Assembly: GCA_003640385.1 (NCBI GenBank)
Contig: RCAB01000066.1
Coordinates: forward strand, 82,001 to 146,000
Source of the DNA: Setaria digitata
Taxonomy: Eukaryota; Nematoda; Chromadorea; Rhabditida; Setariidae
Length of the DNA: 64,000 nucleotides
Reading direction: 5' to 3'
The notes under the pieces were generated by a model, which searched no databases, was not told the origin of the DNA, and worked only from the letters and a program-made list of their open reading frames with translations. The position numbers and the translations under genes are program-made. Below are positions 1 to 64,000 of the stretch, piece after piece (the stretch's first letter is position 1; each line of letters starts with the position of its first letter).

Positions 1-117
1 ATGCGTTTTTTTGAAATTGCTTAATGATATAAAACAATAGACACAGTGCATTATTATCATAACTTCGCCTAAATGTGCTATAACTTGTAATGTACGTGTT
101 ATCAAATTTTTCCTCAG

Positions 118-3100
118 ATATAGGCGGCGTAATGAATACTGCTGTTCGTGGTGGCATCCAAAATTTTATCAGAAATATATTGCCGAATGCTTTTGGAAAC
201 ATGACATCTGTACAGACTGGTCAGACCTGTAAGCAACATTTCACTATTGATTTTATATGGAAATAATTGATGCTATAAGTCAAATTTATTCATATTCATG
301 AGCCTGTAAAAAGCAATGCTATTTTATTTCTCTGCCGTATTTCATTTCTTTATACTCGATGGTAAATGGTTCCATAAATTTCCTTAAAAATCCAGCTTTA
401 GAACCGTATTCTGACTTTACATTCAAATTTTGATCAGTTTGCTGTGCAAAGTATCCTTTTTTACAAAGACAGCTACAGAAATATGTCCTGTATGGAAACT
501 CTACGTAGTTGTCTCTATAAAAATAAATAATACTTGTGCACAGCATAAGTCAGAACTTAGAATAGAATACTGAAGTATGTCTTATAGCAACGTCTGGTGC
601 TCCGATCAGTGCAAGTTCTGTTCGTCGACGACACCCGATGATCAGTCTGCATAATCGGCAGCAAGCTGGGCAATCGAGTCAGATGCAGTCTTCAGCACGC
701 ACATTTCGTGCTCCATCAACACCTACATTCCATGGTCCAGGAATTGTTGGCCAGGTCATCGTGCGTACAAATGGACCTGCAAATGCTGAGGTTTTTCACT
801 TTTTATTTCGTTTAGCGCTTCACTGTTTTGTTAAAAGAACTGATGGATATTATTAGCGTTCATATTGTATTCAGGCAGCCCGTCGTGCCCTCGATGCTGC
901 AATGCAAGCTGCCACTGCTGCAGTAGGTGAAAATGGTGTGCATGTTCAGGTGAATGGAATGCCGCGAATTATACCATCTGTAGGTAGAAACAGGTAGATT
1001 TTCGAAAATTTAGACTATTTATTAGTTTTGGAAAAATTTTTTGTGAAATTTCGAGACTTTTCGCTCTTTTTTTTTATCTGTCTCTCATAGTTGATACTTT
1101 TTTTTTGGCTTGACTTTTATGGAAGCAGCTTTCCGAAATGAATTTCGATGTTCTGTTTTAAGAAGTAACATTATGTGGGCACGACGAACCTATACTAATC
1201 GAGGAGATAGAGAAGGAGGTCAAGAGGTATGTTTTCTTCTTTTACATGTTTTGTGAAATTTTCGAGATCACGCTTTATTTTTATAACTGTTACGACTAAG
1301 CAGTGCAGTGAACCGCGGACCTGCGTAAGGTCTCATGAATCTATGCGTCTAATTCCACTGACGGGTGTCTCTTGAAGGAGAGTGTTGTATTAGTAATCGG
1401 ATTGAAATTAATTGCCGGATTAAATGTATCATTTCATGAAAAATTTGCTTATCACAATAGTGAATGAAGAGTTATATAAGTTGTGCGGTGTTAGTGATGT
1501 GTGTTTGTTTTTTTTTTTTTTATAGCATCCGAACGACATGTTTATTGGTCCTCATTACCCAAGTGACTCAACCATCTACACGAATGATCCACATTTGAAT
1601 TGTCAAAGCAATTTGTGTAACCCTCGAGCAGTTATCCACAATTCGGCAGCTTACGAAACTCTTATAGGTGATCTGTATCAGGTAAAGAAAATTCATTCAG
1701 CTAATTCTAGGTAAGCTAGCAAGATTGATTAATATCTCCGCTTTTTAAGAACTTAAATTTACTTACCTACGAATCACTTATGACTAATCTTGTAAATAGC
1801 TGTGGGTACAGAAGTTCTGCTGAAGTAGTAGTTTGTGGTTAGCCCTGGGAAGATTTAGTTTTAAGGTAATAAGAAAATTTGAATATTTTGCAATTTAAAT
1901 TAGATCATTTCAGTTGGGATGGAAAATATGCAAATTATTTCCTTTGTTTCAGGCAACATTAAGATACAAAGCGAGTCTCGATCCTCAGTCATCTGAATTT
2001 ACTGATGTAGAAGCTTTAATACGTCGTTGGGTTGGTTTCTATAGTGTACTATACGAGTAGGAGTTTTGTGAAATTTGGGACTGTTAAACAAGTTTTTAAC
2101 GGTTTTATTTGATTTCATTTGATGGTCGATTAGGAAATTTCTGCATTCACAGGAAGAGGGAGAATATTAGTTTCCATTATGTGACATTTATAAAACAGTA
2201 TGGATTTTATCGGTTGATTCGGTGCATTTTTTTTTCACATATATATATATATTTTTCTCAACTAGAAAAAATCTAACATATTGGATTTTTTCAAAGTTCG
2301 GAAAAGTTGGAACTGATAACCACTTTCCTTGAGCTTTCAATTCTAATTTTCTAGTTTTCATTCTAGGATCGAGTAAGAGGCTTACACGAATCCGATTCTC
2401 ATGTTGCCTTAAATCAGCGAGGAGAAGCACTCTTCGAACGCCCAGAACATTTCAAAAATGTCCTGATGGCGATGTTGAGACGAGCAGTTGCAAATCTAGC
2501 TGACGCAGATGCTGATATTGCCGATCGTTTGAACGCTTCCCAAGGCGAATATAATATTTCCAGTGTGTTTTTAAGAATTGCTTCAGAAATGCATTATTAC
2601 ACCTTCTTTAATAAATTTGTAATTTGTAGGCTTCGTGAGAGTTTCCAGATTCACTAATATTTTATGTTTTCTAGATTACGGCATGGTACCAGTAATTAGT
2701 GCACCATTACATGGATTTGAAATTCCTGGGCCACCAATAGGTTCAATTGAACTGGATGCTGTAGACATCGTAAGCTTTTTATGCTTGGAAGTATCGAATA
2801 TTTTTTTACCTTCGCATTTGGAAGAAACTATTTGAGCAAAATAAATAATCACTCTAGTTATCCAATATGTTTGTATAAATTTGTCTATTTATACATTTAT
2901 GCACGTAAGATGTGTATAAACTTTTTGTGGTGGTGCTCCGGAATAACCTTATCTGCTGTGGATTATAAAATGAAAGCTTATATTGTAAGACGCCTTATCG
3001 AAGGATATTAAAATGTGAAGCTGCGCTAGCATTTCCAACTGGTCTTTTCACAAGAGGGGCATTAGTATTTCCATAAAGCAGTATGAGAGGTCATATTGAA

Positions 3101-6100
3101 TCTTGCAGGAAGCTTTTGATCCTTCGCAAGAGATGCAGATGAGAGACGAGAATCCGGGAGAGGACCCACTCACCAACCGCACTGATACCACCCAGGAAAG
3201 TGTTTCTTCAGAAACCCAGGCACCTAGTGGTACTGGTGAAGGTGACTTTTTTAAAATGCTTAGTGAGAAAAGTGTTTTGAATATATATTTTATACTTTGA
3301 CAATTTCATAGATTGTAATTAAATAGTGATGTTATAGCCAGTGCCATTAGCATTGTCTGTCCGGTTAGTAAATTCGTCTCTTTGATTATGATGGAATCAA
3401 CTTGATTAGGTCAACCATAAATCTCGGGCAACATACGTCCGCTAGTTGGCAAGTGTAGGGAATTTTGGATATGTTTAGTCCTTTTACGTGCTTTATTTCT
3501 CATCTATTCCATCTTTTGCACCGGATTCTGTGTTTAAGATGTTGAAAACCTTGATGATATATTCAATCCATACATAACTGTTTGCTCAATTTACAGTTTC
3601 GTTTGCAGATAATGTGGAAAATGACTTGAATATCATTGAAATGATAAGAACGTTGTCGGATTTGATGCAGTCAGGACGTTCTACAACGCTTGCTCAAGTA
3701 ATGCGTGAGATAGGACAACCCGTTACACGCCTCGATACAGGTTTATTTCTCTCCTGCATTACCAGTTCTTGTGCATTTCGCAAGTCGAGTACTATTTCAT
3801 AGAATTGATTTTAAAATCTCAGTATTAATCATCCAATTTACATAATTTTGCAGGCTTTGTAAATTTGGTTATGGTTCTGGCCTATGAAATACTTCAAATT
3901 CCCGAAGTTGTGCAAATATTAAATGGGAATTTTTCTTCCTTAAGCAAAAATCGACAGCAAATGCGTCGTTTTCTGATTCAGAATGTATTCAATGATAACT
4001 GCCGACCATCTGATGAGGGTAATTGTTAAGAGTACACTGTTTTCGAAACCGCAGCAGCCTACGTTGTAGAAGGAAGGGTTCAGATAGCGTGGCCGGTTCT
4101 CGTTTATATTATATTTAAATCTACTTTGCAACTTAATTAGATGAAATCTGATTTGCAGTGTTTGAGGAGATGATTTATTTTAGCTAACATTTGATCTAGT
4201 TTTTGTGGTGGTTTTATGGTCAGTTTCATTTGAAGAAACTCCGAAGAATTTCAATGTAGTCTGCTTCAGAAAAGGTTCACTTCTGTTCTTAAACATCTTA
4301 AGAAATGTTTAAATGGGAAAACTAATTTTAGATCTTAGAAATGCCGCTGAACGTGTGGCATTAGCAGAAGAAAAATTGGACCGTTTTCTTGCGTACAGCG
4401 ATGTTCATCGTTATGCAGACGTTGATGGTGTTGGACGAGTAGACCTAGTTGCTAGTGTACTGCGCTTGGAAAAGCGAATTGTGGAAGAATTCCTACGTCA
4501 CTTGATGCGTACCGATGACGGTAAGTGGTAATAGTCCAGTATTCTCATCTGGCGATTATTTTTTTTTGTTTAAGTGAATCGTCTTTTCCTTTTTATTGAA
4601 GTCATGGAGTATTGTTACTTTCATATATCATGTATGTTATATCATTAGATCTGACCCCAGAAGAATACTCGAAAGCCATCGTTGATATGTTCACAGCATA
4701 TGTTTATCGAGCTGTTCTGTTAACAAATTTGTCAATGAAGGGCCAACCATACGATTATGAGAGTCTTCTACTTCGTTTCATGGTTATTTCTTTAGATTTG
4801 AACTGTTGTGCTTTATTGCTGCTACTGCCCTTCGTTAAATGATTTACTGAAGTTCGACTGAATTATATACGTCATTATCCCCTTTTTATTACAGTGGTTA
4901 AAATTATTTTAGGAAAGACCTACTGGAATCACTGAACACCATCTGTCGGTTTCGATGGCACAGATGAGTATGTCACATATAAGACTCTTGCTTCGTCGGG
5001 AAACTCCTTTCACTGTTCATGATATGATGGAAGATATTGTTCTCGCAGATGAACGTATGGCACTGTTACTTTTTTTAAATGCAGTTGTTGCAGTGGGAGT
5101 TTCATATCATTCAATGACGCGTCACTGCATACTGAATTTAATACAATTGAGTCATGAAACAGATGCGCAATATGAACTACTAATTTTTCGTCTTTCCGTT
5201 CGTCGATTAGACCGTTATAATGGAGTATTTAAGTTTTCTTGTGAGTCAGATTCCTAGAATGAACTAAGGCTTTAAAAAAAAAAAAAAAAAAAAAAAATGA
5301 AATTAACGTGCAAAACCTCAGATGATGAAGCCGTTCAATCAAATAGTTTGCCTGCAAACAGTGGAACTGAACATATCGAGAATTCTACCCCTGTTTGCAA
5401 CGAGGTTAGTTAAGAAAATTTCGAAATATTGCGATTTAGAGTTTTTTCTATTAATCGTTTTAATAGTATAATTATTTTTAGCCGGACAAAGAAAAGGATA
5501 ATAAGGACAAAAAAACAGATGATATAGACATGCAAGATACGCAAGATGCTGGAGCAGATGGTAGCTGGATGTCTATTTTGCCCAAGGTTTAACTTTTTTT
5601 GGGTTAATTGTGAGTTCAGGATTTGTGGTATTTTATGTTTTACTCGAGCATTAACTAGAATTGAAAGTGCCATCTCTGGAATGTTTCCTTAATGATGACA
5701 CTTACAGAGAGTTGGAAAGTCTGCCTTCAAAAAATGAACAGCTGTGTGAAAGTGATCATACAATTAAGTATTGCTTAAAAAATATTCTGGGGCTTTTCAG
5801 GATTGGATATCAGTAATTCAAGATGACAAGAACCGCTCGGTACCTAGAAATGTAAAGTCATTTAGCGATGCTTATTTAGGTGGTTGCTCGACAAAAAAAA
5901 AGGTCGTTACATTATAAGTAGTAAAAATGTTTTTCTTTTTGTCAGAGTTAGTCTGTTGTGGTGATGAGGACCTTCATTTTTGACATTGCTCTTATGTTAG
6001 GACTCTTACTCATGCGAGATTCTAGATTTTCCTGATCAGCAACAGGTCTTTGCATCTACTTCAATTGTATATATCCTAGACCTTTTTACTGGTCAGCGCA

Positions 6101-6567
6101 AAGCGTTTGAGTCAAAGTGGTTCATTCATAATTTCATTGAAGGGGATGAAGGTTGCGACAGAAGGCTCTTGTGATGGCGTGGTTTCGTCTGCCGTCAAAA
6201 GATCTTTGGAAGAAGCCGTATCTTGCTCTGGATTTGCAACTGCAAATGTAAGTTTCACAATTCATACTATAAACAAACAAAATTTTTTCGGAAGCTTTTC
6301 TTTCTGTACATCCATCATTATTCATTGGAAGAAGTGATGGAAAGTCTCACTGTTTATAAAATTTGTTTAGAACGACTTCGGTATTTGGAGGACTAATAAG
6401 GCATCGGTTTTATTCTGGTATTTTAGATTCCCAGTTCCGCTGATGCAACGAATGTGCTACAGAATGAATTTGATGATCTAGTGCGACAACGAGTAGCGCA
6501 AGACGAGAAGTTTGATCCTGAAAAATATCCAGAATTGAACAAATTTCTGAAAAAGAGAGATTCCTAG
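118..6567 (+). CDS. BAG6: BAG6 (Scythe)-like chaperone, 3' part; 5' end lies outside the window
   Basis: In other animals BAG6 is a ubiquitin-like chaperone scaffold that holds exposed hydrophobic segments, triages mislocalised membrane proteins and feeds the tail-anchor insertion route. Nineteen exons close in frame and give 886 residues: 118-228, 588-790, 875-983, 1129-1226, 1526-1681, 1953-2030, 2367-2562, 2675-2769, 3109-3241, 3609-3740, 3854-4018, 4332-4520, 4649-4782, 4913-5240, 5322-5404, 5482-5586, 5801-5902, 6143-6247, 6427-6567. The diagnostic part is the C-terminus: DWISVIQDDK, then SFSDAYLGG followed by a lysine cluster, then a BAG-like tail with EFDDLVRQRVAQDEKFDPEKYPEL, seen here as two adjacent blocks, matching the known BAG6 layout. 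The middle (1953-5240) is helical, as in the DUF3538 region. The N-terminal ubiquitin-like domain must lie upstream of position 1. The end of exon 6 is ambiguous (2030 or 2045). Confidence 0.9.
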
Positions 6568-7668
6568 TCAGGGAAATGGTCAGGCGCACATGACTTATTT
6601 TCATGCAGTTTTGTTCAATATCATTTACTTACCTGTGACAAATTCTTCCAACCCTCCCCTCCAATCTCTCTTTCGTGTATCACTGTTTGGTTTAAATATA
6701 ATTTGCCTAGGATATGGAAGAGAATGTGATCTGTTTAGGAAAGGGAAAAATATGCAGTCGTTATGGGAAATCGAAAAGAAAAAAAATTGGACTTTTTAAA
6801 AATTGAAGGAAGATGCGATTTGTTTAGGAAATGAAAAAAATATATAGTCTATTTAGGAACTAGAAAAATGATTTAGGAAAGAAAAAAATTCCATTCACCT
6901 TCGTTGAGTCTTTTCAGTCGTATTTTTTCTGTTGAGCTCAAATTACCATAGTTGGTGATGTCTTTTCAAAAATATATCAGTTTTAATTTTATTGAACTTA
7001 TTCTTTCGTGAGAGGAATGCCTCAGCTATATTTTTTTTTCACCATTTATGCGCATTAAAACGCTACCATTTGCTTGATGGTCATGATTATGATTTAAAAA
7101 TGAAAATGATTTCATTTCACTGTTTGCACATTTGAGTTTGAAAACAAGAATGAATGAATTGTTCCAACGCTAAATTATCAAAGATATTGATAACAAACTG
7201 CTACTTTCCAGTGCTGTTTACGCTTATGTTTACAGCTTTCGCATTCCATGATTCTGTTCCCTTCGAATGTTCTATACGGAATGCTAGAATAAGCAGTCAA
7301 TTTCAACACCATCAACTCAGCTCGCATCGCTCATTCCGCGTCTTTTGATTCATTGTAATTCTTAGTTGATTTTGATATTGTTGAGAAGTATAGACCGGAA
7401 AAGTTACCGTGTTAATTAAACTTTGCGGTTAAACCAGGTGATTCGCCACCTACAACTTACAGATTATGTAGTGGAGAATTAAGTATGTGTACCATGGAAG
7501 CTTTTATCAAGCATTCTAAGACCAGGTCTTCCCGAAATATATGCTTCTATAGAACTAGTTCCAGGTAATTTGCGTTCATTTTGAAAACCTCGGTATTTTA
7601 CATTCCACACTGCTGTTTAGACATATTAATTACAGCCCAATTTAACTACCTCAACTACTACTAACACT
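6568..7668. other. Intergenic, BAG6 to TIPRL
   Basis: About 1.1 kb of AT-rich DNA between two genes on the same strand. I see no convincing exon. The 64-codon frame at 7154-7348 has no recognisable family, and no clear AATAAA follows the BAG6 stop. The spacing is far larger than in typical nematode operons. Confidence 0.5.
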
Positions 7669-9691
7669 ATGAATTCCAAAGCAGGACAACCTCTCCGCTT
7701 ACGTGGTGGATCAAACGTGGCCGATAAATTAATCAAAGCAATGGAGAGCACTCTTGTTAAGGTTTATTTTAGCATCTAAAAAAGGAAAGACGATACTCAG
7801 AAAGAAAATCATGTTAAGCAAATGTTTTAAAAAGGATATTTCCTGTAGGAAGAATTTATGTTTGGTGATGTTTGTGTAACTACTACTCGTGACCATATCC
7901 TTTCATCACAGTGTCATCATTCAGAAGCAGTGGATAACTACGAAGAACTATGTCAGGTTGTGGCGTTTTAATGTTTCTCTTTTTCTTTTTTGCTTAACAT
8001 TCATTGGTTAGAATGACTAAGAAAAAGAATATATATATATTTTAATGCAGGTTTGCGAATATACTCATATATTAAAACTACCACATCTACCGGNGTTAGA
8101 ATGACTAAGAAAAAGAATATATATATATATTTTTTTTAATGCAGGTTTGCGAATATACTCATATATTAAAACTACCACATCTACCGGATATGATATTTCC
8201 GAATAATTCGGTGCTTATTACTTATCCAGATGAACCGGAATTACGAATTAGCTTTAATGCTTTGGATGCTTTAAAATGGGTTGATGTTACGTCGTATCCC
8301 GATGTAGAGGCAAATTTTGAAATCTTTTCAAAAAATATAGTACTTTTCTTTATAAACCTCTATCATTTCCTTATATTAAATATTCACTGTAATGTACAGA
8401 GTATTTTCTCTTTATTTTACATAGCCAGAAATTAAATTATTCTATTTCATCTATCTCATTATCCTCTTGGTGGATGAATTAAGATTGCTAGTTTGAGTCA
8501 TTATAACTACAAAAAATGTCAGATTTTAAAATTAAACCTTCAATATGTAATATGTATCTTTAATTATTACTTTCCGTTAAAAGATTGGACCAAGCAAAAA
8601 ATGGCAGCGATCGAGAAGCGATGTAAATCGTTTGCAGCGTGGTAGTCATCCGTTTGATTGGACTTATACCAGTGATTACAAGGGGACTGTGGAAGGTTAC
8701 ACGGTATCATTTCTCATTCATTATTGTGATAATCTTTCTGTTTCTATCTAGATTGGTAAAGAAACGATATTCACCCTCATTATTATGATTACTTTTAGTG
8801 CAATTTTTTAGATGATCGATGGATTTTGATAAGTGAAAAAATTGATGATGAATTCGTTTTAGGTTGTGCCAACTAATGAAACGATCTCGGTAGAAAAACT
8901 GAAACGTCGTGATCCGATTAGTTTCTACTCACAGCTGATACTGTACGAAGATGAACTAGCTGACCATGGATGTTCTGAAGTAAGCGGAAAATTGGCTTTT
9001 TTCTTTTTGAGAAGTGAAGATCTAGTTAAATTAAGTATCCTGATTTTTTTTTTTTGAAAAAAAAAATAAACAGACCCATTTAGGAACTTACTCCTCCTTC
9101 TTTTTTTTTTTTTTTTTTTCAGTTTCCAAATAAATTCTTGTTTACTTCTTGAAGATGCATTTTCAGATGAGCATACGTTTGCGAGCCATGCCAACTTGTC
9201 TATTTCTTCTCTGTCGTTTCTATCTTCGTATCGATGATGTTCTGGTACGTATTTGTGACACAAGACTTTATAAAGAGTTAAATTCAGACACTTTTTTGAG
9301 ACAGTGGACACGTCGAGAACTAAAACTGGACAATTCATCATCTTCGGTAATTTTTTTTCTCATTCGATCCCTGGAAAAAGAAAATTGAGTTTTTTCTTTT
9401 GTTCATGAAGTTTTCCTATTCATTAAAAAAAAAAAAAAAAAAAAACAAAAACTTCAACCTTGTTGTTATGAAATAGCTGGGACCAGCGGAATGACACTAT
9501 TTCTTGGCAGATGTTTTCATGATTCCTCCGGTTCTTATGTTTTCTTTTTTCTATTTAGCTTTACTACTGCATTTTAATTTCCGAACATTTAGATACGAAA
9601 CAATATACTAGATCCGGATACTATTTACGACTGCCTTCCAATCGTGGAAGAAGAAATGACAAAACTTATTCCACTGCGATGTTGCACTTGA
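7669..9691 (+). CDS. TIPRL: TIP41-like protein (TIPRL), regulator of PP2A-family phosphatases
   Basis: TIP41/TIPRL binds PP2A-type catalytic subunits and acts in the cytosol in TOR-linked and stress signalling. Seven exons, all in phase 0, give 291 residues (human about 270): 7669-7761, 7849-7956, 8145-8303, 8584-8703, 8863-8979, 9167-9346, 9593-9691. Family landmarks are FDWTYTSDYKGT at 144-155, the block MSIRLRAMPTCLFLLCRFYL from residue 200, RICDTRLY at 227-234, and a C-terminal block around DCLPIVEEEMTKLIPL. The start chosen is the ATG at 7669. A TTACAG ends at 7635, and the 33 bases between it and the ATG stay open in frame, so a further upstream coding exon is possible. The third exon's acceptor and first bases are present twice because of an assembly join at 8094; only the second copy continues into the exon. 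Confidence 0.95.
8007..8187. repeat. Near-identical tandem copies flanking a single n (assembly join)
   Basis: Bases 8007-8093 and 8095-8187 are the same sequence apart from the length of a TA/T run, separated by one n at 8094. The duplicate covers the end of TIPRL intron 2 and the first bases of exon 3. This is what two overlapping contig ends look like when joined without merging. Confidence 0.9.
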
Positions 9692-12559
9692 TTTATCCAA
9701 TTTTCCTCCAATGTCATTTGTTAATTGATTCAGATGTGCATTTGGAAGAAGGTCACAAATTTTATTATGTACATTAATCATTTTTTATGCCGCCTGAAGT
9801 TGATAATTTTCCAAGTTTTCAATGTTGAGATATTTTATTACGCTGTTCACATGTTATGTTTTTTATTAAGCTGTAAGCTGATTCATTTCACAATACATCT
9901 AGTTCTGTTTTTGAGATAATCAACTAATTGAAACAAGCTGCTGATTTGTAAATATATCTGGCAAACAAAAAAAAAGCATTATAACTAGTCGAAACTAGTT
10001 CAAAATTTAGATAATGCATTATAGCTAGCTACTGTGATGAAATTAAGCTGTAGATTTCACATGATCTTTTTTTTTATCGCATTTCTCAATTCTCGTACAT
10101 TTCCTTTATAATTTGCAGCTATTTTTTATTCTGACCTGAAAGTTGCAGTAATACTGCTATCGTTTTATTATTGGACCATATTGATGAATGATCATATGTT
10201 GGAAACATATGGATAAATCTTACTGTATAGATAAATATGGATAACCTGTTATATATGGCCAATTCCTGATAAGTCTTGAAGTACAAATAATTTCTGAAAA
10301 GTCTTAATATATGGATAAGTCATGATATATTTGTAATTATATGGGCTCATCTTGATGACAATTAAATTTCAGTTTTAATTTGAGATGGGAAAATCCTCTT
10401 GAACATATGAGTTTACGTTTAAACTTGTTTAGGATTCCAATTGTGAAAATGGAAAATAAAAGCTGGCGACACAGAACAGCGTCACATATTAAAAATTTAT
10501 TATCATCGTTTCAATTGAATATGGTGGAAGTTCATGGGTCAGTTCTTAAACCGGTTTTCAAATAATAACACGTGCAGTAATCTCTTCCTTATAATATGCA
10601 TGAAGTTTAATGGGTCTGCTGATTCCAGTGATCAATGATTGTAGTGAATGCTAGGAATTTTTTTCCTTTGTATCATACTAATTTCAATTCTGTTCTTTGT
10701 ATGATAGAAGTATTTAATGAATGATTCAAAGATATTAGCTTCGCTTTAAAAAAAAAAAAAGTGCTGAAATTCAGCATCACTGAGAAGCGTGAAATCTTAC
10801 TTTACTATATACAATCTAATTAACATCTTCACCTAGTGTATTTTAGATGTAGTAGAGGAAAAAAGAAAAAAAAAAGTGATCAAAAAATTTTTGGACTTAA
10901 TCCGAAAGATATGTCAGAGGAATTCTTCCATTTTAGAAAATTCTGAGTCGTCAAACTTGTTTGTTCTTCGTTACAGCATTGTCGAAATGAGCAGGTATAT
11001 ACTTGTAAAACAAAGGAAATTTCGTATGATCGCTATGTCAACAATGTGAAGATACAAGATGACACAGTTCCATTATAAGATGATGTAGCTCCAAAAATAA
11101 TGAAGGATAATTGACAAATGTAATAATCATACAATTTTAATAGGTATAGGAGAGATGGAAATTTGCTTCTGATTTAATTAATAACTCTTAATGGAAATGT
11201 ATTGTGCACTCACGGGATAGTTCATCAATTTTTAATTGTGATATTTCGCAGAATTAGTATTTGATTTATACAAATGTCAACATATTATGGCACTAGAATA
11301 TTATGAATTTGAAACCGTTGTAAAGACATTTTGAAGAAAGGCACAAAACATTAGATGACCTCATACTTAAACGCATATATAATTTGTTTTTCGATAACAT
11401 TTTAGAAACTTGTCTTTTTTTCTATTACAATTTAGATTTTTCTTTTGAAATCTGAACGAACCTTTGATCACACTTTTCCACCATTTTCTTCCTTTTCTTT
11501 TCGCCAGCAAAAAATGAAATTATTTTTATTAATTCATAAGAGACAATCATTGTCAAATTGTAAATTATAAAAATAAACTTTTTGTTGGAATTAATTTTAT
11601 GTCCTATATATATCAAAAAAAAAAATGACTGATATATATATATATATTTCAGTCATTTTTTTACCGTAAAAATTTAAATTGAAATTTTCAACTAATTAAC
11701 ATTTGATGTTTCATACAATCAAAAATAAATAAATAAATAAATAGTTGATAAGACGAGCAATATGGAATCACTGTGTTACTTCAGAAATGTTTGTTTCAAG
11801 TAGTAGAGTAATATTTGTAGGAGAAAACAAATAATTCATAGTTTCATGATAAGTTAACATAAAACAAGTAGGAATTCTTTTCTAGATTTCGTTAAAATGA
11901 GCAATTACAATATATTCAACAATTATACTTCATTTATATAAAGTCCCCTTTTTCAAAATATATGCGATTTATACAATCATTAAAGCCCAGAACAATCAAC
12001 ACTTTATCCTATTTTCAATCTCCTCAAAAATTTGAAAATTTTGAAGTGTTTCCATTAACATAATGAAATTTGTTGGATTAAGCACACTTATAAAGACGAA
12101 AATATGTTCCGAAATTTTTAAAAATATTTTAAATTAAGTTTTTAATTTCATAAGAAAAAAAAAATGAGCAATGATAAAACCGAATCGAAATTGTCGCTGC
12201 TAGAGAAAAAAAATTATCAAATTTAATTTTGTAAGCTGTCCACCCAAATTTTCCACTTTCTTTCTCCAAGAACACTGAAAGCCAAAACCATAGGTTTTTA
12301 ATATATTGAAAGTGGAGGTTAAAAACAATTTCAAAGCATTAGTATTTTAATTCTCCATTAAATTCCATCCAATATTTAATTATGAAACAATAAAAAAAAA
12401 CCCCTCATAGAGATGAATAAATAATCACTCGAAAAAACCTAATTCCAGAATGAACTGATAACTATTTATATAATGTACTAAAATAAAAAAAAAAAGAATT
12501 AAAAGATTAGCCAACAAAAAAAGAAAAGAAACGTTAAAAATATTGTCCTGCGCGTTCAT
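9692..12559. other. Convergent intergenic region, TIPRL / BPI-like gene
   Basis: About 2.9 kb between the stops of two genes that face each other; it must contain both 3' UTRs. It is very AT-rich with no supported exon. It contains a loose repeat built on 'atatggata' and 'aagtctt' at about 10195-10345, and a hairpin at 11619-11662. Confidence 0.5.
11619..11662. repeat. Perfect 14-bp inverted repeat around a TA-dinucleotide core
   Basis: The arm aaaaaaatgactga at 11619-11632 pairs exactly with tcagtcattttttt at 11649-11662. The 16 bases between are nearly all alternating T and A, so the whole 44 bases can fold into one stem. It lies in the convergent intergenic region. Confidence 0.8.
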
Positions 12560-15500
12560 TTAACTCTGAACTACTGAGGCAAATGCTTTCTTGACTTCTT
12601 CGCGTATTTTCTGTTCACCGAATCGGAAATCAGTAGCTATTTCGACGAATTTATCATGAATAATTAATTCAGGATTGATGAATTCAATTGAATCCTGAAA
12701 GAAAGAAGTTTCCGAATAGAAAAGAATACTTCGGACGTATCATAACTCATTGAAAATTATTAATTCACAATTTAATCGATTCATTTCATAATTTGATAGC
12801 ACTCAAATATTTTTATTTAATGTCAAATTTAAATATCATATTTTGATAATACTTAGAGTTTCTGTTTATATATATACATATAAGTGAAGAAATTATTTTT
12901 ATTTATTGAAATTTGTAAATAAATTTTTGTACAATTAAATATAGCTCTGCAGACGAGGAAATTCTAATCTAATTGATTAGCAAGATAACCTTTAACGGGA
13001 ATGGAATGCCGTTTCTTAACGCTTTAGCAAGTTGAGGACCAAAAAATGTTTTAGCAAGTGGAGCAAGTTGAGTAATCGAATTACTATTGATACCTTTTAT
13101 AGCACTTCGATGTAACCTGAAATTTAACTTGTTTTTAGGAATGAACACGAACAAGAAGAAGATAAACAATTTTATCAGTAGAATAATTGATGTATAAAAC
13201 AGTAGTTCAATTCTGCGACAAAATGACTGCCAACTTTTTTAAATTATAATTAGATACATATTTTTAAATGAAATAGATTTCTAGAACAAAAATTTTGCAA
13301 AAACAAACTTTAATTACCTGATATCAAATCGGTTAATTTTTAAAGCTGCAGCAATTCTTTGATTCTCAACAAGTAAGTGAAAATCTGCTTGAAGATCCGC
13401 CGTACTAACCATAATTTGCTTCTGTTTCTGACCTTTCCTTATATAAGTTAACACACGATCTATAATACATGTGTACAATGGATTTTACATTTTATCATCC
13501 ATTTTCATTCCGCAATATAATTTGGAATCAGTTAAAATTTTTCAGAAATAATTTCGATTTGAAACTAAAACTAGATTATTTTCAGAAATAAAAACCAGTC
13601 AAAATCAGTAAACTGAAAAAAATCAATTGAAATTATTTTAAATTCACAAACTCTTCAGATCAATTGAGCCAATATCTTTGGAAAGCCGAAATTCGGGAAT
13701 CTGATGGGGTAGCATCAGAAATAGAGATGATGAATTCGGATAATATGCGGCTATTTCCGGAATAAGCGTACCCAAGCACAAGGATGATACGAAATTATGA
13801 TTATCACTTTGCACACTATCACAGCTTGTTCGAACAATTGGCTTATATTGAGGTGGCAGAATAGTTTCATTAATCTGTTCATATAAAATGTTTATCGATT
13901 AATATTTATTTAAAGATTTTAAAATTTAAATTCAAAATTTCTCTCCTCATTTAACTACAATTTAAAATTAGTTTAATTACGGTCACAGGGAAAAAAGTAG
14001 CATAATTTTGAAAATTTATTTTTCCAATATTACCTCAATGTTCATACGATCATTTTGATAAGCATGATAAAGAAGTGAATTGAATAAATATTCTGAACCG
14101 TAGAAGTAAAGCATCCTGGACGAATTATTTCCAGTATGCATTGCAGGTGGATTGAACGGAGTTGGGCGAGAATCATCTTCATACCTGATTTCACCTCAAA
14201 ATTTCTACTAATTATCTAGTCAGTCAAATTATATCTCATTTAAAACATACTTTGAGAAGATTTTCTTTTGAAAAAGATTTTTCAAAATTAGCAAAAAACT
14301 TCAGAGCATGCTTCTTTTTTTTTCTTTGTGAAGTTGAGTAGTTTTTTTTTTTTTGTATTCTTTTTATTATAAAATTTCTGAATTAATATAAGATATTAAT
14401 TTCATGATTTACTAGCTATCATATTGCACTTGAACTGATCAGCAGGAATTTTAAAATGATTTTACTGGAACAGGATAATAACAAACCTCGTTGTTGTGTT
14501 TCGAAATAATCTGATGTAACAATTGGATCATGAATATTGCGATTGTCCATGTATAAACCATTAGTAAGGTGACGAAAAAGTTTGCTTACAATCATATTAT
14601 CAGCCAGATCAATAGAATGAAAATGATCAGTCAAATTTGTAAATGCTAAACGCTGCAAAAGCAAGAAAAAAAGGAATTTAACTTCTTCCTTTTTTCAATC
14701 AAATTATAGTTAAATTATCTTAATTTGATCTTAATTTGCATGTTTTCATCCCTTTTTTTTTCAACAGAATTTTTCAAAATATTTAGAAGCTTTATTTTGA
14801 AAAAAAAAGATGCAGGAAATTTCGTTTTGAGAAATTATTAAATTTTTTTTTTTTTTTTGTTTTAAGATTTCCATCCATGAAATATGATGAAACTGTCATT
14901 GAATTACAATATTTTATTCTATTTATTGCATTGCTAAGTTTATAACTTATCATTATTTATTCCATCAAGCTTGAATTTTTTTCATCTTATTGTCCAGAGA
15001 AGAATGAAATAAAAGGAAAAAAAATTACATGGAAAAGACGCGGTGAGCTATCTTCAATAATTCTTTGCAAGCTATTACAGAAAATATTCGGAATTTTATG
15101 CCTTATTACATCATTTATTCTTTCCTAAAATTGATACATAAGAATAAAATGTTAAGAGATTAATCTTATCACTGGTTGATTATTTTCGTCTTATTATTAA
15201 ACTTGATTGCATTTGCAAAAGATGCTCCTTTTATATAATGTATTTGATAGAGGAAGAAAAAAAAAATGATTTAAAATTCATTAGCACATTGAGGTAATTT
15301 ATTTTTTGAATGAAAAAATTGCTAAGATTTTTTTCATTGAAAAAATTTTTTTTGTTTGCATCGATTAATCGAATAAAATTTTTTTTAAATAATTTTTTAC
15401 TCTTTTTTTTCAAATAAATAAACTTTAAAATCTGAATTTAATGGAGAGATCTGAAGAAAATATACTTTTAAATGATGTTTGTTTTCGAACTTAAAAAATA

Positions 15501-17565
15501 ATAAAAAATAGAAACAAAAAGGATAAACTTTTATACTTCAATCATTTTCACGAAACCATTTAATGCACCGTTGGCACTGATGGAAAAATGACTGTAATGA
15601 ACAATAGTGGAACAACCAACAACCTGAAATAAAATTTCAAATGGCTGGAAAGACGAGAATTTTTTACTTGTCTTATTGCTATTTAAATAACATTCTGAAA
15701 TTTAAATTATACTTAAATTACCTTCACTTGCATTATACCGTTATGAGCTGTGTTAAATTTTGTCTGCAGCCGAATGCTCATTTGTCTTATATCACCCGTT
15801 ACGGAACCGGTTACCGGTATCAGTGCTACGGTACCCGCAAATCGGCCAGCTAAACTGAAATTATTTGACATTGAAATAAAATCATTTGAATTCCACTGTT
15901 TTTCATACCTCTTTTTTTCTTAAATATCTGAAATTTTTTATCATATGCTAAAAAATAAGTTGTAATATTTTTTGTTTTTGTTTTTCGCCTCCCTAAAATT
16001 AAGTTTTAAAAAGGTTAATGAATTAAAATAAAGTTTTATCCAAAATTAAAAGAATTATTGTATCATTAAGAATTTATAAGATAGGTCATTTTAAGATTTA
16101 TGTGATAAGCAAATTTTTAAAATTATTCCAAAAGGTACTTATAACTACTTTAATTAATTATAAGTGTAAAATTCGGCGATTTTGAGAAAGCAGTAATTGT
16201 TTAGAATCGTCAAATTAATATTGTAAAAATTACTGGTTTATAGTGAATAAACATATAAATGGATACAATCAAAACTAATCCCATCAATCTCTCGTTGAAG
16301 TTACTGATAATAATTTAAATAGAGAGAGACAAAATTATCACATCATATGATTAATAATGAATGAAATATTTGTAAAATTAAAAGTTTTACGCGATATCCA
16401 TCCGATCCATTTGGAAGATAACATAGGAAGGTGAGACAAATTCCAAAGATGTATACTGAGGAGGTGAATAACGGAGCACGTTAACATTGTATAATTGAAC
16501 TCGTCCGCTTACACCTAAATATTTAAGAGAATTAATATTCATTTTAAATTTAACAAATTTATATCTCAAAGGAAAAAAAAAAAAGGTATAAAAAATGAAT
16601 GTGAAAAAAATTGGTATTGTAAAATTATTCGTTAAAAAGATAGGAATTAATGAAAATGAAACTTTTACCTTGCTCAGAAAAGGAATGAAAAATTTGAAAA
16701 CCACTTAGTCGTGAAATTTCTTCATTTAAAATTTTCACCCCAATCATTTTCACATGTTCCGCACCATACTTTGTTAATCGAATTTTTACCGCTGGCCAAC
16801 CTAAATTTTAATGTTGGAAGCTTTAGGAAGAAAAAAATCAAAAATAATAGAACTTGTGAAAAATAAAAAATTTGGAGCCAGAAAGGAATTTAACGACGAA
16901 AACGAAATTTAATTTTAAAGTCACACCTAGAACCTTGAATTAATTCAAAAGTAATGAAAGTGAATAATTGCTCTGTGCAATTTATTTGAATTTTACTGAC
17001 AGAAAACTGTGATTTCGCTCTTTTTTCATTTCTAAAAAATCTATTATTCCAGTTTCTTGTTATTAAAAAAGGTCAATTTGAATTTGGTGCACAAAATATT
17101 TATAATTCTATACGAGAAACTACCGAACTCGCAAACTTCAATAGAAAATTTTCGAAGAATCATTTTCTGAAAATAAAATTTGACGAAAATAGAATTATAA
17201 ATACTATAGCTGTTTGATTTTATGTAGAAGGAAAAAATAATAATAAATTATTTGAGTTGTAATAATAAATCGAAAAAAGATTAGTAATTTCGAATAATAT
17301 ATTATGAGTGATTAATAAATCAAAAAAATTGTTAATAATTTCTTTTTTTTTGAGTGATATATATTTTGATCGGGAATAATTGCCTACTATTCATTTCTAT
17401 CTCGTCTCATAACTTTGAAAAACAATATGAACAAAAAGAGAATTTTCCTTTTAATAATATTGCTTTTTTCTTTTTTTTGGAAAGAAAGAAACATTTTAAG
17501 TTGTCAAAATTTTATCAAAAAAAGTCTTCGCTATCACTTTTTTTTTTGTTTATTTCAAAAGAAAA

Positions 17566-17614
<49 letters not shown>

Positions 17615-17728
17615 ACCTGGTGCATTATTCCATTTTGAAGGCTTTTCGAAGACAATACGACTTTCCGTAATTAATACAAGAAAAAATCCTACCAACTGAA
17701 GGATTATAGACGAATAATAATAAACCAT
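12560..17728 (-). CDS. Secreted BPI/LBP-family lipid-binding protein
   Basis: The family (bactericidal permeability-increasing protein, LPS-binding protein, CETP, PLTP) binds lipids or lipopolysaccharide in a two-barrel boomerang fold. Twelve exons, listed 5' to 3' on the minus strand, close exactly to 545 codons plus stop: 17617-17728, 16669-16800, 16391-16514, 15722-15854, 15537-15623, 15029-15124, 14487-14652, 14034-14194, 13652-13874, 13318-13459, 12990-13116, 12560-12694. The N-terminus has a hydrophobic signal segment (SSIILQLVGFFLVLIT), then GWPAVKIRLTKYGAEHVK, the usual start of the first barrel. C171 and C212 sit about 40 residues apart, as in the conserved disulfide of the family. 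The C-terminal barrel includes ITQLAPLAKTFFGPQLAKAL. Ligand is unknown; antibacterial activity should not be assumed. Nematodes carry several members. Confidence 0.88.
17571..17611. repeat. 41-base poly(A) run
   Basis: An uninterrupted A41 lies in the first intron of the BPI-like gene, four bases inside its donor site (donor GT at 17615-17616 on the minus strand). Its length is likely to vary and to be error-prone in assembly. Confidence 0.9.
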
Positions 17729-17979
17729 AAGGAAAAATGGTCCCTTTTTTCTCCGGATTTTTCGTGTTGAATGAGCACCAAAATGATTGTAAACTACAAT
17801 TAAACGTATGTCGTTTTCTGTTAATTCCTTTAATAGATATTAAAAAAAAAAAGAAAAAAAAAAAAAAAAAAAAGAAAAGGAAAAAAAAAAATGGAATAAA
17901 ATGAGCTGAGTGGTTTTACTCTTTGATGATGTAGCGATGAATACTGACGACAATAAGACATGTGAATTTGACTACATCA

Positions 17980-18146
17980 GCATGATGATAATAGTAATGA
18001 CGATGATGATAATGATGATAATAGTAATGATGATGTTAAACCTTTCTCGATCCTATTGTTATCAATGTTACCGTTATCGTTGTGGGCTGTTGTTATTGTT
18101 ATCGTTGCTGTTATTGTTGTTCTTATTATTGTTCGTGTTATTCTGG
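17980..18146. repeat. Degenerate trinucleotide field (GAT/AAT then GTT/ATT units)
   Basis: A run of gatgataatagtaatg-type units (about 17980-18037) is followed by a run of gttattgttatcgttg-type units (about 18056-18146). Long open frames here on both strands are products of the repeat period, not genes. Confidence 0.8.
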
Positions 18147-19189
18147 TATTGAGCGCCACCTTTTCGTACGTCGTAAGAAGTTTTCTTGTTGTTCATCATT
18201 CTCCGAAAACTTTTCAAACATTTAAGATCCGGCAGTTCTCTCATTTCCTGCTGTGTCAAAGTCTTCCGCTATCCCATCTATATACGTGGACACCATTATC
18301 GTCTTTTTCAAAACGAGAGCAGATTTGAAAAGATTAATGATTTCTTATACCATATCATGGATTATCCATGGAAATGATGATGGCTCATTTAACGATTAAA
18401 CTTATTCCTTACCATTCATATTATATTAATTGTGCTATTATCATTATTGCAATCTTAATCTTTTGCAATTTTATGGATAATCTTGAATGAGGGTGTCAAA
18501 ATGCTGCATATGCTGAACAATACATCATACCAATTATAAATCAAAATAATTCACTCATATTTTAGTGAGCTATTTTATCACTGTTAATAAATAAATATAG
18601 TTAGCTTTAATTCCATACAATGATGCAGCTTATCATATCAGTTCCAAAATGATTAGAATGTAAAAGTGGGACAAGCCTTTTTTTTTTTTCGGCTGGAGGA
18701 TTTATACATGCCTAAAGGAAAACACATAGCAATATCATAATATTACATCTTTATCACTGTTATCTTGTCAATAATCAGTCGTAACTGATTTAATTGTTTT
18801 TAAAATAAGCAAATTGCCCATTAATTCATGAAATTTAGTTCCACCCTTTCCACTTCTCTAGTAAGAATTTTTATGACAAAATATAACTAAACGAATGGAT
18901 TCAAAAGTTCTAATAATATATCATATCATAATGCCTGTCCTCATAAACTCATTTATAAGTGAACAAATGTATATATATATATATTTGAATTTTTCATTTT
19001 ACATTTTAAATTTAGGTCAAATAAAGGTCAATTTTAAAGATGAAATAAGAACAATGAAAGTGTTTTTCCCTCTTTCCTTTTCTTAGTACAACATATACAT
19101 CAGTAAGGGAAGTTCATTAATATAAAAAAAAAGCATCAACACTTTTCTAATTTGCTATATTCACATGTTTATCATACTCTTGTTGTATG

Positions 19190-19235
19190 GGTGTGTGTGT
19201 CTGTGTGTGTGTCTGCGTGTGTGTGTCTGTGTGTA
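19190..19235. repeat. TG microsatellite with C interruptions
   Basis: About 46 bases of alternating G and T broken by regularly spaced C (gtgtgtctgtgtgtg pattern), upstream of the myosin gene. Confidence 0.9.
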
Positions 19236-21081
19236 TTTATTGTTTGGATCAAACAAATCATTTAATCATTCTGTTAATTAGCTATTAGCCAAAATTTACA
19301 CTGTTTTCCGGGAAGTGGATGAAGCATAGAGTGAATTCCTGTGATCCATCCAGTAATAACACTTGAAACTTCATTTCATTTTGTGTATGTCTGTGTGTGT
19401 TTGCAATTTCTTCTTTTTTTTTTTTTTTCTAATATTCATTTGTTTCAAGTATATTAAAAGGACGAGATTGCAAGGAGAGAACTGAGGAAGTGAAAGGATT
19501 AATTAACCTGACAAACTTGTCTAAACTTGCACTTCAAAATGAGTTTCAAAATTCTTTCAAAAGAAAAGAGAGAGAAAAAAAAAAGAAAAAAAACGAATTT
19601 TCGCATCCTCTTGAGTACCAAATGGACAATTTTTCCGGCACAACGACGAATTGTTCCACAAAAAGCGTCATTTGCTACTAGGATATATACGTCTTCGTCA
19701 CTTTCACCTCTCTTTTTCCCGTTTCCCCGCACTCCCGCTGTATCCCATAGTCTTTCTGCCTTATTTTTACAAGAAAAAAAAAAAGAAAAAAAAAAAAAAG
19801 TGGCGAACTAATAGACTATAATATTGAGATAGATCCTCTGTTCTAGAATCAATCTATTCGAGCAGTTGCTTACTATTGTTCTCTTTAAAATTAAGCCAAG
19901 CATTACAAGGATGTTATTCTTTTACATATTATTCCTTATGAAAGCTTATCTAAAATAATCATTAGTTTTCCTTTAATTGATAAATGATAATTACTTCCTT
20001 AATTGCTAAATAATTTCACACAGATATCTAATAATGGTAGTTGATTCTTTCATAATTGTTAAAAATAGTAATATTATTTAACCGATGATGAAATCTGGCA
20101 CTGATAGTTAACTTTTTCTGATAATAATGCTTCCGTAATTTAGGGATAATCTAATCAAAATCCTCGACCTAAGTAATTTTTATCAATGTATTCGTCATCC
20201 TATTGAAATCAATGTTCTTTTCTTTCAATTTCACAAATTATTAAAATAAAGTGTATGTTTTATTTTAATAATTTGATATTTCGTATTGGAATTGTGATAA
20301 TTATTAGACAATTACAACTGCAAACTTCTCACCAGAGCTACTAATTAATTAGGCAGTTGTCTTTTAAGATGATACCTGTCAGAAGATTAAATTTATCACC
20401 TTTGGTAATCTATGGGAGACATATGATACTAATTTTTTTTTCTGTTATATAATTTTACGCTCTCATCAAATATTTTCATTAAAATTAATCAAATTTTGTT
20501 TTTGTTTTTAGACCAATATCAGAAATGATAATTTAGTTCTTCCAGGAGAATAGTTAAATTTATCGTCACCTCTGCCCAAATTTTGTCCCAGTTCATAAAT
20601 GAAATTTAAACTAAAAATCAAAAATCATTTAGTCTTATTTGAACAAACTCAGGCTTTATCCTTTTTTCCACCAATTATTCCGCTTTTCCGATCTCCAAGA
20701 TAAAAACTTTGTTTTTTAACTAGCAAAATTTTAAACATCTTATTGCATATTTTTCGTTATTTCAAGAAAGACATATTTATTTTTGTTTAAATCTCACAAA
20801 ATTTCAATTCAATTTCATCTGTTTAAAAATTACTTCTCTATAGTTGCTGAATTTAAAAACAAAGAAAAAAAAACTTTAAAAAACACCTATAATAAAATAT
20901 TTTAAAAAATACAGTTCGAAAGCAAAAACCTTTGCGATTTTCAAATTTGCTTCATCAACAAATCGTTCAAAAAAATTGTTTTTTCTGAAAACTATTTATT
21001 TATTTATTTATTTTTTTGATTTTTTTATAGAATCCTGTGTAACCTTCTATTTTAAGGTTTTATCTGCTACGCTTAATTTTC

Positions 21082-21083
21082 AG
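21082..21083 (+). promoter_or_regulatory. Candidate trans-splice (SL) acceptor for the myosin mRNA
   Basis: The sequence ttaattttcag ends at 21083, 62 bases before the proposed start codon. Nematode mRNAs commonly receive a spliced leader at such sites. It could instead be an ordinary cis acceptor. Confidence 0.4.
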
Positions 21084-21145
21084 TACATAGTTATCACACA
21101 TCCGTTGTACATTAATATTATATCATATCAACTACCATATCCTGA

Positions 21146-24100
21146 ATGCAATCAATGGCGCTTAGGTTAATTTATTTATTTATTTATTTCCATGAAATGA
21201 AAGTGTGTATAAATGTGCTGATAAAAAGAAAAAATAGTTTTTTAAATTGAATTTCAAGCTCTTTTTTTTCTTTGGCCAGTATATATTTTTGAAGTTTTTT
21301 TCTTTTACTTTTTATTAGAGTTTTAAAACTTAAAATTAATCTGTCTAAACTAATCAGATGCTATTTGATTTGTTGGTATCGAAATGGGAGAAAAAAAAAA
21401 AAAGCTGCCTTTAATTTGCTGTAAATTAGCTAGTTCTTTTTTGTGTGTGTGTGTGTGTATGTTTTTTCTACACGTAATATCTAGTTTAAAAAAATTGAAA
21501 AAATTTTGGGACAAAAATTTAATTTTCAATTGTTTTCTCCCCACTTCACTACTTGAAAACGTAAAAAATTTGAAAAAGTTTTGAAAGAAAAAATTTTAAA
21601 TTTCATTTCCTTTTTTCTTTTTTCATTTTACTGCTAAAAAGCATTTGAAATTCAAAAAATATTAGATTGAATAAAAATTTGTAACATGCTTTTTATTACT
21701 TTACAATATAATGCACATTTCAGATTTCTTGAAGTGCCACCAGCAAGTTGTGTATCATCGAGTGATTTTGAGAAGACTGTCTGGATAACCGATCCTGATG
21801 TTGTCTATCGTCTTGCAACAATTATCAATGAACAAAATGATATTATCACTGTTAGCTTCCGTGATGAAAGTGGTCGCATTGAAAAGGTCAATCATTTTTC
21901 TTAGCCCATATTTTATTTTGCTTTCTCTGGAATAATAAAAGAGTGAAATTGTTAATTAAAAATTTTCAACCGTAAAATATATATATATATATATATATGT
22001 ACATTTCATTTTGTTTATTTTTCATTGTAATTGTAATTTTGTTTTTTCTTTTTTTTTTTCTTTTTTAAGCGTATTTTACCAAAATCAGAAGTGAAACCAT
22101 CATGCGTATCATATTTTGTGGAAGATATGTGTAATCTAAATGAATTAAATGATGCATCAGTTCTTGAAGCCATCCGTTCACGTTACGAAGCGCAACTTAT
22201 TCATGTATTCCTACCTTTTCTCTTTTTCTGACAAAATCTAGCAATATTTTAATTTGATCATGAAGAAATTTTTTAAATTTTCAAAAAAAAGAAAAAAAAC
22301 TGTATTTATTATAATTTTAATATTTTCTCACCTACTTTTTTCTTTTTTTTTTTTTCTTTTTTCTTAAATATCACATATTAGTTTTGAATGATAAATTTAA
22401 ACAATTTTATAGACTTATTCGGGTCTTTTTTGTCTTGTTGTTAATCCATGGAAGAATATTTCAATTTATACAAAAGAAATAATGCAAATTTATATGCGTA
22501 GCACTGATAAAGATAATAATTTACCTCCTCACGTGTATGCCGTTGCTCAAGCTGCATATGACGGCCTTCTAAGTGGCAATAATCAGTCTATCTTAATAAC
22601 GTAAGTTTCTTATCTAATCCTTATGTTACAGTAATTACGAAGTTGTTCAAAATAATATCATACCCAATTTAAAATCTTTCTCCATCGATGCTGAGCTATT
22701 TACGTAACCATCAAACTTCAATGAAGCCTAAAAATTTTATCCGAAAAGTCAAATTAGATCTTTACCAGTTACAATCAAACTATTGATCCTTTTTTTGAAA
22801 AAGGAATTAAATTCTGATACAGGATACAAGCTTTATCAGATATTCTTCTTCTTTTCTTTTTTTTGATCATCATTATCATATGATAGCCAATCAAAAAAAG
22901 TTTTGATGAGAAAATACAAAATTTCGGTTTTTACCGTACAAAATTCTTCGCAAAATGTCATATGAAGTAACAACATGAATAAATGAATTTTGAACAAGTA
23001 AATCTAATTAATTGTTAGAATAAAAAAGAACAGCTGCTAAAGCAAATTGAATCCAGATGAATCAGATTTTTTTACACTAAATTAAGATTAAAGAAATATC
23101 ATTTCCAGACAGATTAGATTTTGTTGATAATTGTATAATTGATGCAAAAACTATGCTAATGGAAATTCTATTGCAAATTCAAATTAATATAAGGGAATTA
23201 CATTTCAAAAAAAAAAAAAAAAAAAAAAAAAAGAAAGAACAAAAATTGCAACTCCACAAGAATAACGGGAAATATTGGAAAAAACAAACAAACAAACAAA
23301 CAAACAATTAATTATTGAAATTATGTCATGCAAAAGGAAAATTTTAAGAAATGCATGCACTAATATGCTAAATTCTAGGGGTGAAAGTGGCGCAGGTAAA
23401 ACTGTGAACACAAAACGAATTATTGAATATTTGGGAGCAGTAACCGAACAGCGTAGTGATATTCCGATATCTGATGGCATCGATAAACGGCTTACTGCTG
23501 CCGGAATTGTTATTGAAGCATTTGCTAATGCATCAACGATTCATAACAGTAACAGCTCACGACTGGTATTACATATTTAGCAATTATTTTTGCAGTATTT
23601 ATTGAAATAATTTGAAATTAAAAGAAATATTTTGGAAAAAAAAAAATTTCAATCAGTTAAAACGATTCAATTAATGCAAATTTCGATTGCCAAAATTGGA
23701 ATATGTTAATCGATAAGATGGATATAGATTTGAGATAAATTATCATCGAGATTTTCCTCCATTAGTCATTTAATTTCCAGTCCCACTGTTGTGATATTTT
23801 GTTTTACTTATAGGGAAAATTTATCCGAATGGACTATGGTGATGATATGGTAATGAAAGGAGCTCAAATTCAATCATGTATGATATTTTATATCAATTAT
23901 TTGATAATCTATGAAATAGATTGAAAGAATTGAACAAAAAGTTGATGCTCAACCTTTGACCTTGCCTTAGAACGTTTTCGATTCCTTTTATAAAAAAGCT
24001 AGCACTTTTAATTCATTTTTTTTTTTTTTTTTCTTTTTCGCTATTCCACTCCTTGATGTTCACAAAAAATTCAAAGAATCATTGGTGATTTTCATTTTTA

Positions 24101-27100
24101 GAAAATGTCATGCAAATTTAATTTGTTCATCTCTTTTATCGGACAGATTTGTTGGAAAAATCTCGTGTTGTGAAGCAAAATAACGACGATCGGAATTTTC
24201 ATGTTTTTTATCAGTTGTTATCAGATGGTTTCGATAAGGATTTACGTTACTCGTTTGGACTAGGACAGAAAGCTGATGCATACAGATTTTTGAATCAAGG
24301 TGGTAAAACTACGGATCCGGAAATCGATGACGTTCAGGGTGCTACCGATACACTGGTAAGCTGCAGTGAAATGGAATAAAATATTTGTTTCAAAATTTTT
24401 TACTTATGTTTTATGTGTAACATTGGTAATCGTTAGAAAAATAGTAATAAATTCATTTTTAATTAAATAATTTAACACATTGTAAGACTAATAAGTATTT
24501 AAAAGAAAAAAAAATTCAAATTTTTTAATTACAGCATGCATTGGAAATAATTAAATTCACCAAACATGAAATTAGAGAAATTTTTGAAGTAGTCGCCGCT
24601 TGTATCCTTCTTGGTGAAATAAAATTTACTGAAAGAAGTGGTCTTGATATCACTTATGTTAATGGTTCTAAAGGTAAATTTGCTTCCGATAAGTGCATCT
24701 TTAAAATTAGATTATTGGTAAATTCTCATAAATTTTCCAATTTTATTTTTCCAAATTTATTCTCCAATTTTTTTTTAATTTATTATCTTCTGCTTATCTT
24801 ATTTTTTTTTATCTCTTTCTTTTTCCTTTTCCTTAATTCATTTGATTTATTTGATTTATTCTACTATTCAAATGATTTCCAATTTCTAATTCTAATTTGC
24901 AAATTTTAATTTGTTTATTCCAAAGAAAATGGGAAATTTCCAAACTTATTCATTAAAAATTCATTTCATATTTTGATTTCTCCAATTTTATTCGTTGAAA
25001 AAATTTAACTTTTTTCCTATTTTATTCGTTTACTTCTTCAAGCTGTTATTAGATTTTAAACTGTGATATTTATTGCAGAAGTTGAAGCTGCATGTCGTAT
25101 TCTTGGTGTTAAAACAAACAACCTAATTGATGCTATAACACAACCATCAATAAAAGTTAATGATGTAGTCATTCGGAAAAGTCAAAATCTAACAAAGGTT
25201 TCATAATTAATAATTAGTATTAATTTTATTGCATTACATTTTTTGCTTAACTATGCTACTGAAAAAAAGTCGCTAAATTTCTCTGCAATTTTTGAAAAAA
25301 TTTCTTCCTGAAACTAATTTAATTTTCCAACCGACCGCCCCTTATTCAAGAAAAGTTAATACTTGACAACTTTTCTTTCCTTTTAAACTTTGCAATTTGA
25401 AAGTTATTGTTTTAAAATTTTAAAACTGTAACTTTTTTTTCCAGACTTTAAGTTCACTCTCTAGCTTATGTAAAACTATCTATGAACGTTTGTTCAACTG
25501 GATCCTATCACGATGTAATTCAACACTAAGTGAAACATTTCATCGTAAGTGTTTTTATTTTTATTTTTTTCTATTCGTTGAGCGTTCAGAGATACCGGAA
25601 AAAAAAAGATTTCCTGAAATAAATCCACATCAGCTTTGTCATATTTTGAATTTTACTCATCCTAAGTTACTTATTTACTGAAATTAATTATTCAGCGAGT
25701 AAATCAATGCGAACTTATTACATCGGTGTGCTCGATATTGCTGGCTTTGAAATCACTAAAGTAAGAGAATATCATAACATCTTATTACTTTGTAACAGTT
25801 ATCAAATTGCTCTCGTTTCACAAAAATTTTATCAAAATTTCTTCAGATTTATATCAAATATATCAGGTTTCTGGACACAAAATATTGAAATTTTAGACTT
25901 CATCAAAAATTCTCGGCTCTGAAATTTCAAGAGCCTAAAATATGTTAATGTTAATACTAGTTAATAATTTTCAGTAAATTGACAAAATGAAATTTATCCC
26001 TGAAAATTTCATTTATTTATGATATTCTTTCTTTTCATATTCTCGTAAAAATCACCGATTTCCAAATCAATTAAGCCGAATTTTAATTCAGATAAATGCC
26101 AAATAAAAATGGGGATTGAACAAAAAAATATAATCATTTAAAGTTTTAGTTAAGGCACATGGATGTCAAAAACAGGTGCAATTTTTTTTTTTTTTGAAAA
26201 ATAACTCATATTGTTAGTTTATTTAATTTTCTTCTATTAAATTTCTTTTAACAATTATCAATTATGCTTATCACTATTTCAATTTTAAAGCATTACTTAT
26301 TGTAGATGAATAGCTTTGAGCAATTTTGCATCAATTATACAAATGAAAAATTGCAACAGTTTTTCAACGATTTTATGTTTATACGAGAGCAACAGGAATA
26401 TTTAAATGAGGGAATTGATTGGAAATACGTTGATTATGGTATTGATATGCAAAATACTATCGAACTCATTGAAAAGGTTTCCTTTTTTTTTTCTAAAAAA
26501 TTTACATAGCTTGTTAAAATTTATACAAATAGTTTAAAATTCACAATTGTGATTTACATAAAGCACAGATAGTGAAATATCAGAATAATTTTATTCATTT
26601 AAAATTCCTTCTTTACTTGCGCGCATGTATTTTTGTAAATTTGAATAATTTTTTCTGCAAAATTTAATACTTTAGAAATTAAAATTTTATTCTAGCCATT
26701 AGGATTACTTTCGCTATTGCAAGAAGAATGCCTTGTACCAAATGGCAATGATCAATCGTTACTTGAAAAGCTTCTAACAACAAATTCTAACAATCCTGTT
26801 TTTTCTCGCTCACGACAATCGGCTAGGTTACTACTAAAATTATTGTTAATTCACTATAAATTTTAAATGCAAAAGAAAAATTCATGGCAGTTAATTAGAT
26901 GAATCAATTACAATTCTGTATCTGTTTTTTTTTTTTTGGCAAAATAAAAGTTTTGTTTTTTGCTGAAAAATGAAGATATTCGAAGTGAAAAATAGTGTAA
27001 ATTTTACATTTGAAATTTTTTTATAATTAAAAATTTCTTTTTTTTTTTTTTGCTTGTTTTAGGCATACAACAGTATCACACTTTTCAATAGCACATTATG

Positions 27101-30100
27101 CTGGCAATGTAGAATATAATATTACTGGTTGGGTTGAGAAAAATAAAGATGCCGTTGAAAGGAATGGTTTACAAGTGCTTGCTGCTAGCACTAAACCTCT
27201 TTTACAAATCCTTTTTCCTCCATGTAAGTTTAAATTTATCAAATTCTTTTTTAGAAGAAAAATTTTTTTTTTTTTTTGAAAAGAAAAAACTTTTTAAAAA
27301 TGCTTTAATAAATTATATTTGCATAAAAAAAAGATGGTAAGTTTTTTTTTTTCTAAATTTTTTAGACTGCTATTTATAAGTTTCATTTTAATTAAACAAT
27401 AAAAAGACGAAGGTAATTTGGCAATTATTCCATGAAATTTAATTCTATCATATTAGTCTGTTCTATTAGCTATCAATTTTTCTTTTAATTACTGACTGTT
27501 TAATTTATTTCCTCACCAGGATGTTTAGCCTTTATTTTATTGCTTTATGCAACAATTTTACACAAATTTATCATCCACATCTTATCTCCGGAAAAGTTCT
27601 AGATTCACTGAATTGTAGCACTTTAAATATCAATAATTTCGTTTCCAAAAACTTCATTTTTATATTATTAATTTGAATAAAATTTAAAATATTTTTAAAT
27701 TTTACAGTAGAAGAAGAAAAATCACGATCCAAAAGACAGTCAATGAGTGCAAATACGGTCTCCTATTTATACAAGGCATGTACGATTAATTTAGTTTCAT
27801 AATTTAATTTAAAAAAGAAAAAAAAAACGATGCGACAGCAGAAGAATGCATTTTTCAATTTTTTTCAGGAGCAATTATTAAATTTATTAGAAACACTCAA
27901 TTCAACAATGGCACATTTTATTCGTTGCATAGCACCTAACACAAAACGATTACCAGGTGTCATTGATCCTCATCTCGTACTTCACCAACTCAGGTATAAA
28001 TATTAATTTAATGCATATTTATCACTATTTGTTATTTGAATATCATCATTTTCATGGCAGATTTCATTATCTGAATGTTAACAATTTTCATTATAAAGTT
28101 GGCTATCTTCCTACTATTATTGTTATCGTAGCAAAGATGAGTATTTGAAAATGATAATTTTCATTATAAATTATTCATAGAATATAACATTCAGATAATG
28201 AATGATTACCTGAAAATCATTATTTTCACAGTAAAATTGATATCTAAATATTACTCTTTACATGATAAAATTGACAAATATCCACTTACTATTCAATTTA
28301 AGTATGATATCGGTTTGATTTAAGATGTAATGGAGTACTGGAAGGTATCAAAATATGTCGCCAAGGATATCCTAATCGTATGCCATTTGATGATTTTATT
28401 GGAAGATATCGCGTTCTTTCATCTGATATTGATTTTGAATTTGATCAGTTATCGGCTAAACGTTTGTGTGATGCTATTGGTCTCGATCAAACATCTGTAC
28501 AAATTGGAAAAACGAAAGTGTACTGTAAAATTGGCGTAATTTCAGAAGTATGTTTGTTTAAAAAAAAAAAAATAATTATGAAATATTAAAATCAAAACAT
28601 GCTGAATTTTTGTAAAATTTTGCTTAAAAAAGAATAAAAATGAAAAGTAGACATAATATTTTTTAGTTAGAAAATCGACGGAAAAATCATTTGAGCTTAA
28701 TAATGTGTAGAATACAAGCATCAATCCGATGGTATTTGGAACAACAGCGCTATAAACGAAAAATTGAAAACAGGTATTTTATGAATGTTATTATTATTAT
28801 TTTTTTTGTTTTGAAATGCTTTTTTTTTTTTTTTCAAGTGAAGTATTTTGAAACATACATTTGTTGGGCTTTGATTTTTTATTTTTTTTTTAAATCTTTT
28901 CAAAAATATTTTAAAATTTGCACCAACGCTATTTCAAAAAGTTTGAATAAATTAAATTTCAGGAGTGCTATTTTAGTGATTCAAAATAATGTTCGATGTT
29001 TCGCAGAGACGTCTACATGGCATTGGTATCGTTTGCTAATGATAGTAAAGGAACTTATCCCATTGAATAAAGATAAGGCAAGATTGGAAGAATTGTTAAA
29101 AGCAAACGATGAGCTAACAAAGGTTCTAATTATCTTTTTATTATTTGAACTATTCAAATCGCAATTACATTTCTGATGCGAATTTTATAAAAGTATAATT
29201 TTTGCAGGGTCGATTTTGAAATTTCTGGAAGTTTGAATTTCAGTTAATAATTTCAAGTTGAGTAATCATGACTATATTAATTTTTAACTTCATAAATTGC
29301 ATTGATTTAATGATTATTAAATCTTGTTTCAAATTTAGGAACTAAACATTGTACAAAATAACTATGAGGAGATTCAGAAACGATTGGATGAAGCTAATTG
29401 CAAAATCAGAAATGTATGGTTCCATTTTAAATATGATTTCTTAAAAAAAAAAAAAAGAAAATAAAGAAGAAAAACAACTAAATTTATTTAGATTACTCTT
29501 GATAATTATGTGGTGTTTTTCAGAATTGAAAAGAAAAATGACTTTTTGATCGTTTAAAATGATTTTAGTTTGTTTATTAATTTTCTTTTTTTCTAGCTTG
29601 AAGATGAAAAAGAAGCGCAAATTTGGCAGAATGCTGAAATGAAAGAGGAATTGACACGACATGAAGAACTTATGGAAATGATGGAGAAAAGATTTGATGA
29701 ACAACATGCTAAAGTCATGGTAAAAGCAGATATTTCAATTTAAATTTGTAAAAGCAACTTTTTTTTTTGAAACTGTAAATTTAGCTTTTATTAATAATGT
29801 AAGGGAAACGGATAAGGTAAATAATTATAATTTAAGTTGAAAAATTTGCGAGCTTTTCGATTTAGATTAGTTTATGTTCCATGATTTTCCCAGGCTGGAT
29901 AATATTGGACGTATCTTTCAACTTATTGGTGCATAGACACTAAAAAGTACTGTACTCAAATTTTAGAATTTGAAGATATAGTTTTTCCAAAGAATAGAAG
30001 AAAATAATAATTAAACAGGAATAATTACTATTCGCTTTATTATTTAAACGACCAAAGACTTTTTCATTTGTTCTCGTCTGCATCAGTTGATTTTACAAGA

Positions 30101-33100
30101 ATGAAAATAGAACAAATTTTAGTTTAGCATTTAGAAAGTTTTAATATTTTTTTTCCTCTTTGTAGAAGAAATACGAAAAAAAAAAAAAAAAAATGACAGC
30201 ATAACTGAATTTCCATTGCCTTTTTTTTGGATGGAGTGGGATTTAAAAAAAAAATAGTTAAAAACTTTTCGTTTGTTCAGTATTTAATGGATTTAATTTT
30301 ATATTATAGAAAATACACAGTTGTCTGCGAGAAAATGAGAAGAAGATGGAACTGATTGAAAGCGAAAAAAAGAATCTCGAGAGTCAGCTGTTCAAGGTAG
30401 GAAAAACGATGAATAAGATGAAAGTTGTTATAGTGTTCGTAACAGTGGTAATGATGAATGATTAATTATCATTCTTTTAACAGATTATTTGACAAACTTT
30501 TTTTCAGGTCAAAATTACTTGAAAAATCAGAAACAGGAACGGGGACTTCTATTTTAAGTTCAACATTATCACTGAAATTGATTGATTGCTTGAAAATTAA
30601 TAAAAGAATGATAAATTCAAGGATTATATTTCTATGTAGAAAAGGATTAGTAATAAAAATATTCGTAAAATGATTTATTGTGATATAGGTGTGATTGAAA
30701 AAAAAAAAGCATGTGCAGTAATAGGAAGAGAGGCAAGGAAGTTAACAATAATTCGAAATGATAAAATAATAAATAAATTTATAGTATAAGCATAATTATG
30801 AACGTGAATATGAGCTTCGACGAAAAGTCGAGAATGATTTGGATGTTTACGAAAGAACAAAAAAAGAAATGGAATTAAAAATGGAATTAATCGACAAAGA
30901 ACGTGACAAAGAATCGAATACAATACAAGAGTATGATTGAAAAATAATTTTTCTTTTTTTTAAAAAGTTTCAAATTCATAAATATGACTGATGTGGTGAT
31001 TAAATATAAGTCGCATTAGTAATGATCAAATATAAATCGCATTACCGGATCAGTTGCAAACTTTATTAATAAGTCAAACGAATTATGATTGCGATTTATA
31101 TTCTTGTAATACAAATTGTGCTTTACCGGTATATTTTTAAAAGCGTTGTGAAATAGTATAATTTTAAATTTAAGGTTTTTTTTTTCTTTAAATCTTTAGA
31201 TTAAATTTTTTTTTAAATTTCTAAGAGATATTATCTGCTTGCAAAAAAATGAGAAAGAAAAAAAAATGAAAAAAAAAAACCATAAAAATGCGAGTTTTCT
31301 TTTTCATTCCACTGAATTTGACGTTCAATTTATTTATTACTTTAGTCGAGTACATTGACAATAGTGTACATATTACTGTATCAACAAAACACAAAATTAT
31401 TTCTTTAGAAATTATTAATAATTTAAAGTGGTACGTTTAAAATAATTTGATGATCCGGAAAAGATTTTCCTCAAAATTAAAATTATATGCATCAGAAATG
31501 CCAGTTTTTTGTGTAACATGACAAAAATTGCAGGTTAAAAGAGCAGGTTAAAAAGCTAACTGAGCATAATAACGAACAAGCAAATATAATTACGGATTTG
31601 CAACGCTGTGTTACAGAATTAAATGTTCGTAATATATTTGTATTCGAATTACTTTATCAATATATTTGCAAAAAAAAAAAAAAGAAAAAGGAAAAAATCC
31701 GTTCTACAATTGATAGGAGCTGATAAGAGCTAATAAAAAAGATACTTAATTAGAAATTGCTTAATATTTCCATTTCAAAATTTATTCTTGGTGCTTCATT
31801 TCAGTGGGGAAGTTGGGAAATAAGATGAACTAGATGATGAAAAGAGTTTGGTAGTTTTATGCGATAATAACTTTTAAATCTTATTTATGTTAATTAGTTT
31901 TCAGGAAAAAAGCAATAAATTTGATAGCTTAATAGCAGTGGAGAAAAAAGCAAAGAAAAAATTAGAAAATGAACGAGCTGAACAAGAGTTTGAATTGGAA
32001 AAATTTAAGGAGAATGTACAAAAGACAACGGCAAAAATGGAAGCATTAGTATGTGTAGTGTTAATAAAATAAAATGAACAGATGTTTGTTTGATTCAAAT
32101 TCATGTTATTATTTTCACTGAAAAATTTTCATTTGTCTTTCTCTCTCTCTTTCGCAATTCACTACCTGTACATGAAACTTAAACATATAATTTAGAGTTC
32201 AATTTGTTAATATCTCATTTAATTGCATGAATGAGTTGATTTTAGAAGGAAACTTGTCGCGAGAAAGATAGGGAGATTCGAAGACTTGAAAAGAAGCTTG
32301 AACAGACAATTGAGGAATCGGAAACAAATATTGCTGAGATGAAAAAGATTCACAAACGATCGAAGGATGAATTGCAAAATCGGCTAGATGAAATGAAGAA
32401 AACTTGTCAGAAGTGAGTTAAGTTAAATTTTTCAAAATAATCAAAAATCACCGTGAGAATTACCAGCACTGTTGCATGACGAAAGACTTGCATGTCGCAT
32501 CCACTTAAAGAATTAATAAATGGACCGATTAATTGATTAATTAATTTTACTCTTTTTTTTCAATTTCCAGATTAGAAGCTGAAAATAAAGTACAGAAGAT
32601 GAAACTTGAATATTCCGAAAAGGAACGGGAATCTTCTGTTGAGTCAGATTACGGTAATAAATTTAAGAAATTAAGAATTAAATAATGGTTTTGTCTTTTT
32701 CGGATGAATGATATATATTTGTGCTTAGTGCGGTAACGAGTTGATAATATCGGTAATGATGCGGGAAAATGTGAAGTTTCTTGGCCATATTTTCAATTAA
32801 TACTTGACCCTAGTATTCTACAAAATCATTCAATTAACACCCATTGACCAGCAAAAATGGAACAAACTTAATAATATTTTATTAATAAGTACTTTAAAAA
32901 AAAAAAAAAAAAAAAAGCAGCTGAAGCTTAGTCATAGAAATTTTCAAAAAAAATGCATCAAAATTTGCTATTTTTTCAGTCTCTGGTGGTAGACAAAGTC
33001 GTTTGGGTAGTCGGCAGTATTCCTCTAGTTCGATTGGTTCCATTGGATCAATTCGTACATTAAGTAGACGAACAGTTGAGCCTGAAAATAAATTTTCTTC

Positions 33101-34842
33101 TGGACTTCGTAGTCCTTCAACATTCTCATTAAGTTATTATTCGGTAAGTTTTGCATTTATATACCTTTTTTTTTCGGTAAATGTCAAAATTTCTGGACTA
33201 TACTAATTATAGTACTAATTAATTCAATGCATGAAGTTTGAAAATAACAAATCAACCTTCCAGGGTGATCCATATAATCTGTCCAGAAGTTCATCGCAAA
33301 ATCAATTTGCGAATGAGCGAAAAATTTCACAGATGGAACGGCAAATTGCTTCCGCAAATACCGATATACAAATGATGAAGCGAGAAATTGAAGTGTATAA
33401 GTCAACCTTGTCAGAAAATGAAAAAGTGAGTTCGCTAATCTTCATTAAGGATTTTCACTCGCTCACTAATGAAGCTTTATGAGAACTTCATTACATATCA
33501 CTGCTGATTAACTGATTGTTTTTTCGAGTCTTTTTGCATCATTTCTTTTTTTTGGATGACTGCAACTATTTGTTATTTTCCAATTTATTCATTGTAATAA
33601 ATATATAAAAGTTCAAATGCTTATTGGATTAGATTCGCACGAGTATTGTCAATAATCCGATGACCTCTGACTCAATGAATGAAGGTTTCTTCTTTTCCAA
33701 ACTTTTTCTAGAAGTATTTGAGGAACGAGATGTGTTATCACAAAAAGTTCGTACATTGGATGCATCGGTGCGAGACCTGGAGCAATCGTTGTCTGATGAA
33801 GTAAGGAAAAATCACGAATGTGAATTACGATTGAAGAAAACTCAGAATGAGCTAGAAAATGTACGAAACAAATATGAAAAGGCAGTGAAAGATGGCCAAA
33901 CTGAAATACTCGAAGAAAGGTAAATATTATATTGATTTATAATCATTATTATTCATTACTTCTGATTGTGATATGGATATTTTGTTGTAGACGAAAGATG
34001 CGACTTAAAATGGATGCGTTATCTCGTGCAAATGAAATGAAGAGAAGAGATGCTCGAGAAGAACGAGCAATTGAAGAATTGCAAACAGAACTTAACATTC
34101 GAACATCACAACTTAATCGAGTTTTGGCACAGGTAAAATTGCGAATTGAAACAAAACTTTCTTCTTTTCGGATAAGTTATGTATATGTAACATGTGGATA
34201 AATAAAATGTTATAAAATTTTTATGTATAAAATTGATAGAACTTTGCAAATAAGAAAGCTTTTTGAAAATTTTCCAACTTTTTTTTTTTTTTTTCTTTAC
34301 AGGTTGATCATCTAGAAAATATTAATAAATCACAAGGTGTATATGGTGAAACATGGGAACATCAATATCGGTTGGCAATTGCTGAATTAGAATCATTACG
34401 TGATGAGAATGCTAGTTTAAAAACAAAAATACGTCGACAATATCGTGAAATTGAACTTTTAAAACGTTAGTTTTAATGTTGTACAAAATCATTCACATAG
34501 GCAGATTTTGATAAATTTCATTTTCCTCTATATTATCGTTTTTTTTCTTAAATTTATCAAAAAAAAAATTATAGATGTAAAATTTCTGAAACATATTTGT
34601 TTTTTTTTTTTTCTAAAATATCAAGTTTATGCAAAAATTTTTGAAATTATAAATGTGAAATTTGGAAAAGATTATTTTATCCTTAACTGAACTGATCGTG
34701 AATTACTGGTTTATTGTTAGTTGCAGAGCAGTCAGAAATGGAAGCAGACGTTGCAATGCTTGAAAGTAAAATGGGAATTTCGGAAACGAATGCAACAACA
34801 GAAGAAGAAAGTTCAGGAGTTGGATATAATTTGCAAATTTGA
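21146..34842 (+). CDS. Divergent class-II-like myosin heavy chain with short, interrupted tail
   Basis: An actin-based motor. Thirty-four exons chain in frame to 1485 codons; exon starts include 21146, 21724, 22070, 22413, 23379, 23814, 24147, 24535, 25079, 25445, 25696, 26306, 26696, 27063, 27708, 27869, 28325, 28667, 28963, 29339, 29597, 30310, 30791, 31534, 31905, 32246, 32571, 32980, 33264, 33633, 33712, 33991, 34303, 34721. Motor landmarks: P-loop GESGAGKT 170-177, switch I NSNSSRLGKF 225-234 (L where F is usual), switch II DIAGFE 455-460, and [18 protein letters not shown] 683-700 with both reactive cysteines. A neck with one or two IQ-like helices (about 760-845) precedes about 640 tail residues, versus roughly 1100 in ordinary myosin II. 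A Ser/Arg-rich non-helical insert (about 1149-1215) splits the coiled coil, and the end ([13 protein letters not shown]) is non-helical. The tiny first exon (MQSMALR) is inferred from splice phase. I cannot place it in a named subclass. Confidence 0.9.
23279..23307. repeat. AAAC tetranucleotide microsatellite
   Basis: About six aaac units in the myosin intron before the P-loop exon. Confidence 0.85.
28063..28202. repeat. 18-bp inverted repeat within a myosin intron
   Basis: The arm ttcattatctgaatgtta at 28063-28080 is the exact complement of 28185-28202. The 104 bases between contain two direct copies of attttcattataaa. It lies inside the intron 27994-28324. Confidence 0.8.
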
Positions 34843-34960
34843 TGGACAATTGATCTTGTCCATTATAACAAATGTTTCCTTCTGGTTCTTTTATGTTGCA
34901 ATTGCTAAATTATCATTAAAATTTAATTAATTCGAAAATTTGAATGATGCCGGTTTTTAC

Positions 34961-34966
34961 AATAAA
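34961..34966 (+). terminator. Candidate polyadenylation signal of the myosin gene
   Basis: AATAAA starts 119 bases after the myosin stop codon. Confidence 0.5.
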
Positions 34967-36263
34967 ATAATTTGTTTGAATAAACCTCTTCAATGCTTGC
35001 TACTAATAGCGTCCTTTTTATTCCTGATAGGTTAATGAGTTCGAGTTCGCTAAAAGTAACTTTGTCCATCCTGAAAAGGATGGTGCAAAACAAAAGATTA
35101 AAAAAAGAAAGCAAAGCTAAATGCTGTCATTTCGGAATACCGGAAGAAAAAAAATCACGGAACTTTTAATCTCTGAGCAATTATAATCATTTCACTGCTT
35201 AAAATTACCAGTAATTATTTCCAAGGTTTTAATTTTCTTGCACGCATACTTCTCTTTTTCATAACAAGAAGTTTTAATATCGTACTTCTCTAGGAATTTG
35301 GTGAATTAATTTTAATGAAATCAAATTATAGGTGTTTTATTAATGATTGAAGGAATAGAATGGTATCGTTTTGTAAAAGAATTTTGATAATTTCATGATC
35401 TTTTTCTCATCTGACCGAGTCCGCGTGATAATGAATTAGTCAAAAAAAAAGTCAAAATATTTTATGGAACTGAAATGAAGATGATTTTTTTCTTTTCTTT
35501 TCCAGTTTAGTTAATTTTTTAGTGAAAGTTCGAAATTTCATTTCATTGATGTTCGAAAATTTACCATCACTGTACCTGCGCTTTTCTAAACGTTTGCTCT
35601 GCAAGAGACGAGTTAATTAATCATTTACAATTAAACGGTTAATATTTTAACAGTATCTCACTTTTATTGATTATTATTAGTTAACTTCATTGGTATGCAA
35701 TTTAAAAAAAAAAATACAATTTATGCTTAATGCATTCGTTAGAAATGAAGAACAAGAAATGAAAAACAATTATTCATTGTAAAATTTGTTAGTGAATTTT
35801 ATTCTGAAGGTATAAATCTCATTAATTACAACGAAATGCTCCCCACTAAAACGATAGGCATTTATACTTGCCCTATTTATAATAAATAATAATAATAATC
35901 AATTACTATCATTATTTTGTAACTGTTACTACTTATTATGTATTATTGCTATCTTATTTATTTATTTATTTATTTATTTATTGTTTTTTATATTATTATT
36001 TGTTATTATTATTAATATTATTAATTATTATTATTGTTAACATTACCATTTGCCATCATTGTTTATCATTATCACTTATTCATTATTCTTATCTTCAGTC
36101 TGTTGTTCATGATAATTTTTATCGCAATTACCATTATTATTATTATACACTATCACTATTTATTGTAACTTCTATTACTCTGCATCATCACTATATCGTG
36201 ATAAATCAATCCATTCGTTATCACCTGTTATATAACATCATTGTTCACTGCTTTACGAATTTA

Positions 36264-36432
36264 TTCATTACTGCTACAGTTATTTATTATTATTAGCCGC
36301 ATGAAGTTGAGCAATAACAGATCTGTGATGCTCTTAGATGTCCAGGGCTGCACGCGCGCTACACTGGAGGAATCAGCGTGCTGTAACCATTACCGAAAGG
36401 TTCATTACTGCTGCAGTTATTTATTATTATTA
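36264..36432. repeat. 32-bp direct repeat flanking the rRNA fragment
   Basis: Bases 36264-36295 (ttcattactgctacagttat, continuing in tta units) recur at 36401-36432 with one mismatch (a/g). The 105 bases between the two copies are the 18S rRNA-like segment, so the repeat looks like a duplicated insertion site. Confidence 0.8.
36296..36400 (+). pseudogene. 18S ribosomal RNA fragment inserted in intergenic DNA
   Basis: This segment carries highly conserved small-subunit rRNA wording from the 3' part of the molecule: gttgagcaataacagatctg, then tgatgctcttagatgtccag, then gctgcacgcgcgctacactg, then aatcagcgtg. These match the universal eukaryotic order ('TTGAGCAATAACAGGTCTGT' to 'GCGCTACACTG'), with substitutions of the kind expected in a nematode copy. 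It begins at gccgcatgaag and ends at accgaaagg. It is in sense orientation, far GC-richer than its surroundings, and only about 6% of a full 18S gene, so it cannot be functional rRNA. Confidence 0.9.
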
Positions 36433-37275
36433 TTATTATTGTTAATACTTCCACTGCACTTACTCCATCCATAGTTTTTTCCTTCACAACAAAGGAAGCA
36501 AATTTGGTCATACAGTAATTGCTTGCATATCGATTGATTGATCAGGGAAAACACGAACTACAGTAGTCTACAGGTATTCTAGATACTGTCGCGGCCAGCG
36601 AGATATCACCGCATTGTCATACTGTATTGTCAGACTGTCAATATTTCTTTAAGAAACAGAAAAGTATCAGAGACTGATGGAATGATTAGGGATAGCAGAA
36701 GAAAATATGGCTTGCTAAAAGTTACAAAATAAAAATAACACTTGAACAGTAGTAGCAAGTAGAAGATCGCAAGGATGGAACAATTTGTAAAGAGTGAAAA
36801 GAAACAACGAAATGAAGTGTGGAAAAAGAGAGAGGAAGAGGAAGAAAGAGAGAAGAAAAGAAGGAGGAATTAGTTTCTCTGTCCCTCTCTCCTCTGCGAT
36901 TAATTTAAATTTTCAAAAAAAAATCTTTTATTCGGTCCATATTTGAGTTGCAACGGTGTGGGATAGTTCGGATTTGTATGCTTCATAGGAGGAATAAATT
37001 ACGCCGGTAATTGGATTTTCCAGTTTCCGATTTTCGGATCTGGAATCGCTTTTATTCATGTTTTTTTTTTTTTTTTTTTTTTTTACTGTAGATGTATGAA
37101 TATTTTTGTATTTTCCTTATTTATGACTGTCTGATAACAGTTACGGTAAATAAATAAGTGCTAATTAAAGAAGCGAAGAAAAAAAAAAATTACTAACAAA
37201 TAATTTTTGCATTACTGCATGAATCCAGTGGCTATTTTCTCTTCAGAAATTCAATGATACGATTGTTCGCCTTTC

Positions 37276-37277
37276 AG
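37276..37277 (+). promoter_or_regulatory. Candidate trans-splice acceptor, NUP35
   Basis: gcctttcag ends at 37277, leaving only seven bases before the NUP35 ATG at 37285. Such a short leader is typical of spliced-leader addition in nematodes. Confidence 0.6.
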
Positions 37278-37284
37278 GATCTTA

Positions 37285-40234
37285 ATGATTTCTGGATCCG
37301 AAAATTTCATATTTCCAAGTTCGAAACAAAATTCACCGTCTTATCGACTATCCACCAATAATACTGGACCCTTCAGTCCACAACATACAACACCCAATTT
37401 CCTCTTTGGTTCTCGCAGTAGACGTCGAAGCTTAATTTTATCTTTTGGTATGATTTATTTTTGTTCTTCCTGAAAATAATTTTTTTTTTATGCATAATAC
37501 AAAATCCGCATTTACTGGTTTCTAGAAATCTTTGAAATGATGTATTTCGCGGAGTATCTATTCATGCAAACCACAGCTTGCTGCTTACTTTCTTTTCCTT
37601 TTTTTTTTTTCATTCTATTTGTTGTGAATTTAACCTTTTTCACTAAATTGTTGTGGATTGTTCTTGAAGTTTTTTTTGATGAGTGAATTAGAAATTTCAC
37701 TGCCTTCATTACAGATAGCAGTGCGTCAGAGAAACGGACATCAAGTCAAATGGATACAATCTCTTCACCACTACCCTCAAAGAGTAGTAAGTATTTAAAA
37801 TCTTGGCTTTTTTTTCTTTCGATTTTCCAAGTATAATCTTCTTTACCACTGAAGGTAAAAAATGTATTTTGGAGTGAAGTGAAACAAATCCCATATTGTT
37901 GACTGGTCGAATTCAGGTAAAGTATTTAAAAGTAGTGGTTGTGATTATTTACTTGAGATTGATGTCTGATCGTTTCCATCTACATTTACAAGCTTTATTT
38001 TTTTAACTTATACCGATTACATCAGCTGAAATTTACCGTCATTTACAAGAAATACTGTTGCTTCCAGGACCGTTTGAATTACTTTTCATACCAGCAATAA
38101 TAAATTAGACTTTTCTAACCAATTATTGCTAATGTAAAAACAGGTTGCTTTTCAGATTATACTTATTTAACACTTTATCTTTGAGGATGAAACTGAAGTT
38201 GAAGTTATAGGTAGTCAAAGTAGCAAAAGTGTACACTGGTCACCATCACTGACGGAAACAAAAAGTATTCATTCAAGCAGCTTACGGGATGATTTCTATA
38301 TGGACACTGATCCAGATAACTCATCATCAAAAGGGCCAGAAATTTCCCGTGGTACTTTTTTCTTCATTTTGCGGTTTTTAATTTGGAAAATCAGTAAACT
38401 CTTATTGATTCACTGGTTTTTAGTGGGTATTTTTCTTTGGAGATTTTAGCATCGTTAGTTAACGTGATGCATTTTATCCCGTCCTTTCTGGACCTTTTGA
38501 CTCTTAACCATGTATTATTCGGTTTAGATCCTCCTCTCCGTTCTATGATGGATGAACTGATATCTCCACAACTCTTATCCTTGGATGGAGTTCCCACAGA
38601 TACAAATACGCCAAGCATATTGGACAGTCAAGTACAGTAAGTATTCTGTTATTCTTTACGTGCTGAATTATTCCTTGAAATATTAGTTTAAATTAAGGTC
38701 TATTTACTTTAGGCAAGAAATTGCTGCACATTGGATTACCGTATTTGGTTTTTCTCGTGAAGATGCAACAAACGTTCTCAAATTGTTTGCTCGACATGGA
38801 ACAGTTGTTGCCCATCGGGTAAATTTTCATTTTTGTTTGTTGTTGTTTCCTTTTTTTTACCACGTTATTTGTGATGAGGATATTACTGTTATTTTTATTT
38901 TTATTTTTTCTAGTTTCCAAGAGAAGGCAATTGGATGTATTTGCGTTATGCTTCACCTATTCATGCTCAGCAAGCTCTTTCTCGAAATGGTCAAATTATA
39001 GATGGCCGGTTGCGCTTAGGAGTACTACCAGTTGATAATAAAGTAAGAAATTTGTTTCCTTCGCAGCTCTGAAATTCTTCATTGCACATTAGGCTTTTGG
39101 GTAAACTGTTTCGAGATGATGATTTCAATAAATATCGCTGAATCATCATGGTACGATCAGATTCTCATTAGTTCATCAATTCTTTTTTCTTCATGTTTTG
39201 AAATCTTCAGTTTTGCCCTTGACAATTTCCCCTACCATAGACAACCTTGTTACAGTATGCTTCATTTTTTGATTTTGAAAAAAAATTTACCCCCTAAATA
39301 TTCGTAGTTGGTTGTTTTATAGGAGTTAATTAATTTGGAGGAGGACGAGTATGGAGATACATTCTCGCAGATAGGTAGTGAAAACGGTATCCAGTTTAGC
39401 CAAAGTAGGTCTATATTATCGGAAAATTCATTATATGGAGTTGGTCCTGTTGACTCATCAACTGCGATTTCACGTCTAGATACAAGTTTCAATTCATCAT
39501 TGATTTCGTCACCTGTTCGCCCAGGAATTCGGTCTTTGCGTGCTTCCTTCAATACGATAGATAATTATTATCGAGTAAGCTTTTTTAAATCATATTTGAC
39601 CGTCTAATTTTAAAGTATATAGTTATCTTTAAATTTATATTTTTACACTGCTGCCCATAATTTCTGTTTATTTACAGATGGAATTCCTTCATTCATGTCT
39701 GTTTTGTTTTGGATTTATTCTTTCTATAGAGAATAAATCCAAAACATAGAGAATAAAATAAAAGTTATGAGATATAACTACTATTATTTTAGTAGTAGTT
39801 AACATATACTATAACATATAGTATATGTTAACTATTAGTATATAGTTAACATATACTCTACTGAATCATCTCAGAATTGTACGAGCTTATCGACTGTTTG
39901 TTTCTGTCCTCGGAGAAGTAATATAATAAGTACCAATAATATATAGTAGTAATGTTTAGTAATGTTGTACAGTAAGTATAGGAAGGTATTATACATAATG
40001 CATCTTGAGGCTTTACTGCTAGCGTGTTTTTTTTTTTTTTTTTTTGCTTCCTTTCGTTTGGCGATTGACAGAAGGGGAGGAAAGTATTATGAATTATACT
40101 TTAGATGAAATTACTAAACATTTCCTCAGATGAAATAATATGACCAATGTAAGCATGTTTTACAGGTTGATGAGGAAACACAGCCGGAGAAGTCTTATGG
40201 ATTGTTGGATAAACTATGGAGTTTTGTTTCGTAA
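37285..40234 (+). CDS. NUP35: Nucleoporin NUP35/NUP53 (nematode NPP-19 type)
   Basis: NUP35/53 is part of the inner ring of the nuclear pore, where it links NUP93, NUP155 and the pore membrane. Nine exons close in frame to 370 residues (human 326): 37285-37447, 37715-37786, 37917-37963, 38186-38351, 38528-38636, 38713-38818, 38914-39042, 39323-39574, 40166-40234. The N-terminus is Ser/Pro-rich and unstructured. The MPPN-type RRM runs from about residue 190 to 265: AAHWITVFGFSREDATNVLK, then GNWMYLRYASPIHAQQALS and GRLRLGVLPVD, all characteristic of the Nup35 RRM, which dimerises rather than binding RNA. The C-terminus LLDKLWSFVS resembles the amphipathic membrane-binding helix of the family. 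The short third exon is needed for frame but is the least certain. The last intron (39575-40165) is filled with inverted repeats. Confidence 0.93.
39705..39746. repeat. 17-bp perfect inverted repeat, 8-base loop
   Basis: Arm 39705-39721 (tgttttggatttattct) is the exact complement of 39730-39746. It lies in the last NUP35 intron. Confidence 0.85.
39796..39834. repeat. 16-bp perfect inverted repeat, 7-base loop, plus a further partial copy
   Basis: Arm 39796-39811 (tagttaacatatacta) is the exact complement of 39819-39834. A third related copy, tagttaacatatact, follows at about 39843-39857. It is about 50 bases downstream of the 39705-39746 hairpin, in the same intron. Confidence 0.85.
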
Positions 40235-41859
40235 TTTAGATAGCCAAGAATTACTGAATATTGCTTTACACTGATTTGTGTCTCACCAGGATCAAAAACT
40301 TCTCAGATCTTCGCAAATCTTATAGATCATCTTTCCAGTTGGAGAGGGCTTTCAAAGCACTTTGAGTTTTGACTTCGCTTATTTTATTTGGAGACTATGA
40401 GATATGATTTTGATTTTTCTTGGCAGCTGTAATGAATTTTCTAGTCTGAAGATATTTAAGGTAGTTGAGTTTCAAAAAATTTATTTTTTTGTTCAGAAGG
40501 AAATCCAGTTCATTATCTGAAAGTGTTGCTTAAACTTATTATTAGCAGAAATTCAGTTCAGCATCTGAAATGTCATTTAGGCAATTTTTTTTTTCTGCTT
40601 TTCCTCATAATTTTTTAACATTCTGATGCACTCCACATGTTTCTTGATAATAGAACATTTGTTGATATATGATCGGAAGAATCTTGTTTCACGTATGAAG
40701 TAGTCTTGCATCAGCAACAAAAGCAGCATTTGAAATTTCACATTTTTCATACTTTTTGGGTATCATATTATGTGCTAAAAGTACAAGAATTTTTTGTTTA
40801 TTTTTTTTTTTATTTTTTTCTTCTAGATAAAGGAAACTATTAAATTAACAAAGTTGAATGCATTGTAAAATGGATTTGTCAATGTGAGGCTTCGCATTTT
40901 AGTTCCTTGGGTGAGTGATTCACTACTATCATACTCCTTGAGTGGTCTGCAGTGTATGGCAACTAGATCAGTTGCAGATATAAAAGTATCAAATTTTTTG
41001 AAATGATTTTTAAAATTATTAGTTGGAAGTAATCAAATTCACGACATACTGGATGGACCGAATGGATGTGTCCTGTTGTTCCCTTGTGATTTGTATTCGC
41101 ATGCAAAATTTTTAGATAAATTTAGATGTGCAGCAGAGGGATGTAGATGGATTGACAGCTACGGACAGTTTGTTGAGGGGAAGATATGATTCGAATAGGA
41201 TATTTCTTGTTCACAATATGGAGAAAATGAAAATGTCAACGAAGATATCAGTTTTGTTAAATACAGTTATCCGTAGGAGACTTCATAATTTTTATTTTTT
41301 CAATTTTATATTTTTAATTTTTAAGAAAGTTGAAAGATGAGCTTATTAGTAATTGAATTTTTGAAATAAATGTTTGATAATGGTGTTGATGATAATCGAA
41401 CACGGACAGCATTAACATACGGCCATTTTCTCTTTGATCTTATTCCACAGAGGGGACTATTTGCTTTCTTAAATTATTCGTCTTTAATAATCATATCCTG
41501 TCATATTCGCATCTTTTATTTGCTAGAAAGATTTCCCGATACTAACATTTTATATGCATCAGGTATTTTCATTGGCATACCTATTGTATCTTTGTTAGGA
41601 ACCGGGGGTAATGCCTAAAATATTTAGCTAAAATTTAAAATATTTTAGGAACCAAATAATACCTCAGGTATTCGTAATATTTCAATTACTGACCGTAAAA
41701 TAATTCTTTCTCTTCGATTTACTTCATTCTTTTCAGTTTTCTTCATTTTTGATTAACAGTAGCCAGCAACAAGCAATTATTTTTTTTTCTTTAAATTTTC
41801 TCCCTCATTTAAGGGATAAAATTTAAAAATTTCGTATATGATATAACAGACTAACATTC

Positions 41860-41898
41860 ACCTGCACATAACAAGTAAATAACTTGTTATGTGCAGGT
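41860..41898. repeat. 17-bp perfect inverted repeat with 5-base loop
   Basis: acctgcacataacaagt at 41860-41876 pairs exactly with 41882-41898; the loop is aaata. It is not followed by a T-run or gene end that would explain it. Confidence 0.9.
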
Positions 41899-42767
41899 AA
41901 ATCTTAAAACGATTAGATTGTTTATTTGTTGTAAAAACATGAAGTAATATTTGCTTCCTGGTAATATCTTCATGAAATATTTGATTTCATATGCTTCATT
42001 GCTAGCCAATATTATTCTCTGCTAGGAAGAATGTAGCAAAATTAAATTATTTTAACTCATGAATATTAACGTCTTTCTCGATCATGTTTGCTCTGCTGTT
42101 TTTGCCATCTATTAACATGCCTCCTCTTCATTTGCATAATTTTCTGAATGTATCCATTTAGCTTTCATGACTTAATAATATGATACTTCAGTTGAACCTA
42201 AACTATCACTCCTTCTTAGCGTGCATTATTTAAGGACGCATCGTCAATTTTATAGATTACTTATTTCATTTCATTGAGTTCACAATTTCTCTAAACTTCA
42301 TAATTTGAAAATTATCATTTGATTTACGATATTTCCCTAAATCTCATAGAAATTATCATCTGCCTTCTCTGTCTTTCAGTATTTTTAAGAATCACTGAAA
42401 AAAAAGATCCAAACTAATTTTTTTACCAATTATTAATAAAAGTTAACACTTTTACAAATTTCAAAGATGCTACTGTAATCAATGAAAACAAAAAGTTATT
42501 AGTTATTATGGTCTGTAACTTCATTTTACCACTATTTGCATTCTGTTTTATTGTTTCGAATAATTTTTTTTTTGTTAACAAACTTCCAATGTTTGTTAAT
42601 GAAATGAAAATGAACGATAAAAACAGTTACTCCAATGAAATCGTTGTTCACATTTATTCAATTAATTAAAAACGCGTATCTGATTGTAATTCGATTACAA
42701 TTCTCTAAAAAGAAAAAGCAGTAGGATACACCATTTACATTATCATTTTAATTTATTACTCTATTTC

Positions 42768-42769
42768 AG
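42768..42769 (+). promoter_or_regulatory. Candidate trans-splice acceptor, zinc-finger gene
   Basis: ctctatttcag ends at 42769, 28 bases before the proposed ATG at 42798. Confidence 0.45.
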
Positions 42770-42797
42770 GAAAATCTTTAATATCAGTGTAACTGTT

Positions 42798-42972
42798 ATG
42801 GAAAGCAATAATAAAGTGGTAACAAAAAAGAGTCGCATATGGAATCCTGCCGTGGATGATAACTGTTCTAATTTAAGAAGCAGTGATAAAACAGTTCCGA
42901 TTAATTTTCAAGGGAATTACATTTCTCAGGTCCTTAAAAAAAGATAATAATTCTTTTTCAGTAAAAACAGTG

Positions 42973-43018
<46 letters not shown>

Positions 43019-44208
43019 ATTTTTAGATTATTCTGTGAATTATTGAGTCTTCATGAAAGATTCAATCTCAAACTTAATTTTTCTCTCTCTTCGCAGTATT
43101 AAATCTAAAATAAAGAACAATTTTTTCGTATAATTCGTGCAACCGAGAACCGGATATGAATTGGAATTTCCCTTTTTCTAAATTACTAGTATATTACTGT
43201 ACAAAGAATAAGTGAACTAAGTAATTTTTAGTCGTAATAATGAAAGCATATACTGTTAATAGTAATATATCACTATAAATTTCGAATATTTCTATATCTT
43301 GAAAGAAAACTAATAATTAATTAAAATAACTGGTTCGGGAACTCTGAAAATAAACTGCTTTCGTTTTATTCAACATCTACATTAGTGTTGAAAATTTCCC
43401 ATCCATTAAAAAAATCTCGAAATGAAATTACTTAATTGCAGAACAATGGAAGCATGATGCAACCGTATCCTGCTGCAATGCCGCCTGATTATTCAAAAGC
43501 ATTTCAAATCAATAATGCTGCAATGAGTTTTCGTTTCAATATCATGCTATTACCCAGTAAATCATCCTCTATTTTGCTACCATATTAAATCTCCATAAGA
43601 TACTGAACGAGAGGAAAAAAATCGAGATTTGATAGAAATCAATCTTTATTAATTTCATTTAAAAGAAAATGAATGAAAGAAGTTTGCATTTTACCATGTC
43701 ATAACCTGTTTGAATGGTTTACATTGGCCATTTAAATTAGTCCAGCAAGAAATCGTTCCTTAGTAAATCCCTTGGAAATGATTCACCGAGCTCTGATAAT
43801 TCTCCAATTACTATAATTATCTTTTTTTTTTTTCCAAATCTCTTCTTTCTGCCACTAAAAGAAAAGATCTTTAAAAAAGGAAAATAATCTCTGTACTTCG
43901 ATACATCCAATCATTTCCGCTCTGTCTGGTCTAATTCTCCTCTCCCATCCCTAATATATTATTGCCTAAATAAATGAAATCATAAGATTTCAATTTTGTT
44001 AATAAAGAAAAGTTTTTTTTTTCCAAATATTTCAGATTATTTGATGAATCCAAACTTCACACCAATCAATGTACCGAATCAAAACTGTTGTGCTGTATGC
44101 GGTAGCATATTTCGACTGACTGCAGATTTGGTGCAACATATGCGTGTTAATCATCGTACCAATCACTATTCGCATTCTCGAAAACGATTATCATCACGAC
44201 AAATATAA
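42798..44208 (+). CDS. Small protein with one C2H2 zinc finger
   Basis: I do not recognise the orthologue. Three exons (42798-42929, 43442-43556, 44036-44208) close in frame to 139 residues. The first 95 residues are Asn/Pro/Met-rich and probably disordered (NFQGNY, MMQPYPAAMPPDY, NPNFTPINVPN). One classical finger follows, with ligands C101, C104, H117 and H122 (C-x2-C-x12-H-x4-H) and a body reading GSIFRLTADLVQ. A basic tail, HSRKRLSSRQ, could serve as a nuclear localisation signal. A single finger rarely gives sequence-specific DNA binding alone, so it could be a cofactor or bind protein or RNA; this is inference. Upstream coding exons cannot be excluded, but the acceptor at 42769 fits a short trans-spliced leader. 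Confidence 0.72.
42973..43017. repeat. 45-base poly(A) run
   Basis: Uninterrupted A45 in the first intron of the zinc-finger gene, about 40 bases after its donor. Confidence 0.95.
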
Positions 44209-44269
44209 TAATGATTGTCATTTGCACTGATTTTATCATTCAATAGCTATTTTTGACATCACTGTCGAG

Positions 44270-44275
44270 AATAAA
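44270..44275 (+). terminator. Candidate polyadenylation signal, zinc-finger gene
   Basis: AATAAA 62 bases after the stop codon, a usual distance for nematode 3' ends. Confidence 0.6.
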
Positions 44276-45357
44276 AACTACTTCATTTCACGGTCAAACA
44301 GTTACAGTGTACTTCTCCACGCAACTATCATATATCAGTTTCAAATTCTTCATCTGTGCCTTTATTTCAGTGGATAATATACTGTAAAATGATCATCCAA
44401 TTTGAAAAGCAAGAGCAGCATGACTGTAATTTCAAGTTGTAATATGCATTTTCCCTCAGTAAGCATATCAAACAAGCCATGTTTTGCCTTTAAGAAGTTT
44501 GAAGGTTGAGAGAGAAGCAATGTTCTAAATCGAGAAGTCCTGCAAAACGGTAATGGTGAAGATGATGTAGCGTAAAAACAAATCGATTAATAGAATATTT
44601 AATCAGTAAAGTGTAATTCAATACGATGTAAGAATGACGCCTTAATGTGACATTAGAAGTCAAATTTATCAAGAATTACCTTATTTCTGAACAAAATATA
44701 CTCTTCATCCTAACTTCTAATTTATTTAATTGTAGTAATTGTAATACGCATCCGCTAATACATATCTGAGCATATCCATAATTACTGTCTTCAAGTCTTG
44801 CAAATATTAATTACTATTACGGCACTCGTCAATCTTAATCATTACCACCTTTATTAATGATTATCAACAACAAAAAATAATAAGCGACAATCATCACCAC
44901 CATCTCATTAACCACATTCGAACCAATTTCAAACGCTCGTATTGATACGAATGAAATCTCATCATCCCAGGACAATTTTGTCAATATTTGATGGCCGTGT
45001 TAAAGGCAGATTCGTTACATCGATTAGTTTGTCTTAGCTCTGGCGGCGTTATCTCTGGGATGGGTTTGATTTGGAGGGATGGGGATGGGTTTTGTATGCT
45101 TAAGAAAAAAGAGTTTTTTTTTTTTGATACTTTTAGAAGTATCTAAATGAAACAATTATTTAACTGGACGAAGAGAGCTGAAATCTAAAATATACCTTAT
45201 AATTTCCCACATGAATTCATATTCCTTGTGTTAAAATTTCATAAGTTGTAAATATATATATTATTATGCTTAATCGATTTAATTCATTTGCTTTTTTCCA
45301 AATATATAATTGCTAGATCGGAATAGTTTGTAACATGTTATTTATCGGTTAATTTGT

Positions 45358-45359
45358 AG
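45358..45359 (+). promoter_or_regulatory. Candidate trans-splice acceptor, cytochrome c
   Basis: aatttgtag ends at 45359, 15 bases before the cytochrome c ATG. Confidence 0.5.
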
Positions 45360-45374
45360 ACCTCATCTATCGTC

Positions 45375-46439
45375 ATGTCAATTCCGGAAGGTGATTACGA
45401 AAGGGGGAAAAAGCTATTCAAAATGCGGTGTCTGCAGTGTCATGTCATTGATTCGGATGCGAATAAAAATGGCCCGACGTTGAAGGGTGTAATTGGACGT
45501 AAGTCGGGTACTGTCGACGGTTACCCGTATTCTACTGCCAATAAAAATAAGGTTTTGTTCTTATTATTATGTCATATATATAGAGTTAGGGTACCCTTTG
45601 CCGGCTGTAGATGAAATAGATGAAATACTTATAGATTGGTAGTGTGGCATTGGAATTCTTGACTTTTTATGTCAGAGTTTCTTTTATATGTTGCTTTTCC
45701 ATACCCTTTAGTTATAATGCATTAATGCGCCTCAAATTTTCGCGTAGTCAACAGGAATTTCATTATTTTGCTGCGAGATGAAGTTGGGTGTGGTAGGATT
45801 GACCTAAACTCTTCATTACTGCACTATGATCTTAAATGATATCTGTTAGATCTTATATTAAATTCATACATTTTTAGCATCAGGGAGTTGCAGTTTTGAT
45901 CTGCAGATACTTGGACTCACGTAATGAATTTAGCTTCATCTTCTCTTAAAAAGGAGAAAAATTAAATAGCATTAAAGATTTTCATTTTGTTAGATGTTGC
46001 AACCTCTGATAACTTCCCTCTTCTACACTTGCGCATACATTTTACCTCCTCTTATTCAGTTTGCCGATTTCTTTTTTTCTTTATTGTTTAAGAGGAACTA
46101 AATAAATTTCACCACCGATGAGTGCTTTGAGTTTATAGAGCTTTCTGTGGCTTGCTCTCTTTTAAGTGTTTAAACATCTGTTTTTAAGTCTTAATTAGAG
46201 ATAAATTCTCAGATATTTATTAGTTAATCTGTTCAGGAATTAATGTTGATTTGTTGACATTATATTTACTTTTAATGTTTGTATTTTAGGGTGTAGTTTG
46301 GACGCGTGAAACATTATTCGAATATTTATTAGATCCAAAAAAATATATTCCGGGAACTAAAATGGTATTTGCTGGACTGAAGAAACCTCAGGAACGCGCG
46401 GATTTGATCAAATATATAGAGGAAGAATCTCCAAAATAA
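45375..46439 (+). CDS. Cytochrome c
   Basis: The soluble haem protein that carries electrons from complex III to complex IV in the mitochondrial intermembrane space. Two exons (45375-45551 and 46290-46439) give 108 residues, the normal family size. The haem-attachment motif CLQCH is at 19-23, with the axial histidine at 23. The second axial ligand is M84 in [28 protein letters not shown] and ANKNKGVVW are the other conserved blocks, and the splice junction falls between NKNK and GVVW. No presequence is present, as expected. I see no sign of pseudogenisation. Confidence 0.97.
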
Positions 46440-46546
46440 TTAGGCAGCTGAATTTCTGTAGGACTGGGATACTTGCGACTCATCTTTTCTTTTGAAGCAT
46501 TGGATGAATCTCATACTGTAGCAGTAGTTTTTTTAGGCTTGCGAGA

Positions 46547-46552
46547 AATAAA
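46547..46552 (+). terminator. Candidate polyadenylation signal, cytochrome c
   Basis: AATAAA 108 bases after the stop codon. Confidence 0.6.
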
Positions 46553-47184
46553 GGATCATTTTTCACTGAAATTCTGTGTCTTACAAGGTTCTGTTCAACG
46601 ATATGTGCTATGATCTAATTTAAAGAAAGGCTGATTAAGAAGTCTTGTTCTGTCATCATTATTATATGTGCATGCAGAATTCGTCGAGGTGCCTTTATGT
46701 TGCTAAGAACTTTTATGTTATGGTTAATATCATTTTTGTGATGTCGATCCTCTTCATTTTGTTCGTTATAGAACACTGTAAACATCATGAAGCTTTTGAT
46801 TTTCTTTTTATGCATATATGGTGATGACGTAGTGGAGGTGTGGAAGAAATAACACAGTAAACGTTTTATGTTCACCGAAAATACCCGAAAAATATTTCTT
46901 TCTGAGAGGAATCTTCAGCATTTTTCGACTTCATCTGAAATGAGTACATGAGATCCTACATTAAATGTTTTTATTTTGACGATCCGAGGACTTAACATAC
47001 GAAGCATAGTGGTGTTCCATTTCTCGACTGCACTACTTCTAATGGCACGTCCCAGTTGTCCTTAAATTGAGGGACTTCCGAAATTTCACACTGTATTGGG
47101 ACCTGGGATGAAAATATCGAGAATAAATATGGGTTTTCAGCATTTCGTGGACAATAAATACGCTATCCGTATGTCACCTTTCCA

Positions 47185-47403
47185 TATAGAAGCTGAATGA
47201 GGGATAACTGAGCAGAATTCATATAAGTGGATCCCTCCCTATAAGTAGCACAATGCAAAATGATAACATGAATCATCCAGCAAAGGTCAAGGGNTATAGA
47301 AGCTGAATGAGGGATAACTGAGCAGAATTTATATAAGTGGATCCCTCCTTATAAGTAGCACAATGCAAAATGATAACATGAATCATCCAGCAAAGGTCAA
47401 GGG
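47185..47403. repeat. Two 109-bp copies flanking a single n (assembly join)
   Basis: Bases 47185-47293 and 47295-47403 are identical except for two C/T differences (for example gaattc/gaattt), separated by one n at 47294. This is best read as overlapping contig ends, possibly of two alleles, joined without merging. Confidence 0.9.
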
Positions 47404-49156
47404 TTAAAAGGACAGTCGTGATTGAAATAGGCGGTCATATTTGCAAAGTACCGATGATCCTAAAATTTTCTTCTTACCCTGTCGTACACAGACTGAAATA
47501 GTTCGAAGTTTGGTTTTTTTTTTTTTTCATATTTATTTTTTTGCTCTCGCCACAAATAGCTACTTGTCCATTTGCATCAGAATGTAATATTGATAGTTAC
47601 ATTTTGGTGAGTATTTTTCTCTTATCCCTATGCATTTTTTTTTTTGTCTGATAATTGCACATCTTTTTCTCTCTCCTTTCCTTTCATATTCAAATTCTCT
47701 ATCAAAGTGTGGTGTAATTTCATATCCATCGTTGTATGATATAGTGTCAAAATTAATTCATTAATTATTACCTGGAAAATTAAGTCATTATTGTGATATG
47801 GCGGATAATGAAGAAAAGGATGGAGAGAGGGGCGGGGTGGAGGGGAAGAAGGGAAGCTACAAGATACGATCGCTATAGCTATATACACATAAAGATTTGA
47901 TGAAAAAGCTTGATAATACTAACATATAGACTAATTTACTGCACATTTAATATATCATTTATAGTTAATATTAAAATCGGTAATTTCCACTTTTTGATGC
48001 AATTCATTTTCGAAGTTTATTTACGTTGGCAGAAACTTATTTTTAAATCAGAATTTTTATTTTACGCTTATTTTGACCGAAATGTTAGGTTAAAATTTAA
48101 ATCAGGATGCTAGTTTTACAACTGACTATCAAAAATAAATGCAAAAGTCATGGTGATTAAAAGAACGGTTGAAACCTGCAAATTCATATCCAGCTTAAAG
48201 AAACTTTCTTTTTTTTTTTCTAAGAATACCAGATCTATGGTTTTAAACTTGTTAAGATGTGTAGAATAAGTAACCTGTACCGTAAAGAATTCTAACATTT
48301 GATAAAGCATAGAGGACGCTGTGACATCATTTGTTGCATAAATACCAGTCAATAAGTTTCATCATTGTTGCACAGCAAGATGATAGACGCCATGTAGTGT
48401 CACGGATTGCAGGTGTTGTATATGTTGTGTAGGTGGATTTTTGTCGTGTCCGTTTGTCTGGATATGAGTAGTGTTGGAAGTCAGAGTGATAAATTGGAGG
48501 AAGAGAATTTAAATTCTAGTTTCACAATTTTGAGAATTCTCATGGATTGGTAGTTTTGATTGGTGACTAATTAATGTGGCGAAATAGTACTTCATTGTTA
48601 GAGGGGGGAAAGATGTGGGAGGGAGTGGAAAGAGCGGTATTCGAGGATACGAACGGTGAGTGAATTGACATCATGATCTTGGATGTTTGACTGTAAGATG
48701 CGTCGTAATCATATGCTTTGCTTTCATAAAGTTGGGATGAAACTGGAAGGAAGATGAATTACTGCATGATGATCGTAAGCAAACATGTACTGTATATATT
48801 ATTACACTTAGCTTAAGCTACTAGTTACGATTAATTATCCCATTTTTGGTATTCCATTCGTAAGAGTACTGAATTGATTTATTGGTTCATGAGAAGCTGT
48901 ATGTTGAAATATGGAAGAGTCCGAATGATGCAATGGTTTAAAACAACCATTTGACTATACGCCGTGAATATGCAAATACTTCAATGAGTAGTAAAACAAA
49001 GACGATGATATGCTTTAGTATGGAACAGCTTCTAAATTATTTCACTGTTGTATTGCACGGATTTAATGTTTGGCAACTCCTCACGTTATCCTTCTTAATC
49101 AGACTAAGCGGTATTATTCGGTAAAATAATTGGGCAACTGGTGGGACATTTTTTGC

Positions 49157-49158
49157 AG
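49157..49158 (+). promoter_or_regulatory. Candidate trans-splice acceptor, ATAD2
   Basis: acattttttgcag ends at 49158, 23 bases before the ATAD2 ATG at 49182. Confidence 0.55.
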
Positions 49159-49181
49159 AAGCAGAGAGTGTAGTGGTGTAG

Positions 49182-51727
49182 ATGTCATCAAGGCGTGGGG
49201 AATATGGTTACCGCGATGGTTCGGTACAGTTTCCAAGACGTTCCTCCCGAGAGAGACAAGCGATATATATGAGCTTGGATGAAAATTTTCTTCTTGGCAA
49301 TTCGACAGGGGATTCACTATTACGCTCTCTGGTTGACCGAGCCAATAGATCACGGGATCCAGTATGTCTCGGTTTTTTGTTTATGTCAATTTCTCATTAC
49401 TTCAGAAGATTTCGAAAAGAAAAATTAAATGCTGGAATAGTATGAGCGCATATCTTTTCAGCGTGAAGTAACAATATACCTTTGTTAAAGGTGGTACTAT
49501 CAAGTAAGATTTCTATTTAAGGTAATGTCTTTAAAAAAAAAAAGTGACTTGCGTATAAGGTTGATCCATCTCAATTTACGGGTTAATCGTTAAGGAAAGT
49601 AATTGACATATAAAATATAGATTATATTTTATAGTCTAGAGTCACTTATTTGGTTGTTTTCAGATAAATAGTTCATATATGCTACCTCATACGTTTCGCT
49701 ACTCAACAAGGTCGAAAGATCGCATTTACGTTGATACTTACGGTGTTTCCACCAATGGGCAGACCGACGATGAGGAAGACTTCGAAGATTGTCTGATGCA
49801 TTCAAAAGTTCGGAAGAAATCCAGGTGTGTCACTTCTGTAGGGTGATTTTTGTTTTTAGTGACTACGACATAGCAAAGGACAACAAAATACACCAAGTGT
49901 AGGGGTGGGTGTGAAATTGCATTTCACACACTTAGGTTTTGTGTTCTCAGCGAATCTTCTGCATATAAAGCGAAGTGTTTTCAAGATCTGATGTTTATAT
50001 CACATATATTTGACACTCTTTGCAAACTGCATTGTGAAATTGCAGATTACAATCATACAATATCTAATGACATTTACAGCCTGTTTTAATGTAGTTTTCT
50101 TTCACTTTGTTACTGAAAGTTGTACTGTTTTTCGATGTTGGATTTCGAATTGTTTTCCATGTCAGATTTTGATTCGTAAAGAAGAGGAAACCAGTGGCCG
50201 GGGTTTCTGTTGTTTCAAAAGTAATGGGCAACATCTTACAGAATACAATATAAAAGCAGTTTATTGTTGATGCAGCTGTTTGGTTTTTGTAGGATTCATA
50301 GAAGGACAATAAAAACATAATTTATAATATTTTATCTGACTATTAGCATTATAGGGTTGAATTTCTTTTAAAACATCGGTTTCTAGCAAGCAAAGATTAG
50401 TAGAGGTTTCTGGTCTACGGTACAGAAAATGGGACTGCCAGTATGTGTTTCGAGTAATATACGTGCCCTCTGTAGATATAGCAGAGTCCTGAATGATTCT
50501 AGCAAATGTTTTGAGGAAAATCTGTATTGCAGATCGAAACCGCCGTCTCCGGTAGATGAAGAGATCAATTCTCCTGCTTCAGATTCAGCAGCCGAAGATA
50601 CACAGCCTCTGCTGTCAAATTCAGCAAGTGCATCTGGAGTTACTACTAAACAAGAAATTGTAGAACCCAATATGTACGAAAGCGTCAAACAACGACATCA
50701 AGCAAAAAAGCAAGCTACACTTGTCGCTCAGAAAAAAGCCAAAAATTCTGTACCGTATAAGTACGTTGAAATGTATTCTGCTTTTATGTTATATTCTCTC
50801 ATTGTTGTCAGAATGTGGGTCGACTACAATTCTGCGATTTTCATTTATGTTTCTTTTGCATTTTGTTTTTTAGGAGACAGCCCAAAAAAGAAGGTTCAGA
50901 AGATGGCGAAGAAGACCGAAGAAATGGCGTTCCGGAAGTAAGAATTGCTTCGCTAATTTCATTTTTCTTTTTATCCCATATATGATTCTGGCAGTGGATC
51001 TAAACCTCTGAACTCATATTTGAAGGAGGTAGTCTGAGACAGATAAGTCTTATACAGCCGAAATGCTAATGGGCAACATCCAGCACATTTAAGTCTTCGA
51101 AATATTTTGGTATTTTATAAATTTTTTGTGTTATTAGCTTTACACTAAAATAGTTGGGAGAAAAGCAGAAAAAAGGCAAAACGCTGACATTGACGAGTTT
51201 CTTTATCCTTTTGCAGGAAGAGGATGAGTCAGATGAAAATGAGCCTCGTCATTATGCGTTAAGGACTCATATCAATCCCGTGGCGCGGTTTTGTATTGAA
51301 CCACGTGCGCAACCTACTCGTACATATGCTGTTCGTCGTGAGTTGTCCAACAATGACTTGCGAGGGTCGGGATCAGGACGGCATGTCCATCGGTATTAAG
51401 TTTCCGTTGTTCATTCAAGAAATTTCGTTAGTTCGGACATTTTTTTTTTTAATCCATATTTGTATCGTGCAAGGGCAATCCAAATAGAAACTAGAAATTA
51501 TACGAATTTTTCGTTTGTTTTGCAGAAAGCGACTTTTTGGTAGAAGTGATTCGGATTCGTCGTCTACTTCATCTGAAGGTGCCATGCAAGCTAACGGGGA
51601 TGCTCGTTTCGAACGACATCGAATACGAAGAATGAATAAGGCGAGGGCTCAGTTACGTCCTGTCAACAGTAAATTTTATCAATATATTTTCCGTGTCCTC
51701 TCGAACTCTTTTATTACCTGCTTAGAC

Positions 51728-51758
<31 letters not shown>

Positions 51759-54700
51759 TCGATTGAGATTTTTTGTTTGAAGCATCTATAAAATAGGTTG
51801 TCGTAATAAAAGTTTCTGATCCTATATATGTGTACTCTTTCCTTTCAGGCGATGATCTCTCATACACGATTGGCGTACGTGAATTAATTCGTCGTAAAGC
51901 TGGAGCTGCCAATATTTCTGGATCAGATATTGATCCTATGCATATTGATAGAAGTATAGATTTCAGCAAAATTGGTGGCTTGGATTATCACATACAATCA
52001 CTGAAAGAAGTAGTTCTCTTTCCGTTGTTGTATAGTGAAATTTTCTCCCAATTCAGTATTCAGCCGCCGAAGGGAGTTCTTTTTTATGGACCACCAGGTG
52101 TGTCTCTTTTTGAGTTAAACGTTTGCCAGAGTCAATAAATTCGCGGCATTATGTGTGCCATTTCGCTGAACCTTGGACACTAACATTAATTTGATTGTTA
52201 AAATAATTGTAAAAGTCATTGTAAAAGTTAGCATGAAGATTTTCACTTTTGGGTTATTCACCGCTGTAATTATTTCAGTTTTTGTCCCTTTAAGATATCT
52301 CTTACTGCAGTACACTATTTGTATTAAGCGGATATTCATCGAGTGTTGGATCAAAAATAAGTTAAGATCACCAAGATTTTAGGTACGGGAAAAACACTTG
52401 TGGCTCGTGCGTTGGCCAATTCATGCAGTGAAGGTGATAAAAAAGTAGCATTTTTTATGCGTAAAGGAGCCGATATTTTGAGTAAATGGGTGGGTGAGTC
52501 CGAACGGCAGTTAAGGTTGGTGTTTCGTTTAATAGCATGGTTATTTCTTCCCTATATACTTCTAAAATAAATTCTACTGTTTTTTGCGAAGTGCTTGCTA
52601 TAGTTTAGTTACGGGTGCTCCTGCTCGTGCTAAAATTCTATGTTGTATGAAAATAGGTTAAGGCCGCTTCCAATGTGTTTTGAAGTTTCAACTGAAGACT
52701 TCATGCTTTTAGGGCCCTTTTTGAACAGGCCTTCATAATGCGTCCCTCTATAATATTCTTTGATGAAATCGATGGTCTAGCTCCAGTTCGAAGTTCTAGA
52801 CAGGACCAAATTCATAGCTCCATCGTTTCAACTTTGCTGGCACTTATGGATGGGATGGACAGTCAGTGCGAGGTACTTGTTGCTTTTTTTGTGTCTTTGT
52901 GGGACTTTTACAGTTTGCGAATCCTTTGTGGTATTGTCTTCGTAGTTGAAGGATTCTTCTTTCTAAGGTTGTTGTGATCGGAGCAACAAATAGAGTTGAT
53001 GCGATTGACCCTGCTCTGAGGCGTCCTGGTCGATTTGATCGAGAATTAAGCTTCCGGTTCCTTTTTTTATTTTTGCTTTCTTTTTTTCGAAATTCCTAGA
53101 ACTGTGAATTGAGCCTAAAGATTCGAATGTGAACTTGCGTATCAATTTAGGTCGTTTTATTATTTCATTAATCCTTTACATGGTTTTAAGTTTCGATTAA
53201 AATAGCTTTTTTAAAATAGATTTGCGGGTGCCATCACCGTTTGTTTTTTCAGTTTACCACATAAGAACGCCAGATTAGAAATATTAAAGATTCATACATC
53301 GTCATGGGGTGTTAATCGACCATCAGACAGCATTTTCAAGTGGCTTTCTGAGCGTACGTCAGGTTACTGTGGCGCAGATTTGAAGGTTGGATTAATCATA
53401 ATAAAGTTCTTTTTTGTGCTGTGCTGTAATGCATGAAGATGTAGTTTATATCTAGTTTATATATAGGTATATATATTTCTTCCTTAACTTTAGTCGCTTT
53501 GTACGGAAGCAGTGCTTACCGCACTTCGATCTCAATTCCCTCAAATCTATTCATCTAAAGAAAAGGTTGACATTGATCCTAAGAAACTGAAAGTGGAGAA
53601 GAAAGATTTCGAAATCGCAATGCGACGCATTGTACCAGCTGGTCGAAGAGGTGTGTAGTAATATCTTTTAATTTCATTTCGTTTCAGTAAAAAAAAATAC
53701 GTACATGTATTTGGATTTAGAATTAAGGTTCAATTATAAACCGAATCATTTTTTAGAGTTATTTCAGCAATAGACTTTTAGATTTCACTATACCTTCGCG
53801 CATTTTGGATGACAGGCTGAAGATATTGCTGGAAAATGTAATTGCTGTGATACACCGTCGCATTCCTAGAGGGTATCACGATGTAATTGGTGACAGTCAA
53901 GAATTGGGAGAGATTCATCGGGTTTTGAAAGCAGTTCATTCTGATCCATCCGTACCTTCTGGTAGGTTTTATGGACTTTCAGTGCTAAGGATAATGAATT
54001 CCCTTACCTCGGACAAATTTTATGAAGTCAGTTTTTTTTTTTAGAATAAAAAATAAGTTTAATTTATTTGAACAGCAAGATGAACTTCATTTTAGACACG
54101 ATGGAAAAACTCAGAGTTATGAACATTACCAAATATAAGTTAGTCAGAGTTCAAATTTTTCTGATAGAGGCGGTTCCGATTTTACCCACCCAACAAGCAT
54201 TGTTTTTTAGCTTCTTTCGAAAGCTCTAAAGTTTTTCTCATCATCTTTCTGCATTATCTCCTCGTCTTCACATTGTAGTAGGCTTTTTTAGAATGATTTT
54301 TTCGTTCCTTCGAAATAATTTTTCAGCTCGTTTACTACTGTGTGGTTCCTCCAGTAATATGGGTCAGACGTCGTATATCTTACCTGTTATCATAAATCAT
54401 TTGGATCATCTTCCGGTATTTTCACTTTCAATGGCCAATCTCTTCTCTTACGGTTATTTTTTCAACTGCTTTTTCCACATTTTTTTTCATTTTTTTTTTC
54501 TAACTTCAGTATTTTAATAACTCTTACGAAGACCACCTAGATTTTTCAGGGTCGCCAGAAGAGCGTTTTTCTCATTGTGTGCAGTCAGCCATTCGAGCCT
54601 CTTCAAGCGGGACACCTTGTTTACTCCTAATTCCTTCTATTGATAAATGGTTCTCATCAGTACCTCCGTCAGTATGGAATCTGGTAAATTTTGATTCCCT

Positions 54701-57666
54701 TTTGAGTACTTCACCTGCGTATCATGTTACTGAAATTCGTAGTTATAAAGTTATACTGATCTTGTTTTTATTATGTATGTTACTTCAACAAGGGATCGAG
54801 TTAAAATAAGAGTATGATATTGGCGTTAAATATTTTGCTGTATTTTCATTGCCTCACACGATTCATGTGTACAATACCTCTGTTGCTACATTTTAATAGA
54901 AGAAACCGAAATTATTTCCTTTTTTTTTCAGCTTTTATCTGCAGTCAGTTCGTTTACGGGTTTCACTTCTATTCTTCTTCTTTCGACAGCAGAGTGCAGC
55001 TATTCGGAATTACCTTCTGAGGTATGCTCATTTTATACTGTGTTTTATTACAATTCCCAATCAAGAATAGAATTAAAATAAGAGTATGATATTGTTGGCA
55101 GTATTTCGCTCTATCACTTCACGTTCAAGAAATTCATTTGTGTCGTCACACAGCAGTTAATATTCACTTTTGAAAATAAAACTTCAAGTTTGGTTATAAT
55201 GTCTTAATTTTCTAAAATAATAATTGCTTATTGCAGATACAGTTAATTTTTCGCCCTCGAGATTCACTGGAAATAACTTCACCTCCAGCTGATCGTCTTG
55301 AAGCATACTTTAGACACGTTATTGTCGAACCAGCTTGTGCTCCACCCATAACATTTAATAGTAATTTAGCATTTTTTGATTATTGTCCTTTTCTATTTGC
55401 TTGAGAAATTGATTTTGATGAGTTGTAACTTAATTCTATTGAATTTGTAGTTATAGTTCACTTGTGAGACAGATAGCTTCGTCTCAGTATTGTGCATAAT
55501 CACATTTCACTGTATCACTTCAGCATTCAGTTGAAGCAATTGAATAATAGCATATCTAATTTATGATGCGAAAAACCGTTTTCCAGTTGACGACTATCCT
55601 GCACTTCCGAAAGCTAATGTTGTACAACCGTCAAATCAGCTCAGCAGTGATGAGATTAAAGAGTTGAAGAAACTGTATGATCAGTATCACTTAGAAGTCG
55701 TTCTTCATTACGAAGAGACTGTTGGTTGGTTGTGGCCCTATTATATATTTTGTTGTTTTCAAGAGAATGATGTTCTTCCATTATTACATTGTTTTTGGAC
55801 TTACGTTTACAGCTCGTTTAATACGTGACCGGCGGTTCAGTGCATTCGTACAACCAGTGGATCCTGTCGATGTGCCGGATTATTACACGCACATTAAAAA
55901 TCCGATGGACCTTGGTACCATGTTCTCAAAAGCATCTAGTTATAAGACGCCAGATGAATTTCTCAATGATTTCCGATTGATTCATCGAAATGCGGTGGAA
56001 TATAATCCCGTGACGGATTATGAAGGTTATATTTATCGGAAAACTGTTACTTTTTTAGTGTAATTAGTTTAGATTACGATCTCCGGTGATTATGGGAGTG
56101 ATCTCTATATCAGAAGTATACCTCACGTATTTCAAAAAGAAGTATGGGAGTGCTGAAAGTTTATGTTTTTAACATTTCGTCTGTCTAGGGCGTCAAATTC
56201 GCATCATGGCAAAGGTGTTGTTGGACATGGGTCAGCGAGCAGTGCTGGAATTAGATTCCAAGTTCTTGAAACGCTTAGAAGTAAGTGTGCAGAAATAATT
56301 TGTTTTGACATGTTCAGAGAGAGAGGCGTAGTGTTGACAGAGAAAAGTTCATTTATTTATGAATTTAGTTTAATTGTTTAGGATGTGAAACAGATGTTGA
56401 AAGAAAATGGCATCAAAGTAGATGATACTGTTGATGAGGCTGCTCTTGGAGACCAGTCAGTTGGATGTGTAACAGATAATTGTGAAGTCCCTGTAAGGAA
56501 TGGTCAAATTGAACCTGATGTGCCAGAGGTCATCCTTTTTTATTTGCTGTTGAATGCTGATTTCGTCACCATTCAGATAATAGGGACAGGATGAAATGTT
56601 CGTAAGAAATGATTAAAAGTGTTAGTAGGAGCAGTGTGAAGAAGTTCGGGGTAATAGACTTTGTTTTTTTTTTTCTTTGCAGGAAGGAAAAAAAACAGGC
56701 ATTAAACGGCGTGGCTTGCACACGTGTAAATTATCTCGGAAGCGGCGCTGTATTAAGAAATCACTCAAAAAATGCCGTTCAAGCCATCCAAATTTGAGGT
56801 TGGCGCTTATTAATTTCCTCTTTATTCAACTTCAGTAATTTGTATTCTAAAACTGTACGCGAATTCAATCAGCTGCCTTGTATAGCAGTTTATCATTTTC
56901 AGAAGACTTCTCAATAATCTGTATATGTTTTAGCAGTCAGACGGAAGGCGTTGATGTTGAAGATAGTGTTTTAAGCGATGGTGATCAACCCATGACAGAC
57001 GATGACAAGGGTTTTGAGAATGAACGTACTATTGATACTGTAATTTTTAATTTCATTGACATTCGAAATGTGGTTTCCAGTCTTTCCTAGTCCAATTTTT
57101 ATCATTTATATTAAGAGTGGTTTTTAGTCTTCTACTTAATAAGGTGGATTTATTAGTAATATAAACCATAATTGATCTTAAAAAGAAAACGAAAGATGAT
57201 TAGTTCAAGAAATCACTACCATTGTTGCAAGTCCCAGATCATGGGTAACGTCATTTGGATTGTTCGATATTATTTCAGAGCAATTCAAGTTCAGGCCGTG
57301 AAATGGGCACCGTTAAAGAAAGTATAAATCTTAAAATCGATCTCAATAAACTCGATGGAGTAGTCCATCTGGTAACTTGTATTTCGTTTGTAATAAGTGG
57401 AAGGAATCGGGTTGGAGAGGCTTAATTACCAAAATTTTTTTTTTTGGCTTATTAGATTACATCTCTTTGGTTCTTTTTCGCATATATTTTGTGATAAAAA
57501 GTCATTGCAGGCAGTGAAGAAAAGCCGAGGCTGGCCATTAGTAGATTTAGAACTGTTTGCTGCTGGAATTTCGGAAATTATTGATACATTCCGTGATAAA
57601 TGGGATCGTGCGCAACTGCCGCATGAAATTGATGCACTGATCCGTAACTGGGGTTCTTCAAATTAG
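49182..57666 (+). CDS. ATAD2: ATAD2-type AAA ATPase with bromodomain (nematode LEX-1)
   Basis: A nuclear AAA+ protein that acts on acetylated chromatin and histones; the worm orthologue LEX-1 promotes expression through repetitive DNA. Twenty-five exons close to 1195 residues. Boundaries: 49182-49361, 49664-49824, 50533-50760, 50874-50937, 51217-51392, 51526-51668, 51849-52097, 52383-52515, 52713-52872, 52968-53056, 53253-53385, 53494-53650, 53782-53961, 54327-54452, 54550-54683, 54932-55021, 55237-55360, 55587-55724, 55813-56025, 56189-56280, 56382-56528, 56683-56798, 56934-57039, 57279-57371, 57511-57666. An acidic/basic N-terminus precedes AAA1: Walker A GPPGTGKT about 397-404 (split by an intron), Walker B FFDEID 460-465, sensor GATN 503-506 and RRPGRFDR 516-523. 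AAA2 is degenerate ([12 protein letters not shown] from 690). The bromodomain (about 885-975) has N953 in VEYNP as the acetyl-lysine-binding Asn. A basic patch and acidic tail follow. Confidence 0.96.
54801..55094. repeat. 22-bp repeat shared by two consecutive ATAD2 introns
   Basis: taagagtatgatattg, within a 22-base exact match, occurs at 54801-54822 and 55073-55094, in the introns on either side of exon 54932-55021. Looser similarity continues for about 50 bases after each copy. Confidence 0.7.
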
Positions 57667-59846
57667 TTCTTTCTTTTTTTGCTTCCATTGTGTTAAAAGT
57701 AAGTTCAGTTCAGATTCTGTATTTGTAAGTGGTTGTATCTTGTGATTTGCTTTTACTTAGCTAAAATTTTTACCGGAATAGTAACTTAAATGCTGATTTC
57801 CATTTGAAACCTGTTGTGTATCTGTCTGTATTTATGTGTAAGTGTAAACGTTTTCTTTCACTCCTCACTTAATGCCGGAGTCTTTCACCTTTCTGAAGCA
57901 GAAAGAGATCATCTTAATTGTGGATTAGTGGGAATGGATTTTTATTAATTTTACGATCTTTTTCTTTAAAAGAAAAAAATAACCTGTCGAAAAATAACCT
58001 CATATGGAGAAGAAATTCTGCTAATAAAACGAGCCACAAGTAATACATATAATCAGTGATATCAGTAGTTCCCGAAAAATTTTTCGTCTTTGTGAATTAG
58101 GTGCAGTTGTTCCACACAGTTTGTTGTATTCGTTCGCTGATTTCTTCACCAATATGTTGATTTCTGGTGAACATTGACTTGATTACACAGATGTTCTTAT
58201 GTTTAACTTTTGCTTCATTTCAGTTGGACGATCGCTTTTTTTGTTTAGCACTACGCATTCGTATCTTTATAACCAGAGCTGGTAAGCCCTGTGCCGGTGT
58301 CTCCTTAACCATTAAAGCTTTAGAGCTCCGGTTATCTATAGCAGTGTTCTTACACTGGTTAAATTTAAGTTCATTTGCGCTATGACGGTCTACTAAAGCG
58401 TGTTAACAGTTCTGGAATAGGGACTACTGTATATTACTATAGGGTTAGATTAGTCAATGGGAATTCTGTTCTTGTCTTTTTTTGACTTGTTCAGTGATCT
58501 GATTATTCTATCTGTATATTTTGTTCCATGTCATTTTGTCACTTTTCCAAAGTTCTTTCAACATCATATTGTCGTCGTCTCATGCGGTCAAGCTTGAAAC
58601 TCCTCGATTCGCTGAAACGGCGTTTTCCAAACGAGCGAGGTCTCAGGGGTGTATCATGCTATCTTCGCGAATCAGTGAATGAATGATCCATTCACCGATC
58701 ACGGTGTGTAACTGTGATGGTTCACTCTATTGTAACGTCAGATGCTATCAGATGGGGTTATCCATAGCTTACCTTTTTATTCTGTTACCCATAAATCATA
58801 GATGTGCCTTTTCTAAGTTTACCTTAGCTTCTATGATCGCATACGTCCGCGAAAGAGGACTTCATAATTGTACAAATTCAGATTCATTTCAGAGTAATAT
58901 ATATCTGCTATTTTGTCAAACAGTGAGTGCTTCATTATTCTCCACCCACTGCCCCGAATCGTTCCTACCTCTTGATTTGATCGTGATTAGACTCCTTTCA
59001 GCACCTTACTGCCGTGTTCAGTATCCCATATAAATTGTATTCCCATGCTCATCGTCGCAGAGACCTAGCTTTCAGAAAATGAAATTGTCCTTCATTTTAT
59101 CTTTTGTTGCTTTCTCTCTATCTTTCCTCTGTTAACAGCTTTGCAGAATGTTCTAGAAACGAGTTTGCACAATTTGTCGCAGTATTTCAGTTATATACTC
59201 CACGTTAACCTCGCTTTCTCTCTTTACCTTTTTGTTGTTTATATAGAGTAAAATATCGAGGAAAAATAAAGTCAACTGACCTTTTCCTTTTTTAATTACA
59301 TCATTAGTTAAACAGTACAGAACATCAAAATCTCACCCAAGGAGCAAAACATCTTAAAAGCATAGTTCATTAAAATTACGTGTCTGTAAAATTAGCAGTA
59401 CGTATAGTTTTCTCAATTGAAAGTGTAGAATTACAAGATAGAGTGTTGGTAGGTAGTGTACATACAGTTCTCTAGGCAAGTAGATGTTAACCGAATATGA
59501 CGTATGAAACATTGAAATCCCTATTTGGAACGCCGTTCCTTCTTCAGTTATTCATCCTTTTGTGTACTTTCAACCTTACCTTCGGAGACTGCAGTTTAAT
59601 TTGGTATTTGCAACGAGTAGGTGAAGAGTAAGTAAGTAGATCGTCGCTGCTATCCTTATAATGTTCAAGAAAAAGGCTTGCAGAGTGTTATCTTGTATGT
59701 CAGTGAGATTCCACTTAGATTTGTTATAATTTATCACATTTAGAAAGTAATGAAACAAAAAAGACACCAGATTTGAAAAGCATCAATGCACTGAATTACA
59801 TTCAACTCTGAATGAGTGAGTGATAAATATAACAAAATGAAAGGTA
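57667..59846. other. Convergent intergenic region, ATAD2 / FAM21
   Basis: About 2.2 kb containing both 3' ends. An AATAAA at 58023-58028 might serve ATAD2. Open frames at 58167-58385 and 58683-59033 show no family features. Base composition at about 58550-58900 is slightly GC-richer than the neighbouring intergenic DNA. Confidence 0.5.
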
Positions 59847-62800
59847 TCATTTGAAAAGATCACCATCAGAGTCATCACTAAAAATGTCTATTCTTTTAGA
59901 TTTTGAATTACTTTGTTTTTCTGTTGGGGCAACTGCTTCTCGCTTTTCCCCAACTGGTCCGTTCCTTTTTGGAGTGATTACTTCCTGAATCACTTCTCCG
60001 TTACCAGATTTTATATCCCTAGCAGCCTGGTTCTGTCTTTTCACTGTCGGAATGCTACTAGTAAAAAGATCTTCATCATCTGAGTCAAACAAATTTCTCA
60101 GTTCGGAACTGGTTTTAAATGTTTGAGCTCGATTGGATGATGTGATTAAAGAACGCTCTCTGACGGACAAAGGTGGCCGCGCCTCCTCCTTTCCAACACG
60201 GGGAATGTTTGGCTTTGAAACACTTTCACCTCTTTTCGGTTTACTCGAAAACGTAGAGAAAATATCATCATCAGAATCAGAAGAAAATATGGAACTGATA
60301 TCATTCCTCTGCTTCATATTATTTACATTTTCAGAAATATGTTGTCTGGAATCAATTCTTAACTGAAGATCACGTCGTCCTTCACATGTATCGGTTTGCT
60401 CCTCAATAATTCGACCATCCTCCGTATTTTGGCTCATAACTGAAGATGGGACCGACTTCACTTCATTCTTATTATCCTTTTTATTCGACTGTTGTAATAA
60501 ACGTGATGGTGAACGACGAGGCGGTCCCTTGGCTCGTAGCTGAAAACAATCATGAATTAACCAGGAAGTTAGCACGAAGACCATCACGAGAATAAATTTT
60601 TTGCGCTCAAATTAGACACCTTTGCAAGGGATGACAAAGTAGCACTGGTTTCACCATTCATCCTGTTCCCACCTGCACTTTCTTCCACTTGACGCTCTTC
60701 TACACTGCTAGTCGTATTTGTAATGATTTTATTTGAAAGTATACTATCCAATTTATTCCTAAATGTATCCGTAGTTTCCGCGTTTTCTGTCCCATTTAAA
60801 TTCACATCATTCACATCATCCGTGGCTATTAGCGGACTTTTCTGAAAATACTGACCACTTCATTTATTCAGTTGATATTTTTTCAGCAGCGGTTTTTCTA
60901 TTTAATTATTATATATATTTCTATTATCTTAGAACATATATGATGTACGAAAGTTAGAGAAAATTTCCCTTAACATTTGCACTGTTAATGTAAATCAGCA
61001 AATGCATTCTACTCTCCCACTATACCACTATTATTATAGCTCTATTTTATTAAAAATGCTTACCCGTCTCAACACATTAGTCAGTAAGGCCGAACTATGT
61101 ACATCCGTGCTTGTTGTTTGTAAGTCTGTCTTCGACTCAGGGAATGAAACTATTTGAGAATCATTCGAATAAGTGGGGATATGTCGCTTTGCTTTTTTAC
61201 CCTACAAAATTCCGGAAATATCAAATTTGAACATCGTTCCATACAGTATCCCCAAAAAAAATATCTTTTTTGTAAAACAGTAACGAACCGTATTTTTCAG
61301 GTCACTAAATAGGTCATCTTCATCGGAGCTGCTGTCAACAAACAATTTACCCAGAGCGTTTGATGAACCCTTCAAAAAAGAATGGTTTCGTCGTTACATA
61401 AGCTTTTAACGGCTAATAAAAAATTGCTGATCTCATTCATATAGTTAAAATAATAATAATAATTCTAAGCACAGATAATCCTCTAACCAAGAACAATTAA
61501 AAAAAAAAGCTCTCGGCACTTCCTTTCTTTCTTTTTTTCTTCCACAAGTGCCTAGATTAATAGGGCTATAACTTATACGAGAATATACTTCACTCACTTT
61601 TACTTTTGATTCATCCTCCACTGCTCCAGTCAAGTTTCGTTTAAAAGATATTCCGGATTCAAAATACCTTGCGGATGCTTCTAGATCCGAAGGCTTTGGA
61701 ATTGATTCATAGTCTGGATGCTCTACTGATACTGCAGAGTCTCGATGTATTACAGGCACTTCAGAGGCTAAAATGCAAGAATGTATGAATTTTAAGATGA
61801 CTAGCAAAAAAAAAAAACTACATACACGAAACCAGAATATAAGAAAAATGTACAAAAATAAATCATACACAGCAGCGATGGCTTATTTCTTGTCGAATCA
61901 GATGTGATGTCCTTTGCTCTAATTTCGCCTTTCAGTAAGGAATGCTGCGAACTAGATGCTGCAACTATTTCCTGAATAAACAGAACTCATTATTGACCGC
62001 AACATTCTTTTGATCCTTAATTAGGCTGTGCATCTATCTGGATTCAAAGTATACTTACAACACAAACGTATAAAGGTAGATGGATATCAATCACACAGAG
62101 CTCCTCTATCAACGGAAAATCTGTGAACAAAGAAAAATCAAACTGAACCTGAGATGCGTAAGATTTCGTATCACATTTATTAGAACAGTTATCAACCTTT
62201 ACTACGAAATCTTCACTGCCAAATGTGCCTGACGTTTTACGGCTCAATATTACATTCACTGGTCTTTCATTTCTATAATATTTAAACAACGCGCAAAACG
62301 AATGAACTTTTAATATATACATATCAAATAAGGTAATGTTGTTGTTTTAATGGATTGAACGATTAAATAGTACTAAAGAAATGACACTGTAAAAGTATAG
62401 GGAAACGCAGGTTATTTTCAGTTAAATTACTTACATAGAATCCGAGTGAGATGAAGTTGTGTACTCCGCTATTCTCGGCTGGGCAAAGGGTGGTAAACTG
62501 ACAACAACTTCTTCAGTTACCTCAAATTAATAACATTCCATAAAATGTTACTAATCCTGAGTTGAAATATACATTTATTCCTGAACTTTTTTCAACCAAT
62601 ATCTAGCAAGTTAGGCAGATCGATCACTGGAAATAACGGATTTCCCCACATGTTACAGTGACACTAGAAATTAGTAGTGATACTAAAATAATTTAGGATG
62701 CTAAAATTTAGTAGCATGCCGAAAACAGCTATTGAATGTAATCCTGACCTTTACGGAATTCTGATGCAAAGTATAGCAAACTATAAGCAATAAAGCTAAA

Positions 62801-63823
62801 CCTTTGTCGCCTCTGTGCGTTTATCAGATGAAGTCGCAAAAGAAGAGGAAAGCCAATCTGAACTGCCAATTAGTAGTGGTAGTGGTCTTGAAAGGTTTTC
62901 ATCCTAAAAAAAAAAAAAAAAAAAAGTGGTTATATGAACTTGAATATTTATAAATTCCCACCTAAAGCTTACCGCTACGAGACAAAAGGAAGGGGAGAAC
63001 AAAAACTGTAATTACATGGAAATTTTCATTTTCTAGAAAAACTCAAAAAAAAAAGCACGTATGGCTCGAAGATTGGCTCAGGCAGACATGTCGGATCGTC
63101 TTCTTCATCTAAATCTTCAGGGCGTAAATCAATTCGTTTGAAACGCGTTCGCATCAACTCTAATCCCATTGAAACTGCTTCGCGCAAGTTATCAGTTGCT
63201 CCCACTTGCTTATTTGAGCTTATCTGAATCATTGAATAAATGAAAAAAATTTATTACCGAAAACTAGACACCAAATTTCGAAACATGAAAAGTAAATTAG
63301 AAGCTAACCGTTTGGGAAGTGGACGTTGGTTTGACGTTGAGCGATATATCATCTCCCACGCGCTGAAACATAACTGTGCAACCTTAGACGATGGTGAATT
63401 TCCCACCGTTCATCTTCTACAGCTTAATGGACGAAGAATCACTTCTCATCGTTTAGTTCAGATGCAGAAGAATCCAACGTTTTTCAGAGTTAATAGAAAA
63501 TCTTACTGCTTTCACCACTACGACATATATACTGAATAGGAAAAATGAAAAAAAAAAAAGTTATAATTAAAATAGAAAGTACAACAATGCAGGAAAGCAC
63601 CGATGTTATGCTCAAATTCGGTGAGAAAATGGACATGAATGTGATGAAATAAACAGACACTTTCAATAAACTGGTCTGCAGCAAATAAGGACAACTGATT
63701 GTTGAGATTCGAAACTCCCACACATGTATTGGATATTTTCAGAAAATTCTCTTGAACTGCATCCGAAACACTGCTCATCTTTGAACTTAATGATGAGCTA
63801 ATTTCCTCTAGCACATCACAAAG
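59847..63823 (-). CDS. WASHC2: WASH complex subunit 2 (FAM21/WASHC2); 5' end beyond the window
   Basis: FAM21 is the long-tailed WASH-complex subunit that recruits it to retromer-bearing endosomes and binds capping protein. Eleven exons, 5' to 3' on the minus strand, keep frame: 63659-63823, 63059-63223, 62802-62903, 62435-62520, 62197-62272, 61869-61971, 61598-61767, 61289-61369, 61064-61201, 60620-60841, 59847-60539; 666 residues are in the window. The N-terminal helical head appears as LSLFAADQFIES, then NLREAVSMGLELMRTRFKRI, then SRPLPLLIGS, which match the FAM21 head (N-terminal exons are upstream of 63823). The tail is low-complexity with acidic LFa-type motifs that bind retromer: DEDDLFSDL, SDSDDDIFSTF, LFDSDDEDLF and the extreme C-terminus IFSDDSDGDLFK. 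A RAKGPPRRSPSR basic block is also family-like. The human protein is about 1340 residues, so this tail is compact. Confidence 0.9.
63240..63539 (+). CDS. Possible nested antisense gene or exon in a FAM21 intron
   Basis: A 99-codon frame lies on the opposite strand wholly inside the FAM21 intron 63224-63658, filling most of it. I do not recognise a family. It reads as a mixed, soluble, basic protein with blocks such as GSGRWFDVERYIISHALKHN and TVHLLQLNGRRITSHRLVQM, and its codon composition is less AT-biased than surrounding introns. The ATG at 63240 is one possible start; MKSKLEANRLG begins at 63285. TTTGAG ends at 63218, a weak upstream acceptor. It could also be one exon of a longer plus-strand gene, a captured fragment, or chance. 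Confidence 0.4.
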   Translation: MKKIYYRKLDTKFRNMKSKLEANRLGSGRWFDVERYIISHALKHNCATLDDGEFPTVHLLQLNGRRITSHRLVQMQKNPTFFRVNRKSYCFHHYDIYTE

Positions 63824-64000
63824 CTAAAAAAGTTTTAAAATAGCGCAATTCTATAAGTGATGCAAATTAGACATCACTTCACAGTTCCTGTATGCAATAT
63901 TTATTTGAACGGTGGTCTTATTCGTATGACAAATATTGCACATCGAATAAGATACGTGAAAGCATAAGTTATTGAAATGAAACCATCGGAAATTCAAGAA
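63824..64000 (-). other. FAM21 intron sequence at the window edge
   Basis: The acceptor CTTTTTTAG precedes the FAM21 exon at 63823 (minus strand). The rest to the window end shows no coding frame and is taken as intron. Confidence 0.6.

Follow-up and report, generated by a model that had tools for sequence, protein, structure and literature searches.

The locus at 36.3 kb of the window, by which we mean the whole stretch of 64,000 nucleotides analyzed in the present study (82001-146000 of its contig; assembly of 75.56 Mb in 976 contigs), raises the question of how a short piece of 18S rRNA sequence came to lie between direct repeats in the nuclear DNA of a nematode. The features of the locus and its surroundings are listed in Table 1. 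The Pfam search of the window covered 10 translated pieces, with a match in five of them, and the 18S fragment (hereafter L001) sits between the myosin and Nup35 matches.

Table 1. Features of the window and of the locus L001
Feature	Position	Strand	Basis or remark
Left-hand repeat of the duplicated target (TTCATTACTGCTACAGTTATTTATTATTATTA)	36264..36295	+	Repeat score 29; controls do not exceed 12
18S rDNA fragment, 108 bases	36293..36400	+	Corresponds to 586-693 in the local 18S reference (990 bases)
Right-hand repeat of the duplicated target, with one mismatch	36401..36432	+	Sequence comparison and repeat score
AT-rich trinucleotide field harboring the target	35860..36292	.	
Part of a myosin	24.5 kb		Pfam, below cut-off
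Part of a myosin	28.3 kb		Pfam
Nup35-type RRM	38.9 kb		Pfam; Nup35 also by PDB sequence
Cytochrome c	45.4 kb		Pfam
Bromodomain	55.7 kb		Pfam

Structure and rRNA identity of the insert

The first-pass annotation had described an 18S piece between 32-bp direct repeats with one mismatch, and this description was confirmed, with the correction that the homology to rRNA begins at 36293, not at 36296; the TTA that closes the left repeat also belongs to the 18S. The repeat abuts the fragment on both sides, and its two copies differ only at the 13th base (A/G). The repeat contains six G/C bases, half of it is TTA-like, and its informative part is TTCATTACTGCTACAG. When the insert and one repeat copy are removed, one 32-mer followed by a longer TTA run is left, which, by eye, makes a natural empty site. 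Parts of the surrounding degenerate AT trinucleotide field (35860-36295) have dozens of matches genome-wide, at 68-81%.

The gathering-level Rfam scan of the window gave no match. In a scan of eight loci at E values up to 0.01, L004, L006, L007, and L008 were above the cut-off of SSU_rRNA_eukarya, L002 reached 31.4 of the 50 bits required, and no match was obtained for L001, L003, or L005. Since L001 was directly unmatched in Rfam, its rRNA identity rests on alignment to relatives, and the region 36293-36401 (query 30-138) did align with other places in the same genome, including the SSU rRNA relatives called by Rfam, with an identity of up to 96%. This alignment indirectly points to an 18S origin of the piece. 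The rRNA sequence of these fragments is one that we take to be nematode-like.

Chance, assembly artifact, and age

To examine a chance origin of the repeat, stretches of 420 bases were simulated with a third-order Markov model of the AT field; none of the 2000 runs gave a pair of 32-mers with one mismatch or less. A scan of the window for such pairs at start-to-start distances of 92-331 bases found others only at approximately 8.0, 17.5, and 47.1-47.2 kb. The only two Ns of the window are at 8094 and 47294; duplicated sequence lies on either side of the former (8040-8187), and the latter adjoins further repeat pairs. The 18S part of L004 likewise has duplicated ends around a single N. The duplications around single Ns at 8094 and in L004 are artifacts of gap joining in the assembly that imitate direct repeats.

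The existence of these cases gives some weight to the explanation that L001 itself is a misjoined rDNA read fragment, the repeat of which represents an uncollapsed overlap. However, the stretch at 36.2-36.5 kb is free of Ns, the repeat copies differ by one base and the 18S piece carries two substitutions that are absent from L002 and L003, both as in real old DNA, and L013 and L026 share the anatomy of L001 (see below). We therefore regard an artifact as extremely improbable.

Between the L001 insert and the local reference, five of 108 bases differ. L002 and L003, the other young copies covering this stretch, agree with L001 at three of the five differences, leaving two private changes, one of which is also present in the old copy L006. 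Taken together with the single mismatch in the 32-base repeat, the insert suggests a change of approximately 1.5-2% per copy since insertion, and we propose that L001 is a dead scrap of rDNA that has since mutated neutrally.

Dispersed rDNA fragments in the genome

Searches of the assembly with its own and generic rDNA queries located 18S, ITS, 5.8S, or 28S sequence at no fewer than 63 distinct places, the window and L004 included, which supports the earlier claim that pieces of rRNA seed the nuclear genome of this worm. The 3' half of the 18S gave at least 51 matches in at least 40 distinct places (best 40 of 50 candidates), and the ITS1-5.8S-ITS2 query gave 17 matches in 13 places, of which 10 were kept after leaving out L004, a repeat find, and L052 and L053, which are tandem or of low complexity. 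Six places were found with a generic 18S 5' half and five with a generic 28S core, queries that are less sensitive, so that fragment densities are not comparable; L013 as a query added two further 18S places (C346 and C112). These counts are lower bounds that include some short matches (45-70 bases), and none of these queries revealed a complete rDNA array.

With borders placed from the Rfam scan, L011 and L040 cross from 18S into ITS1; L041 spans ITS1 into 28S, and L044 spans ITS2 into 28S. Since these fragments cross the borders of mature rRNAs, the source of the population is, as judged from the sequences, rDNA or unprocessed pre-rRNA, and mature rRNA was rejected as the sole source for the whole population. 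L001 lies wholly inside the 18S, and its own source may be either RNA or DNA. An apparent exact mature 3' end in L011 was discarded because the reference had been cut at that point; with the extended reference, the match enters ITS1.

No spacer fragment with an identity of 92% or more was present among those fetched, the best long one reaching 88% (L040), a value that depends on a local spacer reference which may itself be degenerate.

Target duplications at other fragments

Direct repeats at the ends of the insert were sought in 51 fragments, namely, 30 of the 40 places found with the 18S 3' half, 10 from the ITS query, and 11 from the 18S 5' half and 28S queries; L004, a piece of rDNA at a contig end, and nine other 18S places were omitted. 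Flanks were available on both sides in 50 of the 51, L066 lying at a contig end without a right flank. Long target duplications were found in three fragments: L001 (32 bp), L013 (30 bp; GCAGTGACATTTCTTCTAGCTAATATGTTA, one mismatch), and L026 (19 bp; TAAGTAATTAAAAAGTGTG, exact). Their repeat scores were 29, 27, and 19, respectively, against a next best of 10 and a maximum of 12 among 1500 cross-paired control flanks. In the remaining 48 fragments, no repeat score exceeded those of the controls. L018 and L028 entered this test with left ends that are not true ends; their left flanks resemble each other and presumably continue the 18S past the local reference.

The search for other rRNA fragments with flanking repeats, which the first-pass annotation had suggested, thus yielded two more, and its claim that rRNA or rDNA was captured with duplication of the target is well supported by them and by the agreement between the mutation loads of insert and repeat. 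Flank searches of L001, L013, and L026 listed relatives of the AT field, 18S fragments, and a small number of short matches well away from the inserts, with no paralogous copy spanning an insertion point among the matches listed (for L001, the best 40 of 396 candidates were scored). The L013 flank contains a 100-base repeat approximately 550 bases from the insert.

Scars were present in three of six 18S fragments with an identity of approximately 92% or more and in none of the 24 others (Fisher p 0.005), a cut that was set post hoc to include L013 (92.0%), the next values being 89.6 and 89.0%. This confinement to the least diverged 18S fragments fits an erosion of the repeats with age. L002, L003, and L010 are also among the six and have no duplication; being young yet scarless, they indicate that staggered-end capture is not the sole route, and a second insertion route without duplication probably exists.

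The background frequency of such repeats was estimated from a screen for complex direct repeats of 16-60 nt in 222,046 bases from 53 sources, which gave four pairs, L013 being one; the complexity threshold was 3.0, and the repeats of L001 (2.98) and L026 (2.56) are both below it. This bears on the explanation that the fragments are orphons, i.e. eroded rDNA units moved from the array, with the flanking repeat being an unrelated local tandem duplication. Many of the fragments are old (69-90% identity), L004, L011, L041, and L007 are long degenerate pieces of rDNA, and local slippage does occur, as in the 41-bp array that arose in L005 from its own 18S piece. Nevertheless, repeats of this kind are uncommon in the screen, and yet three abut 18S fragments at both ends, which makes this explanation very unlikely for the duplicated loci. 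Dispersed rDNA pseudogenes and orphons described, for example, in fungi (PMC5555474) are similar in that pieces of rDNA escape homogenization and degenerate, and the present case differs from that account in that three short pieces retain their own insertion scar.

Mechanism of insertion

At the junctions of L001, the overlaps are TTA (3 nt) on the 5' side and a single T (1 nt) on the 3' side; in L026, they are GTG and TAA (3 nt each); and in L013, the overlap is approximately 0 nt, with an unassigned CATT before the 18S part. Neither an A-tail nor a tail repeat was detected at the three sites, none of the three targets begins with an L1-type motif (TT/AAAA or TT/WAAAAWW), and L001 consists of a fragment of unrelated origin inside a duplicated target, without transposon ends. 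The small overlaps of 0-3 nt, the lack of a tail, and the lack of an L1-type motif favor break repair, and on balance we lean toward a staggered break that captured a fragment of rDNA origin and was filled in. The donor would have been supplied by the array, by circular or broken rDNA, or by a cDNA of pre-rRNA; it would have been joined into a chromosomal break with ends staggered by approximately 29-32 bases, with an overlap of 0-3 bases at the joints, and fill-in of both single-stranded ends would have left the insert flanked by two copies of the target. The anatomy of L001, the two comparable events at other loci, and the broad scatter of rDNA pieces are shown by the sequences; we infer the staggered break, the fill-in, and the DNA nature of the captured molecule. 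Against this mechanism, overhangs of 19-32 nt are long, and the lack of a young spacer fragment among those fetched would be compatible with rRNA as the origin of the young copies.

Insertions at double-strand breaks described for mitochondrial DNA (PMC2567098) and for nearby DNA (PMC2671141) similarly consist of an unrelated fragment with small overlaps and no tail. Compared with these accounts, the donor here is rDNA, and a long target duplication was kept in three cases.

A possible, less probable alternative is a tailless retropseudogene, for which the machinery of a non-LTR element would nick the target, prime internally on 18S rRNA or pre-rRNA, and duplicate the target. The three loci resemble the mammalian tailless retropseudogenes described in PMC5322556 in being short truncated copies of a structural RNA without an A-tail, in having duplications (32, 30, and 19 bp) within the range of 8-35 nt for which the human copies were screened, and in the small overlap at the 3' junction, which is 3 nt in L026; the human set includes two 5'-truncated 18S and ten 28S cases. 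Unlike the copies of that account, for which TT/AAAA and TT/WAAAAWW are the motifs given, as for L1, the three targets studied here have neither motif, the fragments are truncated at both ends, and spacer-containing fragments are present. The failure to find a reverse transcriptase domain is a further, weak difference. An RVT_1 profile search of the genome returned no matches from no candidates, and Exo_endo_phos returned one match, with stops, from three candidates, numbers to which introns or divergence could have added more; the Pkinase profile gave 156 matches in the same genome. Telomerase reverse transcriptase is reported across the nematodes, a Trichuris and Trichinella among them (PMC5405514), and since its domain was expected and yet unmatched, the RVT_1 result adds little. 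With no RVT_1 and one Exo_endo_phos match in 75.6 Mb, the genome is either very poor in retroelements or the domains were missed. Of the two routes named in the first-pass annotation, break repair is moderately favored over target-primed reverse transcription.

A further idea, which we consider rather doubtful, is that a process independent of retrotransposons continues to paste pieces of rDNA origin into breaks with a stagger of 19-32 bases in this genome, rDNA being a favored donor. If true, insertions with a duplicated target, the usual mark of retroposition, would arise without retroposition. With three scars in one small animal genome that carries rDNA scraps at 63 or more places, it becomes testable whether the target duplications around such scraps arise by break repair or by retroposition. 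Furthermore, a short 18S match in a genome of this type could represent a scrap, a caution relevant to species identification based on rDNA. Among the titles and openings of abstracts listed by a literature search, with most subscription papers outside its reach, none described duplication-flanked rDNA scraps in a nematode.

Shared boundaries and rearranged fragments

The starts of L001, L002, and L003 on the 18S fall within 6 bases, and the ends of L001 and L003 within 5 bases. In 20000 simulation runs with 29 fragments on the reference (L028 was dropped, both of its listed ends being those of L018), three or more starts lay within 6 nt in 32% of runs, a pair shared both ends in 16%, and both occurred together in 7%. 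By these frequencies, the shared boundaries were not shown to be special; a preferred donor piece of 105 bases is conceivable.

Several loci showed other repeats or unusual orders. At 867-1070 of L040 (the same place as L047), a 20-bp direct repeat with one mismatch encloses 164 bases that have no other match among the fetched loci; this could represent a comparable insertion of DNA unrelated to rRNA. An exact 19-bp direct repeat at 462-664 of L062 encloses 165 bases, also with no other match among the fetched loci. At the right junction of L025 (C211, 69.1 kb), an 8-base duplication, GTTTATTC, marks the limit of the 18S match, and rRNA-like sequence seems to continue beyond it.

In L046 (561-866, minus strand), a piece of ITS2 is directly followed by a piece of ITS1, the reverse of the unit order, an arrangement suggestive of captures that were joined together or of a donor that was tandem or circular. 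L040 jumps from ITS1 to ITS2 without 5.8S, thereby joining non-adjacent segments of rDNA.

L005 had been considered to share its start with L001, and this was rejected because the apparent start coincides with one border of a 41-bp tandem array. The 18S of L005 runs from 529 to approximately 706 on the reference, as 529-630, the array, and then 585 onward (end placed by eye). The array (1604-1936 of L005; C168, 295.2-295.5 kb), the unit of which is part of the captured 18S fragment, probably grew by slippage between two TTAG motifs and is a scrap of rRNA that has become a small satellite.
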